From NCBI GenBank assembly GCA_947497905.1, contig CANMIH010000003.1, positions 186,001 through 250,000 on the forward strand: a stretch of 64,000 bases of DNA, read 5' to 3'. The notes beneath the pieces are model-generated. The model did no database searches and was not told where the DNA came from. It saw nothing but the letters and a program-made list of their open reading frames with translations. The stretch comes from an uncultured Pelagimonas sp. GTDB taxonomy: Bacteria; Pseudomonadota; Alphaproteobacteria; Rhodobacterales; Rhodobacteraceae. Of the stretch, positions 1 to 64,000 are shown one piece after another. Each line of letters opens with the position of its first letter. Positions within the stretch are counted from its first letter, which is position 1. A program made the translations under genes and the position numbers.

Positions 1-520
1 GATCAAGAGGTTGATCCGTAGGCTCTAGTGGCAGGTCTGAGGCTTCCTGAGCCGCAAATGCAAAGCCAAGTGCCAGTGTCGGGCGCTTGCTGCGCAGCAA
101 TTCGAGCGTACGGTCGTAAAACCCACCACCGTAGCCCAGTCGTCCGCCGGCACGGCTGAAGGCCACCAATGGCACCACGACAATCTCTGGTTCAAAAAAC
201 TCAAGATTGGCAGGCACCTGCGCTCCGAAGGGACCACTCGTCATGGCGCAGCCCGGCTCCCAACGCGCAAATTTCAGCGGCAGCCCCGCGCCTTCAATCA
301 CCGGAACGCCAACCGGGCCATGCGCGGCGGCTTCTTCCATCGCGAGCATCGGGTCAATCTCGGTTCGGATGGGCATGTAGGCCGAAAGCGCCACACCACG
401 ATGCCCCGCCAAGACGGTGCTGAGAAACCCAGCCGCCCCCGGCAATTGCGTATCAAAGGCGTGTTTGCGGCGGGCAAACCCGGCTTTGCGGGCCTCCGCT
501 TTGCGTGTTTCCAGATCCAT
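1..520 (-). CDS. ygfA: 5-formyltetrahydrofolate cyclo-ligase, C-terminus cut by window edge
   Basis: Converts 5-formyl-THF to 5,10-methenyl-THF using ATP, in cytosolic folate metabolism. The frame is open from the ATG at 520 to the window edge (173 codons). The N-terminus begins MDLETRKAEARKAGF, and the family signature GRLGYGGGFYDR, which binds phosphate and substrate, lies around residue 135. The stop codon is outside the window. The gene starts 9 bp after the mgtE stop, so the two are probably cotranscribed. The assignment rests on the GYGGGFYD motif and is firm. Confidence 0.88.
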   Translation of the reverse strand, partial: MDLETRKAEARKAGFARRKHAFDTQLPGAAGFLSTVLAGHRGVALSAYMPIRTEIDPMLAMEEAAAHGPVGVPVIEGAGLPLKFARWEPGCAMTSGPFGAQVPANLEFFEPEIVVVPLVAFSRAGGRLGYGGGFYDRTLELLRSKRPTLALGFAFAAQEASDLPLEPTDQPLD

Positions 521-529
521 GCTCTGCTC

Positions 530-1924
530 CTACAGCAAGACAACAACTGCAAGGCCCAGAAAGGCAAAGAACCCCACCACATCGGTGACAGTGGTCACAA
601 AAGCCCCTGAGGCCAAAGCCGGATCAACCCCGGCCTTCTCAAGAAGCACGGGGATCGCAATGCCTGCGAGCCCAGCCACGACAAGATTGATCACCATTGC
701 GGCGGCAATCACTGCGCCCAGCGCCGGGGAGCCAAACCAAAGGATGCCGATAACGCCCATGATCACCGCAAAGGCCAACCCGTTCACCAACCCAACTGCC
801 ACTTCACGGCGGATCACTCGCGCCAGGTTGGAACCGGTCAGGTCTTTTGTTGCAAGCGCCCGCACCGCCACGGTCAGCGATTGGGTTCCCGCATTCCCTC
901 CCATCGACGCGACAATGGGCATCAACACCGCCAGCGCCACAAGCTGAGCAATGGCCTCTTCGAACTGTGCAATAACCAGCGACGCCAGAACCGAGGTCAC
1001 CAGATTGACAGCCAACCAAGGGAACCGACGCTTGGTGGTGTCAATGATCCGGTCCGCCAGCGAGCTTTCTTCATCCACCCCTGCCAGACGCAGGATATCT
1101 TCTTCGTTTTCCTCATCCAGCACGGCCATAGCATCATCGATGGTGATCACACCGACCAGACGGTTGTCTTCGTCCACCACCGGGGCGGAGATCAGGTGAT
1201 ACTGGTTGAAGGCATAGGCGACCTCGCCTTCATCCTGCGTCACGGGAATGGGTTCGAAAATCTCCTCAATGATCTCTTTGAGCCGCACCTCACGCGCAGA
1301 CGACATCAGACGACCCAATGTGACATTGCCCACAGGGCGCAGTTTCGGGTCGACCAAAATCACGTGATAAAACTGATCCGGCAAATGGTCCGAGTTGCGC
1401 AGATGGTCAATCGCCTCACCGACGGTCCAATGCTCAGGCGCCATAACCACTTCGCGCTGCATCAACCGGCCTGCCGAGAATTCCGGATAGTTCAGCGATT
1501 GCTCAACGGCGGCCCGATCACTGTCTTCCAGAGCATCCAGAATGACCTCTTGCTGAGGCTCATCCAGATCTTCGATCAGATCCACAACATCATCGGTCTC
1601 GAGATCGCGCACGGCTTCGGCCAGAACCTGCGGCGCCAGAGCGTCCATGACCTCTTCGCGCAGCGATTCTTCAAGTTCCGAAAGGATCTCGCCATCAAAC
1701 TCGCGATCATAGAGACGGATCAACCGCCCCCGGTCAAACGCATTCACCTGTTCGAGAAGGTCGGCGATATCCGCTGCGTGCATCGGGTCCATCAAGGCGA
1801 TCAGCTGATCCCGATCACCGCGATCCACGGCATAAAGCACACGCGCGACATCCTTGCGATCCAGCGCATAAGCATCTTCGTCACGATCAATTTCGGCCGT
1901 AAGGTTCTGGGTCTCTTGCGACAT
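530..1924 (-). CDS. mgtE: magnesium transporter MgtE
   Basis: Mg2+ channel/transporter of the inner membrane, 464 aa, a normal length. An acidic helical MgtE N-domain (about residues 35-140) is followed by a pair of CBS domains (about 150-270) that sense cytosolic Mg2+. Five membrane helices make up the C-terminal 170 residues, with the conserved segment PIVASMGGNAGTQ in the pore region. The ATG at 1924 has a GGAGG Shine-Dalgarno six bases upstream. The folate cyclo-ligase gene follows at 9 bp. Guanine deaminase is divergent. Confidence 0.95.
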   Translation of the reverse strand: MSQETQNLTAEIDRDEDAYALDRKDVARVLYAVDRGDRDQLIALMDPMHAADIADLLEQVNAFDRGRLIRLYDREFDGEILSELEESLREEVMDALAPQVLAEAVRDLETDDVVDLIEDLDEPQQEVILDALEDSDRAAVEQSLNYPEFSAGRLMQREVVMAPEHWTVGEAIDHLRNSDHLPDQFYHVILVDPKLRPVGNVTLGRLMSSAREVRLKEIIEEIFEPIPVTQDEGEVAYAFNQYHLISAPVVDEDNRLVGVITIDDAMAVLDEENEEDILRLAGVDEESSLADRIIDTTKRRFPWLAVNLVTSVLASLVIAQFEEAIAQLVALAVLMPIVASMGGNAGTQSLTVAVRALATKDLTGSNLARVIRREVAVGLVNGLAFAVIMGVIGILWFGSPALGAVIAAAMVINLVVAGLAGIAIPVLLEKAGVDPALASGAFVTTVTDVVGFFAFLGLAVVVLL

Positions 1925-2043
1925 GCCTGCCCTCCGTGCTTTTGTGGCGCAGCCTATGACAGGACGCGTGCAACTTGTAGAGGGGAAAAACCCTTTCGCT
2001 TTCGTTTACCGCGACCGTCTAACCTTGAAATATGAGGACCTCT

Positions 2044-3327
2044 ATGACCGCCACCTTGCATCTGGGCCAAACGCTCAGCTTTTCTGATGATCCGTTCCAC
2101 GCTGGCATCGACGCCGCGCGACATCATCGGAATGGGGGAATTGTGGTCGAAAACGGAAAGATCGCCGCCGTTGGGTCTGCGGACGAGCTAAAACGTGAAG
2201 GTCTTGCTGAGGTTGATCACGGCGACAAGCTTATCGTGGCGGGCTTTGTGGATGCCCATGTACATTATCCCCAAACCGCCATGATCGCGAGCTGGGGAAA
2301 ACGGCTGATCGATTGGCTCAACACCTATACTTTCCCTGAAGAGAGCCGGTTCAAAGATCGCGCCTATGCCGATGATATCGCCGGGCGGTATCTGGATATT
2401 CTCTTGGCCAACGGCACCACAACGGTCTGCAGCTATTGCACCATTCACCCTGAATCTGTGGATGCGTTTTTTACGGCGGCGGAGGCCAGAGGCATGCGGG
2501 TGCTGGCCGGAAAAACCTGCATGGATCGCAATGCGCCCGACACTCTGCGCGACACCGCGCAATCGGCCTATGATGACAGCAAACGTCTGTTGCAGCACTG
2601 GCACGGGCGTGGCCGCGCCTCATATGTGATCACGCCGCGCTTTTCACCCACCTCAACCCCGGAACAGCTTCAGGCCTTGGGCGATTTGTGGGCAGAACAC
2701 CCGGACTGTTTGATGCAGACCCACCTAAGCGAGCAAGTGGATGAAATCGCCTGGGTAAAGTCGCTTTTCCCAAAAGCGCGGGATTATCTGGACACCTATG
2801 AAGCCTTTGGCCTGCTCGGCACAAACGGGCTTTATGGGCATGCGATCTATCTCGAACCGCGCGAACATGCGCGGCTTTCTGAGGTTGACGCGGCGCTGGT
2901 CCATTGTCCGACCTCTAACACCTTTATCGGCTCTGGGCTTTTTGACATGGGTGGTCTCAAACGTGCGGGCATGCGCGTGGGACTGGCGACAGATACCGGG
3001 GGCGGATCGTCATTTTCAATGCTGCGGACAATGGCCGCGGCCTATGAAGTGGGACAACTGAAAGACCGCCCACTGCACCCGGCCGAATTGCTGTGGTTGG
3101 CCACGCAGGGCTCGGCCCGATCCCTGCGCCTTGATGACACAATCGGTAATCTTGCCCCCGGGCTTGAGGCGGATTTTGTCGTGTTAGATCTGGCCTCAAC
3201 CCCCGCGATCTCGCAGCGATCAGAACGCGCCGATGACATTTGGGAAGCGCTGTTCCCGACCATCATGATGGGAGATGACCGCGCGATTGCAGCAACCTAT
3301 GTCGCCGGCGCAAAAGCAGGGGCCTAG
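2044..3327 (+). CDS. guaD: guanine deaminase
   Basis: Amidohydrolase-superfamily enzyme that deaminates guanine to xanthine, 427 aa. Visible metal and substrate motifs are DAHVHYPQ (HxH), the CSYCTIHP segment, QTHLSEQVDE, an ALVHCPTSN strand and GLATDTGGGSSFSM with the catalytic Asp. There are two in-frame ATGs. The one at 2044 is preferred because TGAGGA lies five bases before it, while 2032 has no ribosome site. The gene ends 8 bp from a convergent CAP-domain gene. A second purine-type deaminase lies at 3774-5111, suggesting a local purine-catabolic theme. Confidence 0.93.
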   Translation: MTATLHLGQTLSFSDDPFHAGIDAARHHRNGGIVVENGKIAAVGSADELKREGLAEVDHGDKLIVAGFVDAHVHYPQTAMIASWGKRLIDWLNTYTFPEESRFKDRAYADDIAGRYLDILLANGTTTVCSYCTIHPESVDAFFTAAEARGMRVLAGKTCMDRNAPDTLRDTAQSAYDDSKRLLQHWHGRGRASYVITPRFSPTSTPEQLQALGDLWAEHPDCLMQTHLSEQVDEIAWVKSLFPKARDYLDTYEAFGLLGTNGLYGHAIYLEPREHARLSEVDAALVHCPTSNTFIGSGLFDMGGLKRAGMRVGLATDTGGGSSFSMLRTMAAAYEVGQLKDRPLHPAELLWLATQGSARSLRLDDTIGNLAPGLEADFVVLDLASTPAISQRSERADDIWEALFPTIMMGDDRAIAATYVAGAKAGA

Positions 3328-3334
3328 CCCCCCC

Positions 3335-3760
3335 TTAACACCCGTCGGTGCCCAGAACCATCACCCAGATATTGCCCGGTGCGCGCACGAGCCCGTATTC
3401 GGTGACCTTGTCGTTGACCATATTGCGTCGATGTCCTCGTGAGGCAATCCACGAGGACATCACCTCGGGCACAGATTTTTGCCCCTTGGCGATGTTCTCG
3501 GCGATGGTGCAATAGCGATAACCCGCGGCCCGCGCGCGATCCCCGATAGATCCGCCATCGGTCCCGGTGTGTGAAAAGAACCCATTTTCAGCCATATCCA
3601 TGGCATGCCCCATAGCAATCTCTTCCAATGTGGGGGACGGCCGCACACCGCCGACCCCATGTTCCGTGCGCAACCCGTTCAAAAGCTGACGCGCCTGTTG
3701 CGCCTGAACTGTCCCGACACACCCCAAGATTACCAAAACAACCAGTCCGAGAAGTCGCAT
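3335..3760 (-). CDS. CAP/SCP-domain secreted protein
   Basis: A 141-aa protein with a signal peptide (MRLLGLVVLVILGCVGTVQA) and a single CAP domain. Typical elements are LLNGLRTEHGVGGV at the start of the domain, MGHAMDMAENGFFSHTG, the CAP2-like AENIAKG and a late HRRNMVN. The expected location is the periplasm or outside the cell. Bacterial members of this fold are mostly uncharacterised, so no reaction is proposed. AGAGG sits five bases before the ATG. The gene begins 13 bp after the 8-oxoguanine deaminase stop and is probably its operon partner. Confidence 0.85.
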   Translation of the reverse strand: MRLLGLVVLVILGCVGTVQAQQARQLLNGLRTEHGVGGVRPSPTLEEIAMGHAMDMAENGFFSHTGTDGGSIGDRARAAGYRYCTIAENIAKGQKSVPEVMSSWIASRGHRRNMVNDKVTEYGLVRAPGNIWVMVLGTDGC

Positions 3761-3773
3761 AACAGCCTCTTTG

Positions 3774-5111
3774 TCAGATACGTTCGCTTAGGCGCAAGGT
3801 TAGACGATTCTGCTGAACAATAGCCTTATCGAGATCGAATGTCGCAATCTGGCCGTCCCGCACAACCTGTCGTCCGTTCACAATCAGATGCTGGACACGA
3901 TTGGGGCCAGCAAGCACCAGTGCCGCTGGATCCCAGCTGCCAGCGCTTTCAATCCCAGAGACGTTCCACAGCGCGATGTCGGCGCGTTTTCCCACTGCGA
4001 TCTGCCCACAGTCGGGACGATTGAGCACTTGCGCCCCACCCCGCGTCGCGATTTTAAGCGCTTCATAGCTGCTCATGGCATCGGCCCCCTGCGAAACACG
4101 CTGGAGCAACATGGTCTGACGCGCCTCGGCCATAAGATTGCCGACATCATTGCTCGCAGAGCCATCTACTCCCAGGCCCACCGGCACCCCCGCATCACGC
4201 ATGGCACGCACAGGCGCAATACCACTGCCCAGACGACAGTTCGAACAGGGACAATGGGCGACGCCGGTGTGGGACTTCGCAAACAGATCAATCTCTTGAC
4301 CATCCAGCTTCACACAATGCGCATGCCAGACGTCCTCGCCGGTCCAACCCAGATCTTCGGCATATTGCCCCGGTCGGCACCCAAATTTTTCCAACGAATA
4401 GGCAATGTCTTCGTCATTCTCGGCGAGGTGTGTGTGCAGCATCACCCCTTTGTCCCGTGCCAACAGGGCGGCGTCACGCATGAGATCACGGCTTACTGAA
4501 AACGGAGAACAGGGGGCAATGCCGACCCGCACCATCGCGCCCTCACTTGGATCATGGAAGGCGTCGACCACTCGGATGCAGTCTTCAAGAATATCCGCTT
4601 CACGCTCGACTAATGCATCTGGAGGAAGCCCTCCGTTGCTTTCCCCAATGCTCATCGCGCCACGCGTGGGGTGGAACCGGAGCCCGACCTCCGCTGCCGC
4701 GTGAATGGTGTCTTCAAGCCGCGCGCCATTGGGATAGAGATACAGATGATCCGAACTCATTGTGCATCCCGACAGCGCCAGTTCGGCCAAACCGATCTGC
4801 GCCGAGGTGAACATCTCTTCCGGCCCGAAATGCGACCAGATCGGATAAAGCGTTTTAAGCCAACCAAAGAGCAACGCGTCTTGGCCGCCCGGAACCGCAC
4901 GGGTCAGGGTTTGGTAGAGATGGTGGTGTGTGTTCACCAATCCCGGTGTCACCACACAATTCTCTGCGTAGATCACTTCACCCGTCGTTTCCAAATCCGG
5001 GCCGAGGGCTACAATCACACCATCCCTAATGAGAATATCATCACGTGTGACGTGATCGTCGTCGTTCATTGTCAGAACGGTTTTCGCATTTTTAATGAGC
5101 ATGTCTGCCAT
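3774..5111 (-). CDS. 8-oxoguanine deaminase-like amidohydrolase
   Basis: Metal-dependent amidohydrolase of 445 aa, most like 8-oxoguanine deaminases and the hydroxy-atrazine ethylaminohydrolase group, which deaminate oxidised purines or related rings. Metal ligands are seen in PGLVNTHHHLYQTLTR, HTHLAENDED and DVWHAHCVKL, with the catalytic Asp in GLGVDGSASND. An upstream TTG would add four residues, but GGAGG lies five bases before the ATG at 5111, which fixes the start. The exact substrate cannot be read from sequence. Guanine deaminase nearby supports a purine role. Confidence 0.83.
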   Translation of the reverse strand: MADMLIKNAKTVLTMNDDDHVTRDDILIRDGVIVALGPDLETTGEVIYAENCVVTPGLVNTHHHLYQTLTRAVPGGQDALLFGWLKTLYPIWSHFGPEEMFTSAQIGLAELALSGCTMSSDHLYLYPNGARLEDTIHAAAEVGLRFHPTRGAMSIGESNGGLPPDALVEREADILEDCIRVVDAFHDPSEGAMVRVGIAPCSPFSVSRDLMRDAALLARDKGVMLHTHLAENDEDIAYSLEKFGCRPGQYAEDLGWTGEDVWHAHCVKLDGQEIDLFAKSHTGVAHCPCSNCRLGSGIAPVRAMRDAGVPVGLGVDGSASNDVGNLMAEARQTMLLQRVSQGADAMSSYEALKIATRGGAQVLNRPDCGQIAVGKRADIALWNVSGIESAGSWDPAALVLAGPNRVQHLIVNGRQVVRDGQIATFDLDKAIVQQNRLTLRLSERI

Positions 5112-5246
5112 GCGGTCCTCCAAAACCCCTTTTCGGTGAAGGACCCCTCAGGCGCGCCAGAAAAGGGAAGGACACGCGCCAGAGGTTGTGCGGGCGGTCA
5201 AATCGCCCGCGCGCAAGATGTGGGAAACTCACATCAAAGACAAGAC

Positions 5247-6047
5247 CTACCCGGCGATCAAAGCCAGGGCCGCCGCATGCAACTCTGGAGTGGCCGCAGC
5301 CACAACGGTTCCGCCGTTATGCGCGGGCGCGCCTTGCCAGTTGGTGACGACACCGCCAGCCGCCTGGATCGCGGCAATAGGCGCCTGAATGTCGTAGGCC
5401 TGAAGCCCCGCTTCAATCACCAGATCAATCTGCCCCGCGGCCAACAGCGCATAGGCATAACAATCCATGCCATAGCGCACCAGTTTGACCTGATCTGCCA
5501 CCCGGCGAAACGCAGCGCCCTCGTCTGGTGTGCCCACTTCTGGGAAGGTGGTGAACAACACCGCCTGATCGAGTTCGGTCTGCTGACGCACGCCCAATGG
5601 ACGTGTCCCTAGCGGGCCAGTCCAATCCGCCCGGCCCAAGCCGCCAATAAACCGTTCCTTGGTATAGGGTTGGTCAATCACGCCAAGCACCGGCCCGGCG
5701 TCATCCGCGACAGAAATCAGCACACCCCATGTGGGCGTGCCCGCCATGAAACCACGTGTTCCATCAATCGGATCAAGAACCCAGGTGAGCCCCGAGGTCC
5801 CCTCAGAAGCACCAAATTCTTCACCCAAAATGGCATCTTGCGGACGGCGTTGCTGCAATACTTTGCGCATCGCTTGTTCTGCTGCGCGATCCGCAACAGT
5901 GACTGGATCAAACCCGCCGGACAGTTTGTTTTCAATCCCGAGGCTTTGTCCGCGAAAATACGGTAAAATTGCCTCGCCAGCCGCATCTGCCAGTGCCTCA
6001 GCGGTTTGAATAAGGTCGTCTTTTAAATCAGAAGAAAACTTGGACAT
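5247..6047 (-). CDS. hisN: inositol-monophosphatase family, histidinol-phosphatase type
   Basis: Mg2+-dependent phosphatase of 266 aa, with the IMPase motifs GEEFG (about residue 79) and WVLDPIDGTRGF (about 92-103). The C-terminal metal motif reads YDIQAPIAAIQAAGG where many family members have WD. Overall spacing matches alphaproteobacterial HisN-type histidinol-phosphate phosphatases, but inositol or other sugar phosphates remain possible. The ATG at 6047 follows a GGGGGG stretch. An upstream ATG at 6068 would add seven residues. The gene lies 54 bp after the XRE regulator in the same direction. Confidence 0.82.
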   Translation of the reverse strand: MSKFSSDLKDDLIQTAEALADAAGEAILPYFRGQSLGIENKLSGGFDPVTVADRAAEQAMRKVLQQRRPQDAILGEEFGASEGTSGLTWVLDPIDGTRGFMAGTPTWGVLISVADDAGPVLGVIDQPYTKERFIGGLGRADWTGPLGTRPLGVRQQTELDQAVLFTTFPEVGTPDEGAAFRRVADQVKLVRYGMDCYAYALLAAGQIDLVIEAGLQAYDIQAPIAAIQAAGGVVTNWQGAPAHNGGTVVAAATPELHAAALALIAG

Positions 6048-6101
6048 GGGCCCCCCGGAGCGATGCATTTTCTGTATCGCTACCGCAGGGATTGATCAGC
6101 C

Positions 6102-6473
6102 TCAAGCCACGTCAGACAAAACACGTGCCAATTCAAACAAACGGCGGCGCTGGTTCTCTGGGATGGCGTAATACGACCGTACAAGATCCAGAGCTTCTTT
6201 ATCACCCAGGATATCCGCCGGAACATTATCAACCTTTTCGGTGCTTTCACCCGCAGGCTCAATGCCTTCGAAAAAGAAGCTGACCGGGACATCCAGGGAA
6301 TCCGCGATATCCCAAAGACGGGACGCGCTGACGCGGTTGGCACCGGTTTCATATTTCTGGATTTGCTGAAATTTAATTCCAACACGTTCTGCCAATTGCT
6401 GTTGGGTCATCCCAACAAGCCAGCGGCGATGACGAATGCGTTTGCCGACATGTACATCTACTGGATGCGCCAT
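6102..6473 (-). CDS. XRE-family HTH transcriptional regulator
   Basis: A 123-aa protein with an N-terminal Cro/C1 helix-turn-helix: IRHRRWLVGMTQQQLAERVG, then IKFQQIQKYETG as the recognition part (about residues 12-65). The acidic C-terminal half ends in an NQRRRLFELARVLSD helix. Very similar proteins recur across Rhodobacterales. The target and signal are unknown to me. A TTG at 6491 is open in frame, but the ATG at 6473 begins the conserved MAHPVDVHVGKRIRHRR. AGGA lies about nine bases upstream. Confidence 0.88.
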   Translation of the reverse strand: MAHPVDVHVGKRIRHRRWLVGMTQQQLAERVGIKFQQIQKYETGANRVSASRLWDIADSLDVPVSFFFEGIEPAGESTEKVDNVPADILGDKEALDLVRSYYAIPENQRRRLFELARVLSDVA

Positions 6474-6770
6474 TACGAAATTCCTATTCAATGGGTAGCG
6501 ACCAGACGAGCCCGAAACGTCACGCGGCCCATTCTATGCCTGCGGCTTGCCTCATCCTGCACGCTTCATAACACATATCGCTACATCAGATTACGACCAA
6601 AAATCAAGTCTGACCTCCACCTAGTGTTGGTAAATTTCCACGCAAATCAACACAAAGTTGAGCACTTTAACGTTGTATTCACACCTCGGAAACACAGCTT
6701 TGGCCCCCTCCAGCGTTTGACACTCGAGGGTGGATTTGCACAGATGCGCCCAAATCCAGGAGATCCAGAC
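6474..6770. other. intergenic region between divergent genes, nothing recognised
   Basis: About 300 bp separate the XRE regulator and the quinone oxidoreductase. The sequence is AT-richer than its surroundings and must hold promoters for both genes. The frame of the downstream gene stays open through most of it, but without a ribosome site or recognisable protein. I see no convincing operator or RNA. Confidence 0.5.
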
Positions 6771-7739
6771 ATGCGCGCCCTTTATTTAACCTCACATGAC
6801 ACGCCCCCCACGATTGCCGAACTGGACATACCCAATCCGGGCCAGGGTGAACTGCGTCTACGCATTGCAGCTTGCGGGTTAAACTTTGCGGATTTGTTAA
6901 TGCGCAAGGGAACCTATCAAGACACCCCCGCCCTGCCCTTTGTGCTTGGGATGGAAGTTGCCGGAATTGTCGATGCCGTTGGACCCAATGTTTCGGACTT
7001 TGCCATTGGTGATCGCGTGGCGGTTTTTGGCGGCAAAGGCGGGCTTGCGGAGTACGGATGTTTCCCGGTTGAGCGCGCCGTCAAACTGCCCGATGACATG
7101 GGGTGGGCGGACGCCGCCGCGCTCCAGATTGCCTATGGCACCAGCCACCTTGCGCTGGATCACCGCGCGCATTTGCAACCCGGCGAAACACTCTTGGTTC
7201 TGGGTGCAGCGGGTGGCGTGGGCTTGACTGCGGTTGAAATTGGCAAACTGATGGGGGCCCGTGTTGTGGCCTGCGCCCGAGGTGCGGACAAACTTGAGGC
7301 GGCAAAAAACGCCGGTGCCGACCACCTTATCGATGCCACTAGCCAAGATATTCGTGAAGAAATGAAAGCGCTTGGAGGTGCCGATGTCGTCTATGACCCT
7401 GTGGGCGGCGATCAGTTCACCGCCGCCTTCCGGTCCTGCCGGCCCGAAGCACGCATCCTGAGCATTGGCTTTGCCTCGGGGGATGTCCCTCAGATCAAAG
7501 CCAACCACCTGATGGTTAAAAACATCTCGGTCCTTGGGCTGTTTTGGGGTGGATACCTAAACTTTAACGCCCCTGCTTTGACCAAGTCTCTTGACCAGCT
7601 GATGACTTGGTATAGCGCCGGTCGCATCACCCCACATGTAAGCCATGTGCTGCCGCTTGAGCAGGCGCTCGAGGGTATGGACCTGCTGCGCGATCGCAAG
7701 TCCACCGGCAAGGTGGTGATCACGATCCAAGACCTCTGA
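6771..7739 (+). CDS. NADPH:quinone oxidoreductase-like MDR dehydrogenase
   Basis: Zinc-free medium-chain dehydrogenase/reductase of 322 aa, QOR/zeta-crystallin type. The substrate domain contains GLNFADLLMRKGTY and LGMEVAGIVDAVG. The nucleotide-binding Rossmann motif is LGAAGGVGLTAVEIGKLMG. It lacks the zinc-ligand cysteines of alcohol dehydrogenases. It probably reduces quinones or enones with NADPH in the cytosol. The frame is open far upstream, but AGGAGA seven bases before the ATG at 6771 and the family start MRALYL fix the start. Confidence 0.87.
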   Translation: MRALYLTSHDTPPTIAELDIPNPGQGELRLRIAACGLNFADLLMRKGTYQDTPALPFVLGMEVAGIVDAVGPNVSDFAIGDRVAVFGGKGGLAEYGCFPVERAVKLPDDMGWADAAALQIAYGTSHLALDHRAHLQPGETLLVLGAAGGVGLTAVEIGKLMGARVVACARGADKLEAAKNAGADHLIDATSQDIREEMKALGGADVVYDPVGGDQFTAAFRSCRPEARILSIGFASGDVPQIKANHLMVKNISVLGLFWGGYLNFNAPALTKSLDQLMTWYSAGRITPHVSHVLPLEQALEGMDLLRDRKSTGKVVITIQDL

Positions 7740-7749
7740 GCCGATTAAA

Positions 7750-7772
7750 CTGGTGGGGTTTTGCCCCACCAG
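7750..7772. terminator. bidirectional hairpin between convergent genes
   Basis: A 9-bp perfect stem (CTGGTGGGG / CCCCACCAG) with loop TTTTG lies between the stops of the quinone oxidoreductase and the convergent Gfo/Idh/MocA gene. There is no strong U-tract, so termination may be partial or Rho-assisted. Compare the similar GC hairpins at 26470 and 30932. Confidence 0.6.
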
Positions 7773-7784
7773 AATTCGACTATC

Positions 7785-8756
7785 TCACCGTCCTTCAGCA
7801 GCCCAGATACGGTCGATCATTCGCTGGGTTCCCTGACTGAATTCCAGCGAGCACGGATAAGCATCACCATCCAACACCGACCGATTGAAGGCCTCGACCT
7901 GCTCCACATAGTGGTTCACCTGCGGAAAGCGCAATTCACGTCGTTCCTGCCCGAGATGCAGTTCAATCCGCGCCTCACCATACACCTGTGGGTTGAACGG
8001 GGCGGTTAGTCGCATCACACCTTTTTCACCGTGAAATGTCATATCCTGCCAGGGTGCCGCCCGCATCGATACGACACCTGTATAGTGAAAGCTCGGGAAT
8101 CGCGCAGTGATATGACTATAAACATCCACATTATTCTCGCGGCGAATCTCATTTGAGAGAATCTCTTCGGGCTCTTCCCCCGTCACAAACCGGGTTGCGC
8201 CATAGATATAGACCCCAATATCAGGCACCGCCCCGCCACCCGTGTTAGGCGTGTTGCGAATATTTCCGATGTCCTGACTGTTGTCATAGGAAAAGGCACC
8301 GGACACCCGAACAAGTCGTCCAATTTCACCGGCCTGATACAGCGCTTTGGCAGTTTGCCACTGGGGATGATGCACGATCATATAGGCCTCAGCCGCCAGA
8401 CGCCCACTGGCATCCCGCGCTGCGATCACAGGTTCAAACCCCTCCGCCGCCATGGCCAGCGGCTTTTCGACCAGAACATGTTTTCCTGCCTCAAGAGCTT
8501 TGAGCGCATAGTCAACATGAAGATGGTTCGGCAAAGGCACATACACCGCATCGATTTCAGGATCAGCCAGAAGCGCGTCATAGCTGTTGTGAACCCGGAG
8601 GCCCGGCACCATGGACGTGAACGGAGCCGCCTTGTCCGCGTTGGATGTCGCCAGTGCGGCAAGCGATCCGCGGCGCGCCAGATGAAGAGCCGGCCCCATG
8701 TGTTCGCGGGCAAATTTTGCCGCGCCAAGTATACCCCACCGAACAGTCTCAGACAT
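7785..8756 (-). CDS. Gfo/Idh/MocA family oxidoreductase
   Basis: NAD(P)-dependent dehydrogenase of 323 aa. The N-terminal Rossmann motif is WGILGAAKFAREHMGPAL, followed by VYVPLPNHLH and the conserved EKP motif in VLVEKPLAM. The C-terminal half is the alpha/beta substrate domain (GGGAVPDIGVYIYGATRF). The family acts on sugars, inositols or dihydrodiols; the substrate is not readable here. The ATG at 8756 has AAGGGGG about seven bases upstream. It is divergent from the pterin dehydratase gene. Confidence 0.88.
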   Translation of the reverse strand: MSETVRWGILGAAKFAREHMGPALHLARRGSLAALATSNADKAAPFTSMVPGLRVHNSYDALLADPEIDAVYVPLPNHLHVDYALKALEAGKHVLVEKPLAMAAEGFEPVIAARDASGRLAAEAYMIVHHPQWQTAKALYQAGEIGRLVRVSGAFSYDNSQDIGNIRNTPNTGGGAVPDIGVYIYGATRFVTGEEPEEILSNEIRRENNVDVYSHITARFPSFHYTGVVSMRAAPWQDMTFHGEKGVMRLTAPFNPQVYGEARIELHLGQERRELRFPQVNHYVEQVEAFNRSVLDGDAYPCSLEFSQGTQRMIDRIWAAEGR

Positions 8757-8840
8757 CGCATCCCCCTTGGTGTTATCGCTAAACTCGGGCACCATAGGTC
8801 AGCACATCCCGCCTGTCATGCCGCATTTAAGGAATTCAAC

Positions 8841-9155
8841 ATGCCCGCCTCAGATCGCCCCACCCGACTGCCTGAAAGCGCAATTCTCGAAAAGTTCGGT
8901 ACGCTCCAGGATTGGTCTTTGTCCGACGATCATCGCGTCCTTACGCGACATTTGACCTTCAAGGGGTTTGCGAAAGCCACCTATGCGGCCAATCTTGCGA
9001 TCTGGCTGGCGGATGCCACCAACCACCATCCCGACATTCAACTGGGCTGGGGGTATTGCAAGGTGAGCTTTACAACCCATGACGTCGACGGTCTAACCGA
9101 GCTGGATTTTGACTGCGCCAGACGATTTGACGCCCTGTTGGCCTCTGGGAAATAG
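8841..9155 (+). CDS. phhB: pterin-4a-carbinolamine dehydratase
   Basis: A 104-aa protein that dehydrates 4a-hydroxytetrahydrobiopterin, normally recycling the cofactor of aromatic amino acid hydroxylases. The catalytic signature TNHHPDIQLGWGYCKV (HHPD) and the trailing HDVDGLTELDFDCARRFD are intact. AAGGA lies about seven bases before the ATG. No phenylalanine hydroxylase gene is in the window. It converges on rpoH, with a terminator between them. Confidence 0.9.
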   Translation: MPASDRPTRLPESAILEKFGTLQDWSLSDDHRVLTRHLTFKGFAKATYAANLAIWLADATNHHPDIQLGWGYCKVSFTTHDVDGLTELDFDCARRFDALLASGK

Positions 9156-9168
9156 CCTCCCCAAACAA

Positions 9169-9191
9169 GAAAAACCCCGGCAGAACCGGGG
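9169..9191 (-). terminator. rpoH transcription terminator
   Basis: On the minus strand, CCCCGG-TTCTG-CCGGGG is followed by TTTTTCTTGTTT, about 28 bp after the rpoH stop: a good intrinsic terminator. In the other direction the tail (CCTTTCG) is weak, so it serves rpoH best and the pterin dehydratase gene only partly. Confidence 0.8.
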
Positions 9192-9218
9192 CCTTTCGAC
9201 TTGGGGAGGGAATATTGT

Positions 9219-10115
9219 TTAGGCCGAAATTGTCATGCCCTGCTCACGCGCCAGTTCGCGCATGCGCTTTTGCAGCTTCTCAAAGGCACGCACCTCAATC
9301 TGGCGGATACGCTCACGGCTTACGCTATATTGCGACGACAGATCTTCCAGGGTGACGGCCTGTTCGGCCAGACGACGCTGGCTCAGAATGTCGCGCTCGC
9401 GATCATTCAGCACATCCATCGCCTGAGCGAGCAAGGCACGACGTGCATCAAGCTCATCCTTTTCGGCATAATCACCGGCCTGATCCGCATCCTCGTCTTC
9501 GAGCCAATCCTGCCACTGCATGGTGCCTTCGCCTTCCGACCCCACGGTCGCGTTGAGCGAGGCATCTCCACCGGACATCCGGCGGTTCATGCTTACAACG
9601 TCTTTTTCGGTCACACCCAGATCATGGGCGATTTTCGCGACGTGTTCGGGGCGCAGATCACCATCTTCCAGCGCGCCGATACGAGACTTGGCTTTGCGCA
9701 GATTGAAGAAAAGCTTTTTCTGAGCGGAGGTTGTACCAAGTTTGACCAAGGACCAGGAGCGCAGGATATATTCCTGAATGCTCGCGCGGATCCACCACAT
9801 GGCATAGGTGGCCAAACGGAAACCTTTGTCCGGATCAAAGCGTTTGACGGCCTGCATCAGCCCGACGTTGGCTTCTGAGATCACCTCAGCCTGGGGCAAC
9901 CCGTAGCCGCGATAGCCCATGGCGATTTTGGCCGCCAGACGCAGGTGAGATGTGACCATCTTATGCGCCGCGCGGCTGTCTTCACTCTCAACCCAACGCT
10001 TGGCCAGCATGAATTCTTCTTCCGGCTCCAAGAGCGGGAATTTACGGATTTCCTGCAGATACCGGCTTAGCCCTGCTTCGGGCGAAGGTGCCGGAAGATT
10101 TGCGTAGTTGCTCAT
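9219..10115 (-). CDS. rpoH: RNA polymerase sigma-32 factor RpoH
   Basis: Heat-shock sigma factor of 298 aa. Region 2 reads MVTSHLRLAAKIAMGYRGYG, then VGLMQAVKRFDPDKGFRLAT and YAMWWIRASIQEYILRSWSL. The RpoH-box area QKKLFFNLRKAK is present, and region 4 ends with YSVSRERIRQIEVRAFEKL. This is a standard group-3 heat-shock sigma rather than RpoD. It is transcribed from a promoter matching its own specificity (10152-10181), which suggests positive autoregulation. CAGGGA lies just before the ATG. Confidence 0.97.
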   Translation of the reverse strand: MSNYANLPAPSPEAGLSRYLQEIRKFPLLEPEEEFMLAKRWVESEDSRAAHKMVTSHLRLAAKIAMGYRGYGLPQAEVISEANVGLMQAVKRFDPDKGFRLATYAMWWIRASIQEYILRSWSLVKLGTTSAQKKLFFNLRKAKSRIGALEDGDLRPEHVAKIAHDLGVTEKDVVSMNRRMSGGDASLNATVGSEGEGTMQWQDWLEDEDADQAGDYAEKDELDARRALLAQAMDVLNDRERDILSQRRLAEQAVTLEDLSSQYSVSRERIRQIEVRAFEKLQKRMRELAREQGMTISA

Positions 10116-10151
10116 GTCCCTGAGGCTCCAATGTTACTCTTCTTAACATAC

Positions 10152-10181
10152 CAGATAGGTGGCGCTAACACCCCTTTCAAG
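10152..10181 (-). promoter_or_regulatory. RpoH (sigma-32)-type promoter of rpoH
   Basis: On the minus strand CTTG (10181-10178) is separated by exactly 18 bases from CCTATCTG (10159-10152). This agrees with the alphaproteobacterial heat-shock consensus CTTG-N17/18-CYTATNTG. The -10 is about 36 bp before the rpoH start codon. The match is seen directly. Use by RpoH is inferred. Confidence 0.75.
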
Positions 10182-10275
10182 GGGCGCTGCTCTAAAAGGT
10201 TGAAACATGTTTAAACGCACAGGTGAGAAACAAAAACCCGTAAGGCTGTGCGCTCACGCGGAGGTGCTGTGTGTT

Positions 10276-11079
10276 TCAGTGTCCGATCTGCTCGATGAGC
10301 AACGGCAATTGCGACAGGAATTCCATCCTCGCCCGAGATCCAGCAAACCCCGTTTCTGCGACAGCTTCGCGCCTAAGGTGCACAAATACATATGCCGCGT
10401 CGCCCTCCTGAATGAGCCCCACAAACCAACCAGATTGCAGAGGACTACGTGCTCCGTTTTGATCCAATTGCCAAACAGTGCCTGTTTTTCCAATCACTTG
10501 CAGGTCACCAACCTCATACCCAGGCAAGGCTTGCCGCAGCTTCTGATGCACCTGGGGTGACACAGCAGTGTCTCCCGCAAAAACCTTTTGCAGGAAATCC
10601 ATCTGCTCTTGCGGTGAAATCTTAAGCGAGCTGCTCAGCCAAGCATGTGTCAGACCGTTATCCTGTCCGGCGTCTCCGCTCAGGTCTCGATTGCCGTAAC
10701 TAAAATCATCCACATATCGCTGGAACTGTAACATTCCGAGACTTCGTGTGAGCCGCTGCGAGTACCAAACCACTGAATAGCGCAACCATCTCCGGGGTGT
10801 CGTAGCCTGCCGCCAGCTCTTGAACGGAGCATTGAGAGAGGGATCATACGCCCATTCTGGCTCTTGCGCGCTTTTAAGCAGCCCCGCGTCGTAGCCCATC
10901 AAAGCCAGCGGGATCTTAAAAGTCGATCCCGGACTTTCGCGCAGATCGCAGGAATCGCCCAGTTGAAGCTCTTTTGACGCCTTCCCCAAAGGCTGAAGCA
11001 GCGTGCAACCTGACCCCGCTTCGACCGCAGTTGCCGCACAAAGCGCCGCAACTGCGCAAATCTGTTTTAAGAATCTCAT
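10276..11079 (-). CDS. class D (OXA-type) beta-lactamase homologue
   Basis: A 267-aa exported serine hydrolase with every class D active-site motif: STFK (Ser52, Lys55), SVV (102-104), YGN (128-130), KTG (198-200) and a Trp at 147 in HAWLSSSLKISPQEQ, matching OXA Trp154. The signal peptide (first about 21 residues) indicates the periplasm. Catalytic machinery is intact, so beta-lactam hydrolysis is likely but the spectrum is unknown. Flanking genes are housekeeping (rpoH, rluD) and there is no mobile element, so it looks like a resident chromosomal gene. No regulator is adjacent. Confidence 0.88.
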   Translation of the reverse strand: MRFLKQICAVAALCAATAVEAGSGCTLLQPLGKASKELQLGDSCDLRESPGSTFKIPLALMGYDAGLLKSAQEPEWAYDPSLNAPFKSWRQATTPRRWLRYSVVWYSQRLTRSLGMLQFQRYVDDFSYGNRDLSGDAGQDNGLTHAWLSSSLKISPQEQMDFLQKVFAGDTAVSPQVHQKLRQALPGYEVGDLQVIGKTGTVWQLDQNGARSPLQSGWFVGLIQEGDAAYVFVHLRREAVAETGFAGSRARMEFLSQLPLLIEQIGH

Positions 11080-11151
11080 CCCTAAACTCGCGCCTAAATA
11101 ATCAATGACGCGAGTTCGGCCTACTGCCCCCCAAAGGTCAACTCCGGCGCA

Positions 11152-12177
11152 TCACTCTGCGCGCAAAGCCGCCAACAGCTGGGCCATATCTTCGGGAAGA
11201 TCGGCTTCGAACAACATTTCCTCCCGCGTGCCGGGATGTACAAAGCCCAGCTCAGCCGCATGCAACGCCTGCCTCTTGAACCCTGTCACGGCTGCATATG
11301 CCTCACCAGAAATCGCTTTTTGTGAGACTTTGCGCCGCCCGCCATACACGGGGTCACCGATCAGGGCATGCCCCGCATGCGCCATATGCACACGGATCTG
11401 GTGCGTACGCCCGGTTTCCAAACGACATTCAACAAGCGCAAGCGCTTCGGGCGCGCCAAACCGCTCAAGAACACGGGCACGGGTGATCGCGTGCCTCCCC
11501 TGCCCATCGAAATATACGGCCTGTTTTTGTCGTTCGGTTTTATGACGTGCCAGACCAGAGGTGATGACGATTTCACCATTGCCGCTGTTGGAAATGCCTT
11601 TGGATCCCATCAATCGAGGGTCTCCGAGGCTTGGCACACCGTAACAGAGCGCCCGATACGAGCGCCGCGCCGAGTGTTTCTCAAACTGAGCCGCGAGACC
11701 GTGATGGGCGCGATCAGATTTCGCCACCACAAGCAAACCGCTGGTGTCTTTGTCGATCCGGTGCACAATTCCGGGGCGCTTTTCGCCACCAATTCCAGAC
11801 AGATCCCCGCCAAAATGATGCAAGAGCGCATTGACCAGCGTGCCGTCCGGCGAACCCGGTGCGGGATGAACCACCATTCCAGCCGGTTTGTTGATAACAA
11901 TCAGATCTTCATCTTCATGTACAATGTCCAACGGAATATCTTGCGCAACGACATCATAATCCTGTGCCTCGGGCACAGAGATGTCGATTTCATCCCCCTC
12001 TTCGACTTTCAGCTTTGGATTGGTCAATGCGGTGCCTGCCCGTGAGACCGCGCCTTCGGCGATCAGCCGGGCCAAACGCGTGCGCGACAGTGACGCCTCC
12101 TCTGGAACATCACGCGCCAGAGCCTTATCAAGACGGGGCGGCGGATCTGCCGCGATGATGACGCGAAGGATGGTCAT
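11152..12177 (-). CDS. rluD: 23S rRNA pseudouridine synthase RluD
   Basis: Pseudouridine synthase of 341 aa that modifies helix 69 of 23S rRNA (positions 1911, 1915 and 1917 in E. coli). An S4 RNA-binding domain is N-terminal (RLDKALARDVPEEASLSRTR), and the catalytic motif is HRIDKDTSGLLVVAK, with Asp as nucleophile. Longer frames exist upstream, but AGGAG five bases before the ATG at 12177 fixes the start. That start codon overlaps the start of the divergent gene at 12176. RluC-type specificity cannot be excluded. Confidence 0.88.
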   Translation of the reverse strand: MTILRVIIAADPPPRLDKALARDVPEEASLSRTRLARLIAEGAVSRAGTALTNPKLKVEEGDEIDISVPEAQDYDVVAQDIPLDIVHEDEDLIVINKPAGMVVHPAPGSPDGTLVNALLHHFGGDLSGIGGEKRPGIVHRIDKDTSGLLVVAKSDRAHHGLAAQFEKHSARRSYRALCYGVPSLGDPRLMGSKGISNSGNGEIVITSGLARHKTERQKQAVYFDGQGRHAITRARVLERFGAPEALALVECRLETGRTHQIRVHMAHAGHALIGDPVYGGRRKVSQKAISGEAYAAVTGFKRQALHAAELGFVHPGTREEMLFEADLPEDMAQLLAALRAE

Positions 12178-12484
12178 GACGTCTCCTGAACCTGAAAACC
12201 TGCCCGAACCGCCCCAGCTGCGCTTTTTGCGCGTGCTGGTCACCGTTTTGACGGGGGTTATGATTGCCGGGATCCTTATGATCCTCGGTCTCATTTGGCA
12301 CAGCTATAGCAATGCCCGCGCGCCGCTTCCAGAGGTCATCACTCTGCCGGACGGCAAAACTGCCATGGCCTATACGCAGGGCCCCGATTGGTATGCCGTG
12401 GTCACAGACACCTCGCAGATATTGATTTTTGATCGTGCCAGCGGAGAGTTGCGCCAAGAGATTCGCATCGAACCCAAGCAGTAA
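12176..12484 (+). CDS. single-pass membrane protein, probably DUF6476
   Basis: A 102-aa protein with one membrane helix (RVLVTVLTGVMIAGILMILG, about residues 19-38) and a C-terminal domain containing LPDGKTAMAYTQGPDWYAVVT and ILIFDRASGELRQ. It resembles small Rhodobacterales proteins that I believe are called DUF6476. The function is unknown. GAAGGA ends five bases before the ATG at 12176. The start codon overlaps that of rluD on the other strand, so each gene's ribosome site lies in the other's first codons. Confidence 0.75.
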   Translation: MTSPEPENLPEPPQLRFLRVLVTVLTGVMIAGILMILGLIWHSYSNARAPLPEVITLPDGKTAMAYTQGPDWYAVVTDTSQILIFDRASGELRQEIRIEPKQ

Positions 12485-12615
12485 GACCCAGAGATCAGCC
12501 GGCTGGAGGTGGCGTAAGACCCGGTGCCTCCGGCGGGAGTATTTGTGAAAAGAAGAAACGTGAACGAACAGAACGCTGCGTTCTAAGTTATTCTATTCGC
12601 GATGATTTTGAAGAA

Positions 12616-12692
12616 TGGTACCGCCTCCCCGGCTCGAACGGGGGACCTCTAGATCCACAATCTAGCGCTCTAACCTACTGAGCTAAGGCGGC
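12616..12692 (-). tRNA. tRNA-His (anticodon GTG)
   Basis: A 77-nt cloverleaf including encoded CCA: acceptor GCCGCCT/AGGCGGT, D-stem GCTC/GAGC, anticodon stem CTAGA/TCTAG with loop TTGTGGA, and T-arm CCCCG-TTCGAGC-CGGGG. The discriminator base is A73, not the C73 of most bacterial tRNA-His. This is a known trait of many alphaproteobacteria, whose HisRS does not rely on G-1:C73. Confidence 0.96.
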
Positions 12693-12702
12693 CTTGGCGG
12701 GG

Positions 12703-12731
12703 TGAATACCCATGCCCCAGAGGGATTGCAA
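12703..12731 (-). promoter_or_regulatory. promoter of tRNA-His
   Basis: Minus-strand TTGCAA (12731-12726) and TATTCA (12708-12703) are separated by 17 bases. The -10 ends 10 bp before the tRNA 5' end. It is a good sigma-70-type promoter by position. Confidence 0.6.
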
Positions 12732-12841
12732 GAGCCAAATCCAACTTTTGTGACAGCTTCGCAAAATTTCCCAACCCTTGCAACGACAGGGGCTTGGGGC
12801 TAGGTCTGAGCCACCGCAAATGGCGGAAATGAGAGGATCCC

Positions 12842-13030
12842 ATGGGCATCAACGACGAACGCGACATCGAGGCAAACCTGCAAATTGGACCTACCGATCA
12901 GGGGATGGTTCGATTGTTTATTTCTGCTGGGGACTTAGAAATCCCTATGGATTTCAGCGTTGAAGAAGCCCAGGAAATCGCCGAAGAATTGATGGCCGCT
13001 GCGCAGATGGTCAGCAAGAAGCAGCGCTAA
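12842..13030 (+). CDS. small conserved Rhodobacterales protein, possibly DUF6324
   Basis: A 62-aa acidic cytosolic protein, MGINDERDIEANLQIGP at the start, with no signal peptide or membrane segment. Predicted beta strands (GMVRLFISAGDLEIPMDF) precede an acidic helix (VEEAQEIAEELMAAAQ). Similar short proteins recur in roseobacters, and I believe the family is DUF6324. The function is unknown. GAGAGG lies about six bases before the ATG. Confidence 0.75.
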   Translation: MGINDERDIEANLQIGPTDQGMVRLFISAGDLEIPMDFSVEEAQEIAEELMAAAQMVSKKQR

Positions 13031-13058
13031 ATAGCCTTGGGGCGCCACCTATGGCGCC

Positions 13059-13511
13059 CTAGTCTAACAGACCCGACAGTTTCGGATCGCGCAGGGCCTG
13101 CAACCGCCGTGCTGCGTGAAATGCGAATTTTCGCGTAAGTTTGCTTCGCCGTGCCGCCGCCAATTTGGTTGCTTCGGGCATGCGGAGAATTTCCCCCCCG
13201 TAGCCATCCGCAATGATCAGCCCACTTTCTGCGGGAAGCAGATCGGTGGGGAACTCAGAATCCACCGCCCAGAAATAGCGATCTGCCCATTCCAGATAGC
13301 CCTGCCATTTGGAATCGCTTTGAAAATCAGCCCGGCTTGATTTGCACTCAACCACCCAAAGTTCGCCTTTGGGACCCAAAGCCATCACATCCATGCGCAG
13401 CCCCCGGTCTGGCACAAATTCTTCCACCGTTGCAAACCCATGGCTGGCGAGCAGCCTGCACACACCGCGGGCCAAAATCTGCCCCGGCATCATCTGAGTG
13501 TCTGTATCCAT
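13059..13511 (-). CDS. mmcB: MmcB-family DNA repair protein
   Basis: A 150-aa protein resembling Caulobacter MmcB, an SOS-induced factor for mitomycin C resistance. The core looks like a PD-(D/E)xK nuclease fold: RGLRMDVMALG (Asp41), then LWVVECKSSRADF (Glu55-x-Lys57) and SDSKWQGYLEWADRYFW. Nuclease activity is inferred from fold only. A LexA box lies 12 bp before the ATG, supporting DNA-damage control. No Shine-Dalgarno is visible at this ATG, so the mRNA may have little or no leader. Confidence 0.85.
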   Translation of the reverse strand: MDTDTQMMPGQILARGVCRLLASHGFATVEEFVPDRGLRMDVMALGPKGELWVVECKSSRADFQSDSKWQGYLEWADRYFWAVDSEFPTDLLPAESGLIIADGYGGEILRMPEATKLAAARRSKLTRKFAFHAARRLQALRDPKLSGLLD

Positions 13512-13522
13512 GGTGAGATAAT

Positions 13523-13537
13523 GAACATTACGTGAAC
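13523..13537 (-). promoter_or_regulatory. LexA (SOS) box of mmcB
   Basis: Reads GTTCACGTAATGTTC on the minus strand, an exact match to the alphaproteobacterial LexA operator GTTC-N7-GTTC. It lies 12 bp upstream of the mmcB start, where bound LexA would cover the transcription start. The match is seen directly. SOS control is inferred and agrees with known control of mmcB in Caulobacter. Confidence 0.85.
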
Positions 13538-13569
13538 AAATGCAAGATCCGAGGTGAATCAGATCCTGC

Positions 13570-13617
13570 TTGACATGATACCATATGGTGTCATTTTAAA
13601 TGATACCAAAAGGTTTC
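13570..13617 (+). promoter_or_regulatory. promoter with two tandem operators for the ArsR-type regulator
   Basis: TTGACA at 13570-13575 is followed 18 bp later by TTTTAA (13594-13599), a likely -35/-10 pair. Two dyads share the pattern GATACC-N4-GGT-N-TC: GATACCATATGGTGTC at 13577-13592 inside the spacer, and GATACCAAAAGGTTTC at 13602-13617 after the -10. Their starts are 25 bp apart. Repressor binding here would block the promoter, so autorepression by the downstream ArsR-type protein is inferred. Confidence 0.65.
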
Positions 13618-13631
13618 GAATCGAGGACACC

Positions 13632-13952
13632 ATGAGCCCCCTTCAGCCGGCCTTCCGAGCCCTTGCAGATCCAACACGCCGGGATATTTTGCGGCGCCTG
13701 TCTGCACGACAAATGACAATCAGCGAAATAACCCTGCATTGCGACATGACGCGGGCGGCGGTGAAGAAACATCTGGTTGTATTGGAGGAAGGCAACCTCA
13801 TTCACATGCAGCGCCAAGGCCGGGAAACCCTGTCGACGCTCAACGCGGAGGCCCTCAAGCCCGTGGTCGATTGGCTGAGCTATTTTGAATCCTTCTGGGA
13901 CGAGAACCTGACCAACTTGCACGACCTATTGTCCAAGGAGGACACTACATGA
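13632..13952 (+). CDS. ArsR-family winged-helix transcriptional regulator
   Basis: A 106-aa dimeric winged-helix repressor type. FRALADPTRRDILRRLS opens the domain, ISEITLHCDMTRAAVKKHL is the helix-turn-helix, and the wing follows (LIHMQRQGRE). No cysteine metal site is apparent, as in the ArsR members paired with SRPBCC proteins. GAGGA lies five bases before the ATG at 13632. The frame is open further upstream, but that part overlaps the promoter. Its stop overlaps the next start (ATGA), so the pair is translationally coupled. Confidence 0.9.
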   Translation: MSPLQPAFRALADPTRRDILRRLSARQMTISEITLHCDMTRAAVKKHLVVLEEGNLIHMQRQGRETLSTLNAEALKPVVDWLSYFESFWDENLTNLHDLLSKEDTT

Positions 13953-14380
13953 CACTGACTATTCGCAAATCAATGTTTTTGCCCGCCACGCCAGATACGG
14001 TTTGGGATCATCTGACCAAAGCCGACCTTCTCGGCAAATGGTTTCACCCCGCGGAACAGGATCTGACCGAGGGACAGCCCTACATTTTGAAGTCTGCAAA
14101 AGATGGCGATCGGATGTGCTGGGGGACGGTCGAAAAATCCTCTCCTGTCAGCCACATGCAATGGTCGTTCACGGTTGGGCCGTTGAATGGGCACATGACA
14201 ACCGTGGATTGGCATCTCGCGCCCGCCCCCGGCGGAACGAACCTGACGCTAGAGCATTCAGGATTGCCAGAGGACGGCGCAGCCTACGGTCTGGTGCTGG
14301 CGCTTGATAAGGGGTGGCACGGTTTTCTGGGCAATCTTCACGAGATCGACCAACACCACTTGTCGCCCGAGACCGCATAA
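13949..14380 (+). CDS. SRPBCC/AHSA1-domain protein
   Basis: A 143-aa START-like helix-grip protein of the Activator of Hsp90 ATPase homologue type: FLPATPDTVWDHLTKADLLG, KWFHPAEQDLTEGQ, and LTLEHSGLPEDG near the C-terminus. Such proteins bind small hydrophobic ligands, often encoded next to an ArsR regulator, as here (4-bp overlap). The ligand and function are unknown. Confidence 0.87.
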   Translation: MTLTIRKSMFLPATPDTVWDHLTKADLLGKWFHPAEQDLTEGQPYILKSAKDGDRMCWGTVEKSSPVSHMQWSFTVGPLNGHMTTVDWHLAPAPGGTNLTLEHSGLPEDGAAYGLVLALDKGWHGFLGNLHEIDQHHLSPETA

Positions 14381-14570
14381 CCTACATGAGGGGTTGGCGG
14401 GTTTCTGCCCTTTGCGTGAACGGGTTCATTCCGGTGGCCTTAAGCAAATCCGAGGGAGCTGGCTCTGTCCGGACCGTGGTCCTTTTACCTGGCGCCCACC
14501 TGTATATACAGGTCCTCGGGAATGCAAAACCCACACGTCTGCGCGCGGTTCCCGCCACATAAAACAACAA

Positions 14571-14602
14571 AGCCCCGAGGTTTCCTCGGGGCTGTTTTTT
14601 TT
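14571..14602 (+). terminator. intrinsic terminator
   Basis: A 10-bp perfect stem (AGCCCCGAGG / CCTCGGGGCT, loop TTT) is followed by GTTTTTTTT. On the minus strand the tail is also T-rich (TTTGTTGTTTTA), so it can stop the SRPBCC transcript and that of the convergent gene at 14615. The roughly 190 bp between the SRPBCC stop and this hairpin hold no recognisable gene. Confidence 0.9.
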
Positions 14603-14614
14603 CAGTGCTTAGAC

Positions 14615-14950
14615 TTAGCGACGAAACTGCGAAGGCAGATTGCGCGGGCCGTTGCGATCCGTCCGAGTATCCACCCGAACCGGGAGCAAAGCCTGCTCTG
14701 TTTTCATTCGCGTGCCACCGGATGGTGTCTTGTCGCTCAAACGCATGATCGACATGGCAAATTGCACCCCGGCAAATACGATACCATTGAACACCCAAAG
14801 CATGATCACAGCGACACCTCCGACGTCAGAATTCGCAACCAGTTGTCCAAGCCGCGCCACATCCAAATGAAGCAGCATGGCGACAAACACCGCCGACAGG
14901 CCGAAACCGACCAGCACCTGACGAATGTAAAGGCGGATCAAGGTAGGCAT
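14615..14950 (-). CDS. small integral membrane protein, unknown function
   Basis: A 111-aa protein with two hydrophobic helices (about residues 8-28, YIRQVLVGFGLSAVFVAMLL, and 43-65, VGGVAVIMLWVFNGIVFAGV) and a basic, arginine-rich cytosolic tail (NGPRNLPSQFRR). I do not recognise a named family. It looks like a lineage-specific inner-membrane protein. It ends beside a bidirectional terminator, and GGAG lies about eight bases before the ATG. Confidence 0.72.
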   Translation of the reverse strand: MPTLIRLYIRQVLVGFGLSAVFVAMLLHLDVARLGQLVANSDVGGVAVIMLWVFNGIVFAGVQFAMSIMRLSDKTPSGGTRMKTEQALLPVRVDTRTDRNGPRNLPSQFRR

Positions 14951-15068
14951 GGCAGCGACTCCTTTTCTCTATGATCAAAAGAGTAGACCTCTGATCCGGA
15001 AGTGCAAGGGCGATCCGACGGAAACCGGCGGTTCTTTGGGAAACAAACTATTTTCACCGATTTGAATC

Positions 15069-15092
15069 AAAAAAACCGGCCACAGGGCCGGT
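15069..15092 (-). terminator. terminator of the ribBA-ribH-nusB operon
   Basis: On the minus strand ACCGGCC-CTGT-GGCCGGT is followed by seven T residues, 25 bp after the nusB stop. This is a textbook intrinsic terminator. Confidence 0.9.
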
Positions 15093-15117
15093 TTCCATCG
15101 TGTTGAAGAGATGTCGC

Positions 15118-15591
15118 TCAGAACGCGTCAGGCTGAGCTTCACGCGCCATATGATCCAGCACGGCATTAACAAATTTGGGCTCGCGACCCTCCGGGAAAA
15201 ACGCCGACGCCACCGAAACAAACTCAGAGATGACAACTTTGGGCGGCGTGTCTGCGGCAATCAATTCGGCACCGGCGGCCCGGAACAGGGCCCGCAGCGT
15301 GGTATCAATCCGATCAATTGGCCATTTGGCAACCAGGGCCCGGTCGGTCATCTGGTCAATTTTCGCCTGATAGCTCACCGCTTCCTTGAGAAGCTGATTG
15401 AACAGACGAATATCCCCTTCAATCAGCTCTTCCCCGTCGGGCAGAACAGCACCAAAGCGGTGATCCAGAAATTCCTGCGTCACCTTATCCACGCTCTGCT
15501 GCGACTGTTCCATCTGGAACAGCGCCTGCACAGCATAAAGGCGCGAAGCTGATTTCATCTTACGTTTCTGGTTACCAGACAGTTCGGTCAT
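15118..15591 (-). CDS. nusB: transcription antitermination factor NusB
   Basis: All-helical RNA-binding protein of 157 aa that joins NusE (S10) at boxA in rRNA antitermination. The family N-terminus is visible (SASRLYAVQALFQMEQS), as are the WPIDRIDTTLRALFRAAGAEL core helix and PPKVVISEFVSVASAFF. Its start overlaps the ribH stop by 4 bp (ATGA), the usual alphaproteobacterial ribH-nusB coupling. Confidence 0.95.
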   Translation of the reverse strand: MTELSGNQKRKMKSASRLYAVQALFQMEQSQQSVDKVTQEFLDHRFGAVLPDGEELIEGDIRLFNQLLKEAVSYQAKIDQMTDRALVAKWPIDRIDTTLRALFRAAGAELIAADTPPKVVISEFVSVASAFFPEGREPKFVNAVLDHMAREAQPDAF

Positions 15592-16139
15592 GCGGTGGTC
15601 GGCCCTTTTGCGTTGCCCGCGATCTGGATCTCATCTGCGCTGGGTTGAAACCCAACACCCGTGCGGGGACCGCCCCACTTACGCGCAAGTGAAATCAGAT
15701 GCAAGGCCGCAGCGGCAGCGCCCCCGCCCTTATTCATTTCATCCACCTCTGCGCGCACACGGGCCTGTTCGTAGTTTTCAACCGTCAGGATACCATTGCC
15801 AATGCATAGCCCCTGCAGGCCCAGCAAGGTGATCCCGCGCGAGCTGTCATTGCAGACTGTATCGTAGTGGGTGGTTTCCCCGCGAATGACACAGCCAAGC
15901 GCAACGTAGCCGTCATAATTTGACATCCGTTCCGCGATGCCAATCGCGGTTGGAATTTCAAGCGCGCCCGGCACCTCAACCACCTCGTGGGTACCACCTA
16001 CAGCCTCAATCTCGGCTTTGGCGCCCGCGATCTGTGCCTCGGCAATCTCTTTGTAATAAGGAGCAACCACGATCAAGATCTTGACCGGCTTATCGAATTC
16101 TGCGCGCGGCAGCACGTGGTGGGTGATGGAAGCGGCCAT
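15588..16139 (-). CDS. ribH: 6,7-dimethyl-8-ribityllumazine synthase
   Basis: Penultimate step of riboflavin synthesis, 183 aa. Condenses the pyrimidinedione with the 4-carbon phosphate made by the RibB half of the upstream gene. Motifs: VVAPYYKEIAEAQ, VVEVPGALEIPTAI and GCVIRGETTHYDTV with the catalytic His. It overlaps both neighbours by a few bases (TAATG upstream, ATGA downstream), so translation of ribBA, ribH and nusB is coupled. Confidence 0.96.
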   Translation of the reverse strand: MAASITHHVLPRAEFDKPVKILIVVAPYYKEIAEAQIAGAKAEIEAVGGTHEVVEVPGALEIPTAIGIAERMSNYDGYVALGCVIRGETTHYDTVCNDSSRGITLLGLQGLCIGNGILTVENYEQARVRAEVDEMNKGGGAAAAALHLISLARKWGGPRTGVGFQPSADEIQIAGNAKGPTTA

Positions 16140-17266
16140 TATCCTAGCTCCGAAATTTTACGTGTTCCGACGATTTCAAGCCCATAGGCTTCGAGCCCCA
16201 CCACCTTGGGTGTGGGTGAATTGGTCAGCAGTGTCAGCTTCGACAAGCCAAGTGAGGACAGGATCTGAGCCCCAAGCCCATAGCGGCGCAGGGTCTTGGG
16301 CGAGCTGCTTTCGCTCGTCTCAAGATTCATCGAGGTGTCCCGAAGCAACACAACCACACCGCGACCCTCATCTGCCACAGCCTGCATCGCGTGTTCAAAT
16401 TCATGGGCGCGACCTTTGGGACCCGTGCCAACGATGTCCAGCATCGGGTCTTCGGCGTGCATCCGCACCAGCACAGGCGCGTCACCGGAAATATCCCCTT
16501 TGCTGAGAACAATATGCTCATCCCCGTGGGTTTCATCGGTGTAGATTCGCATGTCCCAAGCCCCGCCAAATTCCGAGATAATGGTGGTCTCGTCCTGAAC
16601 TTTGACCAGATTGTCATGGCGGCGGCGATAGGCAATCAGGTCCGAAATGGTGCCAATCTTAAGCCCATGTTTCTGAGCGAAAGGCACCAGTTCAGGCAAC
16701 CGGGCCATTGTGCCATCGTCGTTCATGATTTCGCAGATCACACCCGCCGGGTTCAGCCCCGCGAGACGCGACACATCAACCGCTGCTTCGGTATGGCCGG
16801 CCCGCACAAGAACGCCGCCTGCTTTCGCCCGCAGCGGAAACACATGGCCCGGCGTGGCGATGTCCGCTTCACCCTTGGAGGCGTCAATAGCCACGGCAAC
16901 CGTGCGTGCGCGGTCAGCGGCAGAGATCCCGGTGGTCACCCCTTCGCGCGCTTCGATCGAGGTGGTGAAGGCGGTTTCGTGACGCGACGAATTGTTGGTC
17001 GACATCAACTGAAGCCCCAACTCCTCGATCCGGGTTGAAGTCATCGCCAGACAGATCAACCCACGGCCATAAAGCGCCATAAAATTGATCGCATCAGGAG
17101 TGGCCCATTGCGCCGGAATCACCAGATCGCCTTCGTTTTCGCGATCTTCGTGATCGACCAGAATAAACATGCGCCCATTCCGAGCCTCTTCGATGATCTC
17201 TTCCGCCGAAGAAATGGCGTCGCGCAGATTTTCTTCCACCGGACCGGGCGTTTCGTAGTCAACCAT
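16139..17266 (-). CDS. ribBA: 3,4-dihydroxy-2-butanone-4-phosphate synthase with degenerate GTP cyclohydrolase II domain
   Basis: A 375-aa two-domain protein. The N-terminal DHBP synthase is intact (VDHEDRENEGDLVIPA, STNNSSRHETAFT, and the VLVRAGHTEAAVDVSRLAG active-site segment). The C-terminal half is homologous to GTP cyclohydrolase II (HIVLSKGDISGDAPVLVRMH), but where RibA has three zinc-binding cysteines (HSEC..CDCG) it reads HAEDPMLDIVGTGPKG, with none. It is therefore probably a RibB enzyme with a non-catalytic RibA-like domain, and a true ribA should exist elsewhere. AAGGAGG lies before the ATG. No FMN riboswitch is seen in the short leader. Confidence 0.9.
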   Translation of the reverse strand: MVDYETPGPVEENLRDAISSAEEIIEEARNGRMFILVDHEDRENEGDLVIPAQWATPDAINFMALYGRGLICLAMTSTRIEELGLQLMSTNNSSRHETAFTTSIEAREGVTTGISAADRARTVAVAIDASKGEADIATPGHVFPLRAKAGGVLVRAGHTEAAVDVSRLAGLNPAGVICEIMNDDGTMARLPELVPFAQKHGLKIGTISDLIAYRRRHDNLVKVQDETTIISEFGGAWDMRIYTDETHGDEHIVLSKGDISGDAPVLVRMHAEDPMLDIVGTGPKGRAHEFEHAMQAVADEGRGVVVLLRDTSMNLETSESSSPKTLRRYGLGAQILSSLGLSKLTLLTNSPTPKVVGLEAYGLEIVGTRKISELG

Positions 17267-17374
17267 GTTGCCTCCTTCGCGGCGTCATATCCGTCCGCGC
17301 GTCTGGGTCTCAGATCAAAGCAGGTCAAGATGCGCCTGCTGATCCGCTTGTACTATCAAGTCACAAAGAAAAGG

Positions 17375-17677
17375 TCAGTCGAAAAAATCTTCGATCAGAT
17401 CAAAGGCTTCTCCAAACAGACTTTTGGTAAAGCTCTTCGATTTCTTCTTTTTCTTCACTTTGCTGGGTTTGCCATAGCCGACTTTCGCGGCTTTGTTTTT
17501 TTTGAGCTTTTTGGTTTTCACCTTCCCTGAGGGATGCTCGGCATCTTCTTTCAAACGCTTCATATTATGAAGCGGAGCGCCGCAAGAGGCGCAACACAGC
17601 TCGTGGCGATCCGGGGTCAGCACCAAAGCGGTACGGGCCCCGCAGTAACAGCAGCTGGCAATGGTCGTATTGGTCAT
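17375..17677 (-). CDS. small zinc-ribbon protein with lysine-rich linker
   Basis: A 100-aa protein. Two CxxC pairs, CCYCG (about residue 9) and CCASCG (about 31), form a probable N-terminal zinc ribbon. A very lysine-rich segment follows (about residues 50-82, including KKLKKNKAAK and KKKKKSKSF), then an acidic tail (EAFDLIEDFFD). The composition suggests nucleic-acid or ribosome association, which is inference only. GGAGGG lies five bases before the ATG at 17677. An upstream in-frame start at 17710 is less likely. It sits between rlmB and ribBA. Confidence 0.78.
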   Translation of the reverse strand: MTNTTIASCCYCGARTALVLTPDRHELCCASCGAPLHNMKRLKEDAEHPSGKVKTKKLKKNKAAKVGYGKPSKVKKKKKSKSFTKSLFGEAFDLIEDFFD

Positions 17678-17731
17678 GAAACCCTCCTCCCCCAGATCTA
17701 TGATGCCCAAGCGTTTATAAAAGGGTCACGA

Positions 17732-18511
17732 TCACGGTCTTGCGGCATAAAGCGCAACCGCAGCCGCATTGGACACGTTGAGCGACCCGAAACTGCCCGC
17801 GAAATCGATCCGCACCAGCTGATCAACGGTTTCCTTGGTTTTTGGACGCAGTCCGGGGCCTTCGGCACCAAGGACCAGTGCGATGGGCTGATCTTTCCGA
17901 CCTTCCAGTGCCTCTTCGATGGTTTGCTCTGCTTCCCCATCCAATCCAAACACCACATAACCCATGCGCTGAAGCTCGGTGATGGAATCTGCGAGGTTAC
18001 GCACACGCAGGTAGGGTTGCCGTTCAAGTGCCCCGCTGGCGGTTTTTGCCAAAGCTCCGGTTTCCGGTGCCGCGTGATGGCGCATGCCAATTACGGCCTG
18101 CGCCCCAAAAACTTCGGCAGACCGCAGAATCGCACCAACATTGTGGGGGTCACTGACACGATCGAGCAGAATCAATCGCTGGGGTGCGTCACCTGGCGTG
18201 ATGGCCACATCCTCAAGACGCCCCCAATCGAGAGGCTTCACTTCGAGTGCTGCACCTTGATGCACAGAATTCGGATCAATCGGTGCTTTGAAACGGCGCG
18301 GGTCCTGAATTTCTGGCTCCATTCCTGATTCTTTTACCGCATCCGACAGTTTTTCGGCGGCATTTGGGGTCAGAATCAAACGAATCCGATCACGTTTGGG
18401 GTTCATCAGCGCGTCCCGCACCGCATGCAGACCAAACAACCAGACCGTTTCTGACTTTGCGGCCCGCTTATCCTGCTCTTTTTTGATCACCCAATCCGGT
18501 TTTTTCGCCAT
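17732..18511 (-). CDS. rlmB: 23S rRNA (guanosine-2'-O)-methyltransferase RlmB
   Basis: SPOUT-class (SpoU/TrmH) methyltransferase of 259 aa that 2'-O-methylates G2251 of 23S rRNA in E. coli. The N-terminal substrate domain contains WLFGLHAVRDALMNP. The knotted SAM domain shows LDRVSDPHNVGAILRSAEVFG, LVLGAEGPGLRP and the closing GSLNVSNAAAVALY. Lysine-rich N-terminus. It is divergent from tRNA-Tyr. Another TrmH-family target is possible but less likely. Confidence 0.92.
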   Translation of the reverse strand: MAKKPDWVIKKEQDKRAAKSETVWLFGLHAVRDALMNPKRDRIRLILTPNAAEKLSDAVKESGMEPEIQDPRRFKAPIDPNSVHQGAALEVKPLDWGRLEDVAITPGDAPQRLILLDRVSDPHNVGAILRSAEVFGAQAVIGMRHHAAPETGALAKTASGALERQPYLRVRNLADSITELQRMGYVVFGLDGEAEQTIEEALEGRKDQPIALVLGAEGPGLRPKTKETVDQLVRIDFAGSFGSLNVSNAAAVALYAARP

Positions 18512-18580
18512 GATACCCGCCTTTTTCTATCAGAAGCCCTCCTTGCACCCATGTTCTGTCAGTCGCAAGAAATTTTCCTG

Positions 18581-18609
18581 TTGACGCCCCCCGAAGCTCG
18601 CACTAAACA
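18581..18609 (+). promoter_or_regulatory. promoter of tRNA-Tyr
   Basis: TTGACG at 18581-18586 and TAAACA at 18604-18609 with a 17-bp spacer. The tRNA begins 31 bp downstream, leaving a short precursor leader. Confidence 0.6.
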
Positions 18610-18640
18610 CCGCTCCACGCTGTCTAGCACAGCAAACGGT

Positions 18641-18724
18641 GGGCGACAGGCCGCAAGGTGTGGCAGGGGACTGTAACTCCCTCGAGGCGACTCACGCCTG
18701 GTTCGATTCCAGGGTCGCCCACCA
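18641..18724 (+). tRNA. tRNA-Tyr (anticodon GTA)
   Basis: An 84-nt class II tRNA with encoded CCA: acceptor GGGCGAC/GTCGCCC, D-stem GCC/GGC, anticodon loop CTGTAAC, long variable arm with stem GAG-GCGA-CTC, and T-arm CCTGG-TTCGATT-CCAGG. Class II variable arm plus GTA anticodon identify tRNA-Tyr. Confidence 0.97.
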
Positions 18725-18865
18725 TTTTCTCTCAGAGATAACAATGACTTGAGACGCAACCGCCCCCGGGCGGACTGCGTTTTGTCTATCCTGCGCTCTT
18801 GACCCGGAGCGTAAAAAGCCCCAGCGTTTTGGGTATCGTTCAAGGGGATTTGCACCATTCGAGCT

Positions 18866-19244
18866 GTGTTGAATATCATCTGGGCTCTGACGCTCTTTTT
18901 TGCGGTCGCGGGGGCAAGTGACGCGGCAGAGGTCTGCGATTCACATGCTTTCATGACCGAATCTCAGATGATCCAGGAAATGATTCCCGACGTCAGCCTT
19001 TTCACAGAAGGTTCGGGCCGTGCTTGCGCCGAATCCCCCCGCCATTGCGCGCCCTGTTTGCTCAATACCGCACTCGAATCATCACCACGGGCACGTCATT
19101 TTCATCCTCGGGTCGGAAAATTGGCTTGGCGGCCCCAAACGCCTCTCATCGACGATCAATCTCCTCTGCCAGATCCGCCGCCGCCCCGCATTTGACGCGA
19201 TCAGATTCATCCGATCTCACGTCAAACTGCAGGAAGTCCAATGA
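18866..19244 (+). pseudogene. small exported-protein gene with an apparent frameshift
   Basis: Two frames together look like one gene. From GTG 18866 the first frame encodes a signal-peptide-like start (NIIWALTLFFAVAGASDAA) and about 30 more plausible residues, then turns proline/arginine-rich with weak codon bias. A second frame, open from 18984, has strong GC third positions and ends in TGA at 19244, overlapping the cytochrome c ATG (19241) as coupled genes do. A one-base shift near 18985-19030 would join them (about 126 aa). Alternatively GTG 19020, with GAAGG eight bases upstream, starts a 74-aa protein. No family recognised. Confidence 0.45.
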
Positions 19245-19672
19245 AACGATCCCAAATGATCACCGCAATCGCGGTGCCTTTGGCTACGGCCGCATTCTAT
19301 CTGTCTCAACGTCCGGAAGCGACAGATACCGCTCTTCCACCTGCTCCGGGGGCCCCTTTGGTTCAGGTCACGATGCCAGACACCCTCTCGGCGCAGGCGA
19401 AACTCGGTAAAACCGCCTTTGAGGCGGCCTGTGCCGCCTGTCATGGTGATAAGGCCGATGGTCGCAGCGAAATGGGCCCCCCTTTGATCCACAAGATCTA
19501 CGAGCCCTCTCACCATGGCGACGCAGCCTTCTTTCGGGCTGCAGCCCTCGGAGTGCGCGCGCATCATTGGCCTTTTGGCGATATGCCACCACAAAGTCAT
19601 TTGACCCGTGCCGAGGTCCAAAGCATCATCACCTATCTCCGGGCCGTCCAACGCGCCAATGGCATCCACTAA
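19241..19672 (+). CDS. class I cytochrome c
   Basis: A 143-aa c-type cytochrome with one haem site CAACH (Cys64, Cys67, His68) and a probable Met ligand in GDMPPQSHL. The N-terminus (MKRSQMITAIAVPLATAAFY) is a signal or uncleaved anchor, placing it in the periplasm or on the inner-membrane face. Its ATG overlaps the preceding stop by 4 bp, and cytochrome c' follows after 11 bp: a three-gene unit. The electron partner is unknown. AGGAAG precedes the start. Confidence 0.9.
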   Translation: MKRSQMITAIAVPLATAAFYLSQRPEATDTALPPAPGAPLVQVTMPDTLSAQAKLGKTAFEAACAACHGDKADGRSEMGPPLIHKIYEPSHHGDAAFFRAAALGVRAHHWPFGDMPPQSHLTRAEVQSIITYLRAVQRANGIH

Positions 19673-19683
19673 AAGGAAATCTG

Positions 19684-20130
19684 ATGTCGTATAGCAAAAC
19701 TTTTCGCCTCACGAGTCTCGCGCTTGGTCTCACCGCAGGCGTGGCCCTTGCCCATTCTGGGGTGCAAAACCCCGCCGTGATGGCACGCATGGTCAACATG
19801 TCCTCCATCGCAGATCAGATGAAGGTTCTGGGTGCGATGGCCAAAGGACAATCTGACTTCGAACTCTCAACGGCCCAGACCGCGCTAAAGGAAATCTCAC
19901 TCTTGTCTGGCGCCACACAGGCCCATTTTACCGCCCCTGAAACTGATCCAAAATCTGAGGCCCGCCCTGAAATCTGGACCAGTTTCGAAGACTTCACCAA
20001 ACGGTCTAAAGATCTTGAAGCATTGGCACTGGGTTTGGCGGGTTCTGTGACCGATCTGGAGACACTGCGCGCCGGAATGGGCCAGCTTGGGGCCTCCTGC
20101 AAGGCCTGTCATAGCCAGTATCGAGAGTAA
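19684..20130 (+). CDS. cytochrome c'-type (four-helix) protein
   Basis: A 148-aa periplasmic cytochrome of the c'/c-556 group. Signal peptide (MSYSKTFRLTSLALGLTAGV, cleavage near ALAHS), helical body, and the haem motif CKACH just before the C-terminus, as usual in this family. Members bind NO or act in electron transfer; the role here is not readable. AAAAGGA lies six bases before the ATG. Last gene of the small cytochrome cluster; it faces the flagellin genes across a terminator. Confidence 0.9.
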   Translation: MSYSKTFRLTSLALGLTAGVALAHSGVQNPAVMARMVNMSSIADQMKVLGAMAKGQSDFELSTAQTALKEISLLSGATQAHFTAPETDPKSEARPEIWTSFEDFTKRSKDLEALALGLAGSVTDLETLRAGMGQLGASCKACHSQYRE

Positions 20131-20142
20131 CCTCAGACACGC

Positions 20143-20170
20143 AAAAACCGGCCACCCTAGGTGTCCGGCT
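20143..20170 (-). terminator. terminator distal to the first flagellin gene
   Basis: On the minus strand a 10-bp stem with one mismatch (GCCGGACACC / GGTGGCCGGT, loop TAGG) is followed by TTTTT. It lies 80-110 bp after the flagellin stop. In the plus direction the tail is not T-rich. Confidence 0.65.
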
Positions 20171-20210
20171 TCGCGAGAGAGAGAATTTACGAGAGCAGAT
20201 ACATCTGTGT

Positions 20211-20242
20211 GATCTCCGCCCAAGCGGTCTTGGGCGGAGATC
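20211..20242. repeat. perfect 14-bp inverted repeat right after the flagellin stop
   Basis: GATCTCCGCCCAAG, loop CGGT, then its exact reverse complement, starting 8 bp after the stop codon of the flagellin at 20250. No U-tract follows, so it is more likely an mRNA 3'-stabilising or exonuclease-blocking hairpin than the terminator itself. The second flagellin has a comparable hairpin at 21746-21775. Confidence 0.7.
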
Positions 20243-20249
20243 ATTTGGT

Positions 20250-21473
20250 TTAGCGGAACAGGCTCAGTAGCTGCTGTGGCGCACTATTGGCCATCGAGAG
20301 CGACTGAACTGCCAGCTGCTGCTGCACCTGCAGCGCCTTCAGTTTCGCCGAAGCCTCTTCCATATCGGTGTCCACAAGCGCACCAATGCCGGACTTGAGG
20401 TTGTTCGACAGCTTGTCAACAAAGTCAGACTGGGTTTCCAGACGCCCCTGTGCCGAACCGAACGAGGCCGCCGCATCGATTGAGCCTTGGATCATACCTT
20501 CGATGGCCCCAAGCGCCGCTTCGGTGCCATTGTCGGTGGTCACATCGATTTTCGACAGCAGTTCAAGCGAGCCACCGATGGTGCCATCGGTTTCAGACGC
20601 CGCGGACTGCGTTGCTTCGGCGGTTGCAACGGTGATGCTCGCGCCGCTGTTGTTGGTCATATCGATCTGACCTGCGGTGGTGCCGTTTTCTGCAAAGGTC
20701 ACGTCGATACCATCTGCCTGAGCCTGGAAGTTCAGTCGCGCGACCATCTGATCGGTCACGTCCTGAAGTGTGTCACCCTCACGGGCAACATAGGCCACAT
20801 CAGCAGAGAACCCCATACCGCCGCCAGAGGCCAACTCATAGGAATTACCCGCAGCAGGTGTACCGGTCACGGTCATGACTGCACCAGTTGCAGCGTCAGC
20901 AACAGCGCTGTTTGAGCCGATATTCGATCCCATCGTACCTGCAGTCGACGCCCCTGTGCCAAGGTCTTGCTTAGAAATATTGATGTCCGAGGCGGATACA
21001 CCCGACGAGTTGCGGTCGAGCGATGCCAGAACATTGACACTGCCAGAGCCAGACGTTGTTTCGGTGTTTTGCAGAAGATTTGCGCCGTTGAACGACGCGG
21101 CCGCGACAATCGAACCGATCTGATCACGCAGCGATTCGATGTCCGCCTGGATTTTGTCACGGTCAACGTTCTCTTCCTGAGCGGCGACGATCTTGCCCTT
21201 CACTTCGGTCAGAAGGTCGGTCACGGTTTCCGCACCCATGCGCGCCACGGACACGGTGGACTGGCCAAGCGAGAGGCTCTCAGAGATTTTTTGAAACCCC
21301 TGCACATCGGCCTCCATCGCCTTCGAAATCGCCCAAGCCGCCGCGTCATCAGCGGAAGAGGAAACTTTTTTACCGGTCGAAATTTGATACTGCGTGTTCT
21401 CGATACCCATGTTGATGGATTTGAGTGTCGCCAGTGCAGTGGTTGCACCGTTGTTGGTCAGAATGCTGGACAT
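20250..21473 (-). CDS. flagellin (paralogue 1)
   Basis: Filament protein of 407 aa. The N-terminal D0/D1 domain begins MSSILTNNGATTALATLKSI and the C-terminal helix ends NSAPQQLLSLFR; both are nearly identical to the second flagellin. The central part (about residues 165-315), which forms the exposed surface, differs. GAAGG lies about eight bases before the ATG at 21473. Longer upstream frames are excluded because they run into the conserved leader. It is exported by the flagellar apparatus, whose genes are not in this window. Confidence 0.96.
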   Translation of the reverse strand: MSSILTNNGATTALATLKSINMGIENTQYQISTGKKVSSSADDAAAWAISKAMEADVQGFQKISESLSLGQSTVSVARMGAETVTDLLTEVKGKIVAAQEENVDRDKIQADIESLRDQIGSIVAAASFNGANLLQNTETTSGSGSVNVLASLDRNSSGVSASDINISKQDLGTGASTAGTMGSNIGSNSAVADAATGAVMTVTGTPAAGNSYELASGGGMGFSADVAYVAREGDTLQDVTDQMVARLNFQAQADGIDVTFAENGTTAGQIDMTNNSGASITVATAEATQSAASETDGTIGGSLELLSKIDVTTDNGTEAALGAIEGMIQGSIDAAASFGSAQGRLETQSDFVDKLSNNLKSGIGALVDTDMEEASAKLKALQVQQQLAVQSLSMANSAPQQLLSLFR

Positions 21474-21590
21474 GTTTTGCGCCTTCATTTTGCACAGCGC
21501 TTCTGCGCGGGATGTGCCCACCTTGGGCCAAAGACGTCTTTTGACGATGCAGAGGACACCGGCCGCTCCGCGCCACTCTAAGGAGTGCGG
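21474..21590 (-). promoter_or_regulatory. structured 5' leader of flagellin 1
   Basis: Four short hairpins lie in order upstream of the start: GCGC-TTCT-GCGC (21497-21508), GCCCA-CCT-TGGGC (21516-21528), CGTC-TTTT-GACG (21535-21546) and CACTC-TAAG-GAGTG (21574-21587), as read on the plus strand. The same four occur in the same order and spacing before flagellin 2 (23115-23203), with loop changes and one covarying base pair. This suggests a conserved RNA regulatory leader, perhaps a site for flagellar post-transcriptional control (FlbT-like). Confidence 0.65.
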
Positions 21591-21709
21591 CTTAACTTTT
21601 GCCCCCTAAACGTTAAGCCCGCTTTAAGAGTTTCCGGCACTGCTCTGACCATTTTCTGGCGCAAATAGGGCACCGACAAATTCAATAAAAACAGTCATAT
21701 AACCAAGAA

Positions 21710-21739
21710 AAATGGGCCGCTTTTGCAAGCGGCCCATTT
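21710..21739 (-). terminator. terminator of flagellin 2
   Basis: A 13-bp perfect stem (AAATGGGCCGCTT / AAGCGGCCCATTT, loop TTGC as read on plus). On the minus strand the stem is followed by TTTTTCTTGGTTAT. It lies about 55-80 bp after the flagellin 2 stop and separates the two flagellin transcripts. Confidence 0.88.
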
Positions 21740-21745
21740 GAGGAT

Positions 21746-21775
21746 GCTGCCTCATCTGTTAACAGATGAAGCAGC
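21746..21775. repeat. hairpin right after the flagellin 2 stop
   Basis: GCTGC-C-TCATCTG, loop TTAA, CAGATGA-A-GCAGC: a 12-bp stem with one internal mismatch, 15 bp after the stop codon and just before the true terminator. It matches the arrangement downstream of flagellin 1 (20211-20242) though the sequences differ. Likely an mRNA 3'-end stabiliser. Confidence 0.6.
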
Positions 21776-21790
21776 GCATTTTCACTTAAG

Positions 21791-23089
21791 TTAGCGGAAC
21801 AGGCTCAGAAGCTGCTGTGGGGCGCTGTTCGCCATCGACAGCGATTGAACCGCAAGCTGCTGCTGCACCTGCAACGCCTTCAGTTTCGCAGAAGCCTCTT
21901 CCATATCGGTGTCCACAAGCGCACCGATACCCGATTTGAGACTACCCGAAAGCTTGTCAACAAAGTCGGACTGGGTTTCCAGACGACCCTGTGCTGAACC
22001 AAACGATGCAGCCGCATCAATCGAGGTCTGGATGAGACCTTCGATTTCGGTCAGAGCAGAATCGACACCGGCGTCTGTGGTGACATCAATGCCCGCTAGA
22101 TCTTCGAGGCCGCCACCCACGGTGTTGCTCGCGTCCGCGCCCAAAGTCGACACGGTCACGGCCAAAGTGTCCGTCCCGTCAGTTACGGTCGAAGAGATGC
22201 TAAGGCCATTACCGCTGGCCGAGATCGACAAAGTGCTGGCGTCGATATTGTTATCCGAGGCATAGGTTTCCCACTTGGATTGAAGCGCCTTAGCAACATC
22301 CGCCGCAGTATCCCCATCACGAGCCACATAAGCGAGGTCAGAAGCCGCCATTTGCGCCTGGGTGTTCGCCGAAGCAGCGGTGGTGCGCATATCAGCCTGG
22401 GTAAACGACGAATCATCAGCGTCAGTACCGAAGATCTGCAGATCAAAGGCCGCGCCGGCCTCGACGGTCAGGCTGCTCATATCGATAGTACGGCTCTGCG
22501 TAGCATCCAAGGTGGCTGTTGCGCCTGCAGCGGCAAAGGTACCGCCAGTGGACGCGATCGCCTGCGCCTGTGTACCTAGATCTTGTTTGCGTACCGCAAT
22601 GTCCGAAGCCGACACACCTGTGGTCGAACGATCGAGAGAGGCGAGTACATTGACTGTGCCCGAACCTGCGGTCTGATCGGTGTTCTGCAACAGGTTGGCG
22701 CCATTGAACGAAGCCGCGGCGACGATCGAGCCAATCTGTTCGCGCAGCGAGCTGATGTCAGCCTGAATCTTGTCCCGATCCACGTTCTCTTCCTGAGCGG
22801 CAACGATTTTGCCTTTCACCTCAGTCAGAAGCTCGGTCACGGTTTCTGCGCCCATGCGGGCAACGGATACGGTCGACTGGCCGAGCGAGAGGCTTTCCGA
22901 GATCTTCTCAAAACCGGCCACATCTGCTTCCATGGCTTTCGAAATAGCCCAAGAGGCCGCGTTATCCGCTGCAGAGTGGACCTTTTTACCGGTCGAGATC
23001 TGGTACTGAGTCCCTTCGATGCTAGCGTTGATCGACTTCAGAGTGGCCAGTGCGGTGGTTGCACCATTGTTGGTCAGAATACTGGACAT
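21791..23089 (-). CDS. flagellin (paralogue 2)
   Basis: Filament protein of 432 aa, tandem copy of the gene at 20250. The first about 165 residues and the last about 90 are almost identical to paralogue 1, including MSSILTNNGATTALATLKSI and the terminal NSAPQQLLSLFR. The central, surface-exposed region is about 25 residues longer and divergent (rich in Ala, Ser, Thr and Asp). AAGGCG lies about eight bases before the ATG. Its own leader, 3' hairpin and terminator make it an independent transcription unit. Confidence 0.96.
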   Translation of the reverse strand: MSSILTNNGATTALATLKSINASIEGTQYQISTGKKVHSAADNAASWAISKAMEADVAGFEKISESLSLGQSTVSVARMGAETVTELLTEVKGKIVAAQEENVDRDKIQADISSLREQIGSIVAAASFNGANLLQNTDQTAGSGTVNVLASLDRSTTGVSASDIAVRKQDLGTQAQAIASTGGTFAAAGATATLDATQSRTIDMSSLTVEAGAAFDLQIFGTDADDSSFTQADMRTTAASANTQAQMAASDLAYVARDGDTAADVAKALQSKWETYASDNNIDASTLSISASGNGLSISSTVTDGTDTLAVTVSTLGADASNTVGGGLEDLAGIDVTTDAGVDSALTEIEGLIQTSIDAAASFGSAQGRLETQSDFVDKLSGSLKSGIGALVDTDMEEASAKLKALQVQQQLAVQSLSMANSAPQQLLSLFR

Positions 23090-23210
23090 AGTTGCGCCTT
23101 TTCATGTTCTGAAAGCGCTTCTGCGCAGGATCGCCCATCATGGGCCCATCGGCGTCTTTTGACGTTGCGCGGGCATTGACCCAGCGCGCCACTTCAACAA
23201 GTGCAGGCCT
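23090..23210 (-). promoter_or_regulatory. structured 5' leader of flagellin 2
   Basis: Four hairpins as read on plus: GCGC-TTCT-GCGC (23115-23126), GCCCA-TCA-TGGGC (23133-23145), CGTC-TTTT-GACG (23153-23164) and CACTT-CAAC-AAGTG (23190-23203). Order and spacing match the flagellin 1 leader within two bases. The innermost pair of the last hairpin changes C:G to T:A while pairing is kept. Beyond the hairpins the promoter is not obvious to me. Confidence 0.65.
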
Positions 23211-23314
23211 AAGATGGCCCCCAGGGTATTAATCCGTTTTTAATACTTTACGGCGCGCCACGGGTCATTTTGTGGCCAAAATCAGACATTACCGCCCTAG
23301 GGTTGCAAAGCCCC

Positions 23315-24106
23315 TCACCCCCGTCGCATTCCTCTAAAAAGCATTGTAATTACAAAGAAAATTGCAGCGGAACAGACAATACTTGGGCCCGCCGGCGTAT
23401 CGAAAATCCAGGCCCCCCATAGCCCCGAAATTGCCGCCAAACTGCCCACCACTGCCGCACCTATGACCATCTGTTCAGGGGTGCGCGCCAAAGGCCGGGC
23501 GGCGGCGGCCGGTATAATGAGCAAAGCGCCGATGAGTATGGCACCGACGATCTTGATGGCCACAGCCACCACCAATGCCAAGGCAATCATCAAAACCTGC
23601 TTTTCGCGCTCAGGGTTGATGCCCGAGGCCCAGGCCAAATCTGGCGACAGGGTTGCCGTAAGCAGTTTCTGCCACCGCCAGGCCACCAACCCTCCAACGA
23701 ACGCTGCGCCGCCCCAGATCAAGGCAAGGTCAGATTTGCCAACCGCCAGAACATCTCCAAACAAAAAGGCCTCAAGATCTACGCGCGGGCCATCCACCAT
23801 CGCCACGGCCACCAGACCAATGGCAAGCGCCGCGTGACTGGACACACCCAGCAACATATCCGCGCCCATGCCACGCCCTGTCAGGCGCGCGACTATAAAG
23901 GCCATGGCCAGAGCGATCGACAAGGTGCCCACGAAGATCGGAACCGATAGTGCCAAAGCCAAAGCCACACCGAGGATCGAAGCATGTGCGGTTGCATCGC
24001 CAAAATAGGCCATTCGGCGCCAGACCACAAAAACCCCCAATGGGGCCGCTGCCAAGGCAACACCCACCGCACCCAACGCGGCGCGCACCAGAAAATCATC
24101 AAGCAT
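23315..24106 (-). CDS. znuB: zinc ABC transporter permease ZnuB
   Basis: Inner-membrane permease of 263 aa for Zn2+ uptake, with seven to eight hydrophobic helices and the ABC-3 family segments WRRMAYFGDATAHASILG and IVGAILIGALLIIPAAAA. The ATG at 24106 (MLDDFLVRAALG) overlaps the znuC stop by 8 bp. In-frame ATGs at 24118-24124 are alternatives. Part of the zur-znuC-znuB operon. Works with ZnuA encoded divergently. Confidence 0.93.
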   Translation of the reverse strand: MLDDFLVRAALGAVGVALAAAPLGVFVVWRRMAYFGDATAHASILGVALALALSVPIFVGTLSIALAMAFIVARLTGRGMGADMLLGVSSHAALAIGLVAVAMVDGPRVDLEAFLFGDVLAVGKSDLALIWGGAAFVGGLVAWRWQKLLTATLSPDLAWASGINPEREKQVLMIALALVVAVAIKIVGAILIGALLIIPAAAARPLARTPEQMVIGAAVVGSLAAISGLWGAWIFDTPAGPSIVCSAAIFFVITMLFRGMRRG

Positions 24107-24830
24107 GTGAGCATCCATCATCATGGCTATGGCTGTGTTCGTGACGATACAGCGCCAGCGCGCCCTGCGTCCCTGTCCCAAACAACGCCCGGTATTCCTC
24201 GGCCTGGGCCACCACTTCCGGCAGACCTTCACAGCAAATATGCCCGTTCATGCAGATCACCCGATCTGAGGCGCTCATGACCACGTGCAATTCATGGCTG
24301 ATCATCAACACCGCACAGCCCAGCTGATCCCGCACCCGTTCAATCAACCGGTAAAACGCCGCTGATCCCGGTTGATCCAACGCCGTTGTCGGTTCGTCAA
24401 GAAACAGCACATCAGGTTTATTCAATAATGCACGTGCCAGAAGAACACGCTGGAACTGTCCTCCCGACAGATCTGCCAGTTGCCGGTCTTCCAAACTTTC
24501 TGCGCCTGCCTCTTTCAAGGCGCGCTGGCGTTCGAGGGCGGCAACTTTCACCGGCAGATCAAGAAACCGCCTAACGGTCATCGGCAGAGACGGATCGACA
24601 TCCAGCTTCTGAGGCACATAGCCCACCCGAAGCCCTTGTTTGCGTTTAACAGCCCCCTGCGTCACAGGCACCGCCCCAATCAGCGCCTTCAACAAGGTAG
24701 ATTTGCCCGAGCCATTGGGACCGACAACAGTGACAATCTCACCCGGTTGGATCGCAAAATCGACGTGGCTCAGCACCTGCCGTCCACTGCGTTCCACCGA
24801 AAGCCCAAGGGCCTCGATCAATGTTGTCAT
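24099..24830 (-). CDS. znuC: zinc ABC transporter ATP-binding protein ZnuC
   Basis: ATPase of 243 aa. Walker A GPNGSGKST, signature LSGGQFQRVLLARALL, Walker B VLFLDEPTTALD, and H-loop MISHELHVV. The C-terminus ends in a His-rich tail (HEHSHSHDDGCSHA) that may bind zinc. Its start overlaps the zur stop by 4 bp and its end overlaps znuB, so the three genes are translationally coupled. Zinc specificity is inferred from Zur and His-rich ZnuA. Confidence 0.94.
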   Translation of the reverse strand: MTTLIEALGLSVERSGRQVLSHVDFAIQPGEIVTVVGPNGSGKSTLLKALIGAVPVTQGAVKRKQGLRVGYVPQKLDVDPSLPMTVRRFLDLPVKVAALERQRALKEAGAESLEDRQLADLSGGQFQRVLLARALLNKPDVLFLDEPTTALDQPGSAAFYRLIERVRDQLGCAVLMISHELHVVMSASDRVICMNGHICCEGLPEVVAQAEEYRALFGTGTQGALALYRHEHSHSHDDGCSHA

Positions 24831-25306
24831 GCTGCGGTCTCCACACAGGCCGGACACAGGCCCTCCGCTTCAATAGCCACCCGCTCCACTTTAAATCCCA
24901 TGTCGGCCGCCGACACGCTCAGGGCATCCGCTGCCGGGCGCGCAGGCGCTTCGGCCACGGTTTCACAGTTGCGACAGATCAGGAAGCAAGGCGCATGGCG
25001 TTCGCCGGGATGGGCGCAGGCAATAAAGGCATTGAGACGCTCGATACGATGGACAAACCCATGTTTGACCAGAAAATCCAACGCCCGATAGGCCACGGGT
25101 GGCTGCGAACCATGTCCCGAGGCCCGCAAATGTTCCAGAACCTCATACGCCCCCATGGCCCGGTGCTCCTGCAGCAGGATTTCAAAGGTGCGCCGCCGTG
25201 CCGGTGTCAGCTGAATGCCCTGCTCCGAGCATGTGGTTTCGGCCACCTGCAGGGCAGACGCTATACAATGGGTATGGTCATGTTTTTCGAAGCCAATGGG
25301 CGACAT
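24827..25306 (-). CDS. zur: zinc uptake regulator Zur (Fur family)
   Basis: Fur-family repressor of 159 aa: winged-helix part (TPARRRTFEILLQEHRAMGAYEVLEHL, quoted here only as residues about 32-58, with VAYRALDFLVKHG as recognition helix) and a dimer domain with structural zinc cysteines, CFLICRNC and CPAC. The His-rich N-terminus (FEKHDHTHC) and the znu neighbours support zinc rather than iron sensing. AGGAGA lies six bases before the ATG. Two dyads in the zur/znuA gap are probable binding sites. Confidence 0.92.
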   Translation of the reverse strand: MSPIGFEKHDHTHCIASALQVAETTCSEQGIQLTPARRRTFEILLQEHRAMGAYEVLEHLRASGHGSQPPVAYRALDFLVKHGFVHRIERLNAFIACAHPGERHAPCFLICRNCETVAEAPARPAADALSVSAADMGFKVERVAIEAEGLCPACVETAA

Positions 25307-25335
25307 GGGGATCTCCTGCGCTTTGGGGCTTGATA

Positions 25336-25350
25336 TGTTATGCTGTAACA
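25336..25350. promoter_or_regulatory. probable Zur box, zur-proximal
   Basis: TGTTA-TGCTG-TAACA, a perfect 5-bp inverted repeat, embedded in GATATGTTATGCTGTAACAG. It resembles the AT-rich Zur palindromes (GTTAT..ATAAC) of alphaproteobacteria. It lies 30 bp upstream of the zur start and probably controls the zur-znuCB operon. Confidence 0.7.
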
Positions 25351-25367
25351 GAGTACAAGCCCGCGAC

Positions 25368-25380
25368 GTTATACCATAAC
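25368..25380. promoter_or_regulatory. probable Zur box, znuA-proximal
   Basis: GTTAT-ACC-ATAAC, a perfect inverted repeat 11 bp before the znuA ATG. It is a second operator of the same type as 25336-25350, centred about 31 bp away, so both divergent promoters could be repressed together when zinc is plentiful. Confidence 0.7.
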
Positions 25381-25391
25381 ACGAGATCTTC

Positions 25392-26462
25392 ATGCTGCGC
25401 CGCTCTTTGCTTGCCCTGTCCATCGTTCCCTCGGCCGCATTGGCCGATGTCCCAACTGTCGTAACTGACATTGCCCCCATCCATGGGTTGGTGTCCCAGA
25501 TCATGGGAGAGCTGGGAGAGCCCACCATTCTGGTTCCTGCCGGAAGCTCACCCCACAATTATTCGCTCCGCCCCTCGCAAGCCCGCGCGCTCAGCAAGTC
25601 GGATCTGGTGGTATGGGTCGGCCCCGCACTGACACCCGGCATCGAGACAAAGCTTGAAACCCTGGCGGCGGATGCACGGCACATCGAACTGCTGGGGCAG
25701 CCCGAGTTGCACACCCACGAATTTCGCGATGAAGCCGTCTTTGGTGGCGGGCATGACCACCATGAGGACGAGCACGAAGGTGAAGCCCACGATGATCACG
25801 ATGAAGATCATGAAGAGGCACACCATGATGAAGAGCATCATGACGACGAGGCCCATGAAGATCACGCCGAAGACGCGCATGATGATCATGACGATCACAA
25901 GGACGAACACGCCGAGCATGACGATCATGGCCATGCCGGTGGTGTAGACCCGCATGTCTGGCTGGACCCGGAAAACGCTCAGGCCACCTTGAAGCTGGTT
26001 GCTCAGGCCTTGACCGAGTTGAACCCGGAAAACGCCGCAACTTACCAGGCCAATCTGGACGCCGCGCTCACAGATCTTGAAGCCGCCCAGATTGACGTGT
26101 TTGCGTTGCTTGAACCGGTAAAAGGCCAACCGCTGGCTGTTTATCACGACGCCTATCAGTATTTTGAAGAGGCCTTTGGCCTGAATGTGGTTGGCGCGAT
26201 TTCCAACAGTGACGACCTTGCCCCGGGCCCTCGTCGTCTGGCGGAGCTGAAAGAGCGGTTTGCCGAAAACACACCGGTCTGCATTCTGGCAGAGCCAGCG
26301 GCGGATAGCCGCCTTGTTGATGTGGTTGCCGAAGCTGCCAGCGACGGGCTGCGCGAAGTTGAGATCGACCCTCTGGGCGCGCATCTCGACGAAGGCTCTA
26401 CGTTTTACCCAGCCCTTCTGCGCGATATGGCGACACGTGTTGCTGCTTGCGTAAAAGGCTAA
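25392..26462 (+). CDS. znuA: zinc ABC transporter substrate-binding protein ZnuA
   Basis: Periplasmic Zn2+-binding protein of 356 aa with a signal peptide (MLRRSLLALSIVPSAALA). Zinc ligands are expected at His55 (SSPHNY), His188 (DPHVWLDP) and a His in the VYHDAYQYF segment. A long His/Asp/Glu-rich loop spans residues 121-181, with more than 20 histidines, a ZnuA hallmark used to collect or sense zinc. Its length is at the upper end for the family because of this loop. Transcribed divergently from zur-znuCB under Zur-type operators. Confidence 0.95.
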   Translation: MLRRSLLALSIVPSAALADVPTVVTDIAPIHGLVSQIMGELGEPTILVPAGSSPHNYSLRPSQARALSKSDLVVWVGPALTPGIETKLETLAADARHIELLGQPELHTHEFRDEAVFGGGHDHHEDEHEGEAHDDHDEDHEEAHHDEEHHDDEAHEDHAEDAHDDHDDHKDEHAEHDDHGHAGGVDPHVWLDPENAQATLKLVAQALTELNPENAATYQANLDAALTDLEAAQIDVFALLEPVKGQPLAVYHDAYQYFEEAFGLNVVGAISNSDDLAPGPRRLAELKERFAENTPVCILAEPAADSRLVDVVAEAASDGLREVEIDPLGAHLDEGSTFYPALLRDMATRVAACVKG

Positions 26463-26469
26463 CCTCGGA

Positions 26470-26490
26470 GGGCGGGGTCTGGCCCCGCCC
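26470..26490. terminator. GC-rich hairpin between convergent znuA and pxpA
   Basis: GGGCGGGG-TCTGG-CCCCGCCC, an 8-bp perfect stem 7 bp after the znuA stop and 10 bp from the pxpA stop. No U-tract, so it is a weak or Rho-assisted bidirectional terminator. It belongs to the same sequence type as 30932-30950. Confidence 0.5.
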
Positions 26491-26500
26491 GACACGCCTG

Positions 26501-27274
26501 TCAGACGGCACCACGCCGTCCATCAAAGGCTTTGACCTCAATGCCAGCCTCTTCCAACTTGGCCCGGACTGCGCGCGCAATCTGCAGCGCTGTTGCGCCA
26601 TCTCCATGCAGACAGATTGTGTCGATTGCCGCCGGGATGGGGTCACCCGTTTCGGGCAGGATGGCTCCGGCCTGAACCATCTTCACAATGCGCGTGGCAG
26701 CATAGTCGGGATCGTGGATCACCGCACCGGGTAGGCTGCGATCAACCAAAGTGGCATCGGCGTTATAGGCCCGATCCGCAAAGATCTCACCGGCCCAGCG
26801 ACAGTCCATCTGCTCCACAACACGCTGCTGCGCGGTGCCCGCTAGAACCATAATGATGATATCGGGGTCCACCTCAAGCGCTGCCTCATAGCAGGCCCGG
26901 GCCATCGCTTCGTTTTCTGAGGTCATATTGGACAAGGCACCATGCAGCTTCATGTGCCGCACCTCGGCCCCTTTTGCCCGCGCCACACCAATTGACGCCG
27001 CCAATTGATATTGCACGAGGTTTCGTAGGCTGGCTTCAGACAATTGCAGGCGACGACGGCCAAAGCCCTGAAGATCAGCAAACCCGGGGTGGCACCCGAT
27101 GCCAACGCCGTTGGTGTGTGCGGTTTGGATGGTTGCGGCCATCACATCAGGATCGCCCGCATGAAACCCACAGGCGATATTGGCCGAGGTGATCACTTCG
27201 AGCAGCTCAGTATCCTGACCCATTTTCCACGGACCAAAGCTTTCGCCCATATCGGCGTTCAGATCGACTCTCAT
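26501..27274 (-). CDS. pxpA: 5-oxoprolinase subunit PxpA (LamB/YcsF)
   Basis: A 257-aa subunit of the bacterial ATP-dependent 5-oxoprolinase, which opens pyroglutamate to glutamate. The family start MRVDLNADMGESFGPW is complete, followed by NIACGFHAGDPDVM and CLHGDGATAL near the end. Third gene of pxpB-pxpC-pxpA, overlapping pxpC by 4 bp (ATGA). AGAGGAG lies upstream of its ATG. Confidence 0.94.
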   Translation of the reverse strand: MRVDLNADMGESFGPWKMGQDTELLEVITSANIACGFHAGDPDVMAATIQTAHTNGVGIGCHPGFADLQGFGRRRLQLSEASLRNLVQYQLAASIGVARAKGAEVRHMKLHGALSNMTSENEAMARACYEAALEVDPDIIIMVLAGTAQQRVVEQMDCRWAGEIFADRAYNADATLVDRSLPGAVIHDPDYAATRIVKMVQAGAILPETGDPIPAAIDTICLHGDGATALQIARAVRAKLEEAGIEVKAFDGRRGAV

Positions 27275-28278
27275 GACAGCTCCTCTCCGGCGGTGACGCC
27301 GCTGATCAATGTGTAAGACAATAGGTTGGTAATATCTGCCGGGTCACGCACCAGTGGCTGCGCCGCGCGGGACAGCCCGGCCAGATGTTTGCGATAGCCC
27401 ATCTCCGCCCCCAGCGCTTCTTGCCGATCGACAAAGCGAAACCGCAGTTTAGCCCCCGGTGGACACTGTGCGACCTTGGGCATATCCGCCGGGATCACCG
27501 TCCCAATACGAGGGTAGCCTCCGGTCGTCTGGCACTCTGCCATCAGGATGTAAGGCGCACCATCACCGGGTATCTGAATGTCACCCGGAGTAATGATCTC
27601 AGACAAAATCTTTTGTCCAACTTTCAGGCCAAACCCTTCGCCCTCCGGCATCAGGCGAATGCCCATGCGGTTGCCGCGCGTATCGCGCGTTAGCGTGCTG
27701 GCTTCAAACCGAGCCCGCTCCTCTTGCGAATAGAGATCCGTCTGGAGACTTGGCAGGACCCGAAGGGTGCCTCCGTCCCAGCGCGATTGAGGTGTCAGGG
27801 TCAGGCCCGTTTCATCACCCTTGTCGTCTGAGAGTGTGAGTTCATCCCCCGCGGCGAGCGCACGCCCCAGACCCGCGGTCAGATGGGCCCCCTGCCCACC
27901 CAGAACCGGATCGGTCGCCAGTCCGCCGCCGAGCGTGAGATAGCCGTAAACGCCTTTTGACGCCCCTCCGATGTCCAGCACGGATCCCGCAGGCATCAAA
28001 TGTGAGGCGTTCCATACCAAAGGCACGCCATCCAGACTGGCCCGCATCGGCGCGCCGGTCAGCGCAATGCGACAGGGCTCTACCACGCTGAACCGACCAC
28101 CGAACCCGGCCATTTCGATGGCCGCGCCAACTGGTTGCCGCAACAAAGCCGCCCCCTCTGCGAGCGCCAGACGATCTGCGGCGCCACCGCGCGACAACCC
28201 CAAGGCGATGTAGCCGGTGCGCCCCTTATCCTGAACTGTGACCCCCGGTCCGGCCTGCTGAATGATCAGACGATTCAT
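27271..28278 (-). CDS. pxpC: 5-oxoprolinase subunit PxpC (biotin-dependent carboxyltransferase-like domain)
   Basis: A 335-aa subunit, cyclophilin-like fold, related to the C-terminal part of urea amidolyase. Family features are GPGVTVQDKGRTGYIALGLSRGG at residues about 10-32 (only partly quoted motif VQDKGRTGY), NRMGIRL and YILMAECQTTGGYPRIG. Overlaps pxpB and pxpA by 4 bp each, indicating coordinated synthesis of the complex. Confidence 0.93.
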   Translation of the reverse strand: MNRLIIQQAGPGVTVQDKGRTGYIALGLSRGGAADRLALAEGAALLRQPVGAAIEMAGFGGRFSVVEPCRIALTGAPMRASLDGVPLVWNASHLMPAGSVLDIGGASKGVYGYLTLGGGLATDPVLGGQGAHLTAGLGRALAAGDELTLSDDKGDETGLTLTPQSRWDGGTLRVLPSLQTDLYSQEERARFEASTLTRDTRGNRMGIRLMPEGEGFGLKVGQKILSEIITPGDIQIPGDGAPYILMAECQTTGGYPRIGTVIPADMPKVAQCPPGAKLRFRFVDRQEALGAEMGYRKHLAGLSRAAQPLVRDPADITNLLSYTLISGVTAGEELS

Positions 28279-29015
28279 ACCAATGCCTCCCGCGTGATCC
28301 CGGCATCCGGGGCCTGTTCGATTTGCTCAAAGGCCTCACGGGTAACGGAAGGAAATTCAACTTCATCGCCGGGGCGCAGCAAAAAAGGCGCATCGCGGTC
28401 GATGTCGAACAGTTTGGCCGCCGTCTGACCAATATGCCGCCACCCCGTTGGTGCAGTTACCGAAAACAAAACAAACTGACGAATGGCCACAACCAACGCG
28501 CCCTGCGGAACCTGCGGTGTCAGAGCTGTTTGACGCGGAATATCCCAGGCCTCGGGCAAAGTGCCAAGGTAGGGCTGCCCCGGCGCAAATCCGAGGGCCG
28601 TTACACGCACCCGCGCCTGCGACAGCGAAGCAACCGCCTCCTCCGCCGTTAAACCGGCCACCTGCGCAGCCTCTTCAAATTGCGGTGCAAGATCAGTGCC
28701 ATATACCGTTGGAATTCGCAGCAGTTTTCGCCCGTCTGGCAAATCGGCGGCATACCAGTCGCGCTCAGACAAAAGCCCCGTCAACTGCATCTCAAGGTCA
28801 TCATGTGACAGATAGAGCGGGTCAAACCGCAGATAGGTCGACACAAGCGAGGTCGAGCATTCTTCAACCCCATCCCATCCCGACGCCTCTACAGCAGCCC
28901 GAAACGCCAAGGCCGCACGGTTGGCCGCCTCGTCCAACTGGTCGCCAAATCGCACCAGAAGACCATCCAAACCAACGGAATCGATACGGGGAAAAGTAAG
29001 AGTTGTCTGCGCCAT
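28275..29015 (-). CDS. pxpB: 5-oxoprolinase subunit PxpB (allophanate hydrolase subunit 1-like)
   Basis: A 246-aa subunit, first gene of the pxp operon. Recognised from LVRFGDQLDEAANRAAL near the N-terminus, FAPGQPYLGTLPE, VPQGALVVAIRQFVLFSVTA (20 residues) and PTGWRHIGQT, followed by the typical end around FLLRPGDEVEF. The promoter must lie in the 79 bp between this gene and yacG, where a small GC hairpin (29053-29072) is also seen. Confidence 0.92.
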   Translation of the reverse strand: MAQTTLTFPRIDSVGLDGLLVRFGDQLDEAANRAALAFRAAVEASGWDGVEECSTSLVSTYLRFDPLYLSHDDLEMQLTGLLSERDWYAADLPDGRKLLRIPTVYGTDLAPQFEEAAQVAGLTAEEAVASLSQARVRVTALGFAPGQPYLGTLPEAWDIPRQTALTPQVPQGALVVAIRQFVLFSVTAPTGWRHIGQTAAKLFDIDRDAPFLLRPGDEVEFPSVTREAFEQIEQAPDAGITREALV

Positions 29016-29094
29016 GATCCTGTCCTTATGCCCGGCACAGGATCATGATGGCGCGCCCCTGTCCAGAGGGGCATCGCCTGATTTTTGTCACCCA

Positions 29095-29277
29095 TTAGTG
29101 AGGCTTGTGCGCTCCGGCCTCAATGGCATCAATCGCCGCTTCAATGTCATCAGGATCGGTTGAGGGCACCGCATAAGACCCTGTCATCCATTTCGCGAGG
29201 TCGACATCGGCGCAGCGTTTGGAACAGAAGGGACGAAACGCCTGATCGGTTTTTCTCTCACAGATCGGACAGGCCAT
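29095..29277 (-). CDS. yacG: DNA gyrase inhibitor YacG
   Basis: A 60-aa zinc-finger protein. Ligands are CPIC at residues 3-6 and CSKRC after RPF, in the order C-x2-C-x11-C-x3-C, followed by DLAKWMTGSYAVP. In E. coli YacG binds GyrB and inhibits gyrase. Begins one base after the RNase G stop, the last gene of infA-maf-RNase-yacG. Confidence 0.93.
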   Translation of the reverse strand: MACPICERKTDQAFRPFCSKRCADVDLAKWMTGSYAVPSTDPDDIEAAIDAIEAGAHKPH

Positions 29278-29278
29278 C

Positions 29279-30319
29279 TCAGGACCCTTTCAGCACAAGC
29301 TTAAGCGGCACACGATCGCGCTTGCGCTGGATTTCCATCAAACCAAGCTGGGTCCAGCCGGCCAGAATGGTTTCCGTCTGGTCGCGTTTCAGCGCGGCGC
29401 GCAGCACGCCTTCCACCTGTTTGCGGTCTTTTTTGGGACACGGCGCAGGATCAACAATCACCTGCCCGCCCAAACCACGCAGCCGAAGCTGGCGTGGCAG
29501 ATCCCGCAGTGCCGCCATGTTCACCTTCAACCCAGCAGCGGGCGAGGTGTCATTGCCTGTGTTGATGTCAATCGCCACAAGCGCAGAAGTGGGTTCAATC
29601 ACCATCGAACCGCTTGCGCCCAAAGACACCCGAGGGCTCTGCAGGTCATCGATCATCTCGGCGATCCCCAGATGTTCGAAACACCCGGCGTCGGTATCAA
29701 GGTCAGCCTCTTCCACCCATTCACGCCAGGCCAAAGCATGAGGACCATCGCCCTCAACCAACAGCTCAGGCTCGGCGCCACTGTCGGACAGTACATGCCG
29801 CGCCAGATTGGACATCGCCAGGACATCCTCCAAAAGCGCCTCTGGATCAGCATCCGCACAGCTCGACCGCAAAATCAGGCCCGAGTTTTCTGGCAGAGGT
29901 GCTTCGGCCAGCGCTTCGCGCGCCACCACCATGATTTCGTCCCGTGCGTCATCATCCTTGATGCGCCGCGAAATATTGATGCCCGGGGCATCCGGCGTGA
30001 CGATGGCATAGCGGGATTTAAACAGCACACGCTGGGTGACCGGAATGGCTTTGCCCGGTTCGGCATAGCCCGTCACCTGCACCAGCAGAGTTTGACCTGG
30101 CTTCAACCCTTTGACCTGACGCAGAAATGCGCTGCCATCGGGGGTTTTCATGAACATGCCGCCCTGCCCTTTGACAGGACGGTCCGCCACAGCGCGATAA
30201 ATCGATCCCGGACGCGGAAGATCCGCTTCGATCAGCAGATCCTCAAGCTTGCCATCCACCAGCAGAGCTGCGGCTTCGCGACCTTCATAGTGGTCCAGCG
30301 CAATGGTGCGTCCCTTCAT
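29279..30319 (-). CDS. short RNase E/G-family ribonuclease
   Basis: A 346-aa endoribonuclease homologue. The N-terminal S1-like region ([19 protein letters not shown]) is partial. The RNase H-like catalytic core keeps the two metal aspartates, in [13 protein letters not shown] and [10 protein letters not shown]. The zinc-link CPxC motif that makes E. coli RNase E/G dimerise is absent and the scaffold domain is missing, so it is much shorter than RNase G (about 490 aa). Adjacent maf and yacG are the usual alphaproteobacterial context. A processing role in rRNA or mRNA is inferred. Confidence 0.88.
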
Positions 30320-30909
30320 GCCTGCGGCTCCTTATAAAGTGGGTAGCCTGCTGCGATCAGCAGGTTGGCGGTTTCGGCCAGAGGTAGACCAACAACTGAG
30401 GTAAACGATCCGCTGATCCAGGGAATCAGAGCTCCGGCTGGCCCTTGAATGCCATACCCGCCCGCTTTGCCCCGCCAGTCCCCTGAGTTCAGATAGGCAT
30501 TCAGCTCTTCGTTGGACAGCATTTTCATTTTGACCTGTGTCACGACATCACGTTCCCAGATCTTATCGCCTTTGCGCACGGCCACGGCGGTGATCACGCG
30601 GTGGCGCCGCCCCGACAGCAAAGTCAGAAACTTGGCCGCTTCTTTCTCGTCCTGCGGTTTGCCCAGGATACGTCGGCCCAAAGCGACAGTGGTATCCGCG
30701 GACAGTACAATCTCATCGTCCGAGGCCGGAATCGCCAAAGCCTTTTCACGCGCCAAACGCACACAATAAGGACGCGGCAGTTCACCCTTTTGCGGGTCTT
30801 CGTTGATATCAGGCGGACGAATGTCGCTGGCGACCACCCCCAGTTGGGCCAAAAGATCGCGGCGGCGTGGGCTGCCAGACCCAAGGATAAGACGAGGCGT
30901 ATCGGTCAT
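30316..30909 (-). CDS. maf: Maf-family nucleotide pyrophosphatase
   Basis: A 197-aa nucleoside triphosphate pyrophosphatase that removes non-canonical or modified nucleotides. Motifs are [14 protein letters not shown] at the N-terminus, the catalytic Asp in [11 protein letters not shown], and [10 protein letters not shown] near the C-terminus. Its stop overlaps the RNase start by 4 bp. Separated from infA by 75 bp holding a GC hairpin. Confidence 0.94.
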
Positions 30910-30931
30910 ATCAAGTCCATCTCAAGAGAAA

Positions 30932-30950
30932 GGCGGGGTAAAACCCCGCC
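30932..30950. repeat. GC hairpin between infA and maf
   Basis: GGCGGGG-TAAAA-CCCCGCC, a 7-bp perfect stem. In the direction of transcription (minus) it is followed by TTTCTCTT, so it may act as a partial terminator that lowers maf expression relative to infA, or be a REP-like dispersed element (compare 26470-26490 and 7750-7772). Confidence 0.5.
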
Positions 30951-30984
30951 CTACGTATCGTGTCGTGCCCAACGAGGCGCGATC

Positions 30985-31203
30985 TTATTTAAAGCGGTAA
31001 TTGATCCGCCCCTTGGTCAGGTCATAGGGGGTCATTTCCACCTGTACGCGGTCGCCTGCCAGAACGCGGATGCGGTTCTTGCGCATCTTGCCTGCCGTAT
31101 GTGCGATGATCTCATGGCCGTTCTCAAGCTCGACCCGGAATGTCGCATTTGGCAGGAGTTCCTTGACGACACCAGGAAATTCGAGCGTATCTTCCTTGGC
31201 CAT
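30985..31203 (-). CDS. infA: translation initiation factor IF-1
   Basis: A 72-aa S1-fold (OB) protein that binds the ribosomal A site at initiation. The sequence [20 protein letters not shown] (start), [20 protein letters not shown] and the terminal KGRINYRFK are classic IF-1. Strong AAAGGAGA lies before the ATG. Normally it would follow the low-MW phosphatase gene directly in this lineage, but here about 5.4 kb of other genes intervene. Confidence 0.98.
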
Positions 31204-31288
31204 GGTCTCTCCTTTAAAAGCCGCCTTCCCGAAAACAGAAGGCGCGCCAGTATATGGGGGGTTTTTGGCCGTTTATCAACCCTCACAG

Positions 31289-32164
31289 TCAGCGCAAGGG
31301 TAAAATGGCCGCAGGTTTTTCTCGCCCCTCTTGATCCGCCCAATGTCGGCGGTTGAATTGCGCACCAGAGTTCCGCGCGGCCTGAACCATCGACAGGTTC
31401 ACCTCCGCATAGGTCCATCCCGGAACGTTCAACTGTCCCAAAGCTATCACACCTGTGTCAGGAAAGCCACGATCAGGCGGACCAAAGACGCCTCCAGCCC
31501 CGACATTTTCATCAACAGCCGGTGACCAATCACAGTCCCCCACCGTCGAGGCCATCACCGTCACACATTGATTTTCCAACGCGCGCGCCATGGCCCCAAT
31601 CCGCACCCTCCAATACCCTGACAGAGCATCCGTGCAAGACGGGACCAGAATCAGATCAGCCTCTTCCAGTGCCCGCCCCAACAAAGGAAATTCACTGTCG
31701 TAGCAGATCAGAATGCCGATCTTGCCCAGGGCCGTGTCAAAGATCTGCAAGGGACCATCGCTGACCACATTCCAATCTTCACGCTCGAAGCGGGTCATGA
31801 TTTGCTTGTCTTGCTCCAACATCTGGCCAGATGGACCAAAAAAACGTGCCCGATTGCTTGGGCGGTCGGCAACAAACACCGGAGCGGACGCCGCGAGAAT
31901 ATAGACCTGATGCTCCTGCGCCAGCTTGGCATGCAATTTGTCAGCGGCAGGAATATGTTTGGCAACCGCGTGCAAAGACTGCTCCAGGTCCGCCGCACTC
32001 TCGCGCCCTTCTAAGGTCGCCAGTTCCATGGCTCCGTATTCCGGGAAAACCAGCAGGTCGGCACCCTGGCCAACGGCCTCAGTCACCCAACGGGTGATTT
32101 TGTTTTCATAGGCCTGCCAATCGGGCAGAAAATCCATGTCATAGGCCGCTGTGGCAATTTTCAT
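31289..32164 (-). CDS. carbon-nitrogen hydrolase (nitrilase superfamily)
   Basis: A 291-aa amidase/nitrilase-fold enzyme with the catalytic triad Glu42 (VFPEYG), Lys120 (EQDKQIM) and Cys154 (GILICYDSEFP). No signal or membrane segments. The substrate is unknown; this branch often hydrolyses small amides or N-carbamoyl compounds. The start MKIATAAYDMDF fits the family, though its ribosome site is weak; ATG 32194, preceded by GGTGGGG, would add ten residues. It interrupts the conserved interval between the phosphatase gene and infA. Confidence 0.87.
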   Translation of the reverse strand: MKIATAAYDMDFLPDWQAYENKITRWVTEAVGQGADLLVFPEYGAMELATLEGRESAADLEQSLHAVAKHIPAADKLHAKLAQEHQVYILAASAPVFVADRPSNRARFFGPSGQMLEQDKQIMTRFEREDWNVVSDGPLQIFDTALGKIGILICYDSEFPLLGRALEEADLILVPSCTDALSGYWRVRIGAMARALENQCVTVMASTVGDCDWSPAVDENVGAGGVFGPPDRGFPDTGVIALGQLNVPGWTYAEVNLSMVQAARNSGAQFNRRHWADQEGREKPAAILPLR

Positions 32165-32241
32165 TTTATCCGTGTCCAAAATATGTTTCTGCATGCCCCA
32201 CCGCACCATCACAGGCCTCGTTAAACAGCCTGTGACTTCGC

Positions 32242-35200
32242 TCAGTCTGACGAAGTCGAAAGTGCCTTCTCAACCGCTGCGACAAGATCAGAGCGTCGTG
32301 CCGGTTTCATCAAACGGATGTCCTCCGGCCGCAACCCATTGCCATGAATTGTCGCCTCGGCTGCATAGCCGGACAGGAAAACAACCGGTAAATCGGTGCG
32401 ATCTGCACGCAAGGCTTTGGCCAGATGTGTCCCCTGCAGTTCACCAGGCATCACAATGTCCGTTACCAATAGATCGAAGTTCGCGCCCTTTTTCCAAATC
32501 TCATAAGCCATATCACCCGAAGAGGCCGTCGTGACCTGATACCCCACTTTGGTCAATGTTTCCGTCAGCACATCTAGAACCGCAGGCTCATCTTCAACCA
32601 CAAGCAAATGTGCGTCGTGACGCTGAAAACCATTCTGATCCACCACATCATCAACTTCGCTTGGAACAGATGGCACATTCGCTTTGAAGAACAGTTTGAT
32701 CGAAGTCCCAACCCCAACTTCAGAGTAGGCACGTACTGCGCCGCCAGACTGTTTCATGAACCCCTGCACCATCGACAACCCAAGCCCAGACCCAGAACCG
32801 GTAGGTTTACTTGTAAAGAAGGGCGCAAAGATCTGAGACATGTTTTCCTTTGGTATGCCTTCACCGGTGTCGCTGACCGCCAGCATGACATAGCGCCCCG
32901 GTGGAACAGGTTCACCCTCGGTGTCGATGTAGTCTGTATCAATCTGACAATGTGAGGTTTCGATCGTCAGCTTGCCCCCGTGGGGCATGGCGTCGCGAGA
33001 GTTCAGGATAAGGTTCAGCAAAGCATTCTGCGCCAACCCCGGATCGATTTCGACCTTTGAGATCTTCTGCCCCAGTGCCAGTTCAATACTGATATTTGCG
33101 GGAAGCACACGCTCGGCCCAAGATTGCGTCTCCTCAACCAATTGGTTGAGATCGGTGGGCTTTGGCTGCAACCGCGACTTTCGCGCAAAACTCAGCATAT
33201 TTTTGGTCAGCTCAGCACCTCTGCGGGTGGCCTTAATTCCCGCTTCAGCAAACCGATTGATTTCTGCGAGTTCGTCCGTTTCCTGGATCAGTTCAAGATT
33301 GCCAAGGACCACAGCAAGCAAGTTGTTGAAGTCATGGGCCACACCACCGGTCAGATTGCCGATGGCCTCCATCTTCTGCGCTTGCTGCAGTTTTTGTTCC
33401 AGCTCGACCTGTTCGGTCACATCCGTCAGCACACCCGTAGACCGTATTACGCGACCTGCATCATCTGCGACTGCGTGGCCCCGCGCCATAAACCAGCGGT
33501 ATGTCCCATCTTTGGCCTTTATCCGATATTCGTTTGTAAAGGCAGAGGATGGATCTCTGAGATGATCACGAATCTTCACGTGATGTGCGTGCGCATCGTC
33601 GGGATGGATGTATTGCTCAAACGATCCGGATTTGATGGCCGTCATATCCTCTTGCGAATACTCAAGCGATTCCGCAAAACCTGGCGAAACATACAGCGTG
33701 TCCGAAACCAGATCCCAATCCCAGATCGTCAGCGTTCGCACAGCCAGCGCGAGCCGTTCCTGGCTTTCGCGCAGCTCCTGATCGCGCTGATATTCTTTGG
33801 TGACGTCGCTACCGATCGCAACAATTCCACCGCCTTCAAGCTTTTGCTCATGAAGCCGAAGCGCAACGCCATCAGTTCGGGTTATTTCAAACGGTTTGGA
33901 GTCAGGGGCATGGCGGCGTTGCAAACTTTCGGCAATAAATTCTTCTTCGCGTCCAGCAAGACCGGGCAAATGTTCCGCACGAATGCCCGCGCGCAGAAAA
34001 TCTTCGAACGCTGTCCCGGGTACAATATAATCAGGGATATCCGCATTCAGCTCACGGAAGATCCGGTTGCAAATCACCAGTTTGTCGTCAACATCCCAAA
34101 GGCTGAACAGCTCATCCAGGTTTTCAACCGCATTGGCCAGCCGAGCATTTCCTTCCTCGACCTGTGTACGTGATTTCACAAGTTCCGTGGCGTCAGACGC
34201 TGTGCCCCGGTACCCTAGAAATCTGTTTCGCTCATCAAAAATCGGCATACCTGAGGCACGCACCCATTTGATTTCGCCCTGAGTTGCGATCGCATAAAGA
34301 AAATCTTTGAAACTTCGCCTGTTCTCCAGATCCTCATAATGCCTCTGCCATTTTTCGTCGTCCCCCATGGGCAACCGGAAATCACCCCGAGATCGACCCA
34401 AAAGCTCTTTTCGTGGCACTCCGAAAAAATCCTCGATGCCAGAAGAAAACCACGTTGTCCGCAGGGTTTCGTCCATTTCCCAAAACCAGTCGGAGCTGGC
34501 GGTTGCAAAATCATGGAAGCGCGCATTGGAGTATTCGAGCTCTAAGCGTCGCCTGATCAAAACCTGGCTGATCACGACGGCACAAAATGTCAAAAGAAAC
34601 CCAAGGATCAGGATTGCTTCGTCTAGCCGCGACGTGACGCCAGAAGCGGGAAGGCCACTTGGAGACACCTCGATCCGCCAGGTACGTGGGCCCACCTTTA
34701 GATCTGCCTCCACGACGAACTCATCCACCTGTTCGGCCTGCAAGGTGGAGAAAAGCAACGTATCTCCATCGTAAACACGAAAATTCAGAGGACCTGTTTC
34801 AACGGTGCCGAGCGCATTTTCAATCAAGGCCTTGGTTTTAAACACAACATTTAGAAAACCGGCCAGGTGATCATCGCTCCAAACCGGCAGATAAGCGACG
34901 AAACCTCTCCCACCTTGAGCAAGCGTTATCGGCGGCGTGACTTGCAACTCCTCGGTTTCAATCGCCCGATCCAGCGTTGCTGATGGGAGCGGCAACCCTT
35001 TCAGGTTCAACCCCAAGGCCGCTTCATTGCCTTGCATCGGCGTGACGATTTGAATGATGCCACTGGCGTCTACCCAGTTCAGCGCCTGCAAATCTCCGAA
35101 TTTCGTATGAAACATCATCGCCTCCTCAACGAAGGTCTCAAACGAAATCGGCGCATGTTGATCGGTGTGAAGGGCCAAAAGCGAGGCTGCATTCAGACGC

Positions 35201-35382
35201 GCAGCCACATGCGTTTCAAGCCGAGCGGCAAAGTTGGTACTCACAATCGTGGCGTCCAGCAAACGTCGTTCTTCTTGAACCCTACGCTCTGCAAGATAAA
35301 CAAGCGCCGTCAGACCGATCATGAGACTGGCCACCGCTACGGGCAGCAAACGCTCAATCCAGGTCGTGCGACGTGTCTTCAT
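32242..35382 (-). CDS. membrane-bound hybrid histidine kinase with CHASE-like and three PAS domains
   Basis: A 1,046-aa sensor kinase. Two membrane helices (about residues 12-31 and 257-277) enclose a roughly 220-residue periplasmic sensor that looks CHASE-like. Three PAS domains follow (near 290-410, 420-540 and 550-660). The kinase core has the H-box GGVAHDFNNLLAV, N-box LNLILNSRDAMPHGG and G-boxes DTGEGIP and GSGLGLSM. A C-terminal receiver domain has its Asp in LLVTDIVMPG. No output regulator is adjacent, so its partner is elsewhere. GAGGA lies six bases before the ATG at 35382. Confidence 0.93.
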   Translation of the reverse strand: MKTRRTTWIERLLPVAVASLMIGLTALVYLAERRVQEERRLLDATIVSTNFAARLETHVAARLNAASLLALHTDQHAPISFETFVEEAMMFHTKFGDLQALNWVDASGIIQIVTPMQGNEAALGLNLKGLPLPSATLDRAIETEELQVTPPITLAQGGRGFVAYLPVWSDDHLAGFLNVVFKTKALIENALGTVETGPLNFRVYDGDTLLFSTLQAEQVDEFVVEADLKVGPRTWRIEVSPSGLPASGVTSRLDEAILILGFLLTFCAVVISQVLIRRRLELEYSNARFHDFATASSDWFWEMDETLRTTWFSSGIEDFFGVPRKELLGRSRGDFRLPMGDDEKWQRHYEDLENRRSFKDFLYAIATQGEIKWVRASGMPIFDERNRFLGYRGTASDATELVKSRTQVEEGNARLANAVENLDELFSLWDVDDKLVICNRIFRELNADIPDYIVPGTAFEDFLRAGIRAEHLPGLAGREEEFIAESLQRRHAPDSKPFEITRTDGVALRLHEQKLEGGGIVAIGSDVTKEYQRDQELRESQERLALAVRTLTIWDWDLVSDTLYVSPGFAESLEYSQEDMTAIKSGSFEQYIHPDDAHAHHVKIRDHLRDPSSAFTNEYRIKAKDGTYRWFMARGHAVADDAGRVIRSTGVLTDVTEQVELEQKLQQAQKMEAIGNLTGGVAHDFNNLLAVVLGNLELIQETDELAEINRFAEAGIKATRRGAELTKNMLSFARKSRLQPKPTDLNQLVEETQSWAERVLPANISIELALGQKISKVEIDPGLAQNALLNLILNSRDAMPHGGKLTIETSHCQIDTDYIDTEGEPVPPGRYVMLAVSDTGEGIPKENMSQIFAPFFTSKPTGSGSGLGLSMVQGFMKQSGGAVRAYSEVGVGTSIKLFFKANVPSVPSEVDDVVDQNGFQRHDAHLLVVEDEPAVLDVLTETLTKVGYQVTTASSGDMAYEIWKKGANFDLLVTDIVMPGELQGTHLAKALRADRTDLPVVFLSGYAAEATIHGNGLRPEDIRLMKPARRSDLVAAVEKALSTSSD

Positions 35383-35531
35383 GTGGTTCCTCAAATGCTT
35401 TGTATAGACAGCGTATTTCAACGACTGTTGTCACACGACCACTCGGCACCCACTCGCTCTTCCTGAGCGTAACCAATTCTTGCCCAGAATGAAGTCAAAA
35501 TGTCCAATTTGTCGCACTGTTGCGCTTCAAC

Positions 35532-35553
35532 CGATGTGCCCTAGCACACATCG
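35532..35553. repeat. inverted repeat upstream of the hybrid kinase
   Basis: CGATGTG, 8-base loop, CACATCG, in the 283-bp gap between the kinase start and the GNAT gene stop. It lies about 150 bp before the kinase start. It could be an operator or a hairpin ending the GNAT transcript; no U-tract follows. The rest of this gap shows no gene. Confidence 0.4.
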
Positions 35554-35665
35554 ACCGACCAATTGCCCAAAATTTGTGCATATGTCTGGAATATGCCCTT
35601 CAGAGCAGCGTTCTCATAGCTTTCCACGAAAATCCACTCTAACCGCCTTCAAAAAATGCGGCTGC

Positions 35666-36250
35666 TCAATCTAGATCGCGGATCCAGAATTGCAGGGGTT
35701 TTGCGGTCTCGGAGGCATGACCCACGTCTTTCCAGCTAAATTGCGCAACCGCACCTTGCAAAGGCTGATACCCACGTTTCCGCCAGAACGGATCGAGCGG
35801 CGCATAGTTTGACGGCCTCAATGGATGATCCTTAGGGCGCTGTACGCTGCAAAACACCACCTTCTGACGCCCCAACCTGCGCGCGTGCGCCTCGCGCTTA
35901 TCAAAAAATTGATGCCCAATGCCGCGGCCACGATATTGGGGAAGCAAGACCGATTCAGCGCAGTAAAAGATCTGGTCCAGCGCAAGATCATGTCCTGCAA
36001 AGGCCACCGCAAAATCTTCGGCGTGATCCTCCAGCGGAGTGCCTGTTGCGGCCCCAACCAATGTCTCACCGTCAAAGGCCCCTACTAGGACAGCATTTTC
36101 GCTGTCGCGATAGGTTTGGAGATAGGCGCGCTCATAGTCAAACGCGCCATCGTAAAGATAAGGGAACGCCCGAAACACCTCAATTCGAAGCCGCGCAACA
36201 TCGTCCAATGCCGCCTCCAAAGCGGCACCAGTCAACACTTCGACGCGCAT
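35666..36250 (-). CDS. GNAT-family N-acetyltransferase
   Basis: A 194-aa acetyl-CoA-dependent transferase. The cofactor motif A region reads SVLLPQYRGRGIGHQFFDKR (VxLxPxYRGxGIG), with later CSVQRPKDHPLRP and FWRKRGYQPLQG typical of a GNAT subgroup of unknown substrate. Its ATG shares one base with the preceding stop (TGATG), so it is coupled to the NTF2-like gene. No immediate functional clue. Confidence 0.85.
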   Translation of the reverse strand: MRVEVLTGAALEAALDDVARLRIEVFRAFPYLYDGAFDYERAYLQTYRDSENAVLVGAFDGETLVGAATGTPLEDHAEDFAVAFAGHDLALDQIFYCAESVLLPQYRGRGIGHQFFDKREAHARRLGRQKVVFCSVQRPKDHPLRPSNYAPLDPFWRKRGYQPLQGAVAQFSWKDVGHASETAKPLQFWIRDLD

Positions 36251-36648
36251 CAGGCCGAAACCTGACGTGTCCAATCCGCCAGATTATAGTAGGTCACGAC
36301 ACGGGTGATCGCGCCGTTTTCCAGTGAAAAGAACGACCCTGCTGGCAGGCGATAGGTCTGGTTCCGTGCCTCCGGCAAACCTTCATCGGTCTGCAGATAC
36401 GTGCCATTGACGATAAACTCAGCCGAAGCCCGGGTGCCGTCGTCATTCACAAAGATCACCATATCGGTCAGCGTCTCATCGTAGCTGCGGGTCATATGGT
36501 CACAAAACGCACGGAATTTGTCTTTGCCGATGCGGACCTGACCTTCATTGACATGATGGGCCACGTCATCAGACAGGCACTCGATCATTTCGTCGGTGTT
36601 CTTCGCATTGAACGCATCAAAATAGCGCTGGATCGTGTCGCGGCTCAT
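36250..36648 (-). CDS. NTF2/SnoaL-like protein
   Basis: A 132-aa cone-fold protein of the ketosteroid-isomerase-like superfamily: N-terminal helix MSRDTIQRYFDAFNAKNTDE, then ECLSDDVAHHVNEGQ, FCDHMTRSYDETL and TYRLPAGSFFSLENG. Such proteins act as small isomerases/hydrolases or ligand binders; the function is unknown. The chosen ATG at 36648 follows GGGGCA. It overlaps the phosphatase gene end by a few bases, suggesting one operon. Confidence 0.82.
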   Translation of the reverse strand: MSRDTIQRYFDAFNAKNTDEMIECLSDDVAHHVNEGQVRIGKDKFRAFCDHMTRSYDETLTDMVIFVNDDGTRASAEFIVNGTYLQTDEGLPEARNQTYRLPAGSFFSLENGAITRVVTYYNLADWTRQVSA

Positions 36649-37091
36649 GTGTTGCCCCATTTCTGCGTCAGCTGAGCGACAATCTGATCGCGGGTCTGAC
36701 GATAGGATTCAAGTTTCTGGTCTCGGGTTTCCCCAATACCCGTCGGATCCATGATCGGCCAATATTCCACCGTCAGATGGTAAAACCGCGTCAAATCCAA
36801 CGCCTTGCGTTGCGAGGCCGGAGAGAGCGTAACAATCAGATCAAAGCCCGACAGGGCTTCGCCATACTCTTCCATTTCTTCAAAGCTGCGCGAGCGGTGA
36901 CGCGACAATTCAACGTCAATTTCCGAACAGACCGAAATTGCAAATCCATCAATCTCGAGATCGTTCACCACCCCGACAGACTGCACATAGGTCTGGGTGC
37001 CAAACAGCTTTTTCATAATGCCTTCGGCCATGGGGGACCGCACCGCATTATGGTCACAACAAAACAGGATCGACTGGGGCAGATCGACCAC
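36645..37091 (-). CDS. low-molecular-weight tyrosine phosphatase-type protein
   Basis: A 148-aa protein with the P-loop Cys12-x5-Arg18 (FCCDHNAVRSPMAEG) and the C-terminal general-acid Asp in WPIMDPTGIG. The fold is shared by LMW protein tyrosine phosphatases and arsenate reductases; arsenate reductase activity is possible but the extra redox cysteines are not evident. Located between UPF0262 and (normally) infA in the conserved alphaproteobacterial hisD cluster. The role there is unknown. Confidence 0.88.
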   Translation of the reverse strand: MVDLPQSILFCCDHNAVRSPMAEGIMKKLFGTQTYVQSVGVVNDLEIDGFAISVCSEIDVELSRHRSRSFEEMEEYGEALSGFDLIVTLSPASQRKALDLTRFYHLTVEYWPIMDPTGIGETRDQKLESYRQTRDQIVAQLTQKWGNT

Positions 37092-37093
37092 GC

Positions 37094-37573
37094 TCAGCCC
37101 CCGAAATGTAGAACGCAGATCAGCGTGAACAAGCGACGCGACGTGGCATCGTCAATTTCGGCCTTACCTTCGAGACGCTCTTGCAAAATCCGAGCGCCTT
37201 CGTTGTGAATGCCACGCCGCGCCATGTCGATGGTTTCAATCTGACTGGGTGGCAGGGTCTTCACCGCCTCGAAGTAGCTTTTGCAGATCTGGAAATAGTC
37301 TTTTACGACCTGCCGAAAGGGTGAGAGCGACAGGTGAAATTCTGCGGCCTTATCGTGGGCCGCGGTTTCAAGATCAAACACCAGACGCTTTTCGCGGATC
37401 GACAACCCCAGATTATAGGGACCAGCCGGAACCTCGCGGTCCTCCCGCGCAGGCAGCACAAAGCTGTTGTCCTCCATCAGATCGTACATCGCCACACGGC
37501 GTTCCTGTTCAATCTCCGGCGTGGGCGGCGGAAGATTGGCGTCATCCAATTCAATTTGCGCAATGCGGGTCAT
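37094..37573 (-). CDS. UPF0262 family protein
   Basis: A 159-aa cytosolic protein of unknown function, conserved next to hisD in alphaproteobacteria. Recognised from TRIAQIELDDANLPPPTPEI, EQERRVAMYDLMEDNSF, FHLSLSPFRQVVKDYF and ARRGIHNEGA. The family start is the ATG at 37573. A TTG at 37636 would add 21 residues and seems unlikely. Follows hisD after about 115 bp and precedes the phosphatase gene by 2 bp. Confidence 0.9.
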   Translation of the reverse strand: MTRIAQIELDDANLPPPTPEIEQERRVAMYDLMEDNSFVLPAREDREVPAGPYNLGLSIREKRLVFDLETAAHDKAAEFHLSLSPFRQVVKDYFQICKSYFEAVKTLPPSQIETIDMARRGIHNEGARILQERLEGKAEIDDATSRRLFTLICVLHFGG

Positions 37574-37690
37574 GGGCGCGGTGTCCAGTTCGGCAATGAG
37601 TTGCACATTGGTAGAGCGAGAAATCCGTTCGGGCAATGCTATTTCGCAGCTGCGGCAAACCGACTACGGTTCGCCACAGGCGCAGGAATG

Positions 37691-38992
37691 TCAGCCATTC
37701 AGCTTACGCAATCGCGCGGTCACCGAAAGGCCGTGCGCTTCAAGGCTTTCCGAGGTGGCCAGAACTTCCGCTGCCGGACCAATGGCCCGAAGTGCATCCG
37801 GGCTCATTTTTGCCAGTGTGGTGCGTTTGATGAAATCCATCACCGACAGCCCTGAGCTAAACCGGGCTGAACGCGCCGTGGGCAGAACGTGGTTGGGGCC
37901 GCCGACGTAATCGCCGATTGCTTCCGGGGTCCATTGACCCAGGAAAATCGCACCGGCATGGGTGCATTTTTCGGCCAGCGCATCCGGATCGGCGACACAA
38001 AGCTCAAGGTGCTCGGGGGCGATGCGGTTCGACAGGGCCGCCGCCTCATCGAGATCTTTTACGACAATAACCGCGCCATAGTCGCGCCAGCTTGCGCCCG
38101 CAATCTCACGGCGCTCCAAGGTTTCGAGACGCGCCTCGACCGCCTGAACCACCTTTTGACCAAAGGCTTCGTCGGTGGTGATCAAAAGGGACTGTGCGCT
38201 TTCGTCATGTTCCGCCTGACTCATCAGATCCAGGGCGATCCAATCGGCATCGTTGTCCCCGTCAGCGATCACGAGGATCTCGGACGGGCCGGCGATCATA
38301 TCAATGCCCACCTTGCCGAAAACGCGCCGTTTTGCCGCCGCGACAAAGGCATTCCCGGGGCCAGTTATTTTATCAACGGCTGGAATGGTTTCAGTGCCAT
38401 AGGCCAGAGCCGCCACGGCCTGAGCACCGCCAATGCGATAAATTTCATCCACCCCGGCGATTTTTGCCGCCAGAAGAACCGCTGGGTTGGCAACCCCATC
38501 CGGGGTCGGCACAGTGATGGCCAGCCGCTCGACCCCTGCAACCTTGGCCGGGATCGCGTTCATCAAAACAGATGAGGGATACGAGGCCAAACCACCGGGC
38601 ACATATAATCCCGCCGCTGAAACCGCAGTCCAGCGCCAGCCAAGCTCGGCGCCACTTTCATCGACCCAACGATCATCTTTGGGCATCTGGCGAAGGTGAT
38701 AGGCGCGAATACGCTCGGCCGCCAATTCCAAAGCGGCACGCTCTTCATCTGAGACCTTGGCACATTCTGCGTCGATCTCTTCCGCACTAAAGCGCATAGT
38801 GTCCGGCGTCAGGTCCATGCGATCAAATTTCGAGGTCAACTCAAGCACGGCCGCGTCACCGCGTGACCGGACATCTTGAATAATCCCCGCCACCACATGA
38901 TCCACATCTGGGCTATCTTCACGTTTGGCACTCAACAGCGCGGCAAACTCGGTTTCGAAACCATCAGACAGAGTGGACAGAAAAACGGGCAT
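37691..38992 (-). CDS. hisD: histidinol dehydrogenase
   Basis: A 433-aa Zn-dependent enzyme for the last two steps of histidine synthesis (histidinol to histidine, two NAD+). Recognised from VPGGLASYPSSVLMNAIPAK, GGAQAVAALAYGTETIP, DMIAGPSEILVIAD, the SQAEHDESAQS segment with zinc ligands, and the NRIAPEHLEL catalytic region. Normal length. Part of the core cluster. Confidence 0.97.
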   Translation of the reverse strand: MPVFLSTLSDGFETEFAALLSAKREDSPDVDHVVAGIIQDVRSRGDAAVLELTSKFDRMDLTPDTMRFSAEEIDAECAKVSDEERAALELAAERIRAYHLRQMPKDDRWVDESGAELGWRWTAVSAAGLYVPGGLASYPSSVLMNAIPAKVAGVERLAITVPTPDGVANPAVLLAAKIAGVDEIYRIGGAQAVAALAYGTETIPAVDKITGPGNAFVAAAKRRVFGKVGIDMIAGPSEILVIADGDNDADWIALDLMSQAEHDESAQSLLITTDEAFGQKVVQAVEARLETLERREIAGASWRDYGAVIVVKDLDEAAALSNRIAPEHLELCVADPDALAEKCTHAGAIFLGQWTPEAIGDYVGGPNHVLPTARSARFSSGLSVMDFIKRTTLAKMSPDALRAIGPAAEVLATSESLEAHGLSVTARLRKLNG

Positions 38993-39053
38993 AGGGGGCT
39001 CCTCGTGTTTGGCCCTGCTTAAACTGCCCCTGCCCCAGCCTCAAGCCAGCGCA

Positions 39054-39563
39054 TCACCCATCCAGACGTTTCAGCATAAGCAGATCGTCGCGGGGCACAC
39101 CGTTTATAAGAACCGAACGCGGGCGGCGGCCAAATTGCTCAAACCCCACAGAGCGATATAAATCGTACGCCCGCGTGTTGGTCTCATCCACACAAAGCTC
39201 GACCTGAAGCAAACCGTCATTCTGGGCCGCCTCCAGAACTACCTCCAAAAGTTTGCGAGCCACCTCCCGCCCCTGCGCTTCGGGCAAAACATACAGGGGG
39301 CCGAAATCACCTGTATGACGCAACCGTTCAAGCCCGGCGCGTTTCAGACTGGCAAGGCCAACCATGCGCCCCGCATCAAAAGCCCCCCAGTGCTGACCCG
39401 CCAAAAGCCCCCCCAATAGCTGAGCATCCGTCACGCCCAGCGCCTCTATCTCGGTTAGCAAAAAAGCCTCAGGAAAGCGGCGCAACCCATCCAACCAAAG
39501 GGCGCGATAGGCATGAAGATCATCCGCGTTCAATTTACGAATTTCAGTCAAAGGAACAGGCAC
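39054..39563 (-). CDS. GNAT-family N-acetyltransferase
   Basis: A 169-aa GNAT fold protein. The acetyl-CoA motif lies in FGPLYVLPEAQGREVARKLL (Q/R-x-x-G/A-like, with REVA replacing the usual RGxG), then ELCVDETNTRAYDLYRSVGF, the typical GNAT C-terminal segment. The substrate is unknown. Inserted between hisD and DUF2948, a place that usually has no extra gene. Confidence 0.83.
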   Translation of the reverse strand: MPVPLTEIRKLNADDLHAYRALWLDGLRRFPEAFLLTEIEALGVTDAQLLGGLLAGQHWGAFDAGRMVGLASLKRAGLERLRHTGDFGPLYVLPEAQGREVARKLLEVVLEAAQNDGLLQVELCVDETNTRAYDLYRSVGFEQFGRRPRSVLINGVPRDDLLMLKRLDG

Positions 39564-39596
39564 CTTTCCGCGTTCATCGCGGAAACTCTGTCTGAT

Positions 39597-40124
39597 TTAG
39601 GCGGCGTTCTCAACCAGATAACTGAGCCCCGGCCCCCACAGGACGGTATCTTGTGCAGAACGACAGGCGCGTATGGCTTCAAGACGCTTTTGCTGCATCA
39701 GCCGCACAATGCGCTCAGGATCCCCAAGACCAATTGCATTGGAGAACCACCTGGCGACTTCTTCCTGATGCATGGAATGAAACAGCTGTCCTTCGTGACG
39801 CAACTCAGCGGCTTCTGCCAAAGCTGTGTACATCCGCATCATGCCGTAAGACCCAAGGCTCCCGACATGAACAGCAATCGGGTAAGTGCCTTTGTCTTCG
39901 CCGGTCTGAACACCTTGATTGATGTGTCGGCGAAACTCTGCAAGCGAGGACTCAGTCAATTCAACGTCAGAAATATCCTGAATGACAGGACGGGCCAGAC
40001 TCGCAACGGTTGCACCCGCATCGAGAAGTCGCGCACGACATTCTTTCATGATTTCGAGATCAAACTCACCATGAGTGTAGAGATAATACATCCCCAGCTC
40101 ATCGATGTAGTCACAAAAAATCAC
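39597..40124 (-). CDS. hypothetical protein, possibly STAS/SpoIIAA-like
   Basis: A 175-aa cytosolic protein starting at GTG 40124, with GGAG seven bases upstream. I do not recognise it with confidence. The first 75 residues (YIDELGMYYLYTHGEFDLEI then ECRARLLDAGA) have the beta-beta-alpha rhythm of STAS/SpoIIAA-like folds. The second half is helical (MMRMYTALAEAAELRHEGQ). No signal or membrane segment. It and the adjacent GNAT gene are extra genes within the murA-hisD interval. Confidence 0.7.
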   Translation of the reverse strand: MIFCDYIDELGMYYLYTHGEFDLEIMKECRARLLDAGATVASLARPVIQDISDVELTESSLAEFRRHINQGVQTGEDKGTYPIAVHVGSLGSYGMMRMYTALAEAAELRHEGQLFHSMHQEEVARWFSNAIGLGDPERIVRLMQQKRLEAIRACRSAQDTVLWGPGLSYLVENAA

Positions 40125-40325
40125 GCCACCGCTCCAACCTAGTTACACGTCCTCGTTACGCGAACCAGAAGTTATCACAGTTTTGTAACGGCCCCAAATC
40201 TGGGAACGGCGGCCACGTCGACGGGACGATCGGCGCACAAAATGCAAAATCGACGCCACGTGAACTATAAGATTAGTTCAACATACCCAATTCTACGGAT
40301 GTGAATTCGGCCGAATCACTGCGCT

Positions 40326-40802
40326 TCACTCGGGATGTGATGGCGCCTTGCCTGATGGGGCCAGATAGGGCCGGGTGACATCCTTTAGGCGCAGCTCAAG
40401 CGTTTCGACTGATGCCCGCAATGCGCCGTCCCCGGCAAATGTCAAAAGGACATGTCCTGCGCCGTCTTCGGTTTCATCAAAAGCAATCGACAAAAGCGAC
40501 AGCACTGTTTCGCTATCTCGTTCAATGCCCTGGCTGGCCACATTCTGCACGTTTTCGACAGACAACACCGACTGGACACGTTCCAAGGGACGCCCCGAGC
40601 GGTCTGCCGCCTCTTGATCTTCCCAGCGCACGCGGTTGACCAGAAGCCCCAACCGTTTGTGGCGCTTCTGAAAGGCGATCTCGTTTGCGGGTAAAACGGC
40701 GTCTTGAACCAGAGAAGAGATCACCTGAATGTCCTCGACATCCATAGCGCCTAGGTTCAGCGGGCGTTCCCCACCATCTTCGAAACGTGCGTCTTCGGTC
40801 AT
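40326..40802 (-). CDS. DUF2948 family protein
   Basis: A 158-aa cytosolic protein of unknown function, consistently next to murA in Rhodobacterales. Features are [19 protein letters not shown] near the N-terminus, [19 protein letters not shown], and a C-terminal strand-rich part ending in [14 protein letters not shown]. Its start overlaps the murA stop by 4 bp, so it is coupled to peptidoglycan precursor synthesis at least in expression. Confidence 0.88.
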
Positions 40803-42070
40803 TCGCCTTTGATCCGTTCGATTGTTGCCCCAACATTGCGCAGTTTGCGCACAACATGTTCATAGCCACGGTCCAAGTGATAAACCCGGCTCACCCGTGT
40901 TTCACCTTCTGCGGCCAATCCCGCCAGGATCAACGAGACCGACGCCCGCAGGTCCGTCGCCATGACAGGCGCCCCACGCAGCTTTTCCACACCCGTTACG
41001 GTGGCGGTTCCACCCGACACATCAATCTGCGCGCCCATGCGCATCAGCTCGGGCGCATGCATAAAGCGGTTCTCAAAGATTTTCTCTTCAAGCACCGAGG
41101 TGCCCTCAGCGGTGCATAGCAGCGCCATCATCTGCGCTTGCAGGTCGGTCGGGAACCCTGGGAACGGCTCGGTTGTGACATCCACAGCAGAAATCCGACC
41201 GTTTTTGCGCGCAACCTTCAGGCCTTTTTCGGTTTCCTCAACCGAGATCCCCGCCGCATCCAGCTTTTCACAGAAAGCGGCCAGCAAATCGATTTTCCCG
41301 CCAAGACAGGTCACTTCACCACCACAAAACGCCGGTGCCAGCATATAGGTCCCTAGCTCGATACGGTCGGTGACAACGCGATGGGTCGCTCCGCCAAGAC
41401 GATCAACACCTTGAATGGTGATGGTCGACGTGCCCTCGCCCTCGATCTGCGCACCCATCTTCTGCAGGCACTGCGCCAGATCAACGATCTCTGGCTCGCG
41501 CGCCGCGTTTTTGATCACGGTTGTACCTTTGGCCAGAACCGCCGCGAGCAGGGCATTCTCAGTTGCGCCCACCGACACAAACGGAAACTCGATCACACCG
41601 CCGCGCAATCCACCCGCAGGCGCCTTGGCATGCACATACCCGTCACGCAGATCCATCTCCGCGCCCAGCGCTTCCATGGCCTTCAAATGCAGATCGACAG
41701 GACGGGCCCCAATTGCGCAGCCACCGGGCAGCGACACTTCTGCATAGCCAAAGCGCGCCAGAAGCGGCCCCAGAACAAGGATCGAGGCGCGCATTTTGCG
41801 TACAATGTCATATTCGGCCCGCTGATGTGGGATGTTATGCGACGACATCGCAAGAACCTGCCCCTCCTGCATGCCCGTCACTTCTGCCCCCAGCGATTGC
41901 AGAAGCGTGGTCATCGTGCGGATATCGGACAGACGCGGCGCATTGGTCAGCGTCAGCGGCTCTTCGCTCAAAAGCGTGGCCGGCATCAGCGTCAGGCAGG
42001 CATTCTTTGCACCAGCAATCGGAATTTCACCGTTCAGCGGGCCGTTGCCCGTCACCAAAATCGAATCCAT
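40799..42070 (-). CDS. murA: UDP-N-acetylglucosamine 1-carboxyvinyltransferase
   Basis: First committed step of peptidoglycan synthesis: transfers enolpyruvate from PEP to UDP-GlcNAc. 423 aa, normal. The catalytic Cys is in [17 protein letters not shown] (fosfomycin target site); [15 protein letters not shown] is the KN substrate motif near the N-terminus. Preceded at 5 bp by a 53-codon basic gene and followed by DUF2948 with overlap. Confidence 0.97.
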
Positions 42071-42075
42071 GCCTG

Positions 42076-42237
42076 TCAGTCCTTGCTCTCGTTATCCTGC
42101 CCGGAAATGTCTTTTTCCAACGCCCGCGCGCGGGTTTGCGCCTTGCGGCGGGCCAAATTGGCCTTCAACGCGGATTTCAACCGGTCTTCACGGCCGGCAT
42201 CTTTGCGGGGCTTTTTTGTGGGCGATCCTTTTTCCAT
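42076..42237 (-). CDS. very small basic protein upstream of murA
   Basis: A 53-codon frame beginning [20 protein letters not shown], rich in Lys and Arg, continuing with helix-like [19 protein letters not shown] and an acidic end (SGQDNESKD). It stops 5 bp before murA in the same direction, and codon third positions are GC-rich, both signs of a real gene. The function is unknown. The ribosome site is not strong, so it may instead be part of the murA leader. Confidence 0.6.
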
Positions 42238-42347
42238 ACCCCATGCTTTATCGCAGCCACTTTCATCGGTCCAGTGGGCGCACCGCGTTCACAAAGGGGG
42301 AGTTTCAAAAGAAAGCTCACCGGACAGAAAAAAATCAAAAAAAGCAC

Positions 42348-42376
42348 TTGCGCGCACCTGATGCTGGGTCTAGAAG
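42348..42376 (+). promoter_or_regulatory. promoter of tRNA-Thr
   Basis: TTGCGC at 42348-42353 and TAGAAG at 42371-42376, spacer 17 bp. The tRNA starts 13 bases after the -10 hexamer. An A-rich stretch lies just upstream of the -35. Confidence 0.55.
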
Positions 42377-42388
42377 CCCGCTCACGCT

Positions 42389-42463
<75 letters not shown>

Positions 42464-42711
42464 TGACTTCCCTGTCAGATGTTTTGCATTCCTAGGTCCG
42501 GTCGCCGCCAGTAGCGCACGCGCCTTACGTCGGTCCGACTGCACTAATACTCTCACGCACGAATACAAAGCTTACGAGCGCCGAGACCTGGTCTCGCCCC
42601 ACGCCATTTCCATTTTGGAAAAGCATCATAGCCTTTTCTCAGATCCTGCACCCAAGCCAAAACGCGGCTCAGATCGTGTAAATCCTCAACGTAAAGATCA
42701 CTGAGTGAGGT

Positions 42712-45700
42712 TCAAAACCACTCGATGGTATAATCGGCATCAACCCCGTGGACAGAAAGATATCTAAAATCGCTCAGCACACCTGAAAACCCCTGACCTT
42801 CGTCCACCGAAACAGACTGCGTCAAGACGCCCGTTTCGTCAAAAAAGCCCAGATTTACATGATCCTGCGCATCGTCTGCGATGCGAATGGTTATGTGCTG
42901 CGCCCGATCAAACGCCCTAAAATCAAAGAAATCAACATCATCCACACTCACGTGCTCTGCTCTCGCGGTGCCGACGATCGCAGCATCAAGATTTCGCATT
43001 TGCAGGGCACCTTCGATGCTATCGCCCGTTCGATCAAAGTCTTTGACTTCCAGCAGAAGGGAATTTCCAGCATCGGCAATAAAAAGAGTGTTTTCCAGGA
43101 TGGCGACATCCGCAGGCATGTTCAGAAGTTCACCAAAGGCATACCCACTTTCTGCACCCATCAGCGTGTGTACTTTGCCCCCCGCATCAACATATCTAAC
43201 CCTGTGGTTAAATGAATCCGCAAAGTAGAGTGTTCCATCACCTTCATAGTAGGCCATACCAACCGGCGTATTCAGATAGGCGTCAGTTGCCTGGCCGAGA
43301 TCTCCCGCAAATGCCCCCTGCCCTTGGTAGCTCCCCTGAATCTGAACCCCGGCATACGACACGATCCCCGCCTCTGTCGAATACTCAACGATGCGGTTGT
43401 TCCAGGAATCTGAGATAAAGATACGGCCGGCCTCGGTCTCCAAAACGCGCAATGGCGTATTCAATTTGGCGTTATGGCCTAAGCTTGCTCCCTGAGTGCC
43501 ATCCCCGGCCAAGATAGAAACGATGCCATCCGCATCAATCATCTTGATGGTATGGTTAAAACTGTCAGCGACCAGCAGCCCGCCATCCTTAGTGGCTTGG
43601 ACGTCGTAGATGGACTGGAATCGCGCCTCTGTCCGCATCCCCCCTACGCCGCTGTCTCCGCCTTCAATGCTTCCGGCAAACACCTCAGAACTTCCATTCT
43701 GGCCGAACTTCAGGATGCGATTGTTTCCTTCCACCACAAAGATATCACCAGCTGCATTTATCGACATCGCATTCGGGTAGTAGAGCGAAGACGACGGGCC
43801 GCCGCCGGAATAGTAGGAGTTCACCCCATTTCCAGCAATCACCTCGATCCCGCTATCGGTAAACTCCAAAATGCGGGGTGATTGATTGTCCAGGGCAAAA
43901 AGCCTGCCATCGAACACTTCGAGGTCAACAATCGTATCTGATGAGCCAATCTGGGCGCCATAGTTTCCGATCAAAGTATTATCTGTCAGATCAAAGGCAT
44001 ACACGCGGCCAGCGTCAGAATCGGTGATCACGAGAGTGGAATCGACAACACTCATGAAGGAAACATTGGCAAACGACGTATTTAGGGCGACAGTTTCCTG
44101 GCCCCCTGTATCCGGGTTGATTTTGAGAACTGTGACATGGTCCCCGACCAGATGATGCCCCGACAAAGGATCGACGACAAGCCCACCGCCAAAGGCCGCG
44201 CCCAGTTCGAGGCTGAACACCTGCTGGCCGGTGCTGGTAAACTTTTGATAATACTTCTTTTGAGCAATCCCATCCTGGATCAGCAGATAGACGAAGTTTT
44301 CGTCGATAATTGCGTCGACCACTGTAACTTCATTGGCAAATGACGATTTATCATAATGCCAGCGGTACCAGCTTCCATCGTCACTTTGGCGAAGAACCTG
44401 TGCCCCATCCGTCAGGGTATACCCGCTGTTAAAATAGTGATCCGTAGTAACAAAGAGATTGCCGCGGTAATCCCGCCCGATATCTTGTACCTCACCAACG
44501 CTTATCAGTGCACCGTCTCTGAGAACCACCTCCCGAGAAGACTGCACCCCCCATAATGTTCTGACGTAACCTGTTTCAAAATTGAGCTCACGTATAAGAT
44601 TGTTGGCCGAATCTGAAAACAGAACTGTGCTCTGCGAATTGGCAAACAACCGCACCGGGGCGTTCAAGGTCACGTCAGATCCGACGCCTTCCTCCCCGGA
44701 ATACCCCAAAGCCAAACCTCCGGCGACCCGCGTGGCGCTTCCATCTTGATACACGCGCCAGATGTTTCCACCGAGCGTATTGGTCACAAGGAAAGACCCG
44801 TCCGGTAAAAACAAGGCGTCTGACGGGTAATTCAGATGCAAATCATCGATCGAAGCAATACGGTCGGGCTGACTCCCCAGAATGTAATCTACTCTGCGAT
44901 CGTCTGAATGAACTGAAATGTCCTGCCACCCTGATTGGACGCTTTGAAAGTAATTCAGCGTACTTTGGGTCAACTCAAGCGTTTCGGGCACCGCGAACGC
45001 ACGCCACGAATACTCGCCTTCACCCACATCTATGCTCAGCGTCCCCTTCGTACTCAGGTAGCTTCCAACATTTTTAGTCACACTGTCCCGCAGCTGGACG
45101 ATGTATTTCTCTGCTCCGTCATAGAAGAACGAAAAATCCAAGCTGGGATCGGCATCATCAATCGGACCAATTTCGATTGCGGCATTCGTGACAACATCAA
45201 GCCAGTCCCTCGGATCAACCACGTCGTTGCCCGCCAACGAAACAACTTGCCCCGCTTTTGAAATCAGTTCTAGGGATATCAGCGCACCATTTACGTGTGC
45301 AGATATGGTGTTCACCCCATCCTGCAGCGTGAAATTCATCAAACGACCATAGCTATAAAAGGCCTCATTGGCGGTGATCTGCGAGGTTTCCAAGCTGACG
45401 TAGAAGGGCGCGCTCACATCTATTTTGTCGGAAAGAACAACATTCACCGAGCCATCTGGGCGCTCTTCGATGACAAACCATCCCCCCGCCTCATCGCCAT
45501 AATTGGCAAGCAACACCGACACTGGATCACCCGTTTCGGACCTAAGGTGAACACGATACACACCCGCGTCGAGGCCTGACGTCTCAATCCCATCCCTATA
45601 GACCCCGGAGGTCACGATATCACCTGCAAGTGTCGCAATCTCATAAAACCCATTGGGTATAACAGATGCCAAAGAGATCGTCTCACTGGGAGAAAACGGA

Positions 45701-47595
45701 ACATCTTCCACAGCAACCACCGCGCCATTTGCAACCGTTGCTGTGAGCGTAATTTGCCCAGACGCCGCAAACCCCGTTATCGTATTCACACCTTCCGCAA
45801 GCGTGAACCGAAGCTGGTGCCCATAGCTGTAGTAGCCCGTATTCCCTGCGCCCGTTTCGGTTTCCAGCGCCACATAAAACGGAGAGCTCACGTCGACACT
45901 GTCGGAGAGAAAGAAATCAACCGTGCCATCGGACCGCTGATCAACAAGAAACCAATCGCGGCCTCCGTCGCCTGACGGCGCAAGCAACATGGTGCGCGTT
46001 GACGATGAGCCACTGGAAAACTGAACCTGATAAAGTCCTTCATCCAAACCGGATGTTTCGATGGAGCCGAGGTAGTCGCCAGACTTCACCACCGCACCGT
46101 CAAGGGACATCACATTGAAGGTTTCGAAAGCAAAAGTTGCGGGCAACTGCACTGACTCATTGGCGCCAATCCCGAGGCCCTCAACAGCCACCAATGCACC
46201 ATTTGCAACCCTCGCCGTGAGCGAAAATTTCCCAGACGCCGCAAACCCGGTAATCGTATTTACCCCCTCCGCAAGCGTAAAACGGAGCTGGCGTCCATAG
46301 CTGTAATAGCCCGTATTCCCTGCGCCCGTTTCGGTTTCCAGCGCCACATAAAACGGAGAGCTCACGTCGACGCTGTCGGAGAGAAAGAAATCAACCGTCC
46401 CATCAGACCGCTGATCAACAAGAAACCAGCCCTCTCCCCCCTCGCCAGACGGTGAAAGCAACATGGTCTGTGACGAGGCTGTGCCACTGGAAAATTGGAC
46501 GTGATAAAGGCCGGGTTCCAGACCGAATGTCTCGATGAATCCCGAGTAATCACCGGCCTTCACCACCGCACCGTCAAGGGACATCACATTGAAGGTTTCG
46601 AAAGCAAAAGTTGCGGGCAACTGCACTGACTCATTGGCGCCAATCCCGAGGCCCTCAACAGCAACCACCGCGCCATTTGCAACCGTTGCTGTGAGCGTGA
46701 TTTGCCCTGACGCCGCAAACCCCGTTATCGTATTCGCACCTTCCGCAAGCGTGAACCGAAGCTGGTGCCCATAGCTGTAGTAGCCGGTATTCCCTGCGCC
46801 GGTTTCGGTTTCCAGCGCCACATAAAACGGAGAGCTCACGTCGACGCTGTCGGAGAGAAAGAAATCAACCGTGCCATCGGACCGCTGATCAACCAGAAAC
46901 CAGTCGCGGCTTCCGTCGCCTGACGGCGCAAGCAACATGGTGCGAGAGGACGATGAGCCACTGGAAAACTGAACTTGATAAAGCCCTTCATCCAAACCGG
47001 ATGTTTCGATGGAGCCGAGGTAGTCGCCAGACTTCGCCACCGCACCGTCAAGAGACATCACATTGAAGGTTTCGAAAGCAAAATTTGCGGGCAACTGCAC
47101 AGTCTCGTCAGAGCCAAGCGCAAGATCCTCAACAGCCACCAATACGCCATTTGCAACCCTCGCCGTGAGCGAAAATTGCCCAGACGCCGCAAACCCGGTA
47201 ATCGTATTTACCCCCTCCGCAAGCGTGAACCGAAGCTGGTGCCCATAGCTGTAGTAGCCCGTATTCCCTGCGCCGGTTTCGTTTTCCAACGCCACATAAA
47301 ACGGGGAGCTCACGTCGACGCTGTCGGAGAGAAAGAAATCAACCGTCCCATCAGACCGCTGATCAACAAGAAACCAGTCCCGTCCTCCGTCGCCAGACGG
47401 GGCAAGCAACATGGTGTAGGAGGAGGTCAATCCATCGGAGAATTGGACCTGGTATAATCCGGCCCCCAACCCAGATGTCTCGATAGATCCTAGATGTTCT
47501 CTGGATTTCACCACCGCGCCATTCGGAGAGGTTATACTGTAGGTCTGGAATTTCGGGTGAACGGTCGGGAAGATACTTTCGGACGCCACAAACAC
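42712..47595 (-). CDS. giant repeat protein: five 158-aa repeats, NHL propeller, PPC-like C-terminus
   Basis: About 1,627 aa. After a short N-terminus without a clear signal peptide come five tandem repeats of exactly 158 residues (about residues 16-805; each has WFLVDQRSDGTVDFFLSDSV or a variant and YYSYGHQLRFTLAEGVNTI). An Ig/FN3-like part follows to about 920. An NHL beta-propeller spans about 930-1540 (DSWNNRIVEYS, ADSFNHRVRYVDAGGKVH, VEGNNRILKFG). The last 85 residues resemble a PPC domain (DVDFFDFRAF to YTIEWF). No RTX motifs. Probably a surface or secreted adhesin/scaffold, route unknown. GTG 47595 has AGAGG eight bases upstream; GTG 47604 is an alternative. Confidence 0.85.
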   Translation of the reverse strand: MFVASESIFPTVHPKFQTYSITSPNGAVVKSREHLGSIETSGLGAGLYQVQFSDGLTSSYTMLLAPSGDGGRDWFLVDQRSDGTVDFFLSDSVDVSSPFYVALENETGAGNTGYYSYGHQLRFTLAEGVNTITGFAASGQFSLTARVANGVLVAVEDLALGSDETVQLPANFAFETFNVMSLDGAVAKSGDYLGSIETSGLDEGLYQVQFSSGSSSSRTMLLAPSGDGSRDWFLVDQRSDGTVDFFLSDSVDVSSPFYVALETETGAGNTGYYSYGHQLRFTLAEGANTITGFAASGQITLTATVANGAVVAVEGLGIGANESVQLPATFAFETFNVMSLDGAVVKAGDYSGFIETFGLEPGLYHVQFSSGTASSQTMLLSPSGEGGEGWFLVDQRSDGTVDFFLSDSVDVSSPFYVALETETGAGNTGYYSYGRQLRFTLAEGVNTITGFAASGKFSLTARVANGALVAVEGLGIGANESVQLPATFAFETFNVMSLDGAVVKSGDYLGSIETSGLDEGLYQVQFSSGSSSTRTMLLAPSGDGGRDWFLVDQRSDGTVDFFLSDSVDVSSPFYVALETETGAGNTGYYSYGHQLRFTLAEGVNTITGFAASGQITLTATVANGAVVAVEDVPFSPSETISLASVIPNGFYEIATLAGDIVTSGVYRDGIETSGLDAGVYRVHLRSETGDPVSVLLANYGDEAGGWFVIEERPDGSVNVVLSDKIDVSAPFYVSLETSQITANEAFYSYGRLMNFTLQDGVNTISAHVNGALISLELISKAGQVVSLAGNDVVDPRDWLDVVTNAAIEIGPIDDADPSLDFSFFYDGAEKYIVQLRDSVTKNVGSYLSTKGTLSIDVGEGEYSWRAFAVPETLELTQSTLNYFQSVQSGWQDISVHSDDRRVDYILGSQPDRIASIDDLHLNYPSDALFLPDGSFLVTNTLGGNIWRVYQDGSATRVAGGLALGYSGEEGVGSDVTLNAPVRLFANSQSTVLFSDSANNLIRELNFETGYVRTLWGVQSSREVVLRDGALISVGEVQDIGRDYRGNLFVTTDHYFNSGYTLTDGAQVLRQSDDGSWYRWHYDKSSFANEVTVVDAIIDENFVYLLIQDGIAQKKYYQKFTSTGQQVFSLELGAAFGGGLVVDPLSGHHLVGDHVTVLKINPDTGGQETVALNTSFANVSFMSVVDSTLVITDSDAGRVYAFDLTDNTLIGNYGAQIGSSDTIVDLEVFDGRLFALDNQSPRILEFTDSGIEVIAGNGVNSYYSGGGPSSSLYYPNAMSINAAGDIFVVEGNNRILKFGQNGSSEVFAGSIEGGDSGVGGMRTEARFQSIYDVQATKDGGLLVADSFNHTIKMIDADGIVSILAGDGTQGASLGHNAKLNTPLRVLETEAGRIFISDSWNNRIVEYSTEAGIVSYAGVQIQGSYQGQGAFAGDLGQATDAYLNTPVGMAYYEGDGTLYFADSFNHRVRYVDAGGKVHTLMGAESGYAFGELLNMPADVAILENTLFIADAGNSLLLEVKDFDRTGDSIEGALQMRNLDAAIVGTARAEHVSVDDVDFFDFRAFDRAQHITIRIADDAQDHVNLGFFDETGVLTQSVSVDEGQGFSGVLSDFRYLSVHGVDADYTIEWF
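45190..47559 (-). repeat. five tandem 474-bp repeats inside the giant gene
   Basis: Units at about 47559-47086, 47085-46612, 46611-46138, 46137-45664 and 45663-45190. The period is exactly 474 bp: the block encoding DGTVDFFLSD recurs at this step. Units 1-4 are highly similar at DNA level, unit 5 is divergent. Units 2 and 4 share QITLTATVANGAVVAVE while 1 and 3 share FSLTARVANG, pointing to duplication of a two-unit, 948-bp block. Recombination could change copy number. Confidence 0.88.
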
Positions 47596-47882
47596 AGCGT
47601 GCACCTCTAAAATAACCTAAAACAATGAAGCTCAATCAATTGCACTCTAAGATTGCTTAGATCTTTGGATTTTTCAACCATGCATATAGATTGGTTTCCT
47701 TCGACTCTTAGATACCTGCGCGCCCCTCATGCAGGTCGAACTCTGGATGTCACCCAACCGCGCGCTAATTCCCCATCTCCGGCCTCCGCAACGCGCTCTT
47801 CTGGCAAACGGCCGCATGTCTCGGACTTGCCAAACTTGCATTTCCCCCACATCCCGGCCTAAGCCTTCGCATCCCAAAGGAA

Positions 47883-49103
47883 ATGATCTCTGTGTTTGCC
47901 TACCGCGTCCTTCTCAGTCTCTTTGCAACCGTAACTTTGTTCAAAGCTGCACGCGCAGGACAGCTCGCTGCGCGAATGGGCCGAGAGACTGCACAGCCCG
48001 GCCCGCATATTTGGCTTCACGGCGCGTCAAATGGGGAACTGACATCTGTGCGCCCGGTGTTGGAACAGGTGATCGCGGACCGGCCGGATCTGAACTGGCT
48101 GATCACCACCAATACGACAACAGCCCAGACCATGGTCGACGGCTGGAACCTGCCTCAGATCAGCACGCGTCTGGCCCCTGTGGATCTAAGCTATGTTCAG
48201 TCGCGGATGATGCGGCGCTGGGATGTGCGCGCTCATATCGCGCTCGAATCCGAGCTTTGGCCCAATCGGTTTCGCCTGTGCCCCGGCCCTGTAATTCTAT
48301 TGGGTGCGCGCCTTAGCGAAAGCACGGCCCGCGCCTGGTCGAAGCTTGGCGATCTGGCGCAACAGGCCCTCACCCCGGTGGTCTATGCATCCGCTCAAGA
48401 CAGCGCCTCGCTGGCGCGATTTGATGAGCTAGGCCTCTCCAAAGACGCCCAAGGGCCAGTTGTGGACCTCAAGTCGTTCTACAAACCACCTACTGCGACA
48501 GGTGACGGGACGGATTTCACCGAGTTCCCGCGCGGCACAACCTGGCTTGCAGCCTCGACCCATGACGGAGAAGAAGAAATTGTGCTGGCCGCGCATCTCA
48601 AGGCGTTAGAAACTCACCCCGAGTTGAAACTCATCTTGGCCCCGCGTCACCCAAACCGTGGCGATGCGATTGCCGACATGATCGAAACAGCAGGACTTCG
48701 CTTTGCACGGCGCAGCGCGGGAGAGCCGCCCGCCAATACGCAGGTCTATCTGGCCGACACACTGGGCGAGATGCATCTGTGGTACCCGCGCGCCGGGCGG
48801 GTCTATGTGGGGGGCGGTTTGACCGACCGAGGTGGACACACGCCGTATGAACCCGCAGCCTTTGAGGCCGCGCTGATCTTTGGTGCAGACACAAAAAACT
48901 TCCGCGCCTCTTATGACCGCCTGCGCGCCGCAGATGCGGCCATTGAAGTCACCAATGTTGAAAGCCTAGCTCAGGCGCTTACAGATCTCGAACCTGTTGA
49001 CGTGCAACGTGAAAAAGGGGCTTCGGCCAAAGAAGCACTCAAACAGGACGGCGATATCGGCGACCTGATCCAAAGCATCTTAAAACATCTCCCCAAGGTG
49101 TAA
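47883..49103 (+). CDS. waaA: 3-deoxy-D-manno-octulosonic acid (Kdo) transferase
   Basis: Inner-membrane-associated GT30 glycosyltransferase of 406 aa that adds Kdo to lipid A precursors. An N-terminal hydrophobic anchor (VFAYRVLLSLFATVTLFKAA) precedes the GT-B fold: IWLHGASNGELTSVRPVLEQ, ALESELWPNRFRLC, LAASTHDGEEEIVL, RHPNRGDAI and GGLTDRGGHTPYEPAA. The catalytic Glu is in the GASNGE segment. ATG 47883 lies very close to AAAGGA; the in-frame GTG at 47892 is better spaced and may be the real start. Confidence 0.93.
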   Translation: MISVFAYRVLLSLFATVTLFKAARAGQLAARMGRETAQPGPHIWLHGASNGELTSVRPVLEQVIADRPDLNWLITTNTTTAQTMVDGWNLPQISTRLAPVDLSYVQSRMMRRWDVRAHIALESELWPNRFRLCPGPVILLGARLSESTARAWSKLGDLAQQALTPVVYASAQDSASLARFDELGLSKDAQGPVVDLKSFYKPPTATGDGTDFTEFPRGTTWLAASTHDGEEEIVLAAHLKALETHPELKLILAPRHPNRGDAIADMIETAGLRFARRSAGEPPANTQVYLADTLGEMHLWYPRAGRVYVGGGLTDRGGHTPYEPAAFEAALIFGADTKNFRASYDRLRAADAAIEVTNVESLAQALTDLEPVDVQREKGASAKEALKQDGDIGDLIQSILKHLPKV

Positions 49104-49167
49104 CGAGACTTGCGCGTTCGAGGGATATGATTATCTTGGTTCGAACCTCATTTGCGGCTGAGCATAG

Positions 49168-49653
49168 ATGATCCACTACACCCTGAAATGTGCCAATGGG
49201 CACGCCTTTGACAGCTGGTTCCAATCCGCCAGCGCCTTTGACAAGTTGCAGGCCGCTGGACATGTGTCCTGTACCCTGTGCGGGTCATCTGAGGTTGAAA
49301 AGGCGTTGATGGCTCCCCGAGTTCAGATCTCATCGAAGTCGGAGACCGCCAAACAGGAAGCTCCGCTAGAAGAGGCCAAACCAACGGATGGACCAGCGTC
49401 ACCGCCAGCGCCCTCACTTTCAGAACCGCGTTCTGACGCCGAAAAGGCCATTGCCGCTCTCAAAGAGCATGTCGAGAAAAACTCGGATTATGTTGGCAGT
49501 GATTTTGCGTCAGAAGCCCGTGCCATGCACACAGGTGACGCGCCTGAGCGCGCCATTTGGGGGGAAACCCGTGGTGATGAGGCCAAACAACTGATCGAGG
49601 AGGGCATCCCGGTGGCCCCCCTGCCCTTCATGCCCACACGCAAAAGCAACTAA
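49168..49653 (+). CDS. DUF1178 family protein
   Basis: A 161-aa cytosolic protein. The N-terminal part is a probable zinc ribbon: LKCANGHAFDSWFQSASAFD with Cys8, then VSCTLCGSSEVEKALMAPRV. A Pro/Ala/Glu-rich linker follows. The C-terminal half (NSDYVGSDFASEARAMHTGD, then ERAIWGE) is the conserved DUF1178 signature. The function is unknown; widespread in alphaproteobacteria. Confidence 0.9.
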   Translation: MIHYTLKCANGHAFDSWFQSASAFDKLQAAGHVSCTLCGSSEVEKALMAPRVQISSKSETAKQEAPLEEAKPTDGPASPPAPSLSEPRSDAEKAIAALKEHVEKNSDYVGSDFASEARAMHTGDAPERAIWGETRGDEAKQLIEEGIPVAPLPFMPTRKSN

Positions 49654-49714
49654 ACCATTTTAATAACGCCATTATGGCGCTAACGCTTGGGCAGGCTTCA
49701 ATTGAGGAGTGCCC

Positions 49715-50365
49715 ATGTCCAAGACTTTTTTGATCACCGGCGCCAATCGTGGCATCGGCGCTGCCCTATCTCAGTCCCTGACCGATCGCGGCGACACCGT
49801 TTTGCGCACCGCTCGCAGCGGTGAGGGGTTTTTGCCCTTGGATGTCACCGAAACAGCGTCGCATCAGGCTCTTGCCAACCAACTGGACGGGCAGGTCATC
49901 GATACATTGATTTGCAATTCAGGTGTTTATCTCGATAAGGGATTCGCCCTGGAGGCTGACTATGATGCCGAAGCCTGGGCGCAGACCTATGCGGTGAATG
50001 TCACCGGTGTGTTTCTGACGGTGCAAAACCTTCTTGCCAATCTGCGCCTGTCGTCGTCCCCCAAAGTCGCCATCATCGGTTCGCAGATGGGATCAAGCAC
50101 ACGGGCCTCTGGCACAAGTCTGATCTACCGCACCTCCAAAGCCGCGGCGCTTAACCTTGGGTTCAATCTTGCCTCGGCTCTCAAGGACGAAGGTATTGCG
50201 GTCGGCATTTACCATCCCGGATGGGTGCGCACCGATATGGGCGGCGATGACGGGGACATCGACGTCGGCGAAGCGGTCACAGGACTGGTCAAAGAGTTCG
50301 ATGCGCTCTCGCTTGCCTCAACGGGGTGTTTTCGCACCTGGGACGGGCGCGATCACCCGATCTAA
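49715..50365 (+). CDS. short-chain dehydrogenase/reductase
   Basis: A 216-aa classical SDR: cofactor motif TGANRGIGAALSQSL, NSGVY in place of NNAG, catalytic Ser in AIIGSQMGS and YRTSK (Tyr-x3-Lys). The C-terminus contains VGIYHPGWVRTDMGGDDGD. NADP preference is suggested by the Arg after the glycine motif. The substrate is unknown. GAGGAG lies five bases before the ATG at 49715; GTG 49709 is less likely. Confidence 0.88.
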   Translation: MSKTFLITGANRGIGAALSQSLTDRGDTVLRTARSGEGFLPLDVTETASHQALANQLDGQVIDTLICNSGVYLDKGFALEADYDAEAWAQTYAVNVTGVFLTVQNLLANLRLSSSPKVAIIGSQMGSSTRASGTSLIYRTSKAAALNLGFNLASALKDEGIAVGIYHPGWVRTDMGGDDGDIDVGEAVTGLVKEFDALSLASTGCFRTWDGRDHPI

Positions 50366-50489
50366 GCAAGCAAGCGCATAAAGCCGCGCACCAAACGCAA
50401 CAATATTGTGTCACAGGGCAGGCTGAGTGCTTGCCCTCTTCGCATCAAAGGCCTAAACCGCATCGGACCTTTAACCCCGGGGGATTGTT

Positions 50490-51725
50490 ATGCCCGTCCT
50501 GGTGATGAAATTTGGCGGCACATCTGTCGCCACGCTCGACCGGATCCGCCGCGCCGCCAAGCGTGTTGGTGTCGAAGTAGCCAAAGGCTACGACGTCATC
50601 GTCATCGTTTCAGCTATGTCCGGCGAAACCAATAAACTTGTTGGCTATGTCAACGAAACCTCGCCGCTGTTCGACGCCCGTGAATACGATGCGATTGTCA
50701 GCTCGGGTGAGAATGTAACCGCAGGCCTGATGGCGCTGACCTTGCAGGAAATGGATGTTCCCGCGCGCAGCTGGCAGGGCTGGCAGGTGCCGGTGAAAAC
50801 CACCTCGGCCCATGCCTCGGCACGGATCGAAGAAATCCCAACCGACAATATCAATGCCAAGTTTGGCGAAGGTATGAAGGTCGCTGTGGTTGCGGGCTTC
50901 CAGGGTTTTAGCCCAGAGGGCCGGATCACCACTTTGGGACGTGGCGGATCAGACACCACAGCCGTGGCCTTTGCCGCCGCCTTTGGCGCAGAGCGCTGTG
51001 ACATCTATACTGACGTTGATGGTGTTTACACCACCGACCCGCGCATCTGTGACAAGGCGCGCAAGCTTGATCGCATTTCGTTTGAAGAAATGCTGGAACT
51101 GGCCTCACTTGGGGCAAAAGTCTTGCAGACCCGTTCGGTCGAACTGGCCATGCGGTACAAAGTCAAACTGCGCGTGTTGAGCAGTTTTGAGGAACAGTCT
51201 GACGAAGCCGGAACGCTCGTCTGCGACGAGGAGGACATCATGGAAAGCAATGTCGTGGCCGGTGTGGCCTATTCCCGTGACGAAGCAAAACTGACCCTGG
51301 TTTCGGTTGCGGACCGTCCGGGCATCGCCGCCGCCATTTTCGTGCCTCTGGCCGAAGCAGGCGTCAATGTCGACATGATCATTCAGAACATTTCTGAAGA
51401 AGGTCGCACCGACATGACCTTCTCCTGCCCCACCGATCAGGTGAAACGTGCAGAGCAGGCCTTGATGGCGCGCAAAGATGCGGGCGACATCAACTTTCAT
51501 GGGCTGGATGTTGATGAAGGCGTCGCCAAAGTGTCGATCGTGGGCATCGGCATGCGCAGCCACGCAGGTGTCGCATCGAAAATGTTCCAGGTGCTGGCGG
51601 ACGAAGGCATCAACATCAAGGTTATCACCACCTCCGAGATCAAGGTTTCGGTTCTGGTTGAGCGCAAATACATGGAGCTGGCTGTTCAGGCCTTGCATGA
51701 TGCCTTTGAGCTCGAAAAAGCCTGA
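50490..51725 (+). CDS. lysC: aspartate kinase
   Basis: First enzyme of the aspartate family (Lys, Thr, Met and diaminopimelate). 411 aa, monofunctional. The KFGGTSVATLDRI kinase motif is at the N-terminus, VSAMSGETNKL and TLGRGGSDTTAVAFA follow, and two C-terminal ACT domains (about 265-411) give feedback regulation. GGGGGA precedes the ATG. A strong terminator follows. Confidence 0.96.
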   Translation: MPVLVMKFGGTSVATLDRIRRAAKRVGVEVAKGYDVIVIVSAMSGETNKLVGYVNETSPLFDAREYDAIVSSGENVTAGLMALTLQEMDVPARSWQGWQVPVKTTSAHASARIEEIPTDNINAKFGEGMKVAVVAGFQGFSPEGRITTLGRGGSDTTAVAFAAAFGAERCDIYTDVDGVYTTDPRICDKARKLDRISFEEMLELASLGAKVLQTRSVELAMRYKVKLRVLSSFEEQSDEAGTLVCDEEDIMESNVVAGVAYSRDEAKLTLVSVADRPGIAAAIFVPLAEAGVNVDMIIQNISEEGRTDMTFSCPTDQVKRAEQALMARKDAGDINFHGLDVDEGVAKVSIVGIGMRSHAGVASKMFQVLADEGINIKVITTSEIKVSVLVERKYMELAVQALHDAFELEKA

Positions 51726-51753
51726 TCTCTCTGATCCAATAGACAATGCAACA

Positions 51754-51780
51754 AGCCCACCGTCTTGGTGGGCTTTTTTG
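51754..51780 (+). terminator. lysC terminator
   Basis: AGCCCACC-GTCTT-GGTGGGCT followed by TTTTTTG, about 28 bp after the lysC stop. Strong intrinsic terminator on the plus strand. Confidence 0.93.
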
Positions 51781-51944
51781 TGGGCCCAGCCTCGCAGAAC
51801 CCGCGATCTAAGCCCGATGTGTTCGTAAGGCCTGCGGATTAGGCACCACATGTTTCCCGGTTGCGCTCACAACGCATTCTCGCTTCCCCTTTGCCCCAGA
51901 ACTCGCCTATAGCTGGTGTGAGGACAATCAAAGGGCAGACAGGC

Positions 51945-54185
51945 ATGGGAGAAGGTCTGGAAAGCGAAAGCCGCAAGCTGTTAGGCCGGTTGCGGGACAC
52001 GATGGCTGAAGAAGCCGCCGGTCAGGAGCGCTTGGATAAAATCACCCATCTTATGGCGGATTCCATGGGCACCGAAGTGTGCTCGATCTATCTGTTTCGC
52101 GATGCGGAAACGCTCGAACTTTGCGCGACTCAGGGTTTGAACCAAGCGGCGGTACATGAAACCCGCATGAAGATGGGCGAAGGTCTTGTCGGCCGGGTTG
52201 CCCGCTACGGCAAGGTGGTGAACACCGCTGACGCCCCCTCCGCCCGAGGTTTCCGCTATATGCCGGAAACGGGCGAAGAGATTTATTCGAGCTTTCTTGG
52301 CGTGCCGGTTCAGCGTCTTGGTGAAAAGCTTGGCGTGCTTGTGGTTCAGTCCAAAGAAAAACGCGAATTCACCCACGACGAAGTCTACGCTCTTGAAGTG
52401 GTCGCCATGGTTTTGGCCGAGATGACCGAGCTTGGGGTGTTTGTCGGCGAAGGCGCGGCCCTGATGGCGCGGCACACCCAGCCGGTGATGCTGCGCGGTG
52501 GCACCGCACAGGAAGGCGCGGCAATGGGCCGGGTCTGGCTGCATGAACCTCGGGTGGTTGTAACCAACCTTGTCGCCGATGACCCCGAAGTTGAGGCCAA
52601 GCGTCTTGAGGATGCCGTCGATACTCTGCGGGTCAGCGTGGACGAAATGCTGGCTGATGCGCCAAACGATTCCGATCACGCACAGGTTCTCGAAGCCTAC
52701 CGTATGTTCGCCAATTCCAAAGGCTGGATGCGGCGCATGCAAGAGGACATCACTCGCGGCTTGTCTGCCGAAGCCGCTGTGGAGAAAGAACAATCTCACG
52801 CGCGGGCCCGCATGTCACAGGTGACCGACGGCTACCTGCGCGAACGTCTGCATGATCTCGATGACCTGTCAAACCGCCTGCTGCGTATCCTCACCGGACA
52901 GGGCAATTCTACCGGTTCGGAAATGCCGTCGGACCCCATTTTGATTGCACGCAACATCGGTCCTGCCGAATTGCTGGAATATGGCCGCAGTCTGAAGGGG
53001 GTTGTGCTTGAGGAAGGGTCTGTCGGCAGCCATGCGGCCATTGTGGCCCGCGCGCTGGCGATCCCACTGGTGATCCATGCGGAACGCATCACCAATGAAG
53101 CCCTGAATGGTGACCAAATTCTGGTTGATGGAGATCAGGGCATTGTGCACCTGCGGCCTGACGAAACGGTCTCAAACGCCTTTCGTGATAAAATGGCGAT
53201 GCAGGCCAAGGCGCAGGAACGCTATGCTTCGATCCGCGACACTGAATGTGTCTCGCTGGACGGCCATAAAGTCAGCATGCTGATGAACGCGGGGCTTATG
53301 GCAGATCTGCCGTCGCTGGACAATTCCGGCGCCGAGGGGGTTGGCCTGTTTCGGACGGAGCTTCAGTTCCTCATCCGCAACCAGATGCCCAAACGGACCG
53401 AGCTTGCCAATCTCTATGCCCGCGTCATGGATGCGGCGCACGGCAAACGCGTGGTGTTCCGCACCCTTGATATCGGGTCGGACAAGGTGCTGCCCTATAT
53501 GAAGCCGCAGGATGAACCGAATCCCGCGCTTGGCTGGCGCGCCATTCGTGTGGCATTGGACCGCCCCGGTGTGATGCGCATGCAGCTTCAGGCGCTGCTG
53601 CGGGCGGCCCAAGGGCGCCCCATGACCATCATGTTCCCCTTCATTGCCCAATACGAAGAGTTTCGGCAGGCCAAAGAAGAGGTCAATCGCGTCTGGGCGC
53701 GCGAAGAAAAGCTTGGGCATGTCATGCCGGAAAGCCTTGAAATTGGTGCGATGCTGGAAACCCCATCGCTTGCCTATGCGTCTAACAAGCTTTTCGAAGA
53801 AGTGGCGTTTCTGTCCATCGGCGGCAACGATCTCAAACAGTTCTTCTTTGCGGCGGATCGGGAAAACGAACGGGTGCGCCGCCGCTATGACACGCTGAAT
53901 GTATCTTTCCTGACCTTTCTGCAGGGCATCGTGAAACGGTGTGAGGAATCCAACACCGCGCTCAGCTTTTGTGGCGAAGACGCGGGCCGCCCGATTGAGG
54001 CGCTCTGCCTGGCCGCTATTGGCATCCGCACGCTCTCAATGCGTCCCGCATCTATTGGCCCGGTCAAAAGCCTGATCATGCGGTACAACCTGGACGAAAT
54101 CCGCGCTGTTATCGAAGCATCACGAGATCGCGGGGACCAAACGGTGCGGGCCTCGGTGATGGATTATCTCCGTCAAAACGGCTGA
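51945..54185 (+). CDS. ptsP: PEP-protein phosphotransferase of the nitrogen PTS (EI-Ntr)
   Basis: A 746-aa enzyme. An N-terminal GAF domain (about residues 15-165: LMADSMGTEVCSIYLFRD, MGEGLVGRVARYG, then YSSFLGVPVQRL) marks PtsP rather than sugar-PTS EI. The PEP-utiliser swivelling domain has the phospho-His in GSVGSHAAIVARAL. The C-terminal TIM barrel contains GVGLFRTELQFL, TLDIGSDKVLPY, SIGGNDLKQ and SFCGEDAGR. Phosphorylates NPr in the regulatory PTS. Start at ATG 51945 by family length; GACAGGC is a modest ribosome site. Confidence 0.95.
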   Translation: MGEGLESESRKLLGRLRDTMAEEAAGQERLDKITHLMADSMGTEVCSIYLFRDAETLELCATQGLNQAAVHETRMKMGEGLVGRVARYGKVVNTADAPSARGFRYMPETGEEIYSSFLGVPVQRLGEKLGVLVVQSKEKREFTHDEVYALEVVAMVLAEMTELGVFVGEGAALMARHTQPVMLRGGTAQEGAAMGRVWLHEPRVVVTNLVADDPEVEAKRLEDAVDTLRVSVDEMLADAPNDSDHAQVLEAYRMFANSKGWMRRMQEDITRGLSAEAAVEKEQSHARARMSQVTDGYLRERLHDLDDLSNRLLRILTGQGNSTGSEMPSDPILIARNIGPAELLEYGRSLKGVVLEEGSVGSHAAIVARALAIPLVIHAERITNEALNGDQILVDGDQGIVHLRPDETVSNAFRDKMAMQAKAQERYASIRDTECVSLDGHKVSMLMNAGLMADLPSLDNSGAEGVGLFRTELQFLIRNQMPKRTELANLYARVMDAAHGKRVVFRTLDIGSDKVLPYMKPQDEPNPALGWRAIRVALDRPGVMRMQLQALLRAAQGRPMTIMFPFIAQYEEFRQAKEEVNRVWAREEKLGHVMPESLEIGAMLETPSLAYASNKLFEEVAFLSIGGNDLKQFFFAADRENERVRRRYDTLNVSFLTFLQGIVKRCEESNTALSFCGEDAGRPIEALCLAAIGIRTLSMRPASIGPVKSLIMRYNLDEIRAVIEASRDRGDQTVRASVMDYLRQNG

Positions 54186-54336
54186 TCGATCTTATTGAAC
54201 AGATCAAAGACCTGAGACCGGCATTAATCTTGTTGGTCTCAGCCCGCTCCTATGTGTAAGAAGCGCCCAAGCTGTCAGGTGGGGTCCGCCGTCTGACCAT
54301 GCTGCCACCACTCCTTCGGAAACGGGACGTCACCTC

Positions 54337-54780
54337 ATGACCACCAACAAACGCATCGTTCTTTCCAGCGACCACGCTGCCATTCCTCTGCGCCAGACGA
54401 TTGCCAAGCATATCGAAGCCAAAGGCTGGGAGGTGGTTGATATCGGTCCAACCACGCCAGAAAGCACACATTACCCCAAACATGGTCAAGCCGCCGCCGA
54501 GCGTGTGGCCTCAGGTGACTGTGAGCGTGGGATCATCCTGTGCGGCACGGGTCAGGGTATCATGATGGCCGCCAACAAGGTCAAAGGCATTCGCTGCGGT
54601 GTGTGCTCAGACACCTTCAGCGCCGCGATGATCCGCCAGCACAACAATGCCAACATGCTGTCGATTGGCGCACGGGTAGTGGGCGAAGGGCTCGCGCTTG
54701 AGATTGTCGACGCCTATCTGGATGCGGAATTCGAAGGCGGGCGTCATGCGACACGCGTGGATATGATCGAAGAAGCCTAA
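54337..54780 (+). CDS. rpiB: ribose-5-phosphate isomerase B
   Basis: A 147-aa aldose-ketose isomerase interconverting ribose-5-P and ribulose-5-P. The RpiB/LacAB signature is clear: VLSSDHAAIPLRQTI at the N-terminus, ESTHYPKHGQ, then GIILCGTGQGIMMAANK with the catalytic Cys, and the later HNNANMLSIGARV. Preceded by a 150-bp gap with a small inverted repeat (GAGACC..GGTCTC) and no gene. Confidence 0.93.
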   Translation: MTTNKRIVLSSDHAAIPLRQTIAKHIEAKGWEVVDIGPTTPESTHYPKHGQAAAERVASGDCERGIILCGTGQGIMMAANKVKGIRCGVCSDTFSAAMIRQHNNANMLSIGARVVGEGLALEIVDAYLDAEFEGGRHATRVDMIEEA

Positions 54781-54810
54781 GCGCATTGGGCCGTGATCAA
54801 TGCGGCCCTG

Positions 54811-54856
54811 CACAAAATAAAACACCCGGTTGCGGATTCTGTCCGGCAACCGGGTG
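54811..54856 (-). terminator. hairpin between rpiB and the EcsC gene
   Basis: CACCCGGTTGC, 12-base loop, GCAACCGGGTG: an 11-bp perfect stem. On the minus strand TTTTATTTTGT follows, so it can terminate minus-strand transcription; in the plus direction, after rpiB, it lacks a U-tract. The remaining 200 bp up to the EcsC gene hold no recognisable gene. Confidence 0.6.
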
Positions 54857-55062
54857 GTAGTTCATCGACACCAGTCCTGTCCCCTACCATTCTAGCCAGA
54901 GACTCAAATCGCGCATTCTACGCGTATGAAGGTCTGTTTATTACTTGACTGACACTGACGCCGTCTCGGTGGACACGCGTGTCTATTTTCAAGTTCAGAC
55001 CCAATCGATGTAGAGCGTTTTGCCCTATATCTAAGGTTTAGGCTGACTATCTAAACAAAGCT

Positions 55063-55821
55063 TTAATTCGTCTCCAGATTTGTCACAAATTTTCTGAAAT
55101 CTTGCATGACTTGTTCTGCAGGCACTCCATTGCGTCGCGCAAGCGCCAGAAGTCCAAAATGCACATGGGCAATCTGCTGGTAGTAGCTTGTGAAGGCATA
55201 GTTTACCGCGGCCCCGGCGGCGGCACCGATCACCGGCACCGCCTGTGCTGCCAGTTTCTGCCCCAGAACAATCGCCAGTCGGGGAGCGACGAAGCTGATC
55301 GCACGCTGCACCGTGGCCCCAGTGAGAGCAAGCCGTGCCGTGATGAAACCAAGATCCGCGTTATCGTCCGTGGTCATGGGGCCCGCCGCAGCAAACACAA
55401 CCAAACATTCCCGCAACGTCTCGGCCTCTGTCGTGTCAAACCCATGTTCTGTTGCAACCGCCTGAATGGCGCGCATCAGCACGGTGGTTGTGACAGGGAG
55501 TTCAGCGAGCGCCGAGGGCAATCCGCCCACACCTCCGGCCGCGCCCATCGCTGTCGCAAATGCCGTGTTTAGCCAGGGGCGCTGATCTTTGACAACGCCG
55601 CGCGAATGCTGCGCGGTGTGATACGCCACCTTCAGCGCGCCATGCGTGGCCTCTTCCAATCCCGTTTTCACGCCATCCGGCAATTTGTTCACCAGCGAAT
55701 CCGCCTGCCCCCCCAGCAGATTCAACAATTGGATTCCCGTGTGATTGGCCGCGTGATAGCGATCCGCCAGAGCGGCAAGCTCGGCCGGAAGAGACACCGT
55801 GGGTACATTCAGATCGGTCAT
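55063..55821 (-). CDS. EcsC family protein
   Basis: A 252-aa protein of the EcsC family (named from the Bacillus ecs operon; function unclear). Alternating amphipathic and hydrophobic helices with glycine-rich stretches: ATAMGAAGGVGGLPSALAEL, PVTTTVLMRAIQAVATEHG, AVPVIGAAAGAAVNYAFTSY. Probably membrane-associated. Not next to an ABC transporter here. AAGGA lies about eight bases upstream of the ATG. Confidence 0.85.
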   Translation of the reverse strand: MTDLNVPTVSLPAELAALADRYHAANHTGIQLLNLLGGQADSLVNKLPDGVKTGLEEATHGALKVAYHTAQHSRGVVKDQRPWLNTAFATAMGAAGGVGGLPSALAELPVTTTVLMRAIQAVATEHGFDTTEAETLRECLVVFAAAGPMTTDDNADLGFITARLALTGATVQRAISFVAPRLAIVLGQKLAAQAVPVIGAAAGAAVNYAFTSYYQQIAHVHFGLLALARRNGVPAEQVMQDFRKFVTNLETN

Positions 55822-55877
55822 GAAAAGGCCTTTCCTTAAGAAACACCTATATCACGTGGGTGTGATCCCCGTTCAGA

Positions 55878-56363
55878 TCAAGAGATGCGTTCGACCTCAC
55901 CCCGGACGCCGTCCCAGGCATGGTCATATAGATTCAGCGCTAAAATACGGTCTGGGTTAGTCGGCGGCGGCATAAAGACACCGCTGATCTGCTCAAACCC
56001 AAACCGGCGGTAATAGGGCGCGTCACCCACCAAAAGCACTCGGGCATGACCGGCTTCAACCGCACGGGCCAGCGTGTCTCGGATCAAGGCGCCGCCAAGC
56101 CCCTCGCCCTGCGCGGTCGGATGAACGGCCACGGGACCCAGCAACAGAACCGCCGCACCGCCAACCTGAACCGGCCAATAGCGGATTGCACCGCCCATCA
56201 CACCCATTTCATCGCGGGCCACCACACAGAGTTCTGGCACGGGTGGCACATCTTCCCGCAACCGATACGACGACAAGGCGGTCCGACCCGGCGCAAAACA
56301 GGTGTCATAGAGGGCTTCCACCTCCCACCAATCGTCTCCTGTTTCCTGGCCAAGCGTAAACAC
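55878..56363 (-). CDS. GNAT-family N-acetyltransferase
   Basis: A 161-aa GNAT enzyme. The acetyl-CoA motif is VAVHPTAQGEGLGGALIRDT, followed by ARVLLVGDAPYYRRFGFEQI, as in YhbS/PhnO-like subgroup proteins. Start set to GTG 56363 because GGGGAGG lies seven bases before it; the frame is open to 56441, overlapping the divergent gene's leader. The substrate is unknown. Confidence 0.83.
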   Translation of the reverse strand: MFTLGQETGDDWWEVEALYDTCFAPGRTALSSYRLREDVPPVPELCVVARDEMGVMGGAIRYWPVQVGGAAVLLLGPVAVHPTAQGEGLGGALIRDTLARAVEAGHARVLLVGDAPYYRRFGFEQISGVFMPPPTNPDRILALNLYDHAWDGVRGEVERIS

Positions 56364-56475
56364 GGCCGCGCCTCCCCTGAACTCCCAATACCGCGTCCCG
56401 AGACTTTCCTCGGTGCATTCCGGTGCCGCGCGGCGTATCACGTCGCAAAGCGCCCTGCAAACAGGAGTTTCCGCA

Positions 56476-57081
56476 GTGTTTTACCGCCCCGAAGACGGCC
56501 ACGGCCTTCCCCATAACCCGTTCAACGCCATTGTCACCCCCCGCCCCATTGGCTGGATTTCGACACGCGGCACAGATGGACAGGACAATCTTGCGCCCTA
56601 TTCGTTTTTCAACGCGGTGGCCTATGTGCCGCCTCAGGTTATGTTTGCCTCAACCTCGGCCAAAAACGACCGGGGCGACACCAAAGACAGCGTCGCTCAG
56701 ATCCGTGAAACCGGTGTGTTCTGCGTCAATGTTGTCGAGTACGAAGCCCGTGATGCCATGAATGTCACCTCAGGGGGCTGGGACCGTGAGGTCGATGAGT
56801 TTGCCAAAGCAGAAATTACCAAAGCCGAGTGCAGCGTGATCAACGCCCCACGCGTTGCCAATGCCCCGGCCAGCCTTGAATGCAAACTCAGCCAGATTGT
56901 GAAACTGGAAGGCGAGACCAATTTTCTGGTGCTGGGCGAAGTGGTTGGTGTGCATATGCGCGATGACTGTATCGAGGATGGCAAGTTTGACGTCACCCGC
57001 TTTAACCCGCTCAGCCGCCTTGGCTATCGCGATTATGCCACGGTGCGCGAGCTGTTTAGCCTCAACCGCCCCGGCGAATAG
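56476..57081 (+). CDS. flavin reductase-like domain protein
   Basis: A 201-aa FMN-binding split-barrel protein: FNAIVTPRPIGWISTRGTDG at the N-terminus, APYSFFNAVAYVPPQVMFAS, then KDSVAQIRETGVFCVNVVEY, and the late FNPLSRLGYRDYATV. Such proteins reduce flavin with NAD(P)H or act as oxidoreductases on their own; the partner is unknown. GTG 56476 is chosen, with AGGAG eight bases upstream. Confidence 0.88.
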   Translation: MFYRPEDGHGLPHNPFNAIVTPRPIGWISTRGTDGQDNLAPYSFFNAVAYVPPQVMFASTSAKNDRGDTKDSVAQIRETGVFCVNVVEYEARDAMNVTSGGWDREVDEFAKAEITKAECSVINAPRVANAPASLECKLSQIVKLEGETNFLVLGEVVGVHMRDDCIEDGKFDVTRFNPLSRLGYRDYATVRELFSLNRPGE

Positions 57082-57185
57082 ACCTCGGCCAGATGTGGCG
57101 TTAGGATAGCATATCGCAATGGAGGGTATGATGACCAAGCACCTTTGAAATTCTGCACCATTTCAGCATTTCCAAAGGAGGTCTT

Positions 57186-57818
57186 ATGCCCGTCCTACCT
57201 GACGCCACACGCGCCTATCCCATTACCCTGCCAGATGGATCCGACTACACTGGCACGGTGTTTCTTAACCAAGTGATCACACATCCGCAGTTTGACGTGG
57301 GTGAGTTCACCTATGCCTCAGATTTCGATCCCCCAACAGACTGGGCCGCGCATCTCGCCCCCTATCTGTTTCCCTTTTCTCAGGAAAAACTGCGTATCGG
57401 CAAATTCTGTCAGATTGCCCATGGGGTACGTTTTATCACCAGCTCGGCCAACCACGCGCAAACCGGGCTAACCTGCTATCCCTTCCCGGTCTTCGATACG
57501 GAAACACGCGTGGGATATCAGCCAGATCAGCGCGACACAGTCATCGGTCATGATGTCTGGATCGGCTACGGGGCGCAGATCCTACCCGGTGCGCAGATTG
57601 GGCATGGGGCCATTATCGGGGCACATGCCGTGGTGCGAGGAACGGTGCCGCCCTATGGCATCGTCACCGGCAACCCCGGCACGCTCCAGCGAAAGCGCTT
57701 TGACGAGGCAACCATTGCTCGGCTTTTGGAGCTATCGTGGTGGGATTGGCCGTTGGATCGCATTCAGGCTGCGCTTCCCGCCTTGCTAGAGGGCAACTTA
57801 AGCAAGGTCGGAAGCTAG
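57186..57818 (+). CDS. CatB/Vat-type O-acetyltransferase
   Basis: A 210-aa left-handed beta-helix acetyltransferase of the xenobiotic (streptogramin/chloramphenicol) group. The catalytic His is His90 in FITSSANHAQTG, followed by TCYPFPVF; hexapeptide repeats appear in IGHDVWIGYGAQILPGAQIG and then GHGAIIGAHAVVRGTVPPYG. Chromosomal homologues often act on unknown natural substrates rather than drugs. Near-perfect AAAGGAGGT before the ATG. Confidence 0.88.
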   Translation: MPVLPDATRAYPITLPDGSDYTGTVFLNQVITHPQFDVGEFTYASDFDPPTDWAAHLAPYLFPFSQEKLRIGKFCQIAHGVRFITSSANHAQTGLTCYPFPVFDTETRVGYQPDQRDTVIGHDVWIGYGAQILPGAQIGHGAIIGAHAVVRGTVPPYGIVTGNPGTLQRKRFDEATIARLLELSWWDWPLDRIQAALPALLEGNLSKVGS

Positions 57819-57857
57819 AATTCTTTTGAACTATCCCAGATAGTACAGGAGCGGTCT

Positions 57858-57878
57858 GAGGGGGCAAACAGCCCCCTC
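57858..57878. terminator. hairpin between convergent acetyltransferase and SulP genes
   Basis: GAGGGGGC-AAACA-GCCCCCTC, 8-bp perfect stem 12 bp from the SulP stop. U-tracts are poor on both sides, so termination strength is uncertain. Confidence 0.5.
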
Positions 57879-57889
57879 TCTTACAAGGC

Positions 57890-59515
57890 TTAGTGCCCGC
57901 CCAGCACCCCGGTGCGCACCCCATATTCAACGGCCAGCTGGTAATCCGGGTCGTCATCACTGTCGACCATCAGGTGACCCGCTTTGGTCAGGAGCTTGTG
58001 GCAATCCCGGCTCAGGTGGCGCAGCTGAAGGCTCTTGCCTTCAGCCTCATATTTGCCCGCAACCGCTTCGATGGCTTGCAGCGCAGACTGATCCACAACA
58101 CGACTGTCAGCGAAGTCCACAACAACCTTCTTGGGATCACCCGCTGGATCAAACAGTTCCACAAACCCTTCGGACGAGCCAAAGAACAGCGGGCCTTCGA
58201 TGCGGTAGATCTTCACACCATCTTTTTCTTCCGTGGTCGCGTGAATGCGGCGCGCGTTGTTCCAAGCATAGGCCAGAGCCGAAACGATAACGCCAACCAC
58301 AACCGCAACTGCGAGATCTTCCATCACGGTCACAACCGTCACCAGAACGATGACAAAGGCATCTGTCAGGGGCACTTTGCGCATGATGTTGAAGGAGTTC
58401 CACGCGAAGGTACCGATCACCACCATGAACATCACCCCAACAAGCGCGGCCAATGGGATCAACTCGATCAGGGGCGCGGCAAACAGGATAAAGATCAACA
58501 GGAAGATCGCCGCCGCAACACCCGCGATCCGGGTGCGGGCACCGGATTTGACGTTGATCATCGACTGACCAATCATCGCGCAGCCGCCCATGCCACCGAA
58601 GAAACCGGTCAGAATGTTGGAGGCACCCTGCGCAATACACTCCTGGCTTGCGCCGCCCCGTTTGCCGGTCATATCTCCGACAAGGTTCAGAGTCAGCAGC
58701 GATTCAATCAAGCCAATAGCAGCAAGGATCACCGAATAGGGTAGGATGATTTCCAGCGTTTCCCAGTTGAGCGGCACAGCCGGAATATGGAATGGAGGCA
58801 GACCGCCCTGGATCGAGGCCATATCGCCCACACGAGGCACATCAAGATTGAGCCCGATCACCAGTGCAGCGACAATCCCGATCCCAGCCAAAGGCGCGGG
58901 TACGACACGACTGATACGAGGCATCAACCAGATGATTGCCATGGTCAACGCGGTCAGACCCAGCATCAGGTAAAGCGGTCCACCGGTGAGCCATTCGCCC
59001 CCCGACATGCCATGGCCGGTGTTCTCAACAGTACCGGGCACTTTGAACTGCCCCATTTGGGCGAGGAAGATCACAATCGCCAGGCCATTCACAAAGCCAA
59101 GCATCACCGGATGCGGCACAAGTCGAATGAATTTCCCCCACTGCATGATCCCGAAAAAGACCTGCAGGATCCCCATCAGAACAACCGTGGCAAAGAGATA
59201 TTCAACACCGTGCTGCGCCACCAAAGCCACCATGACAACGGCCAAAGCACCGGTCGCGCCAGAAATCATTCCGGGACGGCCCCCAATCAGCGCCGTCACC
59301 AGACCGACAAGGAACGCAGCGTAAAGGCCAACCAGAGGATGCACCCCTGCGACAAAGGCAAAGGCCACCGCTTCGGGCACCAGAGCCAAGGCTACGGTGA
59401 GACCTGCCAGCAATTCAATTCGCAGGCGGGACGGTGTCAGCTTTTCGTCCGGCATCAGGCTGAGATCTGTCGCGGCGAGACGCTTGGCGAAACTCGCCAG
59501 TAGAGCTCGGGGCAT
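57890..59515 (-). CDS. SulP-family anion transporter with STAS domain
   Basis: A 541-aa inner-membrane transporter (sulfate, bicarbonate or other anions). The membrane part spans about residues 30-410, with LVPEAVAFAFVAGVHPLVGL, GGRPGMISGATGALAVVM and GFFGGMGGCAMIGQSMINVK; a C-terminal STAS domain (about 425-520) has VVDFADSRVVDQSALQAIEA. Sequence type resembles BicA-like Na+/HCO3- members as much as sulfate ones, so the substrate is left open. AGGA lies six bases before the ATG. Confidence 0.9.
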   Translation of the reverse strand: MPRALLASFAKRLAATDLSLMPDEKLTPSRLRIELLAGLTVALALVPEAVAFAFVAGVHPLVGLYAAFLVGLVTALIGGRPGMISGATGALAVVMVALVAQHGVEYLFATVVLMGILQVFFGIMQWGKFIRLVPHPVMLGFVNGLAIVIFLAQMGQFKVPGTVENTGHGMSGGEWLTGGPLYLMLGLTALTMAIIWLMPRISRVVPAPLAGIGIVAALVIGLNLDVPRVGDMASIQGGLPPFHIPAVPLNWETLEIILPYSVILAAIGLIESLLTLNLVGDMTGKRGGASQECIAQGASNILTGFFGGMGGCAMIGQSMINVKSGARTRIAGVAAAIFLLIFILFAAPLIELIPLAALVGVMFMVVIGTFAWNSFNIMRKVPLTDAFVIVLVTVVTVMEDLAVAVVVGVIVSALAYAWNNARRIHATTEEKDGVKIYRIEGPLFFGSSEGFVELFDPAGDPKKVVVDFADSRVVDQSALQAIEAVAGKYEAEGKSLQLRHLSRDCHKLLTKAGHLMVDSDDDPDYQLAVEYGVRTGVLGGH

Positions 59516-59709
59516 GGAATTTCCTATCTATATTCGCGCAAACGGCGGGTAGCGTGACTTTGGCACTTTGGCCAGTCCGTCGGGCGCATATCCGCTTTGA
59601 CCGCGCTGTATAGTGCTTTTTACGCCATTTGCACGGGATTTCTGATCACGGGTCGCGGCCGGGTTGGGGCCAAAGCCGACGAAACGTTAGTTGACGAATC
59701 TCATCTTGG

Positions 59710-59719
59710 TACCTAGGTA
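59710..59719. promoter_or_regulatory. palindrome at the start of the RHH gene, possible operator
   Basis: TACCTAGGTA, a perfect 10-bp palindrome overlapping TATAAT (59718-59723) and ending 6 bp before the ATG of the ribbon-helix-helix gene. TTGACG at 59691 could be a -35. Small RHH proteins often repress their own promoter through such sites; this is inference. Confidence 0.45.
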
Positions 59720-59725
59720 TAATAC

Positions 59726-59974
59726 ATGGAAAAAATTGAACGCATCCAGACCGGCCTGCGCCTCGAGAAACGCCTGTTGAAGGTTCTGAAAGGTCTGGCC
59801 GAACATCTCGACATCTCAACCGCTGAGCTGATCGAAGCCATGGCGCTGCATGCCTTTGAAGGGAAGACGCCCTTTTCCGAGGATACGCGCGCCAAAATCG
59901 ACATGTTAAAATCGGTCTACGGGCTTGATCTGACGGCGGCGGACAGCCACGGAACTCAGGAGGACACGCCATGA
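59726..59974 (+). CDS. small ribbon-helix-helix-like protein
   Basis: An 82-aa protein. RIQTGLRLEKRLLKVLKGLA then LDISTAELIEAMALHAFEGK has the pattern of an RHH DNA-binding domain (basic beta strand, then two helices). The C-terminal part is short and polar. Its stop overlaps the next start by 4 bp. A 10-bp palindrome covers its promoter. It may be an autorepressor of the two-gene unit. Function otherwise unknown. Confidence 0.72.
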   Translation: MEKIERIQTGLRLEKRLLKVLKGLAEHLDISTAELIEAMALHAFEGKTPFSEDTRAKIDMLKSVYGLDLTAADSHGTQEDTP

Positions 59975-60276
59975 CACTGCTATCCGACTTTCTGAACGAT
60001 ACGCTCGACGCCTCAGATTTTTCACATCGCGCCCATGTCGAGGTTGGATTTGAGATCCTCAGACGCCATCCAATTCAAGACGCCACCCAGATCTATGTGT
60101 CCCATCTCAAGGCTCTGGTGAAACGCGCTGGGGCTGAGGACAAATTCAGCCTGCGCACCACTGAAAATGCCATGGCCCTGATCGCAACACGCATGGTGGG
60201 CGGAGCACAGGACATTGACGGCTTCTTTGCCGCGCATCCTGACCTTCTGCACTCCGCCACGTTCAAAACTGCCTAA
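59971..60276 (+). CDS. small conserved protein with FxHRxHxxV motif
   Basis: A 101-aa cytosolic protein. FSHRAHVEVGFEILRRHP, ALVKRAGAEDKFSLRTTENA and GFFAAHPDLL resemble a widespread uncharacterised family that I recall as having F-x-HRDH..A, a YHET-like segment and a final NPDLL. Here the YHET segment reads FSLRT, so it is a divergent member. Translationally coupled to the RHH gene. Function unknown. Confidence 0.7.
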   Translation: MTLLSDFLNDTLDASDFSHRAHVEVGFEILRRHPIQDATQIYVSHLKALVKRAGAEDKFSLRTTENAMALIATRMVGGAQDIDGFFAAHPDLLHSATFKTA

Positions 60277-60288
60277 TGCAGACAGCGG

Positions 60289-60780
60289 CTATGACAAGGC
60301 GACAACAACCTGAGCCGCAAGATACAGGCCCAGCCCAAAACTCAGGTGTGTGAGACAGCTGCGCCACCTGGTCTGCCAGGGGCGCGGCGTGTTTGCCGCA
60401 GCAATCCCAAGCCCCAATCCCGGCTGCAACGTCAGAAACGGCACAACAACCGTGCAAAGACCAAACCCCAGTGCGACACTCGGGTTGGCGGTGTAGGCCC
60501 AACCAGCACCCGCAATCCAGGTCAACGCAGCGGCGAAGACAATCCCTGTGGCATAATGCACGCCCCAACCCAAAAGCCATTCGCCACCAATCGGAGCAGC
60601 CCGCGCAATAGCCTCGTGCCGAAACTGTCCGTGTGGCATGTGCCCCAACCAGCGCCCGACGAAACGATAGTCTAACCCCTTCTGCCCCGTCAGCCGGCCC
60701 CGTGCAGCGCCAATCACATCCATAATCACAGTGGCCATCAAGCCAATCGCCGCCACCTGCACCCAATCCAATTCCGACAC
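60289..60780 (-). CDS. DUF2938 membrane protein
   Basis: A 163-aa inner-membrane protein with four hydrophobic helices. Conserved segments are AAIGLMATVIMDVIGAARGR, RFVGRWLGHMPHG and the GEWLLGWGVHYATGIVFAAA helix; the end has TLQPGLGLGIAAANTP. GTG 60780 is chosen, since AAGGA lies six bases upstream; ATG 60801 would add seven residues. Divergent from a MerR regulator that probably controls it. Confidence 0.85.
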   Translation of the reverse strand: MSELDWVQVAAIGLMATVIMDVIGAARGRLTGQKGLDYRFVGRWLGHMPHGQFRHEAIARAAPIGGEWLLGWGVHYATGIVFAAALTWIAGAGWAYTANPSVALGFGLCTVVVPFLTLQPGLGLGIAAANTPRPWQTRWRSCLTHLSFGLGLYLAAQVVVALS

Positions 60781-60818
60781 ATCCGATCCTTTCGCTTGCA
60801 TATCGTTCGAGGACAGGC

Positions 60819-60849
60819 ATCCTGCCACTTGAAGTTAGCTTTAGGTCAA
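60819..60849 (-). promoter_or_regulatory. MerR-type promoter with 19-bp spacer driving the DUF2938 gene
   Basis: On the minus strand TTGACC (60849-60844) and CAGGAT (60824-60819) are 19 bp apart, the over-long spacing typical of MerR-activated promoters. A dyad at 60827-60846, ACCTAAAGCTAACTTCAAGT, is palindromic at 14 of 20 positions and fills the spacer. This points to activation of DUF2938 by the divergent MerR protein. Confidence 0.65.
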
Positions 60850-60853
60850 GCAC

Positions 60854-61255
60854 ATGTTTCTGGATATTTCCGAGGTCGCCCAACGCAGCGGCATGGCCGC
60901 CTCAACCCTGCGCTATTACGAAAAGCGCGGCTTGATCGAAGCTTTGGCACGAAAGGGGATCCGCAGGCAATTTGAAGCTTCGGTTCTGGACCGGCTCTCG
61001 ATCATTCGACTGGCGCAAACTGCTGGGTTTTCCTTAGACGAGATCCAAGAGATGCTGCCTGGGACCGGTCCGATTGATCTGTCACGGGACAAGTTGCGCG
61101 GCCGGGCGGATGAGATTGATGCACAGATCGCCGAGCTTACCCGCCTGTCCGCTCTGCTGCGGCATATCGCAAAGTGCAGCGCACCGCATCACAGCACCTG
61201 CCCGAAGTTTCGCAAGTTGTTGGATGACCCTAAGCAAGCAGTTGATGACGCCTGA
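60854..61255 (+). CDS. MerR-family transcriptional regulator
   Basis: A 133-aa regulator. The N-terminal winged helix (ISEVAQRSGMAASTLRYYEK, then RGLIEALARKGIRRQFEASV) is followed by a coiled-coil dimer helix (about residues 80-110) and a Cys-containing end (KCSAPHHSTCPKF), which could sense a metal, redox state or electrophile. The ligand is unknown. Its 3' end overlaps the convergent proline-racemase-like gene by 26 bp. Divergent from DUF2938. Confidence 0.9.
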   Translation: MFLDISEVAQRSGMAASTLRYYEKRGLIEALARKGIRRQFEASVLDRLSIIRLAQTAGFSLDEIQEMLPGTGPIDLSRDKLRGRADEIDAQIAELTRLSALLRHIAKCSAPHHSTCPKFRKLLDDPKQAVDDA

Positions 61256-62123
61256 CAATACGAGGTTTTGCGCGCACCCAAGCCTCGGCGTCATGGATCA
61301 CACAGTCAAACGCGCCTCCGGGTGCCGAAACAGTCAACCAGTGCGATCGATCCCAAACATCGCTTTGGGAAAAGTGCTCCAGCACGGCAAGCGCCCCTGT
61401 GCCACCAGCTGAGTGAGCAACCAGACCATCCGCAGAGACCCAGGCCACATCTACTCCATCAGGCCGCCTTTGACCGACCAACATGACAAGATAGGCATCG
61501 GGCACATGGGGCAAATCCAACGTTGAAAGTGGCATCAGCTGTTGAACCGCCTCCGCAACCGCCTGCCCCACCTGAGAAAGCGCCGCGCGGTCGGTCATTG
61601 CGCATCCAAGGTCACCAACCTCAGCCACAACATAGATCATCCCAGTATCAACAATTGTAAACGTGAGCGTGCGGCCCAGAACCTCAAGTCGACCACCTGC
61701 AGCAAGCACGTTGGGGGGCGCGGATTTCCAAGACACTTCACCGTCGCGCGTCAACACCGCCGACTGCGGCCCCGCCGCGGTGTCAAACTGCATAGAGCGC
61801 TCGGATGATGGTTGCGGGTCCTGATCTGCGAGAACAGCTGACGCCGCCATGATCATGGTCCCGGCCACCGGCGCAAACCCGAATTGTGCCGCGACAACCA
61901 GGCTCGCTCGGGCCTGTTTTGAAAACGGGGGATACAACAGGCAGGCATTTACGTCTTGGTGACCGCGGGGCGGCTCCAAAAGAAAACGGCGATAGTCCTC
62001 ATGATCTGCACGAAGCTGACCCAACAAATCGGCCGGGGACTCCACCTGTAGGTCAGGCGCCCCCTGCGTCACCACGCGCAGAACATCTCCGCAAATTTCA
62101 ACATCGGTCACCAGAGCCTGCAT
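61230..62123 (-). CDS. proline-racemase-like protein without catalytic cysteines
   Basis: A 297-aa protein whose framework matches the proline racemase / hydroxyproline epimerase family: VLRVVTQGAPDL near the start, LLEPPRGHQDVNACLLYPP, then FGFAPVAGTMIMAASAVLAD and HSAGGTGALAVLEHF. The first catalytic Cys (usual MCGHG) is Ala in VAGTM, and the second (usual CGTGT) is Ala in AGGTG. The N-terminal HTGGEP is also lost. Racemase activity is therefore unlikely; it could be a binding protein or have a new function. Start ATG 62123, with GAAAG upstream. Confidence 0.72.
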   Translation of the reverse strand: MQALVTDVEICGDVLRVVTQGAPDLQVESPADLLGQLRADHEDYRRFLLEPPRGHQDVNACLLYPPFSKQARASLVVAAQFGFAPVAGTMIMAASAVLADQDPQPSSERSMQFDTAAGPQSAVLTRDGEVSWKSAPPNVLAAGGRLEVLGRTLTFTIVDTGMIYVVAEVGDLGCAMTDRAALSQVGQAVAEAVQQLMPLSTLDLPHVPDAYLVMLVGQRRPDGVDVAWVSADGLVAHSAGGTGALAVLEHFSQSDVWDRSHWLTVSAPGGAFDCVIHDAEAWVRAKPRIVRRHQLLA

Positions 62124-62233
62124 CACACATCTTTCTGTTGCTTTGTCGATCCGTCGCATGCCTCGCATCAGCACACTTGTAATAAAGCGACACCCCGGCC
62201 AAAAGAGCCTCACAATATGCATGGGAGCGTAGG

Positions 62234-63109
62234 ATGACTGAAACCATGATTGCCGTCATCGGCGGGTCGGGCATTTATGACATTGATGGGTTGGATGAGG
62301 CGACCTGGGTGGATGTCGAAAGCCCATGGGGCATGCCGTCAGATCAAATCCTCACCGGTCGGCTTGGCGGCGTGAAAATGGCTTTTCTGCCGCGTCACGG
62401 GCGCGGCCATGTCCATTCGCCAACAACAGTCCCCTATCGCGCCAACATTGATGCGTTGAAGCGTCTGGGGGTAACCGATGTGATCTCGGTTTCGGCCTGT
62501 GGCAGCTTCCGCGAGGAATATGCGCCTGGAGATTTTGTGGTGGTTGATCAGTTCATCGATCGCACCTTTGCCCGTGAAAAGTCCTTCTTCGGGACCGGTT
62601 GTGTGGCCCATGTCAGCGTCGCCCACCCCACCTGTCCACGCCTCAGCCCGGCCTGTTTGACCGCAGCCACAGAGGCGGGCGTGAAAATCCACAACGGTGG
62701 AACTTACTTGGCGATGGAAGGCCCGCAATTCTCGACGCTGGCGGAATCCAAGATGTACCGCGAGCAATGGGGCGCAGACGTGATCGGCATGACCAATATG
62801 CCAGAGGCGAAATTGGCCCGCGAAGCTGAGCTGTGCTACGCCTCAATCGCCATGGTCACGGATTACGACAGCTGGCATCCTGACCACGGGGAAGTGGAAA
62901 TCAGCGACATCATCAAAACCTTGACCGGCAACGCCGAGAAAGGCCGTGCGATGATCCGGGGGTTGCCTGCACAGCTGGGCGCCGAACGTGCACCCTGCCC
63001 GCATGGATGTGACCGCGCGCTTGAATATGCAATTATGACCGCGCCAGAAAAACGGGACGCCGAATTGGTGTCAAAACTGGACGCAGTAGCCGGTCGTATG
63101 CTGGCATGA
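62234..63109 (+). CDS. mtnP: S-methyl-5'-thioadenosine phosphorylase
   Basis: A 291-aa purine-nucleoside-phosphorylase-family enzyme of methionine salvage: cleaves MTA to adenine and methylthioribose-1-P. Motifs are IGGSGIYDIDGLD, LPRHGRGHVHSP, NGGTYLAMEGPQFSTLAES (19 residues) and GMTNMPEAKLAREAELCY. The GMTNMPEA sequence favours MTA over inosine or guanosine. A LysE-type exporter follows. Confidence 0.94.
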   Translation: MTETMIAVIGGSGIYDIDGLDEATWVDVESPWGMPSDQILTGRLGGVKMAFLPRHGRGHVHSPTTVPYRANIDALKRLGVTDVISVSACGSFREEYAPGDFVVVDQFIDRTFAREKSFFGTGCVAHVSVAHPTCPRLSPACLTAATEAGVKIHNGGTYLAMEGPQFSTLAESKMYREQWGADVIGMTNMPEAKLAREAELCYASIAMVTDYDSWHPDHGEVEISDIIKTLTGNAEKGRAMIRGLPAQLGAERAPCPHGCDRALEYAIMTAPEKRDAELVSKLDAVAGRMLA

Positions 63110-63200
63110 GTTTCAGCGCGCGCATCTCTGACGTATCGGTGCGCGCGCTGCCTGCCAAAGCCAGTTGACAGAGCCTCGACGAGATGGCTTTGATCCCGCC

Positions 63201-63824
63201 ATGACTTTCGAAACCTGGCTCGCCTTCTCGGCTGCATCCTTCGCCCTCCTTATCATACCCGGTCCAACAATCCTGTTGGTGCTGTCCTATGCGCTCAGCC
63301 GGGGACGCTCTGTCGCCGTGGCCTCTGCTGCGGGTGTGGCCACGGGGGATTTTATCGCCATGAGCCTGTCACTTGCGGGCCTCGGTGCTTTGGTTGCGAC
63401 ATCGGCGCTCTTGTTCACAATCTTGAAATGGGTTGGAGCCGTTTATCTGGTCTGGCTCGGGTTCAAAATGATCCGCTCCGCGCGCAGCGATGGGTTGGTG
63501 ATTCCGGATGCAACGGGCTCAACACGGGGCGTGTTTTGGCACAACGCGGCCGTGACCGCGCTCAATCCAAAAAGCATCGCGTTTTTTATCGCCTTTGTGC
63601 CGCAGTTCATCACACCAGAAAGCGCACTTCTGCCCCAGTTTGCGATCATGATCGCAACCTTTGTCGGATTGGCGGTGCTCAATGCCATGGCCTATGCGCT
63701 GGCGGCGGATCGTCTGAGACAGATCATCAAACGCCCTTCTGTGCTGACATGGATCACACGGTGCGGTGGCGCAACATTGATCGGCATGGGGATCTTGACC
63801 GCGAGCCTGCGCCGCGCCGCCTGA
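63201..63824 (+). CDS. LysE/RhtB-family amino acid exporter
   Basis: A 207-aa inner-membrane protein with six predicted helices. Family hallmarks are FALLIIPGPTILLVLSYALS (PGP motif), SAAGVATGDFIAMSLSLAGL, GAVYLVWLGFKMIRSA and NPKSIAFFIAFVPQF. It exports amino acids or related metabolites; the substrate is unknown. Start ATG 63201 by family length; an in-frame start at 63165 would add 12 polar residues. Confidence 0.9.
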   Translation: MTFETWLAFSAASFALLIIPGPTILLVLSYALSRGRSVAVASAAGVATGDFIAMSLSLAGLGALVATSALLFTILKWVGAVYLVWLGFKMIRSARSDGLVIPDATGSTRGVFWHNAAVTALNPKSIAFFIAFVPQFITPESALLPQFAIMIATFVGLAVLNAMAYALAADRLRQIIKRPSVLTWITRCGGATLIGMGILTASLRRAA

Positions 63825-63856
63825 TGTAAACAGGCCTGCCTGTCAAAAATGTTGGA

Positions 63857-64000
63857 TCAGCTGTGCTTCTTCAGGAAGTCACGGATAAACAGACGCACCT
63901 CCCGAGAGGCTGAGCTATCCAACTCTTTGCAAATGCTAATAAAAGCGTCGCGATCCTCGCGATCAAGGCGCAGGACGAGCTGTGCGTCTTTTCCCTTGGG
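63857..64000 (-). CDS. C-terminal part of a ribbon-helix-helix-like protein, cut by window edge
   Basis: The last 47 codons of a gene entering from beyond the window. DAQLVLRLDREDRDAFISIC then KELDSSASREVRLFIRDFLK has the strand-helix-helix pattern of RHH DNA-binding domains, with the stop just after. The N-terminus is not visible, so length and start are unknown. It converges on the LysE gene. Confidence 0.6.
   Translation of the reverse strand, partial: PKGKDAQLVLRLDREDRDAFISICKELDSSASREVRLFIRDFLKKHS

Follow-up and report, generated by a model that had tools for sequence, protein, structure and literature searches.

Two flagellin genes, flaA and flaB, lie in tandem on the minus strand of the window (the whole 64,000-nucleotide stretch of DNA analysed here, on contig C3 of a 5.0 Mb genome whose relatives are Rhodobacteraceae), and both are preceded by leaders with short hairpins. 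The question that this locus raises is whether these leaders are an RNA structure kept by selection and, if so, what such a structure would do. The two genes are paralogs with 69% protein identity, and a strong intrinsic-terminator-like hairpin (13 pairs, T-rich tail) lies between them at 21739-21710 on the minus strand, so flaB and flaA are probably separate transcripts. Elsewhere in the window there is a tRNA-Tyr (GTA) at 18641-18724 on the plus strand, the same locus that Rfam calls as a sub-threshold tRNA-Sec. The initial annotation gave the range 21474-23210, which holds both leaders but also spans the flaB gene between them, and it wrote the hairpins as plus-strand strings; in the RNA, which is read from the minus strand, each hairpin is the reverse complement of its string (Table 1).

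Table 1. Flagellin genes, leader RNAs, hairpins (H1 to H5) and CtrA-type boxes in the window.
Feature	Position	Strand	Remarks
flaA, flagellin	20250..21473	-	start ATG at 21473; Pfam PF00669, PF00700
flaB, flagellin	21791..23089	-	Pfam PF00669, PF00700
flaA leader RNA, 115 nt	21474..21588	-	predicted start G 21588 to base before start codon; R1 39.9 bits, E 1.2e-9; R2 57.4 bits, E 1.6e-15
flaB leader RNA, 115 nt	23090..23204	-	predicted start G 23204 to base before start codon; R1 35.6 bits, E 2.3e-8; R2 50.7 bits, E 2.6e-13
H1 of flaA, CACTC-CTTA-GAGTG	21574..21587	-	5'-terminal hairpin; covariation
H1 of flaB, CACTT-GTTG-AAGTG	23190..23203	-	5'-terminal hairpin; covariation
H2 of flaA, GCGGAG...CTCTGC	21549..21571	-	constant GGC linker 5' of stem; covariation; weak in single-sequence folding
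H2 of flaB, GCGCG..GGG...CCC..CGCGC	23167..23189	-	constant GGC linker 5' of stem; covariation; weak in single-sequence folding
H3 of flaA, CGTC-AAAA-GACG	21535..21546	-	
H3 of flaB, CGTC-AAAA-GACG	23153..23164	-	
H4 of flaA, GCCCA-AGG-TGGGC	21516..21528	-	
H4 of flaB, GCCCA-TGA-TGGGC	23133..23145	-	
H5 of flaA, GCGC-AGAA-GCGC	21497..21508	-	adjoins ribosome-binding site
H5 of flaB, GCGC-AGAA-GCGC	23115..23126	-	adjoins ribosome-binding site
CtrA-type box of flaA, TTAAAGCGGGCTTAA	21613..21627	-	TTAR-N7-TTAR; position relative to 21588 as for flaB
CtrA-type box of flaB, TTAAAAACGGATTAA	23229..23243	-	TTAR-N7-TTAR, its second half ending 24 nt before 23204

Regarding the hairpins themselves, the four first reported are all present and match in order and spacing, the 3' ends of H1, H3, H4 and H5 lying 101/101, 62/64, 43/44 and 24/26 nt 5' of the start codon in the two leaders. 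When both leaders were shuffled 2000 times preserving dinucleotides, the coincident perfect hairpins numbered 0-2 against the 4 observed, and 0/2000 shuffles shared four. The pair described as changing from C:G to T:A with pairing kept is located in H1. However, a fifth stem, H2, had been missed between H1 and H3, together with the GGC linker that precedes it, and the statement that the loops differ is right for H1 and H4 but not for H3 and H5, whose loops are identical in both window leaders.

Folded as single sequences, the leaders are thermodynamically unremarkable: they were no better than shuffles (z -0.54 and -1.64), their minimum-energy folds have long-range pairs in place of H2 and H5, and the pair probabilities of these two stems are low. 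Therefore, the case depends on comparison. At 21474-21487 and 23090-23104 the AAGGCGC ribosome-site region can pair with the GCGC that forms the 3' arm of H5, which gives an alternative fold that hides the site; most relatives are without it.

The comparison took in flagellin leaders of 61 genomes (the source genome and 60 relatives) together with 78 database loci. Because the raw MAFFT alignment yielded no usable consensus in RNAalifold, we proceeded by rounds of seed and covariance model. The common arrangement of the leaders is a G-C-A start, H1, GGC, H2, three bases, H3 with an AGAAN loop, H4, H5 with an A-rich loop, the Shine-Dalgarno sequence and the start codon. The GGC linker is nearly constant among them, and the most constant part is the H3 loop, which contains AGAA in 74/79 leaders and AAAA in the other five, including both window leaders. 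What the strongly diverged leaders of genome G006 have kept is mainly two hairpins with AGAA loops, H3 and one at the Shine-Dalgarno sequence. The first model, R1, was built from 13 relatives with a hand-written structure, leaving out both window leaders, although one member was another flagellin leader of the source genome (L007). In 502 kb searched, it recovered the two window leaders (E 1.2e-9 and 2.3e-8), and nearly all its remaining matches lay directly 5' of flagellin starts.

Among 90 distinct leaders, in an alignment that was fitted to the structure, 92.3% of the cells pair, two-sided changes occur in 25/25 pairs, and the covariation score is 0.478 versus 0.177 for shuffled and at most 0.059 for slid alignments. 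In a structure-free MAFFT alignment, H1, H2, H3 and H5 also covary above shuffles; for example, the outer pair of H5 is kept in 100% versus 66% shuffled, and the third pair of H2 in 87% versus 49%. H4 was not above shuffles there because its length is variable and MAFFT left it unaligned, so its support comes from the fitted alignment. The computational comparison thus establishes a leader with five covarying stems. The proposed selection for RNA structure, which an absence of covariation among more leaders would have contradicted, is thus strongly supported.

A second model, R2, built from 79 leaders, showed how closely the structure is tied to flagellin loci. The source genome (G000) has nine of these on contigs C1, C2, C3 and C15, seven with the leader and two without (C1:328330 and C3:54875), and R2 found seven sites there at E <= 2.6e-13, all directly before flagellin genes. 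The next match (E 0.0012) was in unrelated sequence that reads as coding. In our Rhodobacteraceae sample R2 matched 127/198 genomes, and the leader structure is common to well over 100 other genera. Among the 107 strongest tabulated family matches, 96 were located 6-20 nt 5' of a Flagellin_N domain. Of the other 11, two precede flagellin genes that are either cut by a contig edge or unlisted (G142 via the genome table only), and the remaining nine are in genomes that have lost the flagellar cluster. Outside the Rhodobacteraceae R2 gave no convincing match, and the five-stem arrangement was not seen in the other-family sample.

The lost clusters are a separate observation. Around 13 of the 198 family genomes lack the fla1 flagellar cluster and have one of two recurrent joints. 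In type 1 (L160, L164-L167, L169, L170) the leader runs up to the start codon of fliC and is fused there to a piece of motB in inverted orientation, which ends exactly after GAWKVA, and in type 2 (L162, L163, L168, L171, L172, L174) fliC codon ~47 is fused to the inverted 3' end of flgE, at a shared repeat of ~10 bases. FlhA is missing in all of these genomes except one, the leaders are undecayed and the neighbours on the motB side differ. These recurrent joints may be a genome artefact.

Upstream of the leader there is a CtrA-type box. TTAR-N7-TTAR is found in 79/112 leaders, and both window leaders carry it, as expected of a CtrA-activated promoter (TTAA-N7-TTAA near -35). The spacer of 7 is almost exclusive (74 versus 1-3 for other spacers; shuffle mean 1.6), and the second half of the box starts 27 or 28 nt and ends 23-24 nt before the G of the GCA. 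Mapping in R. sphaeroides places the transcription start 23 or 24 nt after the end of the CtrA box, with a purine as first base (PMC6180460), and fliC is CtrA-dependent in Rhodobacterales (PMC12363192, PMC3692519). Judging from this equal distance, transcription should start at the first G of the leader, which would make H1 a 5'-terminal hairpin. Two other readings of the leader RNA were dropped. A terminator scan of the minus strand found no U-run hairpin in either leader, its one strong hit there being the hairpin behind flaB at 21739-21710, which leaves transcription attenuation aside. As for an upstream ORF, the flaA leader has a sole ATG, located 15 nt upstream; it shares the reading frame of the flagellin and has no counterpart in flaB.

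Turning to known systems, no Rfam 15 family matches the leader in the window, the relatives or the other families, the suhB- and tRNA-like matches lying elsewhere. This agrees with the initial annotation, which knew of no such leader: we found no published description of the five-stem form in Rfam 15 or in the searchable literature, subscription journals being outside the search. The nearest named motif is the flg-Rhizobiales RNA (RF01736), which is also a multi-hairpin RNA; its name and location point to alphaproteobacterial flagellar genes and its function is unknown. It has three stem-loops and occurs only in Rhizobiales (PMC3765529, PMC2864571), whereas the window leader has five stems and belongs to the Rhodobacteraceae. 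Furthermore, searches with the RF01736 covariance model were negative, both for the window region and the loci of nine relatives (E up to 5) and for 40 leaders of other Alphaproteobacteria (E up to 0.5).

In the CsrA-FliW system flagellin translation is controlled by protein binding to the loops of hairpins close to the ribosome-binding site, much as we propose for the window leaders, and CsrA needs GGA in the loop. However, no ANGGA or AGGNA loop is found in the window leaders (H3 has AAAA, H5 AGAA, and H4 AGG and TGA); AGGNA loops appear in FlbT-negative genomes instead. Another similar system is the FlbT-controlled 5' UTR of Caulobacter, where FlbT is a post-transcriptional repressor (Anderson and Gober 2000, via the reviews PMC3930126 and PMC4347634) and FljJ a co-repressor that is removed by export (PMC7591256). 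Here too the element is located in the flagellin 5' UTR, the genome encodes FlbT and FlaF, and CtrA is part of the regulatory chain. The Caulobacter promoter is nevertheless of the sigma54 type, its FlbT site is unresolved, and in our sample the five-stem arrangement was seen in Rhodobacteraceae only. In Brucella, FlbT has been proposed as an activator (PMC3930126, PMC4347634). A flbT transposon mutant of P. inhibens is still motile (PMC12363192), which fits a repressor and by itself demonstrates no flagellin effect.

The suggestion that FlbT acts on the window leaders, first made by analogy with Caulobacter, gains indirect support from two sequence observations, the genomic linkage and the loops. 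In the source genome flaF and flbT are single copy, and they form a flagellin-flaF-flbT operon on contig C2 that carries the best-scoring leader. Regarding the loops, we examined 54 leaders of 27 genomes that have FlbT and 31 leaders of 31 genomes that lack it, almost all of them from different alphaproteobacterial families. In an unbiased listing, the top loops were AGAA, AAAAT, AGAAT, AGAAA and CAGAAG with FlbT, versus AGGAA, AGGAT and AGGTA without it. Hairpins of at least three pairs with an ARAAN loop occurred in 20/27 FlbT-positive versus 5/31 FlbT-negative genomes (p 1.3e-5, clade structure being uncontrolled), which leaves as exceptions five FlbT-negative genomes with them and seven FlbT-positive ones without. 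Such hairpins were present in 24/54 leaders versus a shuffle mean of 2.4, and the loop controls had no comparable excess. FlbT presence largely follows flagellar type and clade, so the association may be phylogenetic. The Shine-Dalgarno sequence itself serves as the 3' arm of the hairpin in many FlbT-positive families (TCC-AGAAT-GGA). As a mirror image of this set, five flagellin leaders of FlbT-negative Alphaproteobacteria (L280, L285, L297, L298, L307) have CsrA-type loops, AGGTA or AGGAA.

We propose the A-rich loops of H3 and H5 as a candidate FlbT recognition element. More widely, and with somewhat less than even confidence, ARAAN pentaloop hairpins, above all C-AGAAN-G, might be what FlbT recognises generally in the flagellin mRNAs of Alphaproteobacteria, presented in several families with the ribosome-binding site as 3' arm (CC-AGAAN-GGA) and in the Rhodobacteraceae within the five-stem leader. 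FlbT would then correspond to CsrA, whose GGA loops are used where FlbT is lacking. The FlbT protein itself has a confident predicted structure (pLDDT 92.7), in which a helical bundle comes after five short strands. Foldseek and VIA searches with the whole model and with residues 1-53 found no clear relative, no clear match to a known RNA-binding fold and no CsrA, and therefore the fold gives no RNA-binding mode. The N-terminal strand order resembles that of CsrA, but a common fold is not supported: the pairwise scores were no better than those of shuffled sequence, and comparing profiles with a set of just three CsrA sequences gave no match.

On balance, the leader is probably a conserved cis-regulatory 5' RNA of Rhodobacteraceae flagellin mRNA and a target of FlbT at its A-rich loops, serving to delay flagellin. 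In this explanation, for which we infer the start site, the binding of FlbT, the loops as its contacts and the timing function, CtrA would switch on transcription and the RNA would begin at the first G. H1, the GGC linker, H2 and the AGAA-loop H3 would form a compact core, H4 would be a variable spacer stem, and H5 would hold its A-rich loop directly 5' of the ribosome-binding site. FlbT, probably with a flagellin co-repressor as in Caulobacter, would bind the loops of H3 and H5 and block translation or trigger decay until the hook-basal body exports flagellin, and FlaF would relieve the repression. One FlbT would thus control seven flagellin mRNAs in trans in the source genome.

Among the alternatives, the one that survives best is that the leader sets mRNA stability and basal translation, the 5'-terminal hairpin and compact stems shielding an abundant mRNA from RNase E with no dedicated binding protein. 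H1 lies at the predicted first transcribed base, and the stem sequences vary freely while the stems are kept, as this would have it; however, pure stability has no need of a near-constant AGAA loop and GGC linker, nor of ARAAN loops that track FlbT across families, and we consider it unlikely. Rather less likely still is a two-state switch, in which H5 opens, its 5' arm pairing with the linker/H2 region and its 3' arm hiding the ribosome-binding site, H5 formation frees the site, and the state is selected by a protein or sRNA. In both window leaders the minimum-energy fold does pair the AAGGCGC region with the GCGC of H5, and the low pair probabilities of H2 and H5 alone point the same way, but the fold z-scores are weak and the GGCGC extension is missing from most relatives, which have AAGGA. 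Hiding of the Shine-Dalgarno sequence is therefore not general, and we dropped it as a general mechanism, although a switch and FlbT control could coexist. It is very improbable that a transcription factor binds the palindromes as DNA: they are near the promoter, but they lie downstream of the predicted start, their stems change freely with compensation, and the length of H4 is variable, which is unlike an operator in DNA. That the two window leaders are similar merely through recent duplication of these tandem paralogs has practically no chance, and is refuted by the same structure in five other flagellin leaders on other contigs of the genome and in the leaders of well over 100 other genera.

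FlbT has been known since 2000 to act via the flagellin 5' UTR, and its target and mechanism are listed as unresolved in reviews (PMC4347634). With a covarying leader whose loop letters are near-invariant in well over 100 genera, and a loop motif across FlbT-carrying families, there is now a concrete site to mutate. If the explanation is true, it would place the coupling between flagellin synthesis and hook completion in a defined RNA element, in a very abundant group of marine bacteria.
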